Shown: positions 1 through 64,000 of the stretch, in pieces
Position numbering within the stretch: the first letter of the stretch is position 1
Layout: each line of letters begins with the position of its first letter
Source: Daucus carota subsp. sativus
Taxonomy: Eukaryota; Streptophyta; Magnoliopsida; Apiales; Apiaceae
NCBI RefSeq assembly: GCF_001625215.2
Contig: NC_030383.2
Location: 48,604,380 to 48,668,379, forward strand
DNA length: 64,000 nt
Reading direction: 5' to 3'
Translations under genes and position numbers: made by a program
Notes under the pieces: model-generated
Databases searched by the model: none
The model's input: only the letters and a program-made list of their open reading frames with translations
Told to the model about the DNA's origin: nothing

Positions 1-232
1 AAGGATGGACCATGATCCAAGATACAATTAAAAAAGAAACATGGTAACATAGAAAACCTTAATCTTCTAGGATATAGTTTAGACTCAGAAAATGCATTCT
101 TGGCCATATATTATGGAATTAATCATTCTGAATAGTACAAAACTTAATTGTACATGATTCAACTATCAAAAATCTTGTCCTGGCTCACTCTAGCTTAGTC
201 CCACCAGTGTCCCAGGAGAGGTATTTGTTTGT

Positions 233-2378
233 TCAAGTTGCACCTAGACCGAATACCTGTATTGTGCAAACCTTAACTTTAAGATATCTGATATCCAAAA
301 CATATACAAGCAGCAAGTGAAACAAAATGGTACTTACTCCAGCCAGCACATCCTTCGATAGTAGTTGTTTCTTCTTGCCGGATTTATCAGCAAGTGGTTG
401 TGTTTGCGGGTATTGCCGAATGACCTGGTTATATGGTACCTGAGATGGTTCTTCCTGCTCTGGGTTAACCTTTTGCTTCTGCAGATGCAATAAATAGATG
501 CATGGTTCAAGATTTTCCTGTTTAATGTAGTAGCATAGTACACAGGAAGATACAAACTGAAGACACCAAGTCATTTATTCGATATATGCAGAGGATTATG
601 TACTTCCTGAGGTTCAAGCTAACAACCAAAACACTTTGTAGCACTTGATGACTAGAAAACTTGGTGCCGGGGAGGGTAAGTAACAAGGAGACCAGATAAT
701 CAGGAAAAAAGGGACTAAGCATATTTGTGGATGTTTGTCAACTGGATCGATCCTATTGCATAAACAATATTTACATAATTTTCATTTTTGAAGGCAAATG
801 GGCTCAAGTTCAGTTTTTATATCCTCAAAACATATTTAACAATCGCCATTAAGAGATATCATTCACCTTCTTCTAGTACCACCAATTACTTGAGAGTTGC
901 TTAGATTTGAACCAAAACATGAGAAAAACCAGTATACGACTGTTACTCCATTGGACATATCAGTAACAACATCGACAAACACAATGGAACTTATTACTGA
1001 AATGACATATTTACCTTTTGCAATCGTTCCGCTATATGTTTTTGAGCATGAGATTGATCCACTTTAGAAAGGTAAAAGTCCCTCTCACGCTTGGCAGCCG
1101 ACATGTTCAATGCTAATTTTTGTTCTCGAGTGGCACTTTTGTATGCTACAGTTAAAAATTGGGTTAAAGACTTACAGTTGATAGCTAGATTAAACACCAA
1201 AATGGGCAAGACAAAAATTAGCTAGCATGTACCAATCTCTTCCGTGAGATCATCCCATTTGAATTTACTTAGATATTTGATGTTCCAAGTGTCATAATAA
1301 AATGGTGACCTCTTTCTCCCACCTAAAACAGAAAGGAAAAATGTAATCAGGTAGGAAAAAACATCATTTCCTTTGAATAAAGATTTGTTCAGTACAACAT
1401 GATTTACATCAGAGGATTACAAAATTACAGAAAGCCATTAAGTCACTAACACAATATATGAAATGTCATGAACATAGTACTATAGTAGTTAGATTAACAC
1501 TATCCACACACACACACATGTACTTGCAGCCACAAACCACAGGGAAAAATCACAGTGGATCATTGTCTCAGTAACAAGAATTATGAAGCATAATTGACAC
1601 AACTAATCACGCAACAGAAAAAAAACTAACAAGATTGTATCCAGTAAATAATCAATTTTTGCAGTTCCTCATGTCACAAGGTGTTGAATCCTTATGACAG
1701 CCTTGTAGCATCTGAATATCTATAGTCATACACAAGATACACAACTAAAGAAAAACAAACTATTGTCTTTACCCATTTGTTCACCATTCAACGTCTCAGC
1801 CACATCCTTGGCGACCCGTTTGTCTGTAAATTCAACCCACCTGCATTCACCCATATTTCAAATTACTGATATGCTAGCATACAAAATATAGCAAGTACAC
1901 AACACAACTAGTCCTTGTAACCTAAATTACGCAAAAATCATAGTAAAATAAATCCCCAAAGTGACACATACCCTTCTGAGAACTTCTGTCCTCGAAATCC
2001 ACCAGCCTTTTTACGATTCAATCGAGCATCAGGATCTGCCATACATTTCAGTCAAGAATACCACAATCAAAAAACCAACTCTCAACATAAATTACAAAAC
2101 TAGCAAAATCCCCTGAAAAATAAAAAAACTATTCGAAACACAAAAAGATTACTTTCAGGGGTGAGATAAATTCTTTGTATCTCCCCATACTGAGAAAGAA
2201 GCTGCCTGAGCTTAACATGATCCATTTTAGGAGGAATGTGACTCAAATAACACACTCCACGCTTCTCAGCTTTCTCGACTTCTTGTAAAAATCGTTTCTT
2301 TTGCTTATTTTTTCGTTTTTCAGAGCTCAATTTAGCTTTATCTTTTATCTCTTCGGGTTGTTGCTCTTCTTCAGACAT
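233..2378 (-). CDS. ESF2/ABT1-like pre-rRNA-processing protein (RRM)
   Basis: Seven coding exons on the minus strand: 2378-2153, 2035-1972, 1840-1773, 1322-1233, 1145-1015, 478-338 and 256-233. They join in frame to 247 aa, with GT-AG at every intron. The product starts MSEEEQQPEE, has a Lys-rich stretch, then an RRM-type region (GVCYLSHIPPKMDHVKLRQL, GEIQRIYLTPE) and the family signature FYYDTWNIKYLSKFKWDDLT, followed by a basic helix and the tail LSKDVLAGVFGLGAT. This order matches ESF2 of yeast and ABT1 of animals, nucleolar proteins that act in U3-dependent 18S rRNA maturation in the small-subunit processome. That role is known for the family, not shown here. The last exon is only 24 nt, easily missed, and supplies the usual VFG-type end. 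A probable intron in the 5' leader (about 2482-2396) lies just upstream of the start codon. Length is normal for plants. Confidence 0.88.
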
Positions 2379-2600
2379 TCTTGAAAAACGAAGAGCTGTA
2401 CAAACAGAAACATAAAAATATATAATAAAGATCGCAAGAACTTATATGTGCGAAAATTAAAGAAGGGTTTGCTTAAAATACCTTGAAAGAAGATTTGGGG
2501 GAGCAAGTGATGGAGCTATGGCGCAGCAGAGCAGCGTGGGCTATGAAGAAAAATTGAAAATTGATAAACCCTAGGAGTTTAAATCCGATGATGCCCAACC
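2379..2600 (-). promoter_or_regulatory. 5' leader with intron and proximal promoter of the ESF2-like gene
   Basis: On the minus strand a consensus donor (CAAG|GTATTT, near 2482) and acceptor (TGTACAG, near 2397) bracket about 87 nt of AT-rich DNA directly before the start codon at 2378. This suggests a 5' UTR intron, common in plant housekeeping genes. No clear TATA box is seen upstream. The transcription start is not determined. Confidence 0.45.
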
Positions 2601-2652
2601 CTGGCCTGCTAACCGGGTTGGTACAGCGGGTCATTGGTTCGTAGTATTTTTG

Positions 2653-2696
2653 GTGTTAAGGTTTTTTTTTTTTTTTTTTTTGTCAAAAGTGTTAAG
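2653..2696 (-). repeat. Micro-insertion of a 20-T tract flanked by 8-bp direct repeats
   Basis: GTGTTAAG occurs at 2653-2660 and again at 2689-2696. Between them lie 28 bp made of G, about 20 T and GTCAAAA. Read on the minus strand the insert is TTTTGAC followed by poly(A). It resembles four similar sites in this window (8909-8951, 33867-33907, 34163-34212, 41888-41940). Confidence 0.5.
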
Positions 2697-2722
2697 TTTT
2701 TTTAATATGAATCTATATTCTA

Positions 2723-2983
2723 CTCCTTCCGTCCCTTTTTACTTGTTCCTTTTGAAAAAATAACGCATCTTAAGAAAATGTTAGTTGGATATCTTGTTTT
2801 CATACATATCTCTAATAAATGTAATGAATTATATAGAGTTGTGTATATATATATGCTAGTCAAACATTGGAAGTTGTTATTTTTTGAAAAAACATACAAA
2901 AAGTTGCTTTGAAAATAGAATTGGACAAGTAATTTGGGACAATTTTTTTTTCAAAGTGGACATGTAAAAGGGGACGGAGGGAG
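2723..2983. mobile_element. Stowaway-type MITE (Tc1/mariner), 261 bp
   Basis: The termini are CTCCTTCCGTCCC and GGGACGGAGGGAG in inverted orientation, flanked by TA on both sides. This is the standard Stowaway signature. There is no coding capacity. Confidence 0.85.
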
Positions 2984-3462
2984 TATATTCTATATCTATA
3001 TTCTATATTATCTTAATGGGTGCTAGTGAAGAGTTTGGTTTTCCCGTACAAAATAAGGGTACTTCAGTCATTTTCTTTTTTATTTGCCTGCTCCGACCCG
3101 TTAACCCGTTTGTAATTATATATATTAATTATTAATTGTTAAAAACTAATTTGGAGGTATTAAAAGTGTGCTCTGCTGATGATTTATTGAATTTTTATAT
3201 TGTTCTACTTTTTTAATTCGTATTAATGCTTGGGATACTAAACACATAAGCTTTACATATAAAAGCGTGTTACATATGGAAATGTTTAAATAGTAGACTT
3301 TATTATGTAGTACACTTGCTAAATCAATCCCATAATCGGTGCTAGCATTTGAAAATGTAATAAATCCGAATATACACATGCCTTTATTGCATAATGAGTC
3401 ACTGAATTCAAAATTCAAAATAATCATTTACATCCTATCTATTTTCTATTTCGGATTAATAA

Positions 3463-4545
3463 TAGAAAGACTTCCAAAGCAAGAAATTTTTTTTGTAAAA
3501 TATCGCGTTCAAAATTCAAAAACTGTAAAGCTACCTAATAAGCTACCAATCGCTTTTTCTTAAAATATTTAAAATTAAAATATAGCTAAAATATTTTCAC
3601 AAGATTACATTCAAAAAAGGTAATGTTATACCCCATTAAATTTGTGAATTAGTTATTTTGATTTTTTTACTTTTTTATTTTGATTAATTTAATTGATATC
3701 ATATATACGTGTAGATCTGTATATTTGCCTACCTTTAAATGTGATTATTAACTTTCTATTTCCTCCGATTAAATATGGAAAGACTTCCAAAGCACTATGA
3801 AAATTTTATTGTATACTCAAAATACAAAATTCAAATTTCGATATATTAATTATTAACTTCCTAACGCTTTTGAATTAAACATGAAGAGACTTCTGAAACA
3901 CTCTAAAAGATTTTTTTGTACGATATTACATTCAAAATTCAAAAATTGAAAAGTTAATTTACTTCTTAAACTACTAATCGCCTTTTCTTAAAATATTTAA
4001 AATTAAAATATAGGTAAAATATTTCCACAAGATTACATATAAAAAATGATATATTATTAGAGCATCTCCAACGGCGTTGGCTATAATCGTTGGCTAAATT
4101 GGACCTGTAAGACATTATGTAAAATTTGCTGAACCTGCAAGACATTTTGCTTCAATGGTACTGGCTATATTGGTTGGCTATAATTTAAAAATAGTATGTT
4201 ATTAATATTTTAAATTGTTAAAATAGAATATATCAGTTCAATATGGTAATAAATGATGTACAATCTTTCTACATATTTTCTTACAGACCTGCAGAGGTTC
4301 GACAAATTTAGCCATCCATAGAAGGTTGGCTAAATTTATAGACAACAGGTGAACATGGTTGGAGTTGAGTTTTTGGAGCTGTTGGCTAAATTTTTTTATT
4401 TTAAGTAAGCCAACTCACTTTTTAGCCGAGGGCTTTAGATGGTTGGAGATGCTCTTACACCATTAAATTTGTTAATTAGCTATTTTGATTCATTACCTTT
4501 TTTATTTTGATTATTTTAATTGATTTCATATGTACATGTATATCT
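3463..4545. repeat. Imperfect tandem repeat, units near 3463, 3777 and 3888
   Basis: The segment starting GAAAGACTTCCAAAGC at about 3463, and running through a Lys/Asn-coding-like AT-rich stretch to the TTTTGATT region near 3728, recurs with substitutions from about 3888. A shorter copy starts at 3777. The last copy is split by the MITE at 4060-4454 and resumes at 4455 with ACACCATTAAATTTGTTAAT. No coding potential is seen. Confidence 0.6.
4060..4454. mobile_element. Tourist-type MITE (PIF/Harbinger), 395 bp
   Basis: Terminal inverted repeats begin GAGCATCTCCAAC and end GTTGGAGATGCTC. The element is flanked by a TTA trinucleotide at 4057-4059 and 4455-4457, the 3-bp target duplication typical of PIF/Harbinger. 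It sits inside the second long unit of a local tandem repeat. Confidence 0.85.
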
Positions 4546-4954
4546 CTTTAATCTCTTTAAACAGATTAAATTATACACTTACACCAATGAATATATACTT
4601 ACGAAGCTTACGGGACACATCTAGAACACAGATCTGTAATTCAAATTCAAAACAATGGTGACATTTTTAAAACAAGCGGTACGGATCTTCCACTTGCTGA
4701 TGGCTTCCTCAGCAATTATCTATCTCTGTTGGTTGTGTCCTTTGTAACAACAAACCAATTTCAAATTTCATTGTTATAAACAAAGCAATCTTCATCTCTA
4801 CAATTCTGGCTACAGTTTTGTCTTCGGGTTGGTATGAATTTTCATCTCCATTTTCTTTGTTTTATTACCATTGCTTTGAAATGCCGTTAATTTCCTCACC
4901 CTTTCTTTGTTCGATCCTAAACTTAATATTGCATTTTGCAGATATGGATGGAGA

Positions 4955-7440
4955 CAATGATAAGCTGATAAGGAAGGGGAGATTCTTTAGCTGGGATGAA
5001 AGGATTAAAACGGAGAAACAATTGTTGTTTAATGTTTGTGAGTGTTCTTCTTACTTCATTTTGTATAGAATATCCCAAAAGTTAACAAAATAAATTATAA
5101 AAACTGAATTCTTACAAAAAACAATAATTATAAAACTAAATTAAAAAATATATAGGTATTATTTGATGAACCACAAGTTTTTTGGTAATTAGAAAATTAT
5201 TATTTGATTTTAGATATTTAGCAAACACAATTTTACCAAATGCAATACAGTTGATAAGGAGTATAGTGTTGATGACTGTATTCACCTGGCAGATTTGTTC
5301 GAGTGAGCTACTAAATTATGTAAATGATTCTAATATATTGGGGACATCTAATTAAGTAGCATCTGTAATTCCAGATTTATTCATGTGGATACAAGGTTTG
5401 TTTTCATGTCACATACCCTATAAGAAGTCCCGCTATTTTTGTTTTTATTTGTCCTCCCATGCCTGCTTCGATTTTGTTGTGCTGTTATATTGCCTGGCCA
5501 CAAGCTTCTTCATCCATGTATTCACGTTTTTGTTCTCAGATTCAATCAAACAATTTATTATATTAGTTCATGATGTTTGTTTATTTGTTTGAGAATTGTA
5601 ACAAGTATTTTTTTTTTTTTTTTAATATTGCAAGCTACAACTATTTGAACACGTTTAATCCAGATTTACATTGTAAATCAGAGTACAACACATCAGGTTT
5701 ATTCGCCTTCGTCCGTCAGAACTGGTGAGCATAACTTACGGTTAGTGATACGTATGCTAATCGCACATTGCTTGAATGGTTTTGGGTGTTGTCAGGACAA
5801 CGTAGATGGTGTTCACAGTCCGGTCACTCTAATGCGCACGATAATCACAATACTGAGAATGACCAACCAGCAGCAAGTGAAAATGTTGATCCGAATAGAG
5901 CTACCAGGACAACTACTGAAACTGGTACATAATAGTTACTATCTTCTTCGCATATTGTAATATATCTTACGGACTATGATTATTTGTAATATGTAACCGT
6001 CTCTGAAGGGTCAATAAGTAGTAGTATAGGTATTGTTGCTATCATTAGATTTTAGATTTGTTGCTATTAATAGTCTCCAATCAAATGCTTCTGATTTCGA
6101 AACTAGACATGAAAACACAATAAACTCAGGTATCATCTCATATTTCATTATACTATTCAATTTACAAGAAAAATTTAATGTGAATTTTTTGTCTTAAACC
6201 TACACTTATCAGTTCAAAAGTGAAGAGGTAGAGGTCTAGGCATAATTAACTTTTGGAAGCTCAAAACAAGGATCTACTATTTCACATCCTGCAATGTAAG
6301 CAATTTACATTCACGTCCTAATTTGTATTGATATGAAAGACTTTAATGTAGCACGTGGAAATTCAGATGGTCAGTCCTTTGTTTAATCTGTAGAACATTT
6401 TAATGTAGTTTTTGAACGCAAATATATATCAGCTTTGGTAATTCTGACATGTATTACAGCAAGCACAGCTGCCAGACGTAGAGGAAGAGGTCCGGGAATA
6501 AAGCAGCTGTATGCGCAGAGGTTTGCCGAGGATTCTCTACCTGTATCCAAACATCAAACCTTGATAAAAGGAAGTAATAAATATACTTCTTCAAGCATAA
6601 TGTGCAAAGTCTGTGCTTCTTGATAAGTATCCTTCCCCGTTAACACATGTATTTTTTACATAATATGCATATTTTGTGGTTCTTGACAAATATATGTGCA
6701 TAGTCTGTTGTTCTTGACAAATATATGTGCGATTGTTCAGCTTCCAAGCAACGAGGTCGTGGACCAGGTGTCAACAATATGATAAATTCCCAAGAACCTC
6801 TCCTTGCTCCTCGCAAAGCGCCATTAGTTGATAATTTTTTTAAGGTTGGTATGAAGGATCATGTGCATTGCCAGATTTAACAGTGTTTATCTCATCTGCA
6901 GCTCTAGACGCACAGGTAGAGGTCCAAGTGTTGAAAAACTGTTGACACAGAGAAGGTGCCATTTACCTCTACGCAGTATTATACTCAAATTATACCATAT
7001 AACTAAGAATTTTTTTCTCTTCTCCTTCATTTGCAGCTTATGTGACTTATCCGTATACTAATGGTGGAACTCACGTGTCTCCAAATACTTCCGGTTAGTA
7101 GTCCATCATTCTTTTATCTTATATGATCCGATACTAATTTCAATCTTCATGTTCACTTAAGAGTGTAGGACTCCAAGTAGCACTCTAACGTTCCGAGGAT
7201 CAATGATGAGGAGAAGCAATTCTCTTCGCAAAGCATGAAGATTTATGCACCTCACAACATGTCTGATTCTCCAAGTTCTCCTTTTACCTCTTCTAGGTGT
7301 TTTGACACGATTACACGAATTAGGTACTAAAAGCATCAACATTCCATGTGTACGCAGTAGATAGAAGCACATCCCGTTGTCAACAGCCATTTTCTTCTTC
7401 AAGTGTTATGGTTCATAATCATCACTCTGGTATGCATGTC
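4955..7440 (+). pseudogene. Decayed multi-exon gene fragment with repeated RGRGP modules
   Basis: An opening segment MDGDNDKLIRKGRFFSWDER (from 4955) reads like a first exon. A second exon-like segment near 5800-5925 encodes a polar Asn/Thr/Asp-rich peptide. Four short segments, each after a plausible 3' splice site, then encode variants of one motif: RRGRGLGIIN (about 6224), RRRGRGPGIKQL (about 6477), KQRGRGPGVNNM (about 6747) and RRTGRGPSVEKL (about 6904). A further exon-like piece encodes AYVTYPYTNGGTHVSPNTS (about 7035). The segments are separated by stops and intron-like AT-rich DNA, and no continuous reading frame can be built. The family is not recognised. RGRGP resembles an AT-hook core, so DNA binding is possible but unproven. 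The pieces lie inside the Helitron-type element and may be captured or element-derived. Confidence 0.4.
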
Positions 7441-8908
7441 ATTCTTATTTTGAAATTGGTCACCTAAAACCCAGTTTTTAATAGATATAATACTTTACTA
7501 ATTAACTATGCACCATGGTATATCTCGATAGAAGTTAGCTTAAATACAAGATAAATTCACTGATACCAGAAGTTAGCTCTGTTCTCAGCAGGAAAATTGA
7601 ACACAGTCTCGATGGGGACACCACATTCTCCTCCTGAATCCATGGTATTGTAGAAGGATCCTGAATCTGGCCCATAAAGAATTCACTGAATCAAAAAAAG
7701 TAGTGTACCTTAAAACCATACAAGATACTGTAGAGGTAATTGGTTCAACCTGGGACGTAAACAGATCCCATTGTGACAGATAATCACTGGCATACCTTCA
7801 GGTTTATTTTGTCTGTAAAATATGTGTTATAACTTATTGCAAAACTATACCATTTTTATTTATTTATTCTTGCATGCTTCCATCAAGGTGCTTTTTACTT
7901 ATTATGTTATTGGATTAGATCCAAATGCTCGAAGGTAAATTTTGTTATGTTATGTCAGGATTAGTTCTCTCTTTAACTCATGCATGTTTTCATGCCCTAT
8001 AATGAGCAATTATCATGTTACATATTGTTCAAACAGTATCAACCAAATGACTTCTGCATTGTTCCGGGGTATTGCAGCATTGGCTGGGAGTTTAATTGGC
8101 TAGGGGTATTACCTTCTTTATTTTACAAGGATATTTCAGTGAGCACTGCTTTTTAGTAATTTTTCAGTTCTTTTTACTTTTTTGGTAAGACTTTCTTTTA
8201 TTATTTTATGACATTTAACTTTGGTATTATCTAATAAATAGTTGTTTTCTTCTTCGACTATGGAGAAGACATCAGTACTACTTGGAAGACATCACCACAA
8301 TCAAATTGTTATTGGTTTTCTGTTGATCATCATTTACGGATGTTGTATTTCATTGAACAGAGAATTGTGTTTTTATTTTCTGGGTGTGGTCAGTACTCCA
8401 TACTGTCGGGCATCCTATTTCAGGTCTGGATCGACTACTGACCTGTTGTTGAGAAAATGAAAGAAGAGAGAAGTAATACCATAATGATGGTCATGTAATT
8501 CCTCTGGGGTTGAGTCCTAGATTAGCTTTGCACGAAGACATTCTATTACGTGTGTTAATGTTATCTGATTATATGGTGCATCTTACTAATGTTACATGAA
8601 GGTGATTGCCTAATGGAACTAACAAAGACAGAAAATCTTCTAATTACAGAAATTCATATGGATGAATGGATTCTGCTTGGTCCAGACCTACACCATTGAT
8701 ATGAATGTCAGTGACTTTTTTCTCGGTAAGCTATCAGAATTTCATAATTATCTCGAAAAATCTTGACTGCATCAGCAATAGCTTGATCTGATGACAGTAA
8801 AAGAGCCTGAATGACTAAATATAAAGTAGCTACTGCCACCTCGCAAAAGAGAAAAATAGACCGAGACATGGCAAAAGATAACTATATTATTTCATTTAAA
8901 ATAAAATT

Positions 8909-8951
8909 GAGTATGTAATTTACTTTTTTTTGTCAGGGAGTTTGTAATTTA
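8909..8951 (-). repeat. T8 micro-insertion flanked by 14-bp direct repeats
   Basis: GAGTATGTAATTTA at 8909-8922 is repeated as GAGTTTGTAATTTA at 8938-8951 (one mismatch). The 15 bp between are C, T8 and GTCAGG. On the minus strand the insert is CCTGAC plus a short poly(A). Confidence 0.5.
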
Positions 8952-9721
8952 TTTGATATCATCATTTAAGAGAATATTTGTATTAATTTATTAATTGTAT
9001 ATTGTAATTTTATTCAGTCCAAAAAAGTGATTTTTCAAGTGTGGTAGAATGTTTGAGCTTTTCTTTGAACAGACATGTAGATAAATAAAATAATGCTTAA
9101 TAGAATTTTATAAAAATTAATTTCTTTTTTCAATGTTTCACATGAAAATAATAATTATTTTTAATAAAATAATATTATGATGACTTATATATTCATATTA
9201 ATAATAAAATAGTAATTTAATAATTTAATTTGACCCATGTCATTTATAAATAAAATAAATTTAAGTAATAGAAAATTTATAATTGATTAAATAAAATATT
9301 TATAAATTTTATCAAAATATTCTCTTAGCATATATCTAGGGTTTTGGTGTAACTAATTTCCTATTTTTCTTATATTAAATCTTATAAGTTTAACCACTTT
9401 CAATCATTAAATTATAAAATGCCTTAACATTAAAATAAACAATTAATTAAAATAACCTAAAATTAAAATAAAATAACAAACAATTCACATACATTATAAA
9501 AAAATTAAAAATAACGTTGTCAACAACATATCGAATGACATTTATTAAAAAATGATATGTTTTTAATATAGATATATGAATTTAAAACAAAGATCTATGA
9601 TAAAATTTTAGATAGATGACGTTTTATCTAAGATGGTAGCAATATTTAAATTACATGTGGATATATATATATAATATTTGAAACAACATAAAATCAAAAA
9701 ATAAATATACATTATAAAATA

Positions 9722-9722
<1 letters not shown>

Positions 9723-9753
<31 letters not shown>
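9723..9753. repeat. (TA)n microsatellite
   Basis: About 31 bp of uninterrupted TA dinucleotides. Confidence 0.95.
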
Positions 9754-9757
<4 letters not shown>

Positions 9758-10102
9758 CAAGTAAAAATATAACAATAACAACAAAACAACAAAAAAATAT
9801 AAAAATATATGTTTAAAAAGAAAAAAAAGCAAAATTTTAATGGATGCGAGCACGCGAAGCGCGGGCAAAAATACCTAGTTTTAGGGAAAACAAATTTTTT
9901 CGAACGTTAACTTATCGTGTGTTTAGAAATTTATCTCTGAATCGTAAATTTATCATTAGATTTGAATTTATTTTGGTCACTAATATTAGATTCAGATTTA
10001 ATTATTAATATTATATTAATATTATATTTTTGAGCATCATTAAAACATTTTAGTAATCCGCGATCTAAAATATGTCTGTATCTTTATATGTAGTACCTGT
10101 GT

Positions 10103-10328
10103 CTTAGGTAGTTTATCTTGTATGACGAGAGTTTGACAATAAAAAGATTTAGTTTAATTAATTATTTTAATTTTTTTAATAACAATTTAACATTTGAATC
10201 TATATACACAAAAACTTAGGTAGTTTATCTTGTATGACGAGAGTTTGACAATAAAAAGATTTAGTTTAATAAATTATTTTAATTTTTTTTGAATAACAAT
10301 TTAAGATTTGAATCTATATACACAAAAA
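10103..10328. repeat. Two-copy tandem duplication, period 112 bp
   Basis: CTTAGGTAGTTTATCTTGTA begins at 10103 and again at 10215. The two units are nearly identical to their ends (ATCTATATACACAAAAA). It is non-coding and looks recent. Confidence 0.9.
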
Positions 10329-11660
10329 GAAAATCTCAAAATTAAGTTATGAAACTATTTTATGTAAGAAGTAGGAACCTTAAAATACGTGCCAAGCAGT
10401 GGAAAAGAAATATAAAGAAATGAGAAGGATGGAGTTAGTAATAATAACATAAATGAGTGGTAAAATCGAGAAGAATTATAATTAGAATTCTAAATTTTTT
10501 TAAAATTATCAATCTGAAATCAATGATTTCAAACATAATATTGCATAATACCACTATATTTTAATAATGGTAAAAATAACATAATGTTAATAATCAAATC
10601 CGAACCTAATTTTTATGACTAAAAAAACTTTTTTTTATCATCTCTCCTTTCTTGACTACTCTCTTTTAGTACAGATATTTAAACATACACATACTCCTCG
10701 ATTTATGTACACGTGTTTAATACACTTTTATATAAATATTTTACGAACAACTGATTTAAATATCATGAAAGTAAATGGGTTGTATTCACGGGTGTAAATA
10801 ATGGTGCCCACAAGATGAATAAAGAGTAATGACTAATATGCGAGGAAAGTTGTGGTGTTGAAGATGTTATTACTATTACTCATACCCGCATTACTGTAGT
10901 GCGTATGCAGACACACATCATTATTATGCGTATAGTGACATTCATTATTACTATGTGTGTATATTACAGTTTGGAGAGAGATTGAAAATGCATGTAAAAG
11001 CATCAGAGACGCATCAGAAAAATGCGTATAGGAGATACGCATCTGGAACATGCGAGTACATGTGGTTATTTTTGTTACGTATTCCGAACTTAGTTATTTT
11101 GGTCAATCAATTTGAAATAGCGTTAAATTGGACTTTCACCCTAAGTTGGGTGACAAAAAATCTATATTCCATGAACTTTAAGAGGTATTTGAATTAATAA
11201 TAGAAGTTCTTTTTACTGCCATTGTCCCTCACGGCCCTGTTATTTACATACCCTGCCATTGATGATTACTTTCTCTGGCATGTAACCTCATGACTTATGC
11301 AGCCGGTTACCTCCTGCTTCAACTTTACTTTTTGAATTTGAAATTTCAAATATCATCGCTCTGATCCTTTTCAACTTCTTCCCCCCTTAACTTCTCTTTT
11401 CATTCCCATTTGTAGATGTTTCCTCCCTCACCTCCTTCATAATAAAAACAAAACTTCTTTGTAATGGATTCATGTATCGATCTTCCGTTGCTTAAATATA
11501 GATATGTTGTTCATAACTGTGTTTGTGATTGAATGACGTTTGTTGCACAGCGGAGCAAGACTTCCAACGTTGATGGGTTGTACCATGGTTGGAGGTTTTA
11601 TAGAATGGATATTGATTCTAATTATCTTTGTTCCTCTATATTCCAGCCTAATATTTATCC
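10329..11660. other. AT-rich intergenic DNA, nothing recognised
   Basis: Only short chance reading frames. Around 10810-11060 there is a low-complexity stretch rich in ATTATTACT, CATTATTA and GCGTAT motifs, without coding signal. Confidence 0.5.
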
Positions 11661-11663
11661 TGC

Positions 11664-11950
11664 TCATTGATTTTGATTTTTTTTATTCGTGTATTTGTTC
11701 AGACTTATGATTATGCTCCTGCTGCAGTTGTTCTCCTTGCATCTTCTCAATGTAATCGAACACTTATTACAGTGTACATGTTTGATAAAAGATCTAAAAG
11801 GAATCTTCGTGTTTGAACATCATAATATGATGTTCATTGATTTTCAATTTTATTTGTTTGTTTATTTGTTCAAGATTTTGATTATGCTCCTGCTGCAATT
11901 GTTGGTAGTTATTATTCTCCTTAGATCTTCTCAATATAATAGTAATTCAT
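11664..11950. repeat. Imperfect direct repeat, period about 168 bp
   Basis: A segment beginning CATTGATTTT near 11668, containing ATTATGCTCCTGCTGCA and ending TCTTCTCAATGTAAT, recurs from about 11836 with ATTATGCTCCTGCTGCA and TCTTCTCAATATAAT. No gene product is recognised. Confidence 0.65.
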
Positions 11951-12124
11951 ATTTCATTTTTATATAATAACTACTGAGTTTATATTTAAGAGAGTTTTGA
12001 CTACCAAGGTACATAATTGTTTACAACATACAAGTATATGTTTCCCACTTGATCGGCAACAGATTTGCTGAATATGTTTTCTGTCATTTGCTGAATAGAC
12101 AAGTAGAGTTATATCAGTCATATG

Positions 12125-12200
12125 TAGGGATGTAAAACGGATAATTCGGATACAGATCTGTCTGTATCCGTATTCGTATCCGATCCGAATTCATATTTAT
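12125..12200 (+). mobile_element. Left-end fragment of a hAT-like element
   Basis: TAGGGATGTAAAACGGATAA followed by GGATAC, GTATCC and ATCCG motifs closely matches the left end of the element at 59712-60441 (TAGGGGTGTCAAACGGATAA). No matching right end is seen nearby, so this is a truncated relative. Confidence 0.55.
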
Positions 12201-12619
12201 CTTTATATATTACACATTTTAAGTCAATTTCTTAAGTGATATTGCAATTAATTTGTCTACCACTATATGTAAAAAGAAATCTTAAAAAGATGATATTGGT
12301 TGTAAAATTTCAAATTCGAGTACTTATCATTTATTTGTATTATACACAATCGTCTTTTTTTTAGAATGTGATTACAAACTCATGTAAAAAACAATGATGC
12401 AGGGATCTTTGAAGCCGCCGTTCTTCATTCATTGATGACTGAAATGCATTTTTGTGACTTAGAAAACTCTACACTTATATTAACTTCAAAGTTTCAAATA
12501 GCTGCACTCCAAGACTGAGTTAATGCACCAGACTATATGTCACACACTCAATTTCAACTACCAAAGGCAGCACTTGATGAGTCTACTGCACACCTTCTAA
12601 TTACTTCCACACCGAAGTA

Positions 12620-12854
12620 CTCCCTCTGTCCCATTTTAACTGATGTTTGACTTTTTAACACGTATATTGAAGTGTAAAAAAATACTATATATACTCAATA
12701 AAAAATTTCAATTCTTATATCAAATAAAAGTTTAGATTCTAAACTTTTATTTGATATAAATTTTATAAAAAATAATTATGTTTAGAAGTGATTTTTTTAA
12801 CATTTTAAAATACGTGTAAAAAAATCAAAAGCAGTTAAAATGGGACGGAGGGAG
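12620..12854. mobile_element. Stowaway-type MITE, 235 bp
   Basis: Termini CTCCCTCTGTCCCATTTTAA and TTAAAATGGGACGGAGGGAG, flanked by TA on both sides. No coding capacity. Confidence 0.88.
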
Positions 12855-13213
12855 TACATAATTATGTTATGTAATGAGTATGGAGTAAAAGTGTAATCAA
12901 GTCACCCATCAAGCATTTATCATAAAATCATTGTTATGTGTCTTTGTGATGAGTAACGACAGAGCAAAGCAAGCCTTCCAAATTTGATTTCTTTTCGTTT
13001 CAAATTAAGAGGTCTATTATTCCTTATACATACCATTGGTGAGGTGTGTCATTGTTAAAACTATAAAAAGTTAAATTATTAAAAAAAAAATTTAACACAA
13101 AGTCATATTTTACATAGAAAATAACGAGTCAACATACAAAATTTTACATTATAAACAAATTAAAATAATTTAAACACGAGTTTCTTACAAACTAGAAAGC
13201 TGAATATAGGAGC

Positions 13214-13553
13214 CAGGAGGTGTTTGGAAGTTAGAGGTTTGGGATAAAATTAGAGGTTTGGGGTGTTTTAGAGGTTTGACCATTTCAATCCGCTAATGTT
13301 AGTGTTTGGCAGTTACCGGATCGAAATAGAGGTTTGAGCTCAAAAAACTAATTTTCAAAAAGCTAGTTTGAGGAGTTTTTTGGGTTAGCAGTTTGGGTAT
13401 GTGTCACAAAAAGCTGATCAAACAACTATTTACCAAACAGTTTTACAACAAACCGCTAATTCAATCCGCTAGTCAAAACATCTATTTAAATCAACTAGTC
13501 AAAACATCTAATTCAATCCGCTAACAGCTAATCGCTAATTCCCAAACAGGGCC
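13214..13553. mobile_element. Foldback MITE, about 340 bp, probably hAT-like
   Basis: The left end has AGGTGTTTGGAAGTTAG and the right end CTAATTCCCAAACAGGGCC, imperfectly inverted. The interior is built from repeated CCGCTAATT, AGAGGTTTG and AAACATCTA words. The target duplication is unclear, so the superfamily is inferred from the GTTTGG termini. Confidence 0.55.
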
Positions 13554-14002
13554 ATAATCATAGATATCGATCGTTCATATAGCCTAGCACGTAGGACGGA
13601 TTTGGTATTCAGATCTTGGGGCACGAAGCAATTTTTCGGAAAACACTCATAAATTTTTAAATTTTGGTGAGAGCATTTTAATAACTTTTTAATATTCAGA
13701 ATGATAGAAAAAATAGTAATTATTTTTAGGGAGGACGCTCGTGCCTTACTAGATCCATCCCTGCTAGCACGAGTATCTTATAAACAGATGAAATAAAAAC
13801 AACAAATATTTTATCATTTATGCAACCAAAAACATGTCTGCAAAGCCAGATTATGTCAAAATAGAATAGGACTAGAGTCTAGAGGCTAAAATTGTACTCT
13901 TGATTTGGAAGCAAAGAAGAAAAACAATCACAGATAAGTTCTAAATATTGTTACTGAGAAAATATTAGCAAGTACTGGTGCTATTAGTAGCAAATATCTA
14001 CT

Positions 14003-16704
<2,702 letters not shown>

Positions 16705-16753
16705 CGGATCACTTACAATGCAATTATGTTAATGACTATAGAGGTGTCCCTGG

Positions 16754-16761
16754 CTATATAG
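16754..16761 (-). promoter_or_regulatory. TATA box of the CYP724 gene
   Basis: CTATATAG on the minus strand, about 50 bp upstream of the start codon at 16704. It implies a very short leader of roughly 20-25 nt. Confidence 0.55.
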
Positions 16762-16919
16762 GTGCCTTGTGGTTCAATATATATGAACATCTTAGCCTTT
16801 GTATCTTATTTATTTCATCTTTCTACGGTAATTTATTCATTTATTTCATTCCAAATATACCAGCAAATTTAAGATTCCTCCTGGAAGTATTATACACTAT
16901 TTACTTTTCTTTTGTTTGA

Positions 16920-17540
16920 GTCGAAGCACGATGATGATATTTTGGTTGGAATTCAGGGCCCAAGAGGGTTGTCAATTAATGACTCCATTTATAAATTTGT
17001 AATTATAAATTAAATTTTATTATATTAAGCATATAGTTTTATCAAAATATATGCACAAAACTAATATTTTGACCCCACTTAAGTAAAATTAATATTTTAT
17101 TTAGAATTTATGAAAATTTCAAATTTGGGCCAGCTAGCTTGAATTTCTAGGTAGGCCCCTGGTTAAAAACCCAACTCATATCTGCATTTGGCTTCTTACA
17201 ATTTACTGTCAAAGAATATGAGTTAAAAGGGGAAATTGTATCCCTATTTTGTTTTTGTTTGGAATTTATACTTAAGTTCAGATGTCGATAAAATAATGCA
17301 CAAATAGAAGTTTAATATTCTGTATCTTTCAATTTATTGTCAAAGAAATGACGATGCATGAATTTTTTTGTTTTTTTTGACAAACATATGATTTTAATAA
17401 CACAAAAAAATAACGAGCTAAACATATATAACCGTTTTGTTTTCAGACCGCTTAACATATAGAATATTCAGATTTTTTATTTTAAAAAATATTATAATGA
17501 CATGCATGTCAAGTAATCCAACCTAAATCACTTCTCAAAC
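16920..17540. other. Intergenic AT-rich DNA, nothing recognised
   Basis: No gene, RNA or complete element is seen. A T-rich tract ending TTGACAAACA near 17365-17390 resembles the micro-insertions listed elsewhere, but its flanking repeats are poor. Confidence 0.5.
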
Positions 17541-17550
17541 TAGTAGCATC

Positions 17551-17981
17551 CAGTGTTGTAAAAAGCGCATTAAGCGGCCGCCTAGCGGAATCGGCCACAA
17601 AACGCTTCGATTTTGTACTAAGCGTGTGATTAAGCGTTTTTGAAAATTAAACGAACTATTAAGCAGTCATTAAGCAGATTAAGCGGTCAAAATGATGTTG
17701 ACTTGCTATTTTTTTAATTTTAAATATTAACTTTTTATATTATAACTTTATATTATATTAAAATATTAAAATATATATTTCATTACAAATATTATAAATT
17801 TAAATTCTTACCCAACATAATATTATTTTTAAATATATTAATATTATAACTAAATATTTAATTATATATAACTAATCTGCTTATTGACCCGCTTAAAATT
17901 CCGCTTAAACGTCTGTCTTACCGCTTAAGCTCCAGAAGGTCTTTCTACTGCTTAGGACCGATTTGCTCTTTTCACAAAGTG
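17551..17981. mobile_element. hAT-type MITE, 431 bp, with 8-bp target duplication
   Basis: GTAGCATC is present at 17543-17550 and 17982-17989, an exact 8-bp duplication as made by hAT transposases. Termini are CAGTGTTGTAAAAAGCG and CTCTTTTCACAAAGTG, imperfectly inverted. Subterminal GATTAAGC/GCTTAA words recur on both sides. Confidence 0.8.
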
Positions 17982-18149
17982 GTAGCATCACAATTGACCT
18001 TCACATAAGCGATATTTGTAACTCAACATTTAAAATTATCAGTTACAGATATTAGAACAACGAACACTGTCAAAATATGAACAAATTTTTTCAGTGACCT
18101 CTTAAAAATGTGGGGTCTAGAATTCATAAAAAGAAACAAGAGAATTATA

Positions 18150-18405
18150 CTCTCTCCATCTCAATATATAAGTCCTTTTTGACTTTTGACCAGTCAAATT
18201 TATTATACTTTGACTGAAATTTATAAATATTATATAATTGAAAAAGAAATTAAGAAAAATATCATCAAAAGGTAACTCAAGTCTATTTTAATATGTAACT
18301 TTTTATTTTATAAAACACAAATAAATATTTTTTAATAATTGGTTAAAAATTGGTCAATTTGATTCTTGGAAAAACAAAAAAAATTTATAAATTGAGATGG
18401 AGGGA
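18150..18405. mobile_element. Stowaway-like MITE, about 256 bp
   Basis: CTCTCTCCATCTCAATATAT at the left and AATTGAGATGGAGGGAA at the right form degenerate Stowaway termini next to TA dinucleotides. The interior has long inverted arms (GTCAAATTTATTATACTTTG against CAATTTGATT). Confidence 0.7.
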
Positions 18406-18610
18406 ATATTCGTTAGATTTCCGAAGTAAAAAACGATAATATCTAGGCCAACATCTACAGCATGGGAGGCCGACTCGAGAACGTTTTCTATGAATCAACG
18501 TAAGCGACGCGCGTTCATTGTCTGCAAAACTGAAGACTCGAGAGATTGTAACTTGTAAGAAACTTACGTTACTAGTATGATTTTGTGTTTGTTATCTAAA
18601 AATATATTTA

Positions 18611-19340
18611 CCGGGTGTTTTGGAGTATGACTTATGAGCTTAAAAGCCCGAAAAACCCACATCCACTTTTATCAGTCTCTTTGGCAAAAGCTCAGGAAGC
18701 GCTTAATACAGCGAAAAAGAAGCTCGGTTTCCTAACTTTTTCTTGAGATCAATTTTCGTTTCTTTTTGTAACTGATGTTCTCTTATCAACTTTATGCCAT
18801 ACACTCTCGATTAACACATGGAAAATGTTATATCCAGAGCACTTTTGTTATTTTCAGAATAAAAGAAGAATGAAAATAAAAAAAAATGCCCCCGGCATAC
18901 ACAATAAAAGGTTCTTGGAAAAAATTAATATATGGATAATTTGGTTTTTTGATGCTTGGTTGCTCTGGAAATAAAAAATGAGCTCTGGAAATAATATTTC
19001 CCGTAACACATATGCATGTCTGTCATATACATGAGAAATAGGAATTTGTAGGTACTCTTATTTCTGTAAATTATTGTACTTGTAAAATATAATGTATTAA
19101 TAATAAAAGATTTTTATAATTATAATTTATTTTTTAAAAGAAACAAATACTATTATTATATTACAAAATTAACAAACCAATACTAACTTATAAGTTAAGT
19201 TATCTAAACACTTAAAAATTTATAAGTCACGCTATCCAAACACTTTTGGCAGCTTATAAGTCGAGACCAATTTCTCAATTCTAATCCACTTCTTTATTTA
19301 AGTAATAAGTTTCTCCTTTTAAGCTCAGCCAAACGGCTCC
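18611..19340. mobile_element. Foldback element with GTTTTGG/CCAAAC termini, about 730 bp
   Basis: The left end GGGTGTTTTGGAGTATGACT and the right end AGCTCAGCCAAACGGCTCC are inverted. Subterminal TTATAAGT and GTTTGGATA-like words also occur in the elements at 40712-42190 and 42194-42619, so these are one family. Ends are approximate and no target duplication was found. Confidence 0.5.
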
Positions 19341-19629
19341 TTAATCTTTCTGGTACTACTTGCGCGAATTGGAAGAAAATCTTTATGATAGGAAAGAAAC
19401 AGCAAAGTACTCCTTGTGCAAATTGGAAGAAAATCTTTACGATAAGAAAGAAACAACAAATTACGGCTAATTATTTCAAGTGATTGAGAATATACTCATT
19501 TGTAAGTTTATAAATTATATTATTCAAAAAAAAGAGGAAAAACTGTATTTTGGTCTAAAATCTAGAGATTATTTGTGATTGGTCTTCAATAATTTGTGAT
19601 TAGTTAACAGTGTTATATACTAAGAGGGT

Positions 19630-20155
19630 TAATTATCAAGTTGGTCACTCAAGTGGGTTTAATGTATCAAATTGGTCACTGAACTCAAAACGGTATCAAG
19701 ATGGTCACTGAAGTGGCCATAAATATCAAACAAGTACCTTGAAATATAAGTTCAAACAGTAAAAATATTATTTATAAAGTTTTACACATTTTTTTGAATG
19801 GTACCAAAACCAAGTAAAAGGTTATGACTTCAAATATTTATGATAATATATTTAGATTTTATCAAATTTATTTATTATTTATTTTTAATTAAAACAAAGA
19901 AAATAATTATATAATAAAATATAAATAATAAATAAACTTGATAAAATATAAATATATTATCATAATTACTAGAAGTCATAACCTTTTACTTGGTTTCAGT
20001 AACATTCAAAAATAATGTGTAAAACTTTGTAAATAATATTTTTACTGTTTGAACTTATGTTTAAAGATACTTGTTTGATATTTATGGCCACTTCAGTGAC
20101 CATTTTGATACCGTTTTGAGTTCAGTGACCAACTTGATACATTAAGCCCACTAAG
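19630..20155. mobile_element. Long-armed palindromic MITE, about 525 bp
   Basis: The left arm (AATGTATCAAATTGGTCACT, CTCAAAACGGTATCAAGATG) returns as its reverse complement at the right (GATACCGTTTTGAGTTCAGT, CAACTTGATACATTAAGCCC), with arms over 150 bp. The left arm extends about 30 bp further than the right, so the right terminus is probably truncated. No coding sequence. Confidence 0.7.
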
Positions 20156-20475
20156 ATATTATAATAAAAGATTAGTTCGTCAAATTTTAAGTAAATATTA
20201 AAAAAATCATTTAACACTGTGTTTTGCACGGGTCCCCTGCTTAGTAAATATAAAATTTAAATCAAGTCAATAATTTTTGTAGAAAAAATGGAGCTCTAAA
20301 ATTCTCCAATAAAGAATTTCAATAAGCCAGTACAAATAATTTGGTTGGTTTACTATTCTCGTAATCTCGTTGGCTCTATTGAAAACCTTATCTATTGTGC
20401 TCCTTTAGCTGCCTTATTTTATAAAAATATTCTACTAACAAAATCCTCTGCTTAAAAATCATAGACCAGAGGCTG

Positions 20476-21840
20476 ATGATTACCATTCAACCAAACTCAA
20501 AGCCATGGCAGCACTTATCATCATCTACTCTAAATTGCCAACTCTTTCATGTTTCATCAGAAACCAAGAAACTTTCCTTTGGAACAGTAACTTGTAACAG
20601 CATCAAAGATCAAGATAACAAGAAAGCTAAGATCAAGCGGCTTGTTCTTAGCCAAGAGGGAAGAACCAAACTCGATATTCGACCCGATAAACAATTCTAT
20701 GATTACCCCAGATTTGTGACTCATGTTGATGACAAGTTTATTTCTACATTGACAAGTGTTTATAGAGAAAAGTTGAGGCCTGATACAGAGATTTTTGATC
20801 TCATGAGCTCATGGATTAGTCACTTGCCAGAAGATATACAGTATAAAAGAGTTGTGGGACATGGGCTTAATGCACAGGAGCTTGCCAGGAATCCAAGGCT
20901 TGATTATTTCTTTGTGAAAGACCTGAATCAAGATCAAGATTTTGAACTGGAGAGTTGCAGTTTTGATGCTGTTCTGTGTACTGTTAGTGTCCAATATCTT
21001 CAGCAGCCTGAGAAGGTCAGTTCATTGCTTTCTGAACATATATTTTGCATATAATCTTGATAAACAATTAACCTAGACTAGGTACCCAAAAAATTAACCC
21101 ATTTTTTTTTCCCAAATGATGTGTCGGCGTCTGATTGGCTGCATTGACTCCAATAATAATGAGACCTCCTTATATATATACATCAATCATCCAATCACAA
21201 TTTTCCACTTGTCTGGTAAAAAAATTTGGGAAAATTTTTAGTTACGTAGAATTACCCTTGTCAGATAATCCAATTATCTACATACGTCATATTCAATCAA
21301 TAATTTTGAGATTGATCCACACTCACAGGGTTTAATTAATTTATGTCTGTCCAAAGGTAAACTAAGTAAAATTTTGTCAGACCATGAGATAGTTCAAGTG
21401 GTAAGGATTTATCTCTTGTCGTCCACGTGTGCATTTCACATTCTAATTTTGTGAACTTTACTGTTTATACTGTCAGATTTGGTGGTTAAGTTTAATATGC
21501 ATAAGGTGATTGGCAGGTATTTGCAGAGGTATGCAGGATACTAAGGCCAGGAGGGGTGTTTATAGTGAGTTTTAGTAACAGATTGTTTTATGAAAAAGCA
21601 ATTAGTGCATGGAGAGAGGGGACTGCATATAGTAGAGTGCAACTGGTTACACAATACTTCCAATGTGTAGAAGGGTTCACTCAGCCGGAAACCATAAGGA
21701 AATTACCGGGCACCGGAGGCGGCATTCAGGAAGAGAAATCACCGTTGAGTTGGATAATGGGGTTGCTGGGATTGATGTCTGGATCAGACCCTTTCTATGC
21801 AGTTATTGCTTACAAAAATTTCAAACCTATCTATGACTAA
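20476..21840 (+). CDS. Plastid-targeted methyltransferase-like protein
   Basis: Two exons, 20476-21015 and 21517-21840, giving 287 aa in frame (junction PEK|VFAEV). The first 50-60 residues are rich in Ser, Thr, Asn and Lys with few acids, which suggests a chloroplast transit peptide. Later segments SFDAVLCTVSVQYLQQPEK and FAEVCRILRPGGVFIVSFSN correspond to the post-I and motif III regions of class I SAM-dependent methyltransferases (Methyltransf_11 type). The usual Gly-rich motif I (GxGxG) is absent; the aligned region reads TEIFDLMSSWISHLP. This variant is familiar from a plant and cyanobacterial family whose substrate is unknown. A hAT element begins 53 bp after the stop codon and probably forms part of the 3' UTR. 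Confidence 0.85.
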
Positions 21841-21983
21841 TACTTGTTCTCTTTTCTTCTTAAAAATGTCTTTGTAAATTTGTATCTTCAGAGCAGTGAC
21901 GGAACCAGGACTAAATCCTCGGGGGCTCAAATTCGAAAGCGCAGCTGAGTAGGTTGTCGCGGGTTCGCGGCCGAATGAATTCA

Positions 21984-22287
21984 TGTTGTGTTTAGTTGGG
22001 GAGAATGGAATGGAATTACTAGAAATACTTGAAACTAATAGAGATAGGAAGAAAGTTTTGAAATTTTTTTGAGAGAGTGCAAAATTGCTATGATGAAATT
22101 TGAGAAGAAATTGAGGATATGAGAGAATGAAGCATTCCATCTCAAATTGAAGGTATGATATTTAGCACATGATGTAAGGAATGGAATGGAGCTGGAAAGA
22201 ATGAAATTTCTTAACAATTGTCCAAAAGATATTTCATTTTTCATTTCATTCCTTCCGGAATCATTCATCCCAACCAAACACAACATT
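21984..22287. mobile_element. Foldback MITE nested in the hAT element
   Basis: TTGTGTTTAGTTGGGGAGAA at the left matches the reverse complement of CATCCCAACCAAACACAACA at the right. Both arms continue with GGAATGGAA/TTCATTCC words. Ends are approximate. Confidence 0.65.
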
Positions 22288-22357
22288 ATAGTAGTGAGAT
22301 GTTGAGTTAGGGGATAAGTGAGTGCGTATGACTTATGAGTGTATCTTTTTGAATGTA

Positions 22358-22620
22358 CTCTCTCCATACCAAATTAGATGATCCTTTTGAGAAAATTTTT
22401 TATTTCGAAATAGTTAAGTCTCTTTCTTTTCAATGCACATTTATCAACAATCTTCCATTCTTACCCTTTCTTATTTATCATTTCCAACATACCATCTAGC
22501 TAATGTTATAGAAAGTCAACACAATAAATATGGGCAGAGATAGAAAAAAGAACAATCTTTTGATACTCTTTAGTATGTGTGAAATGAGTAAAAATCTCAT
22601 CTAAATTGGGATGAATGGAG
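22358..22620. mobile_element. Stowaway-like MITE nested in the hAT element
   Basis: CTCTCTCCATACCAAATTAG and CTAAATTGGGATGAATGGAG are inverted termini flanked by TA on both sides. Confidence 0.75.
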
Positions 22621-22986
22621 TATTTGTTAATCTCTCTTTGGACTAAGAGCAAGTCCAAAGTAGAGAGAAAAAGAGAGTATGTAAAAGAATTTATTAGAAA
22701 ATATAGTATAGAGTAAGGATAGAGAGGTGCCTTATAGATAAGGTCGGAAGAGGTTCTCCTAATGATATAAGGTATCGACATTGTTGGATCAACATTTTTC
22801 ATCAAATATTCTAAATTATGACTTAGGACATGTTATAAGGTATCTCCTGGACACGTTTTAAGTGCCCTGAATTATATTGACATAGATAATTCAGCAGGGG
22901 CTGGAAAAAAAATATGCACTATTTTTTCGAAGTTAGGGGAACTCTAGCATCCCTTAGCCCCCTATGGTTCCGCAACTGCTTCAGAG

Positions 22987-24174
22987 CATCAATTTTCCTA
23001 CAAGGCCCAAGAGTGAAATAGAGAGCAGCCCCAGCGGCAGGGGATCCTCAATCTGAATGTTAATTGTATCCTTTTATAACAATTTTTTATTTTATTTTTT
23101 ATTAATATAATGCTAAGTTAGTACTAAATAAATTATTCATTCACATAATAATTTTATCGACAATGGAACTAGACTGCTTTTTTTGTAACATAGTCGTTAT
23201 AATTACTATGATATAAATATTGTCATTTTTGTTATAAAATAACAGCCGCATAAATATTCACCTTTTTTACTCATTTCACAATCCATCACTCTACAAATGA
23301 ATCCAAATAATTCTGCTCATTCAGATCCAAATTCTAGTGTTCCCAATTTCAAATTATTTTCAAGTCCTTGTTTATCATGTAATGAAAATATTTCAAACCT
23401 AAATTTCTCAATTCTTCTAAGTTCTAATCAAAAAGTAAATCGAAATTATTTCATATCAACACTCAAATCGAAATTTTAAATTTTGGTTATCATCTCTAAT
23501 CACCGTGTAAATAATCAAACTACTCGTGAATCTTTTTGCGACATTTTTCGGAGCAGTATTATTGTACTTTCTACTAAATTTTCCTGCTTTGATTCTTCAC
23601 TATTTTATTTTCTCTGGTGACTTTCTAATAATTGATTTCAAATTTTTATTTATCAATGAAAATATTAGCATATGTTTGGTTCCTGACAACTGTTAGGGAA
23701 GTTTTAACTGGCTCATGATTTATGATGGACCGTTTGATTAATATTTAATAATCATGATTATAATAAAAGTTTAATATGTCAATTACTTATTAACCGTTGA
23801 ATGAGATAAAATAATCTCGTCTGGCGGTTAAAAAGTGTAAGACAAATCCCGTCCAATGCTTAAAAACATTGAACATATAAAAAGATATATCATAACAGAA
23901 TATATTAATATTATTATTATTATTACCATCAGTTAGCTAAAGAGCCGGAGCACCATTTTTGAAGAGTACTAAACATATACGGGGAACGTTTGGTTTTTGT
24001 TTTCTATTTTCAAAAATCTTCATTTATATAAAAAACCAAATGCCTAATTTCGAATGACTAGGGAATTCATTATTTCATTTTTCACGGTGAAAATAAGGCT
24101 ATGCCGGAGTCAATTTAGAGAGGACTGATTTCATGAATGTAGCAATTTTACTGCGGTAAAAAAATATAAATGAA
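22987..24174. other. Intergenic DNA upstream of the CP31-type gene
   Basis: AT-rich with an (ATT)n run near 23906-23925. Short reading frames at 23297-23479 show no recognisable protein. Nothing else is supported. Confidence 0.5.
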
Positions 24175-24182
24175 TATATAAA
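24175..24182 (+). promoter_or_regulatory. TATA box of the CP31-type gene
   Basis: TATATAAA, 77 bp before the start codon at 24259, followed by a pyrimidine-rich leader (CCTCTCCTCTTATCC). Confidence 0.6.
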
Positions 24183-24258
24183 TGGGCAATTCCCTGACCT
24201 CTCCTCTTATCCTATCCATCTCTTTCTCTCCGAAACCAAAACCCCTTTCACAAAAAAA

Positions 24259-27200
24259 ATGACTTCTGCGACTACAGCTACTTCATCTCTCATCAAGTCC
24301 CTTGCTTTATCAATACCCACTTCTTGTTCTTCCTTATCTTCCCCATTCAAATCTTCACTTCTCTCCTTACCCTCCAAGCCCATCGCATTCACTCACTTAT
24401 CTTCTTCATGGGTCTCTCTTAAACCCAAGATTTCTGGGTCTGTTCTGGTGCCATTTGTTGCACAGACCTCAGATTGGGCCCAAGAAAGTGGGCCTATTGA
24501 TGGGGTTGAGTCTGGAATTGATGTAATTACTGAAGATGTGGGAGTGATAGAAGAAGAAGAAGTGGTGGTTGAAGATGTTGAAGGTGAAGTGGAGGAGGAT
24601 TCTTATGAGGAGCCACCTGAGGAAGCTAAGGTCTTTGTGGGTAATTTGCCTTATGATTGTGATAGTGAGCAGCTGGCTGCTCTTTTTGGACAGGCTGGTG
24701 TTGTTGATATTGCTGAGGTAACAACTTTCTTGCTTTCTTGGGTGTGTTCTTTTTAATTCGATGTTCAGGGTATAATATATATGAAAGTTTTGAAATTTAA
24801 GTAGCTGGTGTGGCTCATTCATGATTTTTTTTTTGTTAAATTGGTTTACGATGTTGTAGTTTTCATGTTGTTGTGATGGATGTGAGGTAATTTAAGCTAT
24901 TTAATGTTAGAAAAATGGATTATATTAAATTGATGGGTGTGAAATGGGCTTGTATATGATAGTGTTGCTAATAAGTGTTAGGGTTGAACTTGTATTGGGA
25001 CATGAATCCATTAATAGAGCAGGAGAATATAATACAATCAGTAATCCTAAATAATGAATTTTTAGTATTACAAGACTGCAAGTTATAATTTTTGGTTGCT
25101 TAATTGTGTAGAGCTGTGTTGCGTCCACATTACTACATTACTACATTACTATGGTTGTCTTAGAGAAAAAAAAGAGAAAAAGGCAGTGGTTTTGAATATG
25201 ATTGTTATTTGTCAGTAAGATATGGCACAATAGTCCATATAAAATTATGGTTTTTTTTATTATTATTTTAAAGTTTGAATTACATTTTTGTATTGATGTT
25301 ACTGCACACTAACTAAAGTGATTGAAATGTGTTTGTGTGTGCTAGGTAATCTACAATAGGCAAACTGACCAAAGTCGAGGATTCGGGTTTGTGACAATGC
25401 ATACCGTAGAAGAAGCTGAGAAGGCTGTGGAGATGTTCAGTCAATATGTAAGTGTTTTTCATGATAGTTTTCTTTTTTAACCTATTTTTAATCCTTAACG
25501 ATTTTTCATCATTATTGAAAAAGGTTTTTGGATGGAAGCTGTGACAGTTTGATAAATTTGCACTCGCTAAAATTTAACTTGCAATATGTTTTATTACTGG
25601 ACTTGTTACCTCTGTTTCAAATCCAAATATCCAATACTTAATTAGCGTCTTTTAAATCTCGCAAGGAAGACTCCAACCAGTCACACTAATATGTTATTGT
25701 TGTGTAGCAGTTATTCATAAGTAGGGTAATTTAAGAATAATTAAAAATGAAAAATTGTTTCTATTAACTGGCACAAGATATATTTGGGCTTTTGAAGAAC
25801 CTATATTTGGTTTCTAACTTGCACCAAAGTAATTAGTGGGAACTAATATGATTTAAGTATTAGTGAATAGTGATTCATTTACACCAAAATAGTGAAGAAG
25901 TAACACCCCAATGTCTGTGTTATGTGCCACGGAAGATGCCTAAAGTTATACAGTTTTCATGTGCGCAAGTTTTCACATTTATTTTTTAATATTAGCTACC
26001 TGCTCATCTTATTAGTTTTCCCTACATGACTTTTCTGATTATAATATTATGTTACATAAATGAAATTGATACGTGCAACAGCTTACAAGTAATTTTGTTC
26101 TATCTGCTTACTTGCAAACTCACTCCCTTACCATTGAAGCGGAAGTATATATTAATTTGTTTTGTGTGTAAATGATTATTATGAGAAACTGGGAAACATT
26201 TAGCTTTTGGGTATTTTAAATAGTAAGTGCAAACCTGTGTCATAGGTCCTATATGCAAGTAATTATTCTTGCATTAGGAAGCTGATACTTGTATTGTTAT
26301 TCTTGCAATATATACTATACACCATCCTCTTTCAAAAATAGAAAGCTTGTATTTAAATAATAAATACATACAGTATTATGTCTGTGTTTATCATTTTGAG
26401 GTGCAAATACATACAGTTACAATATATATTCATCCAAATGATTTATCCTCCAACTTTTTTCTTTAACAATGATTAAAGATTTACATTATTTTGTCAAAAT
26501 AATTTATGCACTCCAAAAATAAATTAATAGAAGTACAATGTGTACTGCTGGCAGATGAGGAAGTGGGTGAATATGCTAGTTCATTGAATTTGCTATAAAG
26601 AATGGATATTATATAGTTAATTCTGAGGTGAAATTTGAGAACTCTTGTGAGCAACTTAATCTCCCTCCGTCCCCCTCATTTTTTCCTATTCTGCTTGTCT
26701 CTCAAAACTATTGCCCATAATTATGTTAATATATTTGAAAAACAATACAACTTTTTGGTAATTATTGGCTTATATAATGTAAGTGAATGAAAATGGGATG
26801 GAGGGAGTATTTGATGTGCTTCCAGAATCTTGCTTCAACACTTCCAATTTGAAAATGTTCCTGTGTCTTAACATAACTGTGTCTTTCATATGTTACTAGT
26901 ACCAGCTCCAACATGTATTTCAAATTCTTCTTTATATATTTTAATTATAAGATGAAGACTATTGGGTTTTGATTACTGATAGCCAACAATCTGTTGCAGG
27001 ATTTAAATGGAAGGTTTTTGACTGTAAACAAGGCTGCTCCTAGAGGTTCTCCTCCTGAAAGACCTGCCAGAATGTTTGAATCTTCTAACAGAATATATGT
27101 TGGCAACCTGCCATGGGATGTGGATAGTGGCCGTCTGGAGCAGCTTTTTAGCGAACATGGTAAGGTTGTTGATGCCCGAGTTGTTTCTGATCGAGAAACT

Positions 27201-27562
27201 GGTCGTTCACGTGGATTTGGATTTGTAACAATGGCTAGCGAGACGGAACTGAATGATGCCATTGCAGCTCTTGATGGAAAGGTAAATACTCCATACATTG
27301 CTAAAGAGAATTTTCTGAAAAGAGTTTAAAAAAGTTATATGTATCTCTTACACAGACACAAGCTGATAGGGAACAGGTAACGAACTTGTAAATTGTAAAT
27401 ATTTACTATTTAGACATTGATATCAAGTCTTTAGCTGTAAACCAGATAATACACTTAAATAATAATATATCTAATCATTGTCACATGTCATTTGCAATGT
27501 AGAGTATCGATGGAAGAGCAATCCGGGTGAATGTTGCAGAAGAACGCCCACGGCGATTCTAG
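24259..27562 (+). CDS. CP31-type chloroplast ribonucleoprotein, two RRMs
   Basis: Four exons, 24259-24717, 25346-25447, 27000-27281 and 27503-27562, encode 300 aa. The first 60-70 residues are Ser/Thr-rich and nearly free of acids ([20 protein letters not shown]), a typical chloroplast transit peptide. An acidic domain at about 91-122 ([17 protein letters not shown]) precedes RRM1 (about 124-200; RNP2 [11 protein letters not shown]1 RGFGFVTM) and RRM2 (about 218-296; RNP2 [11 protein letters not shown]1 RGFGFVTM). The protein ends [10 protein letters not shown]. This order defines the cpRNP family. CP31A and CP31B of Arabidopsis bind chloroplast mRNAs, stabilise them and support C-to-U editing; the same role is inferred here. 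Introns fall at conserved places inside both RRMs. Intron 2 is 1.55 kb and holds a Stowaway MITE. CP28/CP29 relatives are alternatives, but the acidic domain favours CP31. Confidence 0.93.
26661..26807. mobile_element. Short Stowaway-type MITE in intron 2 of the CP31-type gene
   Basis: CTCCCTCCGTCCCC at the left and GGGATGGAGGGAG at the right are inverted. TA follows the right end; the left flank has drifted to AAT. Confidence 0.75.
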
Positions 27563-28770
27563 TTAGCTTGAGTTGATTCTTTTGGCAGATCAAATGAAAT
27601 GTGCTTGGCCGGGGTACATTAAGTCGTTTTCTTTCTTTCTTTCTTTTTTCCTTTCCTTTTTTTCTATTTTGTATTTTTTATCTGAAGAGAAGGCAATTTT
27701 AGAGGTGTAGGAGTTGCAAAATTTTCCTTTTTTCGTGCTTTGACCATTCTCAATTTTATTTTTCTTCCCTTTATCATGGATAGATATGCATTTGGGAGTC
27801 ATTTTCACGACAAATTCTCGAGAAATTTCTGAAAAAATTTCTCGAGAAACATTTTCCAAAAAAATAATCCTGTTAAATTTTTGAGAAAAGTTTTCCAAAA
27901 ATTTCTCGAGAAAACTCTCAGGGGAATTAATGAGAAATTTGAAAATTCTTAATAAATAAATTTACGATGAAAAAAAGTTTCTTGAGAAAAGTGAATAACT
28001 TCTCAAAAATAAATAATTTTTTGTTCTATTTCTTTCACGAAAAAAATTATGAAAATAATGAGAAACAATTTTGGACAAAGAATTCCCTTCAAAAGAGAAA
28101 GTCATTTTCCTGAAATTTTTATCACTTTTTAATTTTTATATGGAAAATTTCCTTTCTTGGAAAATATTTTAATTTCCAAAAAATCAATCAAATGCAAACA
28201 AGCACATGAAAATTTGGAGAATATTTTCTATAAAATCAGAAAAACACGAAAAATACTTTCCTAGAATATATTTTCTAGAGTTCTATTCAAGAAAAGTGAG
28301 AAGTAATGGTCAAAGATGATCAAAGATCTCACAAAATCGAGAAGTAATGTCCACGGATAACATAACAGAGTTGTGAAATATGATTCCAAATACGAGGATA
28401 ATATAGTGTTTTCGATTCCAGTTACTAACGCCGGATAATATAATTTTTTTGAATTTGGGAAGAATAATCGTGTAGCGTTTTGTTGTTTTAACCCGAGTGA
28501 AACGCTATATGAATATCTCAAGCGCTACAAGATGCAGCGTTAATAAATAGTATTCGGATTTTTTTTCGGATCGTGATACCAACACCCTCAAACACTCTCT
28601 TTATATGGACATGAATGTACATGTCTTGAAATGAGTACTCATATGTTACGATTAAGGTATCTCAAACACCATCATCGTAAGATCAATGAGATATGCAGCT
28701 ACTGTGACCGATAGTTCTCTATATTCATAGTTAACATTTTAGGTAAATATAAAGCAGACGAAAGCATCTA
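27563..28770. other. 3' flank of the CP31-type gene and spacer
   Basis: No gene is seen. Between 27815 and 27912 the palindrome TTCTCGAGAA occurs three times, within about 400 bp rich in TTTCTCGAGAAA- and GAGAAAA-like words, followed by purine-rich low-complexity DNA to about 28260. Confidence 0.5.
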
Positions 28771-28778
28771 TAAAGAGG

Positions 28779-28965
28779 AAGAAAGGAATGAGTAACAGAC
28801 ATGATATCTTCCTTCAAATGTGTTTTGTTGTTTTTAACTCACTTTAGAAGAATCAGAACAATGCTAGACTATCTTTGGCACGCAAATATAATAACTTAAA
28901 GCAACATAAGAATCCTCACTTTCGAATAAAATTGCTGAGACTTGAAACACGTTGGAGGATATACT
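28779..28965 (+). promoter_or_regulatory. Upstream block shared by both SEO genes (copy 1)
   Basis: AATGAGTAACAGACATGATATCTTCCTT-like sequence, then AGAATCAGAACAAT, CACGCAAATA, CTTAAAGCAA and CTTGAAACACGTTGGAGGAT, recurs in the same order at 36139-36320 upstream of the second SEO gene. The block lies about 0.65 kb before the start codon. It is either residual duplication homology or a retained enhancer. Confidence 0.55.
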
Positions 28966-29617
28966 GATGACTCCAGTCTATCAGCATCACTGTCAAGTTA
29001 ATTTTTCCTTTATTTGCAGCATTTTTACCGGATATTACCAGTACCGCAATCTGGTGAATCTATCACTTTTCATTTTTGCCAGACCTCAGAGTAAGATTGC
29101 GGAGTTTATGATATGTACGACCTTATATTTGTCATCAAGAACTGTTAAAATTTGAGATTTTTTTTCTAATAGTAGTTAAGCCCCTCGTTTATCAAGTCCT
29201 GGACCGGCACTGTGGACACTTAAATATATGCATCAGTTGAATATATGATGACAAATCGCGTGTTCTGGTAGCCAGAACTTTTAGAACCCTGCAACAGGTA
29301 CTTTGTTCTGGATAAATAGGTTACTAAACAAGCTTACTGGCTACTTCTGTCTTTTTGCAGTTCCTTATCTTCCGAAAGTTGAGTAAAGAAGAAAGGATAG
29401 AAGGTACTGAGGGGGAATATAGCGTGACCACAACAAAGGCAGGCTTCATATTAACGTTGGACATTATTTAATTTTGATTACAAGGTAGGTATCCTCGCCT
29501 TTATTCCACACCTATGTATCACTTTAATGTAGTATATATATCTAGCACTCACCTTCCTTGTAGTATCAAGAACTCGCAATTTAATCAATATTTGCTAGTT
29601 CAACTGATTAGAACACA

Positions 29618-32600
29618 ATGAGCAACATCAAACAGTTGGTGCCACCCCCTGCGGCCACAAATGCATCTGCTTTACAGCCGTTGAATCCTATGTCCTCTGT
29701 CCAGCAGCCAAGCAATACGATGCAGCAGGGAAATACTATGGCCAATTTGCAGTCAGCCGCTAATACTATGGCCAATATGCAGCAGGAACAGCAGCAGCAG
29801 CAACAACTACAGCAGCAGCAGCAGCAGCAACAACAACAACAACTGCAGCAGCAGCAGCAACAACAACTGCAGCAGCAGCAGCGCACTGGCAATGCTGGTG
29901 TTACTATGTATCCGACGAACACAATGACTAATATGTATCCAATGAACACGACGACCAATATGTATCCAGGGAATGCTGTGGCTAATTTTCATCCTGGTAA
30001 TCTTATGACAAACACCATGCAGCCAGTTGGGAATGCTTTGGCAGGTAGGCAGCCTATGAATCCTATGTTCAATCTGCAAAATCTGATCAAAGGTGACCGT
30101 AACATGTTCATGTCTGCGGATGACAATGTGATGATGAGGCAAATATACAGCACTCATACCCCTGATGGCAGAGTGATTAATGTCAAGCCACTACTCCATA
30201 TTGTTGAGGATATTTTGTCCTTCACTCACATGAGCAGTCCTCTTGATGCTACTAATTCACATGTAATGTTCTATACTGCAGCTACTATTCTTATTTTACA
30301 CACACACACACTGCCAAGTAACCAAGGATATGTTTAAGATGGTTTAATTTATGTTACAATCCCATGCAGGAGGTCCATATGGATGACACGACGCACCAGA
30401 CTGATGTGGTTACCATGGTTGAAGCTCTGTCCCACATAATTGATCGACTTTCCTGCGAGGTTAGTATACATTTCCTTTCACAATGTACTAACATACACAT
30501 CAGCAATTGCTAGAACATCATGAACAAGTTATTAAATTCTCTGTATACCTTATCAATATAGCCATAGATGTGACGATGTCATTTGATCCTCAATTCTCAA
30601 GCAAGAAAATTTCATGTTTCCAGATATCAATCAAGTGTTTGAGTGGCTCAGACGGACATGGGACAACAGTTTCCGTCCTGCACATGGTATCAAATTACCC
30701 GTGGGATGCAAAACTAGTACTAACACTAGCAGCATTTGCATTTAGCTATGGAGAATTTTGGCTGCTTGCTCAGCTTTACTCATCTAATCAACTTGCAAGA
30801 TCAATGGCCCTCCTCAAGCAGGTTCCGCTTATCATGGAGCACTCAGGGTCACTTAAACATCGGTTTGATGCAGTTAACAGTCTCCTCAGTTCGGTCATTG
30901 ATTTAACAAGAGCAATTATTGCTTTGGAGGAATTACCAAGCATGTATATTGCGAAGGATGTGCCTCCATTTTCCACTGCCATTGAAATTATCCCCACCGC
31001 TGTATACTGGAGCATCAGGAGTGTCATTGCTTGTGCAACCACCATTAGTTACCTGACTAGCATGGGCCATGAGTATGTTTACAGTACATTTGACTTGATC
31101 ACTAGATTTCTGCGCTAAATGTATAACATACTGTTAGAAAGCACGTTGTATCTTTCTAATCATTGTCTTAATGTTTAATTCATCAGGAACACGATATCAA
31201 TGACAGAGCTGTCGTGGGAACTGTCCACACTTGCTCAGAGGATCAAGCAGATGCATGAGCATCTTAAGAGGAATTTAGACAACTGCTACCGACACATAGG
31301 TTTTTTATATATGATATTACTAGATGCAATATATATATAAATCAACACTCTGTTTAATTTGTGACCTGGTCCATATGGCGATGAATAGGTGTATATAATT
31401 AATGTTTTGGTGTTTTTAGATGAGAAGATGAGAGCTGCAGCCTACGAGTCATTGAGGCATTTGTTCGATGTGACTCACATTGACAATATGAAAGTTCTCA
31501 GGGCTCTGATTTACCCAAGGGATGATATACAGCCACTGGTTGAAGGTTCTTCTAAGAGAAGGGTAAGAATGCAAAAAACAAATTACGGATCAAATATACC
31601 TGTATATACCTTGACTAATTATAATGTAACAATACATAACTTGACTTTAAACATATGGAAAACATGTACACATGCATACAGGTTCACCTAGACGTTCTTA
31701 GGAGGAAGAATGTCTTACTACTGATATCAGGCCTAGACATTTCCCCAGATGAGCTCTCCATTCTTGAACAGATATATAGTGAATCCCGTATGCATGGAAC
31801 AAGAATGGAGAGCCTGTATGAGTTAGTCTGGATTCCAGTCGTGGATCTTTCTCATGTCGTCCACTATGGAACCACCCCTGGGCACTACGGAACCACAACT
31901 GGACCATATGGAACCACCACTGAGACATTGCCAATGCAAAAGCATACTAGTACTCAGCCAGAAGATCACAGCCTGCAGTCAAGTACTTCAAAGTCAATTT
32001 CTCTGCTCTCATCAAGAAATATGGTGGATCCTCAAAACTCTTCTGCGATTTTTAAGCAGCACTGGACCGATCCTATGCAGAAGCGTTTTGATGAGCTAAC
32101 ATCAACTATGCCATGGTACTCTGTGTACCATCCATCAATTATTGATCAGGCAGTTGTTAGGTTTATAAAGGAGAGGTGGCACTTCAGGAAGAAGCCTATA
32201 TTGGTTGTTCTTGATCCCCAAGGAAAGGAATTGAGCCCTAATGCCATTCATATGATGTGGATATGGGGGACTACTGCATTTCCTTTTACTAGCTCCAGAG
32301 AACAGGCTCTTTGGAGGGATGAGACTTGGAGGCTTGAATTGCTTGTCAGTGGCATGGATCCAATCATCTACAATGACTGGGTGAGCTTTGACTTAATTTA
32401 AATCACTTCTAGTATTCTTATTCGTACTTTCAAACTTTTGGCTAATTGATCACATTTGCCTGGTTATAGATAAGAGACGGAAAGTTCATTATTCTGTACG
32501 GAGGGGAGGACATTGAATGGATCAGAAGATTCACAAACACAGCGCGGGCTGTGGCACAAGCTGCTGGAGTTCAGCTAGAGATGGCCTACGTGGGAAAGAG

Positions 32601-33114
32601 CACAAAGAGGGAAATGGTCAGGAGGGCAATGTCAACAATCACAGTGGAGAAGCTTAGCTACTGCTGGCAAGACCCCACAATGATTTGGTTCTTCTGGGCA
32701 AGAATGGAGAGCATGTTGTTTTCAAAGATCCAAGTGAAGAAAACAGATGACCATCTTGATCCATTAATGCAAGAAATCAAGAAACTGCTGAGTTACGACA
32801 AGAGTGGAAGTTGGGCTATGTTATGCAAAGGCTCATATATTGTGACTAGTGGGCATGCTCAAACTGTCTTGAGCGCATTCCTAGAATTTGATTCATGGAA
32901 AGAAAATGTTCCACTTAGAGGCTTTGATGTGTCATTCAAAGAATATCATGACAAGCTTCATGTTGCAAACCCGCCATGTTGCAGATTCGAGTTCTTGACC
33001 ACTGCTGGAAGAATCCCAGATGGCATGACATGCCCTGAGTGCCTCCAACATATGGAGAAGTATAGCACTTTCCTCTGTTGCCATGATGAGAATTCCATTT
33101 TCCTACCCCACTAG
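29618..33114 (+). CDS. Sieve element occlusion protein, tandem copy 1
   Basis: Seven exons (29618-30262, 30370-30459, 30624-31072, 31187-31299, 31420-31562, 31682-32380, 32470-33114) encode 927 aa. Residues 1 to about 157 are a Gln/Asn/Met-rich extension with a Gln tract at 55-88 broken by Leu, then MYPTNTM-like repeats at about 97-117. The SEO core starts near IKGDRNMFMSADDNVMMRQI (158) and PLLHIVEDILSF, continues through the N-terminal SEO domain and a thioredoxin-like middle part, and ends with the Cys-rich motif CCRFEFLTTAGRIPDGMTCP plus ECLQHMEKYSTFLCCH. Exon 6 holds an insert of three YGTTTGP-like heptads (genomic about 31862-31924) and a Ser/Thr-rich linker before WTDPMQKRFDELTSTMPWYS. 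SEO proteins form P-protein filaments in phloem sieve elements and seal them after wounding; this is inferred for this copy. The start codon is supported by the identical MSNIKQLVPPPAATNAS in copy 2. Confidence 0.93.
29780..29881 (+). repeat. CAG/CAA repeat encoding the Gln tract of SEO copy 1
   Basis: Mixed CAG and CAA codons with three CTG/CTA Leu interruptions encode residues 55-88, including one Glu. Codon mixing argues against pure slippage expansion and for a retained Gln-rich segment. Confidence 0.9.
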
Positions 33115-33627
33115 AAGCAACAGGGTCTCCTACAACAAATATCTATACTACTTTCTACACAGAGTGCCTTGGCAAGTAAAATAAAAGAGAACCTACCATA
33201 TGCTACCTCAGTTCTCTCTCTCTCTCTCTCTTTGTTTTTTTTTTTGTTGTGTGAAGTTTTCGGCAGTACCAGTCTGTCCTACAATGTTTAAAGTGTGAGA
33301 TTATTGTTCGAGTGTGTCAGTGTTGCTTTTGGTAAACTGAGAATATGTCCACCCATTATTATTAGCCTAAATAAATAAGCAAAGATTCTACTTTGATATA
33401 ATATTCTGATCCAGTATGATTTGCTTAATATATAGTAGCAATACACAATCTGCATTTCTTACATTTAGCTCCTACTAAAGTTTTCATAGCTCTTTAGTTA
33501 TCAATAACCAAATATTCAATCTTTATCCTAGTTAAGTATCCAATGTCTTGTTTGAGCTTTCCATACTGTTTAACTAATAATTCAGTTTTAAATTTTCTTA
33601 ATTCTGAAATTAAGAACATAACATTCT

Positions 33628-33770
33628 GGAGTCAGGGTGTCCAAGAAAACTGTTGTAGAAAGAGCTGATGGTAAAACCATTGAAGATTGCGTATTGAAGT
33701 GGCAGAAAGAGGTTGAAGAAATCTAGGAGAGTGATGAAGAATCTGGGAAAAACATTTTAACCAAAATAGA
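33628..33770 (+). pseudogene. Coding-like remnant of unknown origin
   Basis: One frame reads SGVRVSKKTVVERADGKTIE, then DCVLKWQKEVEEI, a stop, and ESDEESGKNILT. Composition is protein-like (amphipathic, Lys/Glu balance), unlike the surrounding AT-rich DNA, but there is no start codon or splice context and I do not recognise the parent gene. Confidence 0.3.
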
Positions 33771-33866
33771 GCATAAGCATCTTAACCAAACTCGGAACCA
33801 GCACCAGCACGACTGTGTTCAGTAAATTTAACTACTAAAAGGAAAAACATCTTAACCAAATACAGG

Positions 33867-33907
33867 TCAGTTCATTTTTATTTTATTTTTTGACAAGTTC
33901 AGTTCAT
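33867..33907 (-). repeat. T-rich micro-insertion between 9-bp direct repeats
   Basis: TCAGTTCAT occurs at 33867-33875 and 33899-33907, with similarity extending several bases further on both sides. The inserted part contains TTTTATTTTTTGACAA, which on the minus strand is TTGTC plus an A-rich tail. Confidence 0.45.
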
Positions 33908-34162
33908 ATTTAGAATACAGAAACCTGCACCATCTCACATATACTAGAGATTATCATAAAAAAAGCACAGATAGAACAGAAGTTGAAAACAGAATAGATA
34001 AATTAAAAGTCTTCAGGTTAAAAGATGGCACAGATTAACAGAGTTAAAATCTTGGAATTTATGTGACTACTGTAACAAAGTGAAAAGGGTTCAGCTGCAA
34101 AGTTAGATCATTCAATACATTAGAAACTTTTGGACATTCCATTGGGTGATGGTAAAAAAGAG

Positions 34163-34212
34163 ATGAAGCATTTAGCTAAAAAAAAAACAAGAAGGAAAAA
34201 AGTATGAAGCAT
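34163..34212 (+). repeat. A-rich micro-insertion between 9-bp direct repeats
   Basis: ATGAAGCAT occurs at 34163-34171 and 34204-34212. The 32 bp between are A-rich (A10 and A6 runs). Confidence 0.45.
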
Positions 34213-34729
34213 GGGATTTGTTCAGGAGTACTGTTGGTGCTTGTCAAAATTGCTAAATATCTTGCTAAAAAAGTGTGTGAGGTTGGTTAAGCATTGCCAG
34301 TTACATCTCATGATAAATCATGGATGCATTTGAACAATTTGAGAAGGGCAAAGTTGAATTTTATGTCATTTACATGTGGAGAAAAATGAATTTTGATTTG
34401 ATCAACTCGGAAATTATTTAAATTACATGTAAAGAAAAATGAGTTGTCAACTGGTTTGTCAGATTTGAACAACTTTTGGTGCTGCCAGAGTGCGGAAGCA
34501 TAGGCTTATGCAGGGCTGTAATGAAGCCGAGTTCGAGTTTGATTCGAGTTTTTTCTTACCATTTGAGCAAAACTTGATTAACTTATTTATCATTTTTTCC
34601 GGTTCATTAATGTCCGAGTCGAGTTATTAGTTATTACCGAGTCAAGTTGATATCAAATTTGGGCTGATCGAAATCTTTTTGTCGAGTGATTAGGCCCAAA
34701 TCAAAAGTTCAAAATCAGTGTTTAGAAGT

Positions 34730-34923
34730 CCATAAAAACTCCAAGAATTAGAATATCAAGCTCTGGTTTAATGGAAGAAAGTGCGGAGGATGTAAGCAGC
34801 CATGAACTTACTGGCATGCATAAGAAGGCAAGGAATTGCAAATTGTTGGAAGGCGTTGAGGATGTAACATATGATGAAACTCAAGATTATTACAGTCTTT
34901 CAACATTCATATCTTGCTCTTAG
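34730..34923 (+). pseudogene. Open coding-like segment, unknown
   Basis: About 64 codons without a stop, reading SSSGLMEESAEDVSSHELTG followed by a Lys/Arg stretch and LLEGVEDVTYDETQDYY. Polar, acidic composition resembles an exon of a regulatory protein, but no family is recognised and no flanking exons are found. It could be a captured fragment. Confidence 0.25.
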
Positions 34924-36138
34924 ACATTTGCCAAACCTCAAATTGAAGTTGCACTTTAAGCTAAGCTTTCGATATGCCCAAATTAAATTATTTCCATCAG
35001 CTTAGGATAGAATATCACTCCAATAAAAACTTTCACACTGCTGGTATTTGCTTATACTGAAGAGGAGGATCTGATCCACTGTAACAGATACAGACTAAAG
35101 ACTCAACTTGTCCATTCCCCTCGCAGCAACAACCACATTTGCCAAAACGTGAAAAGCATAGGTATTTAATCACATTCATTGAATGAGACTGTGTAAATAT
35201 GTTTTAATTACAATAAAATAATTCATCATAACATGTTATAAATTAACAAGGCCAGTAGGCGTAAATACTTGGTTTTAATAGATAATAAAAAGATCAGCCA
35301 GAACATGTTATATAAACTAAGGAGGCTTCACAAATACTACCAAAGTTTTAATGTTTCGGAGTTAATAGTATAATATAGATTTAAGCATTCAAACGCTTGT
35401 AATGTCGAAGTAATGAGGTTGGCTCCCCTATTTTGAAATCTGCAGGCAGTAGGGCGTTGATGTTAAAAATATGAAATCTGCCCAACTACAGCTAGAAGAT
35501 TCAACAGTAGTAGAGGTGTCTGTCACACCAATGATCTCTTGGTCTAACGCTCCTTGCTCGTCTTGCATGAGGTCGAGGCTTTGAAAAGCGTAAGATAGGT
35601 GTCTCAGTGTATTTAGTTATAAAGAAAACGCATGATCTGCCAGACGACTGCAGAAATTCTTTTGTTAATCATGTTAGTCACGTACTACCCATATTGTTTG
35701 TTCAAAATGTTAACATCAAGAAATCTTATACTAACAAATGTTTGAGTTTTAGTATCTTGAGCCTCGACCTCCTGTTCAATCTACAAATTATGCTGTTAGG
35801 AATGATGAGCAGGATGAAAAGTTTGAACATGTAGCCATGAATAATTCAAATTGCAATGGATGATGGATTGTTTCTTTTATATAATTTAAAAAGTTATCAA
35901 CTTAAATATAGATATGAACATCAAAATGTTTATCTACAAATAATACAAGTAGTTCTTCTCCACATCTCATGAAAAGGAAATGGTCCTAAGGACTGAAACA
36001 CGACAGAAAAAGTGAAATGAAGTGTGAGATTCAAGGAGATATGCAAGTACTTGAATTGATTTGTATATCCATGTTACTGAGCTTCAGTAAAGAAGAAAAA
36101 AGAACTGAGAAGAATCCAAATATAGAAAAGAAGAAGAA

Positions 36139-36320
36139 AAGAATGAGTAACAAACATTAATATCTTCCTTTATTGGTATTGTTTTGTTGCTTTCTTCTTC
36201 ACTTTGAAAGAATCAGAACAATCCCAGACAATGTCATGCACGCAAATAATATAAATTACTTAAAGCAAAATGATTAATTTGATTAGTGCTTACACTTGAA
36301 ACACATTGGAGGATGCAGTG
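36139..36320 (+). promoter_or_regulatory. Upstream block shared by both SEO genes (copy 2)
   Basis: Counterpart of 28779-28965: AATGAGTAACAAACATTAAT, then AGAATCAGAACAATCCCAGA, CACGCAAATAATATAA, CTTAAAGCAAAA and CTTGAAACACATTGGAGGAT in the same order, with small insertions and deletions. Confidence 0.55.
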
Positions 36321-36579
36321 TTGAAATTTTAGAAAGGTACTCAGGTTCAGATAATTAGACAATAATAACCCAAGATAATAAAGTACATTTCTTAATTATT
36401 AAACTAAGAGGTTGCTAATCTTTCCGAGAGTTTATTTAAAGGAAGGTATATGTGGGGTATGTAGTGTCCCTAAAACTGAAAATAAGCTTCAGATTAACGA
36501 TGGAAATTATTCATTTTTCATGACAAGGAAGGTATAGTCACCTTTATTCTACCTTGGAGCATTGTATTGTTATGTAGTG

Positions 36580-36587
36580 TATATAAA
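36580..36587 (+). promoter_or_regulatory. TATA box of SEO copy 2
   Basis: TATATAAA, 80 bp before the start codon at 36668. Transcription would begin near 36610-36620, downstream of the in-frame ATG at 36605, which supports the later start. Confidence 0.6.
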
Positions 36588-36667
36588 GAGCATACTCAGA
36601 CTCCTTGAAGGATATAGAACTAGCAATTGATCATCTATATGCTAGCTTAACTGAAAATTTTAAAACA

Positions 36668-39600
36668 ATGAGCAACATCAAACAGTTAGTACCACCTCCT
36701 GCAGCGACAAATGCATCTACTTTGCAGCAACTGAGTAATGCAATGTCTTCTGCGCAGCAGCCAAGCAACACGATGCAGCCCTCCAGTTCTGTGGGCAATA
36801 TGCAGGGCAGCGCGAATGCTCTCAACAAAATGCAGCAGGGGAATACAATGGCCAATTTGCAGGCCAGCGCGAATGCTCTTAACAAAATGCAGCAGGGGAA
36901 TACTATGGCCAATTTGCAAGCAGCCGCCAATGCTATGGCCAACATGCAGCAGCAACAGCAGCAGCAGCAGCAGCAACAACAACAACTTCAGCAGACTGGC
37001 AATCCAATGTCCGGTATGCAGACTGGAAATGCAATGACTGCTATGCAGCCATCTGGGAGTTCAATGGCCACTATGTATCCAACAAATACAATGGCGACCA
37101 ATATGTATCCGACAAATACAATGACCAATATGTATCCAACGAATACAATGGCCAATATGTATCCAGGAAATGTGGTGACTAACTTGCTTCCGGTGAATCC
37201 AATGACAAGCACCATGCCACCAGTGGGGAATGCTTTGGCTCTTAGGCATCCTATGAATTCCATGTTCAATCAGCAAAATATAATCAAGGGTGACCGCAAC
37301 ATGTTCATGTCTTCGGATGACAATGTGATGATGAGGCAAATATATGATACTCATACTCCTGATGGCAGAGTACTTTATGTCAAGCCACTACTCCATATTG
37401 TGGAGGATATCTTGTCCTTCACTCATATGACTAGTCCTCTGGATGCTGCCAATGCACATGTAATCTTTATATACTGCATTGCTGTCTTAATTATCACTCA
37501 AACTGCTAAATATCAAGTAATTGTATGCAATGGCAGTTTAATCAAAATTTTGATCACATGCAGGGTGCCCATATGGATGACAAAACCCACCAATCTGAAG
37601 TGATTTCTATGCTTGAAGCACTGTCTCACTTAATTGACCGGATTTCTTGTGAGGTATATATCTCTTATTTTATTTTATGTACCAGTGAGCAAAATATATA
37701 TCAGTTGCTATATTGATGTGACTATTTATATTTGATCCTAACAATGAAATCACATATATTTACAGATATCAATCAAGTGTTTGAGTGGTTCAGACGGACA
37801 TGTGACAACAGTGTCCATACTAAACATGGTATCAAATTATCCATGGGATGCAAAACTAGTACTAACTCTAGCAGCATTTGCTTTCAGCTATGGAGAATTC
37901 TGGCTGCTTGCTCAACTTTACTCATCAAATCAACTTGCAAGGTCCATGGCCATACTTAAGCAAGTTCCACTCATCATGGAGCACTCTGGCTCTCTTCAGC
38001 ATCGGTTTGATGCAGTTAACACACTCCTCAATTCGATCATGGATTTGACGAGGACCATCATTGCATTGGAAGAGTTACCTACTATGTACATTGCGAAGGA
38101 TGTGCCTCCATTTTCAAGTGCCATTGAAACTATCCCAACTGCTGTATACTGGAGTATCAGAAGTGTCATTGCCTGTGCAACTACCATTAGTTTACTGACT
38201 AGCATGGGCCACGAGTAAGTTCGTTTACTGTACAGATGACTCAATAATTTATCAAACTTGTTTAATATTGTTGAATAACACATACTATGTAATTCACTAT
38301 TCAAATGCATTGTTTTATTTAATTATTGTCGTAATTTTAATTCATTAGGTACACGATATCAATGACAGAGCTGTCATGGGAACTGTCCACATTTGCTCAG
38401 AGGATCAAGCAGATACATGATCATCTCAAGAGGAATTTAGATATCTGCTACCTACACATAGGTTCTTATATATGATATTTCTAGATACAAGATATATAAA
38501 CCAGCATTCTGTTTAACTTGTGACATTGTTCATATGGCGATGAATAGGTGTATATGATTAATGTTTTAATGTTTTTAGATGAGAAGATGCGAGCTGCTGC
38601 TTATGAGTCACTAAGGCATTTATTTGACGTGACACACATCGACAATATGAAAGTTCTTAGGGCTCTGATTTACCCCAGGGATGATATACAGCCACTAGTT
38701 GAAGGTTCTTCTAAAAGAAGGGTATGAATACAACATAAGAATTATAAATAGTACTTATATGGATGAGCCTGATTTTATTTTTTTTTAGTAGCAATAGCTT
38801 ATCACCTTAGGAGAAACTGAAAACATATATGTAAAATACAGGTTCACCTGGATGTGCTAAGAAGAAAGAATGTCTTGCTACTGATATCAGGCCTTGACAT
38901 CTCTGCGGACGAGCTCTCCATTCTTGAACAGATTTATAGCGAGTCCCGTATCCATGGAACAAGAATGGAAAGCCTATATGAGTTGGTCTGGATTCCAATT
39001 GTGGACCTTTCTCATGTTACCCATCCGGGAACCACCCCTGGGATCTATGGAACCACCACTGGACCGTATGGAACAACCACCGGACCATATGGAACAACTA
39101 CTGACACATTTCCACTGCAGAAACATACTGGTAACCTGCCAGAAGATCACAGTCTTCACTCCAGTAATTCGAAGACGATGTCTGTGTTTTCATCAAAAAA
39201 TTTGATGGATCCTCAAAACTATTCCGCTGTCTTTAAGCAGCACTGGACTGATCCTATGCAGAAGCGCTTTGATGAGCTTACATCGACAATGCCATGGTAC
39301 TCTGTGTACCATCCATCCATCATTGATCAGGCAGTTGTCAGGTTTGTGAAGGAGAGATGGCACTTCAGGAAGAAGCCTATACTAGTTGTTCTTGATCCCC
39401 AAGGAAAGGAGGTGAGCCCTAATGCACTTCACATGATGTGGATTTGGGGGAGTACCGCCTTTCCTTTCACTAGTTCCAGAGAAGAGGCTCTTTGGAGAGA
39501 TGAGACTTGGAGGCTTGAATTGCTTGTCAGTGGCATGGATCCAATTATCTACAATGATTGGGTGAGCTTTAAATCACTTTTAGTATTCTTACTCATATTT

Positions 39601-40288
39601 TTAAACTTTTGGCTAATTGATCACATTTGCTTGGTTATAGATAAGAGATGGCAAGTTCATAATTCTGTATGGAGGGGAGGACATTGACTGGATCAGGCGA
39701 TTCACAAACACTGCGCGGGCTGTGGCACAAGCGGCTGGAGTTCAGCTCGAGATGGCCTACGTGGGAAAGAGCACAAAGAGGGAAATGGTCAGGAAGGCAA
39801 TGTCAACAATCACAGTGGAGAAGCTTAGCTACTGCTGGCAAGACCCCACAATGATATGGTTCTTCTGGGCAAGAATGGAGAGCATGTTGTTTTCAAAGAT
39901 TCAAGTGAAGAAAAGAGATGACCATCTTGATCCACTAATGCAAGAAATCAAGAAACTGCTGAGTTATGACAAGAGTGGAAGTTGGGCAATGTTATGCAAA
40001 GGCTCATACATAGTCACTAGTGGGCATGCTCAAACTGTCTTGAGCACTCTTCTAGAATTCGATACATGGAAAGAATACGTTCCACTCAGGGGATTTGATG
40101 TTGCATTCAAAGAATATCATGACAAGCTTCATGTTGCCAACCCGCCGTGCTGTAGATTTGAGTTCTTGACCACTGCTGGAAGAATTCCAGATGGCATGAC
40201 ATGCCCTGAGTGTCTCCAGCATATGGAGAAGTACAGCAGCTTCCTTTGTTGCCATCCTGAGAACGCGGCGTACCTGCCCTATAGATAA
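36668..40288 (+). CDS. Sieve element occlusion protein, tandem copy 2
   Basis: Seven exons (36668-37459, 37564-37653, 37766-38214, 38349-38461, 38579-38721, 38842-39561, 39641-40288) encode 984 aa, with the same intron phases as copy 1; exons 2-5 have identical lengths. The Gln/Asn/Met-rich extension is longer (about 206 residues). It has a 19-residue unit (SANALNKMQQGNTMANLQA) repeated in tandem from residue 48, a Gln tract at 94-109 and four MYPTNTM-like repeats at about 136-166. The core begins IIKGDRNMFMSSDDNVMMRQ. Exon 6 carries four YGTTTGP-like heptads against three in copy 1, which accounts exactly for its extra 21 nt. The C-terminal Cys-rich motif is intact. The last exon is almost identical to that of copy 1. 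Role as for SEO proteins in general: filamentous P-protein of sieve elements (inferred). An in-frame ATG 63 nt upstream is not preferred because of the TATA position. Confidence 0.93.
36809..36922 (+). repeat. 57-bp coding tandem repeat in SEO copy 2
   Basis: Two units of 57 bp differ at only a few bases and encode the 19-residue unit twice. A third, degenerate unit (AAANAMANMQ) follows. Copy 1 has a single equivalent. Confidence 0.85.
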
Positions 40289-40754
40289 AACAGGTTTGTG
40301 TGCCCCCATATCAATTTCTATATATAGAGTGTGATTGTAATAAAAGATACCCTAGTACTATATGTTACTATGGTTTTCTTTCTCTGTTTTTGTTTGTTGT
40401 GTGTTTGTGACAGTAATAGCCTGTCATACGATGCTTGTACTGTGAGCTATTATATTGTGAGAGTGTGTGTGTTGCCTATAAGGCAAACCAAGAATAATGT
40501 AATTGTCCACGATCATGGATATGTCTAAATAAACAAAGATTTTTCAGATGCTTTGCAAGTTTAAGTCTGAATATCAGCTGCTGTAGATAGCTCTTGAGAA
40601 TGTTTAGCATGGATTGTCAAGCTCTTGTGAAACGGACAACAGAGTCATATTGGAAACAAGTTTAAGAAGTTTGTGTATTATTTGAGGGTGAATGCCGTTG
40701 TTGCTTATTATGTGGCCGTTTGGCTGGACTTAAAAGAAGTGACTTATTGCTTAA

Positions 40755-41118
40755 GAGCATCTCCAATGGGCTCTTTAAACAAGCTCTTAACTCTAAATTT
40801 GAAGAGCAAGCCAAGAATTAGAGCTCCAATGGGCTCTTAGAAACTCTTTAAAAATTTAAGAGTGTACTCTCTCTCCTTTCTTTTAAAGAGTATCTAGTAG
40901 CTCTTAACTCAATATAATATTAATTTCCCTCCAATCTTCTCTCTCTTTTAGTTAACGTTTTCCTCTCATTTATATAAAATAGATATAAAATGTGAATAAA
41001 GAGCTAAGTATAAAGAGTAGCATTGGAGTTCTCGCGTTTTCCGATGTATTAACTTACTAGGAGCCAAATTTTATATTATTGTTTAAGGAATGATTTAGGA
41101 GTACCGTTGGAGATGCTC
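40755..41118. mobile_element. Tourist-type MITE, 364 bp
   Basis: GAGCATCTCCAATGGGCTCT and CCGTTGGAGATGCTC termini, flanked by TAA at 40752-40754 and 41119-41121. Confidence 0.85.
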
Positions 41119-41126
41119 TAAAGTAA

Positions 41127-41486
41127 GAGCATCTCCAATAGTCTCCTAGTTTGCTCTTAAATATAATATAAAATATTGAGCTCCTAGCAAGTTAGTAAAT
41201 TATTAAGAGTGTGAGCTCCAACAATGCTCTTTATACCCACTCATAACATTATATTTTATTCTTATTTGAACTCCATTATGACAAAAGTTCAAATTCCAAT
41301 GGGTGAGAGAGAATATTGTATTATAAAATACAACTTAAGAGCTATGTAGGGGCTCTTAAAAGAGAGGAGAGAGAATAGACTCTTAGTGTTTTTAAGAGCC
41401 ACTAAGAGTCTATTGGAGCTCTATATTTTCTCATGCTCCTTATTTTTAGTCTTAAGAGCTTATTTAAGAGACTATTGGAGATGCTC
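41127..41486. mobile_element. Second Tourist-type MITE, 360 bp, 8 bp from the first
   Basis: GAGCATCTCCAATAGTCTCC and ACTATTGGAGATGCTC termini, flanked by TAA at 41124-41126 and 41487-41489. The interior shows AGAGCTCC/GCTCTTAA words in both orientations. Confidence 0.85.
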
Positions 41487-41887
41487 TAAAGAAGTGGATT
41501 AAAAGTGAGAAGTTGGTTTGGACTTATAAGCTATTATAAGTGTTTGGATACCGTGATTTATAATTTTTTAAGTGTTTGGATAACTTAACTTATAAGTTGG
41601 TATAGTTTCGTAGTTTTGTAATATAATTATTTGATATTTACGAAATAAATTGAGAAAAGTTGATGAAAATGTGAGATTAGATTAATATTTATATTATATA
41701 AGAAAATGGTTTTTTGTTTGCTTTGTCTCATATTTTATTATAAGTTTCATTTATTTATTTCTTAAGATTATATATATTGTAATGGACTACAATGTCTCAC
41801 ATTTAAATATTTAAGTGATCTATAAGTGTGTTTAAGAATTTATATAAATATTATTATATAATATTTATATATTTGAGTATTTTATAA

Positions 41888-41940
41888 AATTGAAGACATC
41901 AGTTTTTTTTTTTTTTTTTTGAAGTAATTGAAGACATCAG
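41888..41940 (-). repeat. T18 micro-insertion between perfect 15-bp direct repeats
   Basis: AATTGAAGACATCAG occurs at 41888-41902 and 41926-41940 without mismatch. The 23 bp between are T18 plus GAAGT. This is the cleanest of five such sites in the window. Confidence 0.6.
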
Positions 41941-42193
41941 CTTAATCCTTATATTCAATAAATGAAGATAACATGATGTGATAAATAAAAAGGAATAAAA
42001 AATAAACAAAGGCAGGATGAACTGAAAAAGCCGAAGCTGATGACGAAAAAAAGCGTGGTTTTATAGCTTCTTTTCCTCCACTTTTTTTATCATTTATAAG
42101 TGCTTCATATCAGTACCCAAACGCACCGCAAAAAACAAGAAGCGGGCTTCTAGGCTTAAAAGCCCAGAAGCCTTGCTCCCAAACACCCCCTAA

Positions 42194-42619
42194 GGGGCCG
42201 TTTGGCACCACTTAAAAAAAGTGACTTATTGCTTAAAATAAAAAATAGATTATAAATAATAAGTGAACTTGACTTATAAGTTATTAAAAGTGTTTGGGTA
42301 ACTTTTATTTATAAGTCAATTGTATTTTTGGTAATTTAAATTTATAAATTAAAAAAATTTCAAATTATTATAATAAAAGAAACTTCTATAATAAATAAAG
42401 TTTATTACATATTAAAATTTTAAAATTTTCACAAAAAAATGCAAATTACTAAAAAAAGTCCAAAAAAAACTAGCATTTCTAACTTCCAGCTTCTGACTTA
42501 AAAATCCAAAATAAGCACTCCTGCTTTTTTTTTGCCAAACACTACCTAAAAAGGAGAAGTGGCTTAAAGTGCTAAAAAAAGCCCGGAAGCACTTGTAATC
42601 AGTGTTGCCAAACACCCGC
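42194..42619. mobile_element. Foldback MITE of the GTTTGG family, about 425 bp
   Basis: The left end GGGGCCGTTTGGCACCACTT and the right end GTTGCCAAACACCCGCT are inverted. The arms contain AAGTGACTTATT at the left and AGAAGTGGCTTAAAG at the right. It lies directly after a related element. Confidence 0.6.
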
Positions 42620-42880
42620 TAATATTTCATCGGAAAGACTTTTTTAAAATTGAATTTAATCAAGTCTTAACCTTTTTCGGATGAATATGTGAATTTTCCA
42701 AGATATACACGGCGAAGTATATGCTTCAATTGATTTGTGACATGTTGATGTTGATGAATGATTTTGGCATTTTGCTATCAAAATAGGTATTTATATATTC
42801 AGATGAAGTCTGCATTTGTAATGAAAAAGAACACACATATATGGTTAGTGTAGACTATAAAATATCCGTTTTCTGTTAAA

Positions 42881-43015
42881 TGGGCTGGCTAACCTGTGCC
42901 CTAAAGGCACAAGCATGTGTATTTAATACACCTGCTCGTGGTTAACAGCTGTAGTAGAATTATTTTTTATTTGTTCAAACTGCTTGTGCCCTCGGGGCAC
43001 AGGTTAGCCAGCCCG
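42881..43015. mobile_element. Mutator-like MITE, 135 bp, 9-bp target duplication
   Basis: Terminal inverted repeats of about 34 bp (GGGCTGGCTAACCTGTGCCC and GGGCACAGGTTAGCCAGCCC) are flanked by TCTGTTAAA at 42872-42880 and TTTGTTAAA at 43016-43024, a 9-bp duplication with one mismatch. It ends 161 bp before the tRNA gene. Confidence 0.75.
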
Positions 43016-43176
43016 TTTGTTAAATCAGCGATTCAGCATATGTATTTGGACTTGACATATTGAAAACAAGATTTATGGATGATGCTGCACTTTGCTTCTG
43101 CAGTTCAGGAGGAATATGAATCCAGCTTTCAAACCACTTTTAGAGGTAGTAAAACTTACATATGTGAACATGAGTT

Positions 43177-43248
43177 GCCCTTATAGCTCAGTGGTAGAGC
43201 GCCAGTCTTGTAAACTGGAGGTCCGTAGTTCGATCCTGCGTGAGGGCA
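43177..43248 (+). tRNA. tRNA-Thr (anticodon UGU)
   Basis: 72 nt. The acceptor stem is GCCCTTA with TGAGGGC (one G-T pair) and the discriminator is A. The D arm is GCTCAGTGGTAGAGC (A box), the anticodon arm CCAGT-CTTGTAA-ACTGG exposes TGT, and the T arm contains GTTCGATCC (B box). It has no intron. A T6 run at 43249-43254 immediately downstream is a Pol III terminator. It reads ACA threonine codons. It is nuclear in type: no CCA is encoded and the neighbours are nuclear genes. Confidence 0.95.
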
Positions 43249-43254
43249 TTTTTT
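43249..43254 (+). terminator. Pol III terminator of tRNA-Thr
   Basis: Six T residues directly after the discriminator base. Confidence 0.8.
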
Positions 43255-43425
43255 CTGTTTCCTTTTTTGATAAAAAACAATCTTCAAATAAAGACCACCA
43301 AAATGCAAGATCCAAACACCCACACTACAGAAGTCACAAAACCCCTGTAAACCCTAATTTAAAAATCCAAACTTTCTTGTTTTCTTCTCTAATCCCTCAA
43401 CTCTGGCTCACTCAACTTCAGCAAA

Positions 43426-43815
43426 ATGGCATCTCTTTTCCAAAAACTAGCAAGAAACCAATCCACCACAAGACTCATCACAAGTTTCAAGAACCCAATT
43501 TTAAGTCACCCCCCAGTCTTGAATCATCTTTCTCAACTCAACCCAACTCACCTCACCCCAATTAGTCCACCGAGTCAACCCAAAACAGAGGACCCATTTT
43601 CTCATCAATCCTTACATTTCTACCCAAGTTTCTCATTTGGGTGTTTTCTAAACCCCATTTCTTTATCTGGGTTGGTTCAATCTGAGATTCAAGTAGACGC
43701 TGTTTCGGATGATTCGGGTATGATGTGGGCTGATAGTGTGAAGAAGAAGCGTAAGAGGAAGATGAATAAGCATAAGTTAAAGAAGCTGAGGAAGCGGCTC
43801 CGGAGAAAGACTTAG
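43426..43815 (+). CDS. Mitochondrial small ribosomal subunit protein mS38
   Basis: Intronless, 129 aa. The N-terminus MASLFQKLARNQSTTRLITS is Arg/Ser/Thr-rich without acids, a typical mitochondrial presequence. A Pro/Ser-rich middle follows, with LSGLVQSEIQVDAVSDDSGM near residues 79-98. The strongly basic C-terminus VKKKRKRKMNKHKLKKLRKR plus LRRKT is the hallmark of the mS38 (COX24/AURKAIP1, DUF1713) family, a component of the mitoribosomal small subunit that contacts 12S/18S-type rRNA. In plants the precursor is short, as here. The start codon follows a leader and tRNA-Thr lies 177 bp upstream in the same orientation. Confidence 0.88.
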   Translation: MASLFQKLARNQSTTRLITSFKNPILSHPPVLNHLSQLNPTHLTPISPPSQPKTEDPFSHQSLHFYPSFSFGCFLNPISLSGLVQSEIQVDAVSDDSGMMWADSVKKKRKRKMNKHKLKKLRKRLRRKT

Positions 43816-45129
43816 TTTTGGTGAGATATTTTTATGTTTGGAGGAGTTGTAACTCTCCTCTCTTTTTGTTCTTTCTGCGCAAAATGTTCTTGATTTAGTC
43901 GTTGAACACTTTATTTGGGAATAATTTGGAAATGTGCTTTGATTAGACTGGTAACTTATGAAGTGCAAGTGCTGAATGAGCTTTTTTGTATCGTGTTACA
44001 TTTGGTGCGTGTATGGTGGCTTCACGCGATACTACATGTATTGACTCGGCAACACATTTTACTATGATCATCCTTGTTCTTCCTGAATTATACCCATAAG
44101 CAGCAGTAAATTTCCAGATGTAGGTACTGTAATTCAGTTGTGCACTTATGCAAATGTTTGTGTCATGTTTCCCAGTAATCAATTTCTCTGCCTGCATGCA
44201 TATTACTCAAAACGTTTTTAGAGGATTTTAAAGGGTCTCTATCTATAACTTCCCATTTTTTATAACCCTTCCATTAGCCTGCTTCCCTTGCTTTTGTCTA
44301 ACTAATGTCCTAACGGCCTATACCTTGTTATGGAAGGCACGCACTCATTAAAAGTGCTAGATTCGATTTTAAGGTGCTAATCGCTAAGGGAAATTTTACT
44401 TGTACTTGTTAGTGATAGAACTACTCATAATATTTTTGATACATAAAATTTGCAGGCACGCACACGTACAAACTTATATATTGTTGATTAAAATCAGTAA
44501 CAATCTCATCGTATGGACATTCTTACAAATATAGTAGCAATAGGTCACTATGCAGCACTCAACCAATCCCACCAACTTAATCACTTCATTGTTGTTTAGC
44601 TCAAATTAAGGGCCTTCAAATTATTCATCCTTTAATTATCTTTTCTCTCGTCAACGATATTGGAAGAATAAGCTACATGCTAACATTTGAGGTTGATTGG
44701 TAGAGGAGATTAGAGTTGCCTTTAAAAAAATAAATTATGTAGGCAATTTTTTTAAGCATAAACTTATTAAATTTTTGGTCCCAATTTGCACTTTTGGACC
44801 GATTTGAGATATGTGATATTTCTCAACTTTTGCTTGTAAATTTTGTGCCTACTCGCGAAACACATGTAATCACACTTTTCGTGACATTGTGCACTTTTAA
44901 GGAAAATGGTTTTATGGAAACTCTCAAAAAATCAGAGAAAGTGTAAACATAGGCATTGCTCCTTGCGGTAGTTCTTAGAGTAACTAAGCTAAGCTTGACA
45001 ATATATTTTTATGATGGGATTGAAAGGCGACGAGCTTCATGAGGCAGCTGAAGACGCCTATAGTGTTTGTGCTTGCCTTCCAGAAATGTAGTATTCATAC
45101 TGGCTACGATGGAAATAGGCGAGGCATGA
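43816..45129. other. Intergenic DNA downstream of mS38
   Basis: Contains the mS38 3' UTR (to about 44200). No further gene, RNA or complete element is seen. Confidence 0.5.
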
Positions 45130-45138
45130 TTGTAATAA

Positions 45139-45517
45139 GACTTATATGCATTTTACATCTCCGTAGTTTTAGCTAAATGCATTTTGCACCCAATAGTTTT
45201 ACACCAAGCATTTTGCATCCCTATACTATAAAACCTGCCACACTTTGGACCTTTTGGATGTTTTTCTGTCATGTTTTGACCGCTACCATCAGTCAATTGA
45301 GGGTATTTTAGATATTTCATATTAAATAAAAGATTTATGTACAACTTTGATGGACAGTTTTACCGCTGTCAACTTTGATGTTAATTGTCAAACATGACGG
45401 AAAGGGTTCAAAGTGTAGCGGGCTAGATAGTTAAGGGATGCAAAGTGTTTGTCACTTAAATATTGGGTTTAAAGTGCATTTACCCTAAAGTAAAGGGGTG
45501 CAAATTGCATGTAAGTC
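45139..45517. mobile_element. Mutator-like palindromic MITE, 379 bp, exact 9-bp duplication
   Basis: TTGTAATAA occurs at 45130-45138 and 45518-45526. Terminal arms GACTTATATGCATTTTACAT and TGCAAATTGCATGTAAGTC are inverted, and similarity continues through the words AATGCATTTTGCACCC and GGGTTTAAAGTGCATTTACC. Confidence 0.82.
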
Positions 45518-46641
45518 TTGTAATAATCAAGATCTATGTCTAGGTAATTTATTTAAGTAAATTACTAGGATCAGGTACCTACTGTTGTGTGCATAAATTA
45601 TTTTAAGTGTGTGGTGCATCTAAATGCAATATATTTGTACTTGGACTTAAGTTTAAATATGTCTGTAGTATTTAGTGCACACATTCACTCTTTGTTGCAA
45701 GTAAAAATTTCGCTAAAGATATGAAGAGGTCTACAGCCCTTGTGTCTCTTTCCAAGCAATCTTTTACTTCTTATCATAAGTGCAATGTATCAGAGTTTTA
45801 TTCTTGATATGAATGTTAGGTGTTAGGCTCACTTCTTGGAACATTAATGTAGCCTGAACTGTCCAGTATGGATACACAAATTGGGTCTACATATTTTTTC
45901 ATATTGTTGCGAGAGTTCCATCTTATATTCAGACCAGAAATTAATATGTAGATTGTCGCTTAACTTGTAGGCTGTCAACTTTTACCAGGTTTACACAATT
46001 TATCGAGACATAGAAATAAGTACCATTTATATTGACTTTTACTATAGAGTATCTAGTGGAGTTCCTTACCAATGGTGCCATATCGAACTAAAAGCAGACA
46101 ACCACTGAGTTAATCTGGATTAATCTGTTTCGCAATAATATTTGTAGGATGTTGTTCTTTGGAAGCTTAGAGGTTAGAACTAGTCCATCTACTTGGAAGC
46201 TTGATTTATATGCTTTTACATAGGAGTGAGAAAAGAGAGAACTGAAAACAAAAGAAAAGGGAGTGAGGAGGATGAACAAGAATCATATAATGTAATAAGT
46301 GACAGCCTTACACTTCTGAGTGATTTTTCTCTTATACTATATAGTTTTTAAGTCCAGGTAACTATTTGTGGAAGGCCTTCGTCAGGTTAATTTTTTTAAT
46401 GCTGAAATTGAGATTTTTGATGTGAATATCTTCTTTTAACTACCAAAATACCCTAAGGTTATGTTTAATATTTAGGGATATAAGTAGTAACTGTTGCTTT
46501 TTCCTGATTTAGCAATTAAGCCAGAAAAACCTTCGAAGTTAGCAAGTAAAAGGATTGTGATACGTGATGAAAATTGTAATGTGAATTATGTTGTTGCGTT
46601 TATTATATAGTACGCTATATGGCGAAGAATAGCGGACAGAT

Positions 46642-46643
<2 letters not shown>

Positions 46644-46687
<44 letters not shown>
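46644..46687. repeat. (AT)n microsatellite, about 44 bp
   Basis: Uninterrupted AT dinucleotides. Confidence 0.95.
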
Positions 46688-46690
<3 letters not shown>

Positions 46691-48330
46691 TATTTAGTAT
46701 CTCAGACTAATTATATTCAATTGATTGTGCAACACTAATGCCGTGTTCCCAGATTTAGGGAAGAAAAGGAGAGGATGAAACAAAAAAGAAATGAACTAGG
46801 AAGAAAGCATGCTTTGTATCTTTCTCTTCCCATTCCTTTCCTTTGAATACTAACTCTGAGACTCAGCGTAGTACTCATAAACATGCTCAAGATTTATATA
46901 AAGATTGATAATTTCCGGGACAGCTAATACAGAAACATGCTCAAGATTTATTTAAAGTTGATATCTTTGTATTGAGAGAGAATGGTAGATGTTGTATTGC
47001 AATATTTGTGTTTATCTAATTTCCCATAGGTTTGACTTTTAGTTTGTTATTTAGCATTGGTGTCATTCCAATAAAATATTAAAATCTAAAAAATTTGTTC
47101 AGTGTGATACAAGCTTAATTAAATAACTGATTAAGCATAGTTATGATTTCTGCTGTACTGTTAGACTGAATCCTAATTTAAATTGTCATTTATTTTTGAA
47201 TATACAAGTTTAACAAAAATAATTATTTTGTCTGTATATTTTTTGGTAACGATGATATTAAACCCTGTTAAAACACCATGTTGTCCCCCGTGGCTTCTTC
47301 CTGGGTGATCTTGTAAATTGTATTTTAAGAGTAATTTATGCTTTGATCTATATTTTTTTGTTAAAGTTATTATAGCCTTTCCCTCCTTTGTCATCTTCTC
47401 TTGTTTTTGAATTTATTCAATGTCTTTGTTCATTGCTGTTTTCATTCGGATTCATTATCTGCTTTCATACCTTCTTTTGTTTATTGTTCTGCTCTCTTCC
47501 TAGTCTTATTTCTCACTTTCTAAATCTGGAGGGACAGAGAGATGTATGTATCGATATGTGATGGTGATAGATGTGTGTTTGTAAGGATGGACCAAACATT
47601 TATTAAAAAGCTTTGATGAGGAGGCATTTTGAGCAGAATGCGGACCATGGGCATGGAAGTTGATTAACATAGTCAGTTTCTAGATATATGATGTATATGC
47701 ATGCAATATATAGATGTGTTTTCCGCTCTATATGATAATATATGACCGGCTTCCCTTGCCCTCTTATCCTTTGGTTTGTTTGTGTTCTCTGTTCTTTTGG
47801 TCTTTGTTCATATCATATTTGGTTTATCTTTTTTTTTTCTTACATGGATCACTTTGTGTCGGTATATTATTCTTTTCTCTTTTGGACCTTTGATCAAATC
47901 AACCAAACCAAACATACCCGGTATGTTCCACTAGTCAAGATGATGTTTACAAAGAAATGTAAAGAAAAGAGGGGAATAAGCTTTAGGAGAGGGAAGAAAA
48001 GAAGATTTAGGGAAAAAAACTGACAAGTTGGTAAAATCACGAAATTTGGCACATGTGGCTTGAAATTGTGGAATCTTGAAATTTCCTTTATTCAGGAAAT
48101 ATATAAGTTAAAGGTCTCTTGGAGTTTTGATTAAGCATGAGGTTTCAATCTTTTTGATTAGTATGTTAACATATGACTATGGATCTTATCTATATTATTA
48201 CATGTTGTCATCTTTTGTTTGAGCTACGAGGGCCTTTGAAGTAGTCAAGTATTATATACTTGCTGGGATGTTCAACATGTCGAAACTAAACATGGGGGTG
48301 ATGTTTTAAGACATGAGAGTACAATGTTAT

Positions 48331-48540
48331 TTAGAAATCACATGGGGATCACTTGCTTTGGGTGCAAGGGTCACCACCAGCTTTAGATCAAGGCAGACAG
48401 CCTTCTTAGTTTCGATACCCATCGCGTTGGTGTTTTTACATTGGCGTGCCTTCTTTTTTCTTCTTGGACCCCGAGGACCACCTGCACTGGACCTCTTCAT
48501 AGTCTTTCTTGAAGATTTGTCACATTTGGATCCTGTAACA
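48331..48540 (-). CDS. Possible terminal exon of an unrecognised basic protein
   Basis: On the minus strand an acceptor-like TGTTACAG precedes an open segment of about 69 codons: SKCDKSSRKTMKRSSAGGPR, then GPRRKKKARQCKNTNAMG, a middle part ending LDLKLVVTLAPKASDPHVIS and K-stop. The GC content and basic, protein-like composition differ from the flanks. Upstream on the same strand, ATG at about 48710 opens a His/Thr/Ser-rich stretch with a possible donor GTATCT, so a two-exon small gene is conceivable. I recognise no family. It may also be a gene fragment. Confidence 0.25.
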
Positions 48541-50125
48541 TTATAAATCATTCATAATATTTTGCTATATATATTTAGTGTAGATACATGTATTGAGAGG
48601 GAGGGGGGACATGTCTTGTTAGTGAAGGAGATTGGAGAGAGATGCGTTTGAGTATGATGGTGACCCCCCACTCTGTTTTCCTGAGTCTTGTTATATATGG
48701 AGCCCATGGCAGCACAAAAGTCCAGTTTCACTCATAGGAGCATCATACCTCCTTGTCCTCCGCTCTAATTTACATTTAAGATAGGCTAAATTCCCTTTTG
48801 ACCTCAATGTTTAAGGGTGTGGATCGATACGATCTTGATATTTTAACTCGAGTGATTCAACCCTCGAAGTATCTGATATGTTTCTATTAGTATTTATACC
48901 AGAAAACAGTATATAACAAATGGAATTGAGACCGTTTCGGTACACATCCCAAACATCCAGGTTGAAGGAGTATTAAGCCTTTAAGATACTGCACCTGTTG
49001 CTAGCGATATCAGTTTGGGCAGGATATGTCATACTCATCTCGTAGATCGATTTTATTCCTTCAATATGCAGGGCTCTTGAATGCATTGGTTACCATGACA
49101 TTTTTTTAAGCACACGACTTTTGGTATGTATTGTCACATTTTGACATTTGGCATCTCTGATGGACGTGCTAAATTTGATGAACTTAAGATTTTTGGTCTA
49201 AGCTTTCAAATACGTCATAGTTTAAATAAATTGATTTAATTGACTTTCAAAAATATTTTACACTTTAAAGTACTTGCGTTTTTTTTTTATCCATTTCTTT
49301 GACTTTGAAGTGATAATTATAGCTTGTTTATAAGTTGTTCCAATATAACATCATTATGGTATTATTCTATTATAATATTGTTATATTATAACATAAGGTA
49401 TTAGAATTTGTCCAATAAATGTGTCGGCGGAGTTATTGTTATAATATAAATTAACGTCGAATGCTAAAACAAGACCATAATTATTTCAAATAAATCTAAC
49501 CAATTTTCTTTTACATTTTTTTGTGTTATGATAGTTCTTTCTAAATCTCGTGTCGAATTTAAAAAAATTCTGACAAATCTTCTTAGAGCTAAACCAGCAT
49601 CGCTCTAATGGGTGATGTTTTATTTTAAACTCAATAACAAAATATGTTTATAACAAAAAATCTGAGTTTTATTTTAAACTCAATAACAAAATATGTTTAT
49701 AACAAAAAATCTCAAAATTTAAAAGATAAGATCAATTCAGAAGCACGAGTTATAAATAAAAAACCTAAAGGAATAATATCTGGGAATAAACTTGAATAAG
49801 CATACATGTCAGATATCCCGAGAAATATGTATGCAATTATTATGCATCAATACATAAGGAGATAAGAAGGAATATTATATTTGTGACATAATTTGAGGAA
49901 AAATTTTGGCTCAATAAATAACTGACACTTCTCTAGTCATAGAAATAAATTTGCAAGGAAGTTCCGGGAAATGAAAATAAACCCAAACTGCCGGCAGTTT
50001 GTTTCACCGTGAATCATGGGAAAAAATGTCCAAACAAACAACTACAGAACAACGTAGATAATTGAAATCAGTTTACGGGATGCTTAAATTTTTGAATTGC
50101 GTGTTCGGAAGATGCGTATTAGATG

Positions 50126-50651
50126 CTCCTTCTGTCCCGATTTGTATCGGCTTGTTTGATTAGTAACTTTTGAAAGAAATGAATAACGGAAAGAGACTGG
50201 GGGGGTGTTATGAAAAGTTTACTTCTTTCAAACATAAAAAAATAGTTCACATAGAACGGGAAAAAAAGTAATAACATCAGCTATATCATACTTTAAACTA
50301 ATTATTTAGGAACTATACTGCTACTTCGTCACACTCATTTTTATACGTCTATATAGTTTTCTTTTTTTAATACCTCATCATTTCTATACATTCCAAAAAT
50401 AATAATTTTTTTTATAATATAAAACAGTATTACCCCTGATGCATTCTTCTACTATCTTCATTTTATAATACTAATAAAAATATTATTACACCCAATATTT
50501 TCCTCTACTATCTCATATCTATTACTATTAAAAATAAATAGATCTCATCACTTTACTCACTTTTCATCTAACTTTACTCATTTTTTACACTTATTTTTGA
50601 TCTCCATGTCCAATCCCAATGTATATATATTATTCATTGGGACGGAGGGAG
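50126..50651. mobile_element. Stowaway-like MITE, about 526 bp
   Basis: CTCCTTCTGTCCCG at the left and GGGACGGAGGGAG at the right are inverted. TA follows the right end but is not kept at the left. The interior is AT-rich. Confidence 0.65.
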
Positions 50652-50694
50652 TAAAAAATCTATTTTAATTGAGTGTTATTACTGTAAAAATTTA

Positions 50695-51344
50695 GAGGTA
50701 ATTGCATATCGCACCCCCTAACTATCGTTCAAAAACGATATTGTACCCATACTTTGAGAAACTCAACTCGCACCCCTTATCTTTACATTTCAAGAATGAT
50801 ACGCACCCCCTCCGTTAAATTCCGTTAAGTTCCGTTAAAATACTCTCTCCGTCTCAATTTATATGTCCCTTTTGCTTTTCGAGGAGTCAAATTGACTAAT
50901 TTTTGACCAACTATTAGAAAATATTTATTTATTGTTTTAGAAAATAGAAAGTTACATATTAAAATAGACTAGATTTACTTTTTGATGATATTTTTTAAAA
51001 AAATTTGTTTAATTAAGCTATCCCCAAGTCGCAAAAATTTAAAAAAAAATATCATCAAAATGTAAATCTAGTCTATCTTAATATGTTACTTTTCATTTTC
51101 TAAAATAATAAATAAATATTTTCTAATAGTTGGTCAAAAATTAGTCAATTTGACGCCTTGAAAAGTAAAAGAGACATGTAAATTGAGACGGAGGGAGTTT
51201 TTTAACGGAATTTAACGGAAGTTAACGGAGAGAGGTGCGTCGTTCTCGAAATGTAAAGATAGGGGATGCGAGTTGAGTTTCTCAAAGTATGAGTACAATA
51301 TCGTTTTTGAATGATAGTTAGGGGGTGCGATATGCAATTACCTC
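50695..51344. mobile_element. Mutator-like palindromic MITE, 650 bp, exact 9-bp duplication
   Basis: AAAAATTTA occurs at 50686-50694 and 51345-51353. Arms of about 145 bp are inverted copies (GAGGTAATTGCATATCGCAC against GTGCGATATGCAATTACCTC; GAAACTCAACTCGCACCCC against GGGATGCGAGTTGAGTTTC). The centre is occupied by a Stowaway-type palindrome, making a nested, nearly symmetrical structure. Confidence 0.88.
50843..51197. mobile_element. Stowaway-type MITE nested in the centre of the Mutator-like MITE
   Basis: CTCTCTCCGTCTCAATTTAT and AAATTGAGACGGAGGGAG are inverted termini. The arms continue with AATAGACTAGATTTACTTTT against its inverse near 51060-51085. TA precedes the left end. Confidence 0.8.
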
Positions 51345-51353
51345 AAAAATTTA

Positions 51354-52783
51354 TTTGAAAGATAGAAATGCAATGAAGAAACATATAATATTCACTACTA
51401 TAGCAGGCTGCAGGCAAGCTAGGTTGGTGGGTCCGCTCTGGTCCCACAGTTTAATCATGAAGAATAGTGTGTGCTTTTTTTCAATCATTTTTTCCGATTC
51501 AACCCAACACTAACCCACCATCATACATGTAGTGCACCTGCTTCTCTTTGTTTTTATTTCTTGCCAACTTGTTTACTTTCTAGTCCGCACTGCTGTGTTG
51601 TATACTTGTATCCAATACACACAGAAACAAGGACAAAATCAAGACCACAGAAAATTAGTGTATGTATTTTCACTCGCGTCCCCTTCATCTTATACTGAAA
51701 GTAACACTTGAAGCTCCCATCCATTATCCATGTCTCAAGTATTCTTCGTTTATAAATTCTTTATTAATTCAATGACTTAAAGGAAAATATCTGATTTATC
51801 AAAATAATCTCTGATAAATTTTGGATCAGTAGGATTAATTCTGATTTCTAATTCATATAATTATGATACCATTATTTATTATTACCATTTTTATATTATA
51901 ATCTAATACATATCAATAATAACATGCTATGTAATCCCTTGCAAGGTCGGCCACCGATTCGATTTTTGAAATCCGATTAACCGCTATATATAATTTTTAA
52001 TCGAAGTATATATGATAAATTATTAAAATTAAAATACTATATTGCTTAAAATATGAATAATTATAGAGTTTATGAATATTGTAAATATATTAGTTACTAA
52101 ATAGCTAATATAATAATAACTAAATATTAAATAATATTTTAATATTAAAATAAATCCGATTTTCACTCCGATTAATCCCCGATTTCTGAATAATCTCTAA
52201 ATCGATAACTCAACCGATTAGGTCTGATTCCCGATTTCTGTAACACTGATCATTATCAATTTTAACTGGGTGATTCGTGGGTAAATATAAATCCGAGTTA
52301 AGAAATCATGCCAACCTTTGGCTAGAGTTCCATGTTTGTCTAATAACTACAATATTTTCTTATATCCTCCGAGTTCATTGTTGGAGATGTTATGTAAGGA
52401 GCAAGTTTTTTAATAGAAATTTTCCATCAAAAAACAAATCATGCCAACCAAATTTAGAAAAAGAAAAATAAAAACACTTTTTAATATCAACCATTTTCCA
52501 TAATCTATACGGTTATTACAAAGTCATCTGCGAGGAATCCGTCATTTTCTACATAATTACTCTTTCCGTTCCACCCCACTCCGAAGATCATAAAAAGAAA
52601 GAGAATCAGCAGGCTAGCCTAGCTATTTTCAAATTTGCAAACTAAAGCTAGCAGCCCCCCAACAAGACTTGACTCAAAACATTCCACTTTTCCTGCCCAA
52701 CACAAACACACACTCACACACACTGCTTAGCTGCTAGTAACAGTTATAAGCTGCAGCAGCTTTACAGATTCCTCAGCTGAGAG
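51354..52783. other. Spacer and upstream region of the ABHD17-like gene
   Basis: Around 51945-52240 repeated words CCGATT, GATTTTTGAAATCCGATTAA and CCCCGATTTCTG, with a terminal TGTAACACTG, suggest another degenerate hAT-like repeat. From about 52580 the DNA is the leader of the next gene, with a CA-rich stretch at about 52700-52725. No TATA box is obvious. Confidence 0.45.
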
Positions 52784-55756
52784 ATGGGTGGCATGACGTC
52801 ATCAATGGCAGCTAAGTTCGCATTCTTCCCACCAAACCCACCTTCATACAAGCTTGTCACAGACAATCTCACTCAGCTCCTGCTCATTTCTCCCTTTCCT
52901 CACCGTGAGAACGTGGAGATACTTAAGTTGCCGACACGTAGAGGGACTGAGATTGTGGGGATGTATGTGAGACATCCCATGGCGACGTCAACTCTGCTGT
53001 ACTCGCATGGTAATGCGGCCGATCTGGGTCAAATGTACGAGCTCTTCATCCAGCTCAGCATCCATCTTCGTGTTAATCTTTTCGGGTAACTATTGTTCTT
53101 CCTTATCTGATTTATCTGATGTCGTTTTGATTTTTTACACGTATTTTTAAGAGTTTTAAGCGCGGAGTTAGAAAGGATGAATTTGAACTTTTTTGGTGCA
53201 TTAAAAGTATTTTAAGTGGCTTTTTCTTGAGTTTTTGGTTTTTTTTGCCCAAAATTTTTGCCTTTTGCATCTGGGTTCTTGATAGTTAGATTACAAGGAG
53301 CTTCATCTTGGAGGATCTGATTGATGTTTGATGAGTAGTTTGGGAAGATCTTTTAGCTTCATCCAAATTTTGATCTCCGTTCTTGGAACCAGATTTAGGA
53401 TTAACAATGGAAAAAGCATAAGATTTGGATTTAATTAATTTTGTTATGAATTTCAAAATTCTTATGAGAATTGAGGCGAGAACGATGCCTGTGTGTTGTT
53501 GTATGACTCTGCTGCTAGTCTTTTTGATTGTCATTTGGATATGTTATTACATGTAATTGTGAAGTCTGTATTGTTTCTTAACTCTACATTCAATACCTTC
53601 TGTTATAGCTGCTCAATTCCTCAGTGTAAAGGGTTCATTTCATTCCAAAATCTTGCATTAATTGCAAATGGCTAGCTTAATCCATTACTTCAAAGGCTGA
53701 GACTGGAATATATCAGAACAGTAAACATATATATTTGCAGTGTGTGATTGTCCTTTGAATTTATCTGTCAAGTGCATGTGAAAAAATGAGCACCCTCATG
53801 TGCTTAGGCAAAGTGATAACCGGAAAGTTGGGGATCTGTGAGTCTATCAGTTCAAATTTTCTTATATGTCCTCCTCCTTTGCCTGTACAGATTAAAGTAA
53901 GATGTTAACATGCTTATAATGAGCTCGAAGAAACACGTTTTTATTTATAACAATAACCCTCGGGCATAGATGATAGTTAAGTTACTTGACAGCAGGGTAT
54001 AGATAGGAGTCAGAATATTGTTAAAAGTGTTAAATTTTTAATAACCACTAAGAAATCCTTTTAATGCAGAAGTAGGGAGGGTAATTCCTTGATATACTTG
54101 ATACATTTCCCCAACTAATTCATTGTACATTCATATATTACTTAATTCTCTTAGTGGTAAATAGAGATTAAACGTTTACACCAGTATAGAAAGGTGGCTT
54201 AATTATTAAATTTTATATAGGCTGGTTTTATATAGCTCACCTATCTGATATGCAAGTACTTCTTTGCAGGTATGACTATTCCGGATATGGGCAGTCCTCC
54301 GGGAAGGTGTGGCATTAGAATTATATAGATACGTTACAAGAAATATTGTTTAGAAACATGTGTTCATATAATTCCTCTGGTGCAGCCAAGTGAGCAGAAT
54401 ACATATGCAGATATTGAAGCGGCATATAAGTGTCTTGAGGAGAGCTTTGGGACTAAGCAGGAAGATATCATCCTTTATGGACAGTCAGTTGGCAGCGGAC
54501 CGACTTTAGATCTTGCAACTCGTCTACCTAAGTTAAGAGCTGTTATTTTGCACAGTCCTATACTTTCCGGCTTAAGAGTTATGTATCCTGTAAAGCGCAC
54601 ATACTGGTTTGACATTTACAAGGTAACATACACCTTCTCTACACAGTTCCTCTTGTATGTTTTATTCAATTGCATTCTTTTGTAAGGAAAAATGTAATTT
54701 TTTTTCATCTTTATTTCGCTGCAGAACATTGACAAGATCCCTCTGGTCCACTGTCCAATACTTGTCATTCATGTAAGTATGCATTAGACATTAATTTGTT
54801 CAGTTTAGAGCTTAAATGATATTTGCAAGGTACTGAAGTCATTAGTCATTTAGTCTTCCTGCAACTAATATGTATCCATCTCATAAAAGACATAAAAAAT
54901 AAATTAATAAATATATTGTTTAGCTGGCTGTCTTGTCTGGCAGCATATACCAACCAGGTGTCATATCTGTTCTTGCTAAATTTATCAAGATAGGTCAAGG
55001 GCTACTTGCTGTTAAGTTTTATGGAAAATGATCTCTACAATAGGCAACTTATTAGAATGTGGGTCACTGGTGTGGGAGCTGTTAATGTTCTTATTAAAAA
55101 CATTTGTTTGTACATAATTGTAGCCACTAGCCACACTGCTGTGTGGCCCCTTTGTAATGGTTCATGATTAGATCAGATTAGGCTTGAAAGGTTTGTTCTT
55201 TTCATCTTTTACATGATACCCTAAACTAGATAACTTCTTATCATCTGGGTTGTCTTAATTGTTTGTGCAGGGAACTGCCGATGATGTCGTTGATTTTTCT
55301 CATGGGAAGCAACTATGGGAAATGTGTAACGAAAAGTACGAACCTCTATGGCTTAAGGGAGGAAACCATTGTGATTTAGAGCTGTTTCCAGAGTATACCA
55401 GGCATTTAAAGAAATTTGTATCAGTTGTAGAGAAATCACCTCCACAGGGGCACAGTTCTAGGAGAAGCACAGACCACTTTGAACAATCCAGAAAAAGTAC
55501 CGATGTCTACGAGACTTCTAGGAAGAGTACTGACAGGAGGGAGAAGCCAAGACACAGCACAGACAGGCATGAAAAACTAAAAATCCCATCTGGTAATAAT
55601 GTTGACAAGCTGGAAAAGATAAGGATGTCTTTTGATCAAATGGAGAGGTCTCGGAGAAGTGTCGATTGCTTTGATAAATCCCGTAAAAACATGGATCATC
55701 AACTAGATAGAGGTCGGAAAAGTGTCGACCAACTGGAGAGATTACGTACAGGATAG
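52784..55756 (+). CDS. ABHD17-like alpha/beta hydrolase
   Basis: Five exons (52784-53085, 54270-54306, 54386-54622, 54725-54772, 55271-55756) encode 369 aa. The hydrolase fold is complete: HGNAADLG at 75-82, [12 protein letters not shown], the nucleophile elbow GQSVG at 145-149 (Ser147), acidic residues in GTADDVVDF at 209-217 and the catalytic His in GGNHCDLE (His241). Animal ABHD17 proteins are depalmitoylating thioesterases at membranes. They have an N-terminal Cys cluster that is absent here, but MGGMTSS offers Gly2 for myristoylation. Membrane thioesterase activity is inferred. Residues from about 262 form a basic, Ser-rich tail of decapeptide-like repeats ([50 protein letters not shown]). 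The gene converges on the glycerol-3-phosphate dehydrogenase gene. Confidence 0.92.
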
Positions 55757-56546
55757 TTTCTTTTGTATACAAAAAATGTAGCATTCATGCTTTGGCCTGG
55801 TATTGTGGGTATAAATTTTATTATTTATTGGTTTGTGTATTTGCACTTGGCTTGTCTATGCTCTTCAATAACTGTTGCATGAGAAAGTTGTAGTTGTATA
55901 TTGGGATTCTTATACATTTACCTTCTTTTCTATGCTTGCCGAATGCTTCCTTCACTAATGGTAGCTAGGTTTTCTCTGTGCAAACTAATTGGAAATATAC
56001 ACTAGAAAGAACTTTAGCTTTCAGGTGATTAATTTGCTCTTTTGCCGAAGCATAAATCAACCAAATTTTAATTATAATCAAACATTATACAAGAACATAG
56101 TATTGGATTCGAGTCTACATCCAGTATTACAGATAAACTATTAACCAAAAACAACCAAATAGAAGATACCATTATGTATGAGGAGGTATTCTAGGCTCAA
56201 AAGTCCAAGCTGCTGCCAAGATACAATCTAGCTTCATCTCTGGCATCTGGTTTCTCTAAACATTCACCGTTTCAGCTGATACGAAAATAATAGACAACAA
56301 AAAAACGGACACACTTTAAAAAATCTGTGAAGAGTTTCTATGAGCATCAAATATGACAAGCTCTGAAGCTCGGTCTGTATTAGCAATCTTTGTTGATCTA
56401 TTTCAAAATGTTCTCTTTTTGGAATATGCTATTTGTTACACCTCTTATATAACAATGTCTCAAAGGGATGCAGAGGTAGGAAAGACATTTAAATTAGCCA
56501 GAAAAATAGATATATAATAGTTGTTACTTCAATATTTTGGCTGAAC
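55757..56546. other. Shared 3' region of two convergent genes
   Basis: 790 bp between two stop codons facing each other. It must hold both 3' UTRs and poly(A) sites. No other feature is seen. Confidence 0.6.
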
Positions 56547-59245
56547 TCAGTATATCTGAGCAGAGCCTCCCAGTAGTGATAACTTTGGTGCATGCTCGCT
56601 GTATTCAACAATTGCTGATGGTGGAAGACGTCCACTGCAGATCTCATGGACCGTCGTGAAGAGAGGAAACAACTCTAACCACCCCCTGTGGCTTAAAACC
56701 TCATAGACCTCTTTTGCCGTGGAAACACCCTTCAAAAGTTAAGAGGAACAATAATTAGCAACATCAGACATCCAGATAGCAATGCTGTCTTTTGTTGAAT
56801 TTCAAAAGCATACAATACTCGAAGTGATACATGTGAAATTGTGAACCATTCTTGTTCTTGTAACTAAAATTTTGGTATCTACCTGGAGCTTCTGGCCTTG
56901 CAGCATCTCAGCTTCAAGCTCATCAAAAGACCTGCAGATAATTTAGAGGCAGACTGGATCAAAGATTGCTAATGCTTAAATTTCCAGAGGTTTCTAACAA
57001 ATGGAAATCTGAGAAACCTTTTGCCACCATTCCTAGCAAAAGCATCTGCACATTTTCTGTTTCTTCCCCCCACTGTAACAATTAATTAAATTTTGATTAT
57101 CGTGTTGCAAGTATTGCTAAATTTGAATGAACTCAAATAATGCATGCAGGTCTACACATATATGGCCTCCTTACGGCAAGTTGTTATAAGATCAGCTACA
57201 CCACAGCTCTCGAAGAAGGTGCTATCTTTAACAGAGGAAAATAGCAGCTTAGAAAATGCCTTCATTTCTCTTAATCCGATTCTCATTATTGCAGCCTAAA
57301 GATTAACAGTGTATAATTAGAACATGATGTTTAAAAGGTGACTCGAAAGCTCGATATATTATGAAATATAATTTTTTGAACCTTTGTATTATTTCCCATC
57401 TCAAGGCCATCCACAAAACCTGACATCAGAAATCAAGTAATTCATCTGCCTATTGCGAAAGACAAGTATAGATGGAGAAGGTAATAAGAATTGGCAGTAA
57501 ACCAAGAACCTGCTGCAATGGCCACAACATTTTTCAGTGTCCCACATAGTTCAACTCCTTCCACATCTTGAACCTGTATTCATCATTCGCTAGTTAGAAT
57601 ACATGAAACCTTTATTTATTTGTATACAGTGTCAGAACTAGGCTGGGGTTGATCCCTGCTCCAACCCAGACTGGCCTCCAAATAAAAAATATAAAATTTA
57701 ATCACTGGTAGAATTTTAAAAACTAGCTAAAACATATTTTTAGCCACAGTTAGAGTTTTAGTACTAGTCCAGGGATCACTTGAAAATCTGGTTCGCCACT
57801 GTCTGTATATTGTGCTAAATTGATTACTCTAGTATGCTAGTAATGTTTTTGTTCTATGAGAGATCATCAACTCCATATGTGGCATTCAATTAATTTATAA
57901 TCGAGATTGAATAAATTTTGAAAGAGTGTGTTTGACAGAAGAAAGCATGTGTACTGTACTCACAGCTGAGACCATGAAGTAATTAGTGTTGAATAGTTGA
58001 ACCCATTTCTCCGCAATCTCTTTATTGTCTCTGTACCCAACTGTTGCTTCGCTAAACTTCTCAACAGCAATCTGCATAGCAAGGGTTTTATGATTAGTCA
58101 ATCTACATGTTAAACAGCTGCATCTATATAATCAAAAAGTGCACCCGTGACTGAAAATACTGTGTTGATTACTTCATTAGCAATGTTGGCCCCCATCAGA
58201 ACACAACAATTAATCCCGAGCTGTTCCTGGATAAGGGTAGAGATCATACATGGACCTTCCTTCTTAACCTCCATCCCTTTGATGAGGGAAATTGCTTGGG
58301 CATTTTGACAAATCTTTCCGACAAGCCTTTTGCATATACCCTCCATAAACTGATGTGGGGTCACAAATACTAACATGTTTGCATCTCTTACTGCAGAATT
58401 ACCCCAAAACTAGTTTACTGACAGCTATCGCACATACTTCTTAAACACATAGAAACTCTAAACGCTAAAGAAATATTTCAATCATGTAACTAATTTTGTA
58501 CCTGCATTTTCAAGGTCTGGGACTGCAATGACATTATTACCAAGCTTAATTCCAGGAAGATACTTGACATTTTCCTATGAAACAAAAAGTTCCATAAATT
58601 TAATATGTGGATACATCACACATGTAGCAAAAAAAGTAGTCAGGGAACTTAGATTACATTGGTTTGGTTGATGACTTCAGAGAGTTTCTGCCCACAAGGC
58701 AAGACCTCCTCAAAAACCCACATTCTCACTTCATCTAAAAAACCAGCACAAAATATCAAAAGGGTACTCTCACAATCACATGATCAAACAATTACAGCAC
58801 CAGCATCATGCATTACCACACAACAAGCATAAAATCAAACAGTTACACCATAAAGATGCAAACTTTATACAGCAAAAAGAATCAAGAAAATAACAAACCA
58901 TGAAAAGACTCAAGAGGGTACTCTCACAATCACATGATCAAACAATTACAGCACAAACATCATGCATTACTACATAACAAGCATAAAACCAAACAATCAC
59001 ACCATAAAGATGCAAACTTTACAAAGCAAAAAAAATCAAGAAATCAACAAACCATGAAAAGACTCGAGCTTTAAAGTGTTGGAAGCAATAAGCTTAGCAG
59101 CCACACTTCCCCAATTGCCACTCCCCACCACAGTAACTCTTGATCTTGAGGGCACTTCAATCTGGGCATTGATATCAAGCACAGAAACAGCTTGAGCAGC
59201 CTCAAGTGAGTGGCTTTCTTGATGGGATTCAATGGTTGGAGCCAT
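56547..59245 (-). CDS. NAD-dependent glycerol-3-phosphate dehydrogenase
   Basis: Eleven exons on the minus strand: 59245-59053, 58734-58658, 58574-58502, 58390-58173, 58071-57964, 57573-57510, 57419-57382, 57295-57175, 57072-57018, 56931-56883 and 56729-56547, giving 392 aa in frame. The NAD-binding motif GSGNWG lies at residues 41-46. [19 protein letters not shown], the Lys237 motif [27 protein letters not shown] and [20 protein letters not shown] are all intact. The enzyme interconverts dihydroxyacetone phosphate and glycerol 3-phosphate, supplying glycerolipid synthesis and redox shuttles. The sequence resembles Arabidopsis At5g40610 (GPDHP) rather than the longer cytosolic GPDHC1 type. 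Compartment is uncertain: the 35-residue N-terminus has acids and no clear transit peptide, and there is no C-terminal SKL. Intron 1 contains a tandem duplication that copies the exon 1 donor. Confidence 0.92.
58762..59066. repeat. 154-bp tandem duplication spanning the exon 1 donor
   Basis: GGGTACTCTCACAATCACAT begins at 58762 and at 58916. The match continues for about 150 bp and includes AACCATGAAAAGACTC at both 58897-58910 and 59051-59064. On the coding strand the latter is the end of exon 1 with its splice donor. Confidence 0.88.
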
Positions 59246-59390
59246 GGGAAGTGAGAAGGTGGAGAATGAAGTGAAGAAAGAAATAAGAAAATGAATGAAT
59301 AAATAGAAAGGGGGAGTGATTTATTTGGGCGGAGAAGACAGATGTATGTCGTGAATAACAATGTGTGTCATGTTAAATTTGGCGATCTAC

Positions 59391-59400
59391 TCTATATAAA
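59391..59400 (-). promoter_or_regulatory. TATA box of the glycerol-3-phosphate dehydrogenase gene
   Basis: TTTATATAGA on the minus strand, about 146 bp before the start codon at 59245. Confidence 0.5.
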
Positions 59401-59711
59401 TGCAAAACCACCACCTCAGCCCCCTTGGCTTGTGAAATGGACTAGTAGTCTCTATAGCTAGCAGCATAATGGCTGTATGTATAATTTCTGCGTACTGTAC
59501 ATCGTTTTTCAAGCATCCTTCACTACTTGATGTTTATCGACCAATATGTATTTAAGAAAAAATAATGTATTTAAAATCAGCATATATTCTATGATGATTT
59601 ATTTGATTAAGAAGTATTATTATTTATTCAACATCCTGGGGGTGATCATACTAACCGAATATTTAAAATTTAAAATTTCTTGACTTAATTGTTCATAAAA
59701 AGGTTTATTAG

Positions 59712-60441
59712 TAGGGGTGTCAAACGGATAAAACGGATACGGATTTGCCCATATTCGTATCTGTATCCGCCTACTCAAAATCGGATCCGGATCCGGACAC
59801 GGATATGCAAATTTTAGAATAAAAGGATCCGTATCCGTATCCGGCTGGATATTATCCGGATACGGATAATATCCGTATCCGCTTTTTCAAACATCACCAA
59901 AAATCAAATATACATTCTGAGATTAATTAAAAAAACAAATGTTGAACCGTTCAACAGCAAATGTATACCCAATCAGAAATTAATAACATACTTTAACAAA
60001 AATTTGGGCATTCCGGCCAAATATTTCGAACAAAATATTAATTTTAACAACTTAAAATCACAAAACAACACTATCTGCAACAATTTTAAAAAGAAAACAC
60101 TTGATGAAGATAGTTCCATTTTCTCCATTTGCAAGATACTTAATGTTTTTTTTATTTTAAATATTAATTCTTTTTCAAAATTTATATGATAAAATAAAAA
60201 ATATAAGTAAATAATAAAGTTATATAAGTATTATTATATACATATAACAATAATTTCGGATACGGAGATTTTCGGATACAGATACGCCTATATCCATATC
60301 CGTATCCGCAAACCCCGAATTCGAATACGGATAATATCCGTTTTATTCCGGATACGGATTATATATATCCGCTTTTTCCCGGATACGGTAACGGATTTTT
60401 CGGACGGATATCGGATCTTTCGGATTTTTTTGACAGCCCTA
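59712..60441. mobile_element. Non-autonomous hAT-like element, 730 bp
   Basis: Termini TAGGGGTGTCAAACGGAT and TTTTTTTGACAGCCCTA are inverted. Flanks TTTATTAG (59704-59711) and TTTATTTA (60442-60449) fit a diverged 8-bp duplication. Both ends are packed with GGATACGG, ATCCGTATCC and ATATCCG words, about 20 in total, while the 350-bp middle is AT-rich and has none. Confidence 0.75.
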
Positions 60442-60449
60442 TTTATTTA

Positions 60450-62760
60450 AACAAGTTATATATTAAGACCCGTTGAATAATACTGACCCACTGATAAAAC
60501 TCGACAGACCAATAAAATTATTTAATATTTCAATTTTGATAGAATAATAACAATAATAATATCATCTCGTATAGTATAGTATAAATAGATAGTATAGATT
60601 TATGATATTACTTTTAAATGATGAAAAATGAAGTAATTAAAAATAATATCAATGTATTTAGTCGAAACGTACCATCAGTTGTATATTAATAATTATATAT
60701 AATAATCTTATCTTTTTTATAGGTATGTTGCATGTGTTATTTTTATAAGATCATTTTTTTAATTAAAAACTTGAAAGAAATAATGTGTTTTAGTCAAAAA
60801 GGATATATGTTATTTTGTCAAATGTTGTTTTTAGAAAATTGAGTTTTTAGTTAGAAAATATGAAGAAAAATAACAAGTATGTTAAAAATGATAATTGAGT
60901 TTATAAGTAGACTCATTCGGCCAATACATAGTACAGATATATAAAACAATTCATGATCTAACATTCTAACCCATAAATTCCATATTGAAGCTTAATAACT
61001 TGCACCGGACACATGTAGTTATTTCTGTTAAAATCATCGCATGTGAATATTTTAATCAAAACAATAGCATTCATAAATACGAAATTCTTTCCGACTTTAT
61101 AGAGCAGTGTCAAATATCTCAATGGAAAATTATAAAGTTTGTCGAATAATATAACACTGACACGTCTCTGATCCGTATCGTCATTGAAAATATTATTTAG
61201 AAAATAGTTGACACATCAAAAATAATATATATATATTAATTTTTAAAAATCCTATACTCCAACACCACATTCTCTTATTTATAATATTAGCCAACATTCT
61301 TATATATGACTACATTTGTGGAAACAGATATATAAAAGGTGTTACCTAATATATTATACTATCATATCACATACCTGCTCTTATAATATATTATTTCTGA
61401 TACGCAATATAAGTATATAACAAATAAACTATGGACACGGATGAATATTATTGACAATTATAACAATTTATATAATGAAAGTGAGGAATATGCACAAAAT
61501 TAGAGGTGAATATAAAACATATCAAATTGGATATTCGTTGGGGATTTTATAAAAATTGTTGTGTAGAAATGGTTGACCAAATAGTGAGCTGGCTATATTT
61601 TAGACCAGAATAGTACGTATTTGGAGCAAAAAAATTTTTTGCGTATCATTTGTATTTTTTATTTATGATATGATTTATTGAATTTTAACTAAAAAATTTT
61701 GCACGACTTTTGCTATGTTCGGCCATGTACCAAAAAATTGTTTTTAATTTTCACCTAAATCCGGCCGTGTTTGATTGGTTTCCCTCCTAAGAAGATCTGT
61801 CATTTATTTGTCACGTCATTTGATAAGTTTTGAAATACTTAATATTACTCATCTAACCTATAGCTAGAAACATGTAGAAAGATTCACATCATTTATTATT
61901 ATATTAAAAATAATATTTTCTATAAACTTTATAAATCAATAATATCGGGACCGGAGAATTTTTTTAATTTAGAGAGTTATTAATTTATCAATAAATTAAT
62001 AATTATTAATTTAAAGAGTTTTTAACCGATTATAATATATATATCAACAAAAAAGCAAATTATTCAATGCATCTTAGAATTACATTGCAAAGAACCTCAG
62101 AACTTAACGTAAACTGGTTACTAATGTCTTCGCATGTATTAGAAATCAATAATCACTTTTGAAGTACTGAACACTAAATGTGGACACTAAATGTAAATAA
62201 GAGAAATAAATGTGTTCAAACGCATAGTATTCTTAAGCAAGTTTGGCGTATACAGATTGCATGAATGTGCCAGAGATGAGCTCCAAATAGACTTGAACTT
62301 TAAAGGAAAACAGACAACTATTAATCATATTAGTCATATTTCAATATAGTGCAATATATTTTTTTCTAAATTTTATGAATTATTAATTTATGATTTTCTT
62401 GAGACCGAAAATTATAAAGGGATCTCCCAAAAATTTATTATCTTATTATTTTATCGAGTTTTTTAATTTTTTACATTGGCCCAAGTCGGGACCGAGCAAA
62501 TTTATTATTTTAGAGAGTTTATTAATTTACCTAGTATTAATTTAAGGAGTTTCTACTGTATATCAATTCAAAACAAAAATAACATAAAATATATTTAATC
62601 ATTATAATTATTATCAAACAAAATATATTATATATTCAACAAATTTTATATAATATGCAATTTAACCAATCGTTTTTTATCAACGATATTAAGAATAGTC
62701 CGGTAACCAATTGATTGATGTGTAATTATTTGTATGATCATATGATACTGAATTGTTTTA
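60450..62760. other. AT-rich spacer, no gene seen
   Basis: Two similar stretches (near 61947-62010 and 62487-62555) share CGGGACCG, TTTAGAGAGTT and ATTAATTTA words in the same order, remnants of one repeat family. Nothing else is supported. Confidence 0.45.
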
Positions 62761-62764
62761 TGGC

Positions 62765-63481
62765 AAATCCAACAGTGGCCTAAAGGTCCAAATATGGGCC
62801 GGTTTCGGTCTAAATTCATCCAATAGTGACCTAAATCTTGGTCTAAATTTAGGCCGGGAACAGTACCCGCCTAAATTTAGGCCGGCACTATTCACCGGCC
62901 TAAATCTTTTTAATAATATAATAATAACTTTTTATTATTTGTATATTTAGTTAATTAAATGATTTTATGTTAATATAATTATTAAATTTTTATAAATTAT
63001 ATTTAATATATTCTACTTAAATAATCATATATATTAATTATGAAATATAATAAAATTAAATAATCTTAATATAATTCAAATTAACAACACATGATTAAAA
63101 TGCTCGATTTCAATAGTTTTTTGGACGATTGAGATGCATTAATTTAGTATTTGTGGGAACAATATAATAATTCGGAGTATTATTGAATCTTTGTAAATTT
63201 TATTTTAGTTAATTTAATAAAATGTTAAGTTTTCCTTTATTTTCTTTGTTTAAATATAGTGCTTTACTAATTTAATGAATTTATTGAGTTTAATATTAAT
63301 ATGAATTCTTATATTATTGTTAAAAAGATTAGAATAATAATATAAAAACTGTTAGAAGAATAAAATATTGATATATGAATTTGGACCAAAATTTAGGTCA
63401 AACTGTTGGAATGGAAAGATGATTGGGTCTAAATTTGTATCAAGATTTAAGCCAAAAACTAGTTCCACTGTTGGAGATGGA
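62765..63481. mobile_element. Foldback MITE, about 715 bp, probably PIF/Harbinger-like
   Basis: AATCCAACAGTGGCCTAAA at the left and CCACTGTTGGAGATGGAC at the right are inverted, with further paired words (CTAAATTTAGGCCGG near 62850-62890, TTGGACCAAAATTTAGGTCA near 63382). CATCTCCAAC resembles Tourist ends. No target duplication was found, so ends and class are uncertain. Confidence 0.5.
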
Positions 63482-63931
63482 CACATGGAGATTGAACTTC
63501 CGCTCTCGGCACAGATAGAAATATAAATTCATAAATAGACCGCAAATGGCTAAAGTTTTTAATATACACGACTCGAGGCATGGGCTTAGCCCACTTGCAT
63601 TATCGCAGACTTTCCTTTCTTTCTTTGAAGGCCTTGTGTTTCTCACATCTTCACCTTTTTCGTGGCTTCCTCCCTTCCTCACACATATTCTACTTTTTAT
63701 AAATCCACTTCTCATTCTGCAAATTTATAAATATGTCTTATTCACTCAATTATGCATTCTAAGGTTCATTTCAATATAATCTACTCATGCAAGAAAAAGT
63801 TTTGCAATTTATAGACAAATATACATAAGAGTAAAATACAGATATGTGGCTAAACTGAAAGAGACAGATTGTCTACAAGCAACAAAGCAGAGAAACTGGG
63901 TGTTTTATCAATACTTTTTCTCTCTGAAAAT

Positions 63932-64000
63932 ATGACCGTTGGGAAGCCGTTGTCCGTGGGAAAGACGCCGACCGTAGAGAAGAGCCAACCGAAGAAGACT
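63932..64000 (+). CDS. 5' end of a gene cut by the window edge
   Basis: ATG at 63932 opens a frame that stays open for 23 codons to the window end: MTVGKPLSVGKTPTVEK, then SQPKKT. It is preceded by a leader-like TC-rich stretch (CTTTTTCTCTCTGAAAAT). GC content rises sharply here relative to the preceding AT-rich DNA, which supports real coding sequence. The Lys/Pro-rich start resembles N-terminal tails of some histones, but 23 residues are too few to assign a family. Confidence 0.45.
   Translation, partial: MTVGKPLSVGKTPTVEKSQPKKT

Follow-up and report, generated by a model that had tools for sequence, protein, structure and literature searches.

Two neighbouring SEO genes on C3 of Daucus carota carry a long stretch rich in glutamine, asparagine and methionine ahead of the conserved core. 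The locus raises the question of whether this stretch is part of the protein, how it came to stand there and what it might contribute to the assembly of SEO filaments and gels. The window analysed here is a continuous stretch of 64,000 nucleotides (C3:48604380-48668379), and relatives were searched for in 441 Mb of the same genome in 11 contigs.

Results

Gene structure and SEO identity

The two genes lie in tandem on the forward strand and are both complete, with seven exons each in models built from GT..AG splice sites. Gene 1 (29618..33114, 927 aa) comprises exons 29618-30262, 30370-30459, 30624-31072, 31187-31299, 31420-31562, 31682-32380 and 32470-33114, and its model is further based on the open frame and on genome-wide matches of SEO_N exons. 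Gene 2 (36668..40288, 984 aa) comprises exons 36668-37459, 37564-37653, 37766-38214, 38349-38461, 38579-38721, 38842-39561 and 39641-40288, and is likewise based on the open frame together with the Pfam domains SEO_N and SEO_C. The interval 29618-37459 given in the first-pass annotation covers the whole of gene 1 and only exon 1 of gene 2, which ends at 40288.

The identification of the two genes as an SEO pair was borne out by Pfam. In the 984-aa product of gene 2, SEO_N (PF14576) covers residues 216-501 (E 3e-113) and SEO_C (PF14577) residues 741-974 (E 1.1e-92), and the exon-1 product of gene 1 matches SEO_N at 2.9e-10. SEO proteins have a potential thioredoxin fold between these two domains; in gene 2, a weak match to Thioredoxin_8 at residues 669-718 (E 0.00086, 20 bits) is below the cut-off of 27. 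An alignment revealed a cysteine-rich C-terminal region in both proteins and in that of their nearest relative on C4 (see below). No solved structure matched gene 2 exons 3, 6 and 7 significantly in phmmer searches (best E 0.38, 0.67 and 0.71), and the exon-7 alignment found no relatives among contigs of bacterial and archaeal genomes or of viruses, which is unsurprising for a plant gene.

Composition and repeats of the N-terminal extension

In both genes the extension shares the first exon with the beginning of the SEO core. It runs from the start ATG at 29618 to 30091 in gene 1 (158 codons) and from the ATG at 36668 to 37288 in gene 2 (207 codons), both on the forward strand. The long stretch before the core, previously given as 157 and 206 residues, is therefore real and amounts to 158 and 207 residues when counted up to the G of GDRNMF. 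Both extensions are of low sequence entropy and rich in Q, N, M, T, A and P, with 25.3 percent Q, 13.3 percent N and 9.5 percent M in gene 1 and 15.5, 14.5 and 12.6 percent, respectively, in gene 2. Charged residues (D/E/K/R) number 5 of 158 in gene 1 and 5 of 207 in gene 2.

The glutamine tracts described earlier are genuine and are encoded by CAG and CAA codons mixed in blocks. The MYPTNTM repeats described along with them are well formed in gene 2, where the exact unit occurs three times in an array with a period of 27 nt (37062-37165) within an extension that also has polyQ; in gene 1 the exact unit occurs once and the other units are degenerate. A tandem array of 57-nt repeats occupies 36792-36952 of the gene 2 extension. 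Weak Pfam matches of the tail (TFIIA, SpoIIP, TERB2) were all below the cut-off and were dismissed as compositional.

Relatives of the extension in the genome

The genome-wide search revealed more SEO loci on C9, C4 and C7. The nearest relative of the pair is a gene on C4 (C4:31595147-31591966, minus strand, 818 aa), whose first exon opens with a 72-residue tail that aligns to parts of the pair's extension. The aligned pieces include MQQGNxMANLQAAANAMAN and NMYPGNAVA, and the tail has neither polyQ nor MYPTNTM repeats. Thirteen other SEO first exons were examined, and in 13 of 13 no more than 0-23 residues separate the core from an initial in-frame Met, a count that takes in first exons only. 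One of the 13, C9:45366693, is without such a Met and looks like a fragment, and the SEO fragments C9:43412494 and C4:16664328 have no recognised first exon. The proposal that a long extension is unusual among SEO proteins thus holds for the first exons examined in this genome, among which that of the C4 gene has a (shorter) relative of it and the 13 others are without.

In a tree of 15 sequences, from which the insert columns had been removed and in which the partial genes C9c, C9d, C9i and C4a are represented by about 230-250 residues each, the three tailed genes form one clade with a support of 1.000 and a stem of 0.50; the divergent C9a was placed with a support of 0.273 only. Synonymous divergence (dS) of the core is 0.53 within the pair and 0.55-0.64 between the pair and the C4 gene. 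Such values suggest that the ancestor shared by the three genes already had a tail, which has since been retained over a long period.

The gene 2 extension was used as a query against the genome (E up to 10) in an incomplete search that skipped simple repeats and scored only the best candidates; it gave four matched stretches in three genes, all of them SEO first exons. Since only SEO first exons were matched and a single exon holds both the tail and the beginning of the core, we prefer expansion within the exon to exon shuffling or acquisition of the tail from a different gene. Duplication of a larger block shared with C4 found no support, as the sole neighbour searched (43393-43812) had no second match in the genome.

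A second addition in exon 6

The three tailed genes have in common a further low-complexity insert in exon 6, with borders set by alignment to paralogs. It measures 70 residues in gene 1 (31853..32062, forward strand), 77 in gene 2 (39013..39243, forward strand) and 49 in the C4 gene; YGTTTGP-type repeats are found in the C3 pair, and a tandem-repeat scan located arrays at 31862-31927 in gene 1 and 39028-39103 in gene 2, also on the forward strand. The insert is absent from all eight paralogs with a readable junction: in seven of them (C9b, C9e, C9f, C9h, C9j, C4b and C7) the flanks are 6 nt, or two residues, apart, and C9a reads straight through. Four partial paralog copies stop short of this junction. 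The insert directly precedes the segment with the weak, below-cut-off thioredoxin-like match mentioned above. Its codons appear to be constrained, clearly so in two of the pairwise comparisons (omega 0.221 between gene 1 and gene 2, and 0.201), the third giving 0.579 (p 0.12). Judged from these alignments, the three-gene lineage carries two low-complexity additions, the tail and the exon-6 insert.

Prion-like composition and predicted structure

By a rule of thumb, at least 30 Q+N in 80 residues mark a prion-like composition. The richest 80 residues contain 44 Q+N in gene 1 and 37 in gene 2, versus 9 and 9 elsewhere in each protein, and among the 80 stop-to-stop frames in the window that span 80 codons or more the two extensions rank highest, the next best having 19. 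The C4 tail, with 23, is under the rule and only marginally lower in complexity than its own core. The label prion-like given in the first-pass annotation therefore stands by Q/N count, but PAPA-type scores, judged by a cut-off of 0.05, are borderline for the pair (0.052 for gene 1, 0.034 for gene 2) and negative for C4 (-0.092). FoldIndex values (-0.071, 0.033 and 0.146) are near zero and not clearly those of disordered sequence. The earlier suggestion of an added assembly module that could change gelation or forisome-like behaviour thus finds partial support, by composition.

AlphaFold2 modelled exon 1 mostly with low confidence (mean pLDDT 44.4), with a helix at 44-106 (pLDDT about 55-74), and exon 6 with a mean pLDDT of 31.7; the inputs were exon pieces with two-row alignments, and confidence is low even for the stretch of exon 1 that belongs to the known core, so that these values are no proof of disorder. 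The tail is probably disordered to partly helical, and in view of the modelled helix part of it may be helical instead of disordered. PolyQ segments may form coiled coils, and a helical, Q/L/M-rich coiled-coil arm would fit as well as an amyloid-like one.

Discussion

Whether the extension is translated was addressed by its pattern of substitution. Between gene 1 and gene 2 we counted 49.8 synonymous changes at 94.3 sites and 69.2 nonsynonymous changes at 379.7 sites, which corresponds to an omega of 0.228 (bootstrap 0.129-0.375; Fisher p 3.5e-11, where the test assumes independent sites and the alignment is uncertain in the repeat middle). With polyQ and the repeat middle removed, omega is 0.145 (0.060-0.284), compared with 0.094 for the core; against the C4 gene, values of 0.232 and 0.174 were obtained over 72 codons. 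When the whole extension was read in the other two frames, omega was 1.54 and 1.21 within the pair and 0.78-2.12 against the C4 gene. Estimates from short sub-regions scatter more, and one of them, from the 20 codons of the end piece in frame 1, even points the opposite way when compared with C4 (0.21 and 0.25). The lengths of exon 1 (645, 792 and 387 nt in gene 1, gene 2 and C4, respectively) differ by multiples of three. On this indirect evidence the extension appears to be an in-frame, protein-constrained sequence.

Translation might instead begin downstream at the core, the extension being a leader or 5' UTR, and the 15 and 26 in-frame Met codons within the extensions of gene 1 and gene 2 (the first included) as well as a three-codon upstream frame starting at -29 in gene 2 could be cited in its favour. 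We consider this very improbable, because the tail shares the exon of the core, is constrained in frame and follows TATA-like boxes. The synonymous excess is strong in the coding frame and, for the extension taken as a whole, absent from the two alternative frames (omega 0.17-0.23 against 0.78-2.12), which argues against the downstream start that the first-pass annotation had named as a finding that would overturn its reading. The putative boxes, recognised by consensus match, are located at 29533..29540 in gene 1 (forward strand, about 85 nt before the ATG, with TATAWA at -85 and -83), at 36580..36587 in gene 2 (forward strand, about 88 nt before the ATG) and at -57 in the C4 gene. In gene 1, where no ATG lies between box and start codon, and in the C4 gene, the ATG of the extension is the first one after the box.

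A role of N-terminal disorder in SEO proteins has been considered before. Tobacco NtSEO (LOC107790470), whose N-terminal disordered segment measures 42 aa, forms droplets that show recovery after bleaching (PMC12677703, 2025). Its aggregation is promoted by oxidation via four C-terminal cysteines, the removal of which abolishes both aggregation and droplets; contacts among the disordered segments are proposed by the authors to help, and section 2.6 of their paper describes no variant lacking that segment (PMC12677703). The pair resembles NtSEO in its SEO N- and C-terminal domains, its cysteine-rich C-terminus and an N-terminal low-complexity segment, but its tail of 158-207 residues is about four to five times as long (PMC12677703). 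The motif M4 of SEO subgroups 5 and 6, reported in 2010 as N-terminal, disordered and of unclear role, measures 20-35 aa; what that study describes shares with the pair an N-terminal stretch that is disordered, probably so in the pair, and the arrangement of SEO genes in tandem clusters, whereas the long tail and the exon-6 insert are absent from the Results of that study and its main text makes no mention of glutamine, methionine or low complexity (PMC3017817). Legume forisome proteins (MtSEO-F, GmSEO-F) belong to the SEO family like the pair, and the SEO-F proteins of forisomes were found in a 75-kDa band, compared with 927-984 aa here (PMC3017817). Forisomes are calcium-reactive and have been described as exclusive to Fabaceae. 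Outside the family, the Met-rich low-complexity region of yeast Pbp1 (ataxin-2) forms droplets and hydrogels that are melted by Met oxidation (PMC8394241); its likeness to the SEO tail, Met-rich and of low complexity, is an analogy of composition, with no homology claimed.

Shorter N-terminal disorder as an aid to SEO self-assembly is thus already in print (PMC3017817; PMC12677703). The long Q/N/M-rich tail and the exon-6 insert may be new, as neither was found in the portion of the open-licence literature searched; orthologs in other plants that might have them are the main doubt. No open-licence paper on a prion-like phloem P-protein was found, and a word search of the accessible text of PMC11983751, PMC3700381 and PMC5909683 gave no mention of N-terminus, disorder or glutamine.

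Our preferred reading, to which we would give slightly less than an even chance, is that the tail is a translated interaction arm that tunes the bundling of SEO filaments and gels by weak multivalent contacts. The C3 pair belongs to a distinct SEO (P-protein) lineage, and in its two members a long, nearly uncharged tail stands ahead of a normal core. The tail would project from the core, make weak multivalent contacts through Gln, Asn, Met and Tyr and so adjust the way in which monomers come together in filaments and gels, adding to the contacts of the core and to disulphides of the C-terminal cysteines. An older, short tail of about 70 residues would have grown longer in the C3 pair as repeats expanded. 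We consider a stronger multivalent arm the likeliest role because the cysteine-rich C-terminus is accompanied by a tail of about four to five times the NtSEO length. Its reading frame, its constraint as protein, its restriction to one clade among the SEO genes examined in this genome and the accompanying exon-6 insert are observed; the disorder, the assembly role and the direction of the change and of its effect are what we infer.

The tail could, however, be a tolerated spacer, a short ancestral tail lengthened by slippage and unequal exchange and put up with because it is exposed, its length and Q content having no specific function beyond staying soluble. Tail lengths of 72, 158 and 207 residues among the paralogs are as expected of such a tail and speak against an assembly arm, as do the PAPA-type values (borderline in the pair, negative in C4), the low Q+N count of the C4 tail, the FoldIndex near zero, the AlphaFold2 helix at 44-106 and the tobacco result that droplets are abolished by loss of the cysteines (PMC12677703). 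The tandem arrays within the extensions, with periods of 3, 24, 27, 30 and 57 nt, and the higher omega between gene 1 and gene 2 in the repeat-rich middle (0.266) than in the head (0.061) point the same way. On the other hand, head and end together are constrained about like the core (omega 0.13-0.15 across comparisons with the middle excluded, against 0.09-0.15), and the C4 tail retains a number of Met and Asn residues where it aligns with the pair; we regard a mere spacer as a serious but rather doubtful explanation.

Compatible with either is a third view, which concerns novelty: the tail may be the local form of an ordinary disordered N-terminal segment common to an entire SEO subgroup across eudicots, neither lineage-specific nor new. 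Both M4 (PMC3017817) and the NtSEO segment (PMC12677703) are in line with it, and so is the long stem of the clade (0.50), which suggests an old lineage, probably with orthologs elsewhere. Against it, NtSEO seems to be without either addition, since there the SEO-NTD starts at residue 30 and is separated from the CTD by 163 residues (PMC12677703), whereas Pfam places the start at 216 and the gap at 240 residues in gene 2, although domain borders may be set differently. We would give this view a substantial chance that nevertheless falls short of even.

A bolder extension of the interaction arm, which we think unlikely, would make the tail a reversible, redox-tunable P-protein switch. Met oxidation during a wound- or aphid-induced burst would loosen the contacts of the tail and C-terminal cysteines would cross-link, so that filament bundling would be under two opposed redox controls. 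The exon-6 insert would then provide another contact surface peculiar to this clade.

What makes P-proteins disperse, stay as bodies or contract has been sought in departures from the common SEO pattern (PMC5909683). A single genome in which paralogs have tails of 72, 158 and 207 residues and others have nearly none makes the role of a proposed N-terminal assembly arm directly accessible to deletions and swaps. Should the tail prove important, this would be relevant to the sealing of wounds, to feeding by aphids and to SEO-based filament materials.

Surroundings of the SEO pair and the SEO cluster on C9

Within the window, exons of an RRM-type RNA-binding protein (24160-27329; RRM_1, 3.1e-21 and 4.7e-6) lie upstream of the tandem SEO genes, and a frame matching COX24_C (43393-43812; 8e-08) lies downstream; the genome search returned no second match to the latter. 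SEO gene 2 has a three-codon upstream open frame (window 36639-36650) immediately 5' of its start codon; gene 1 has no counterpart. Elsewhere in the carrot genome (G000), about ten SEO genes or fragments are clustered at C9:45343400-45377200 (loci L009-L013). Examination of this locus showed several SEO copies to be without detectable later exons, and these copies are possibly pseudogenes.

An apparently SEO-derived fragment repeated on contig C3

The genome search also uncovered a 293-nt piece resembling the stretch from exon 4 through intron 4 to exon 5 in the SEO clade with a low-complexity N-terminal tail, which matches the SEO pair at 79-80 percent and for which a source-like stretch is located at about window 31207-31525. 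Of the 27 matches listed, three were the SEO genes themselves and the other 24 came from this piece; all 24 were placed on C3, with copies at 29.05-29.26 Mb, 64.52-64.559 Mb and 3.73-3.74 Mb of G000 (loci L023-L027). Five copies of 4 kb each were compared and showed a mutual likeness of about 96-99.7 percent across the aligned pieces. Equivalent copies are spaced by approximately 34.3 kb, and one match of the 293-nt piece stops 61 nt short of the contig end. The C3 copies represent a segmental repeat, by which the SEO fragment appears to have been captured.
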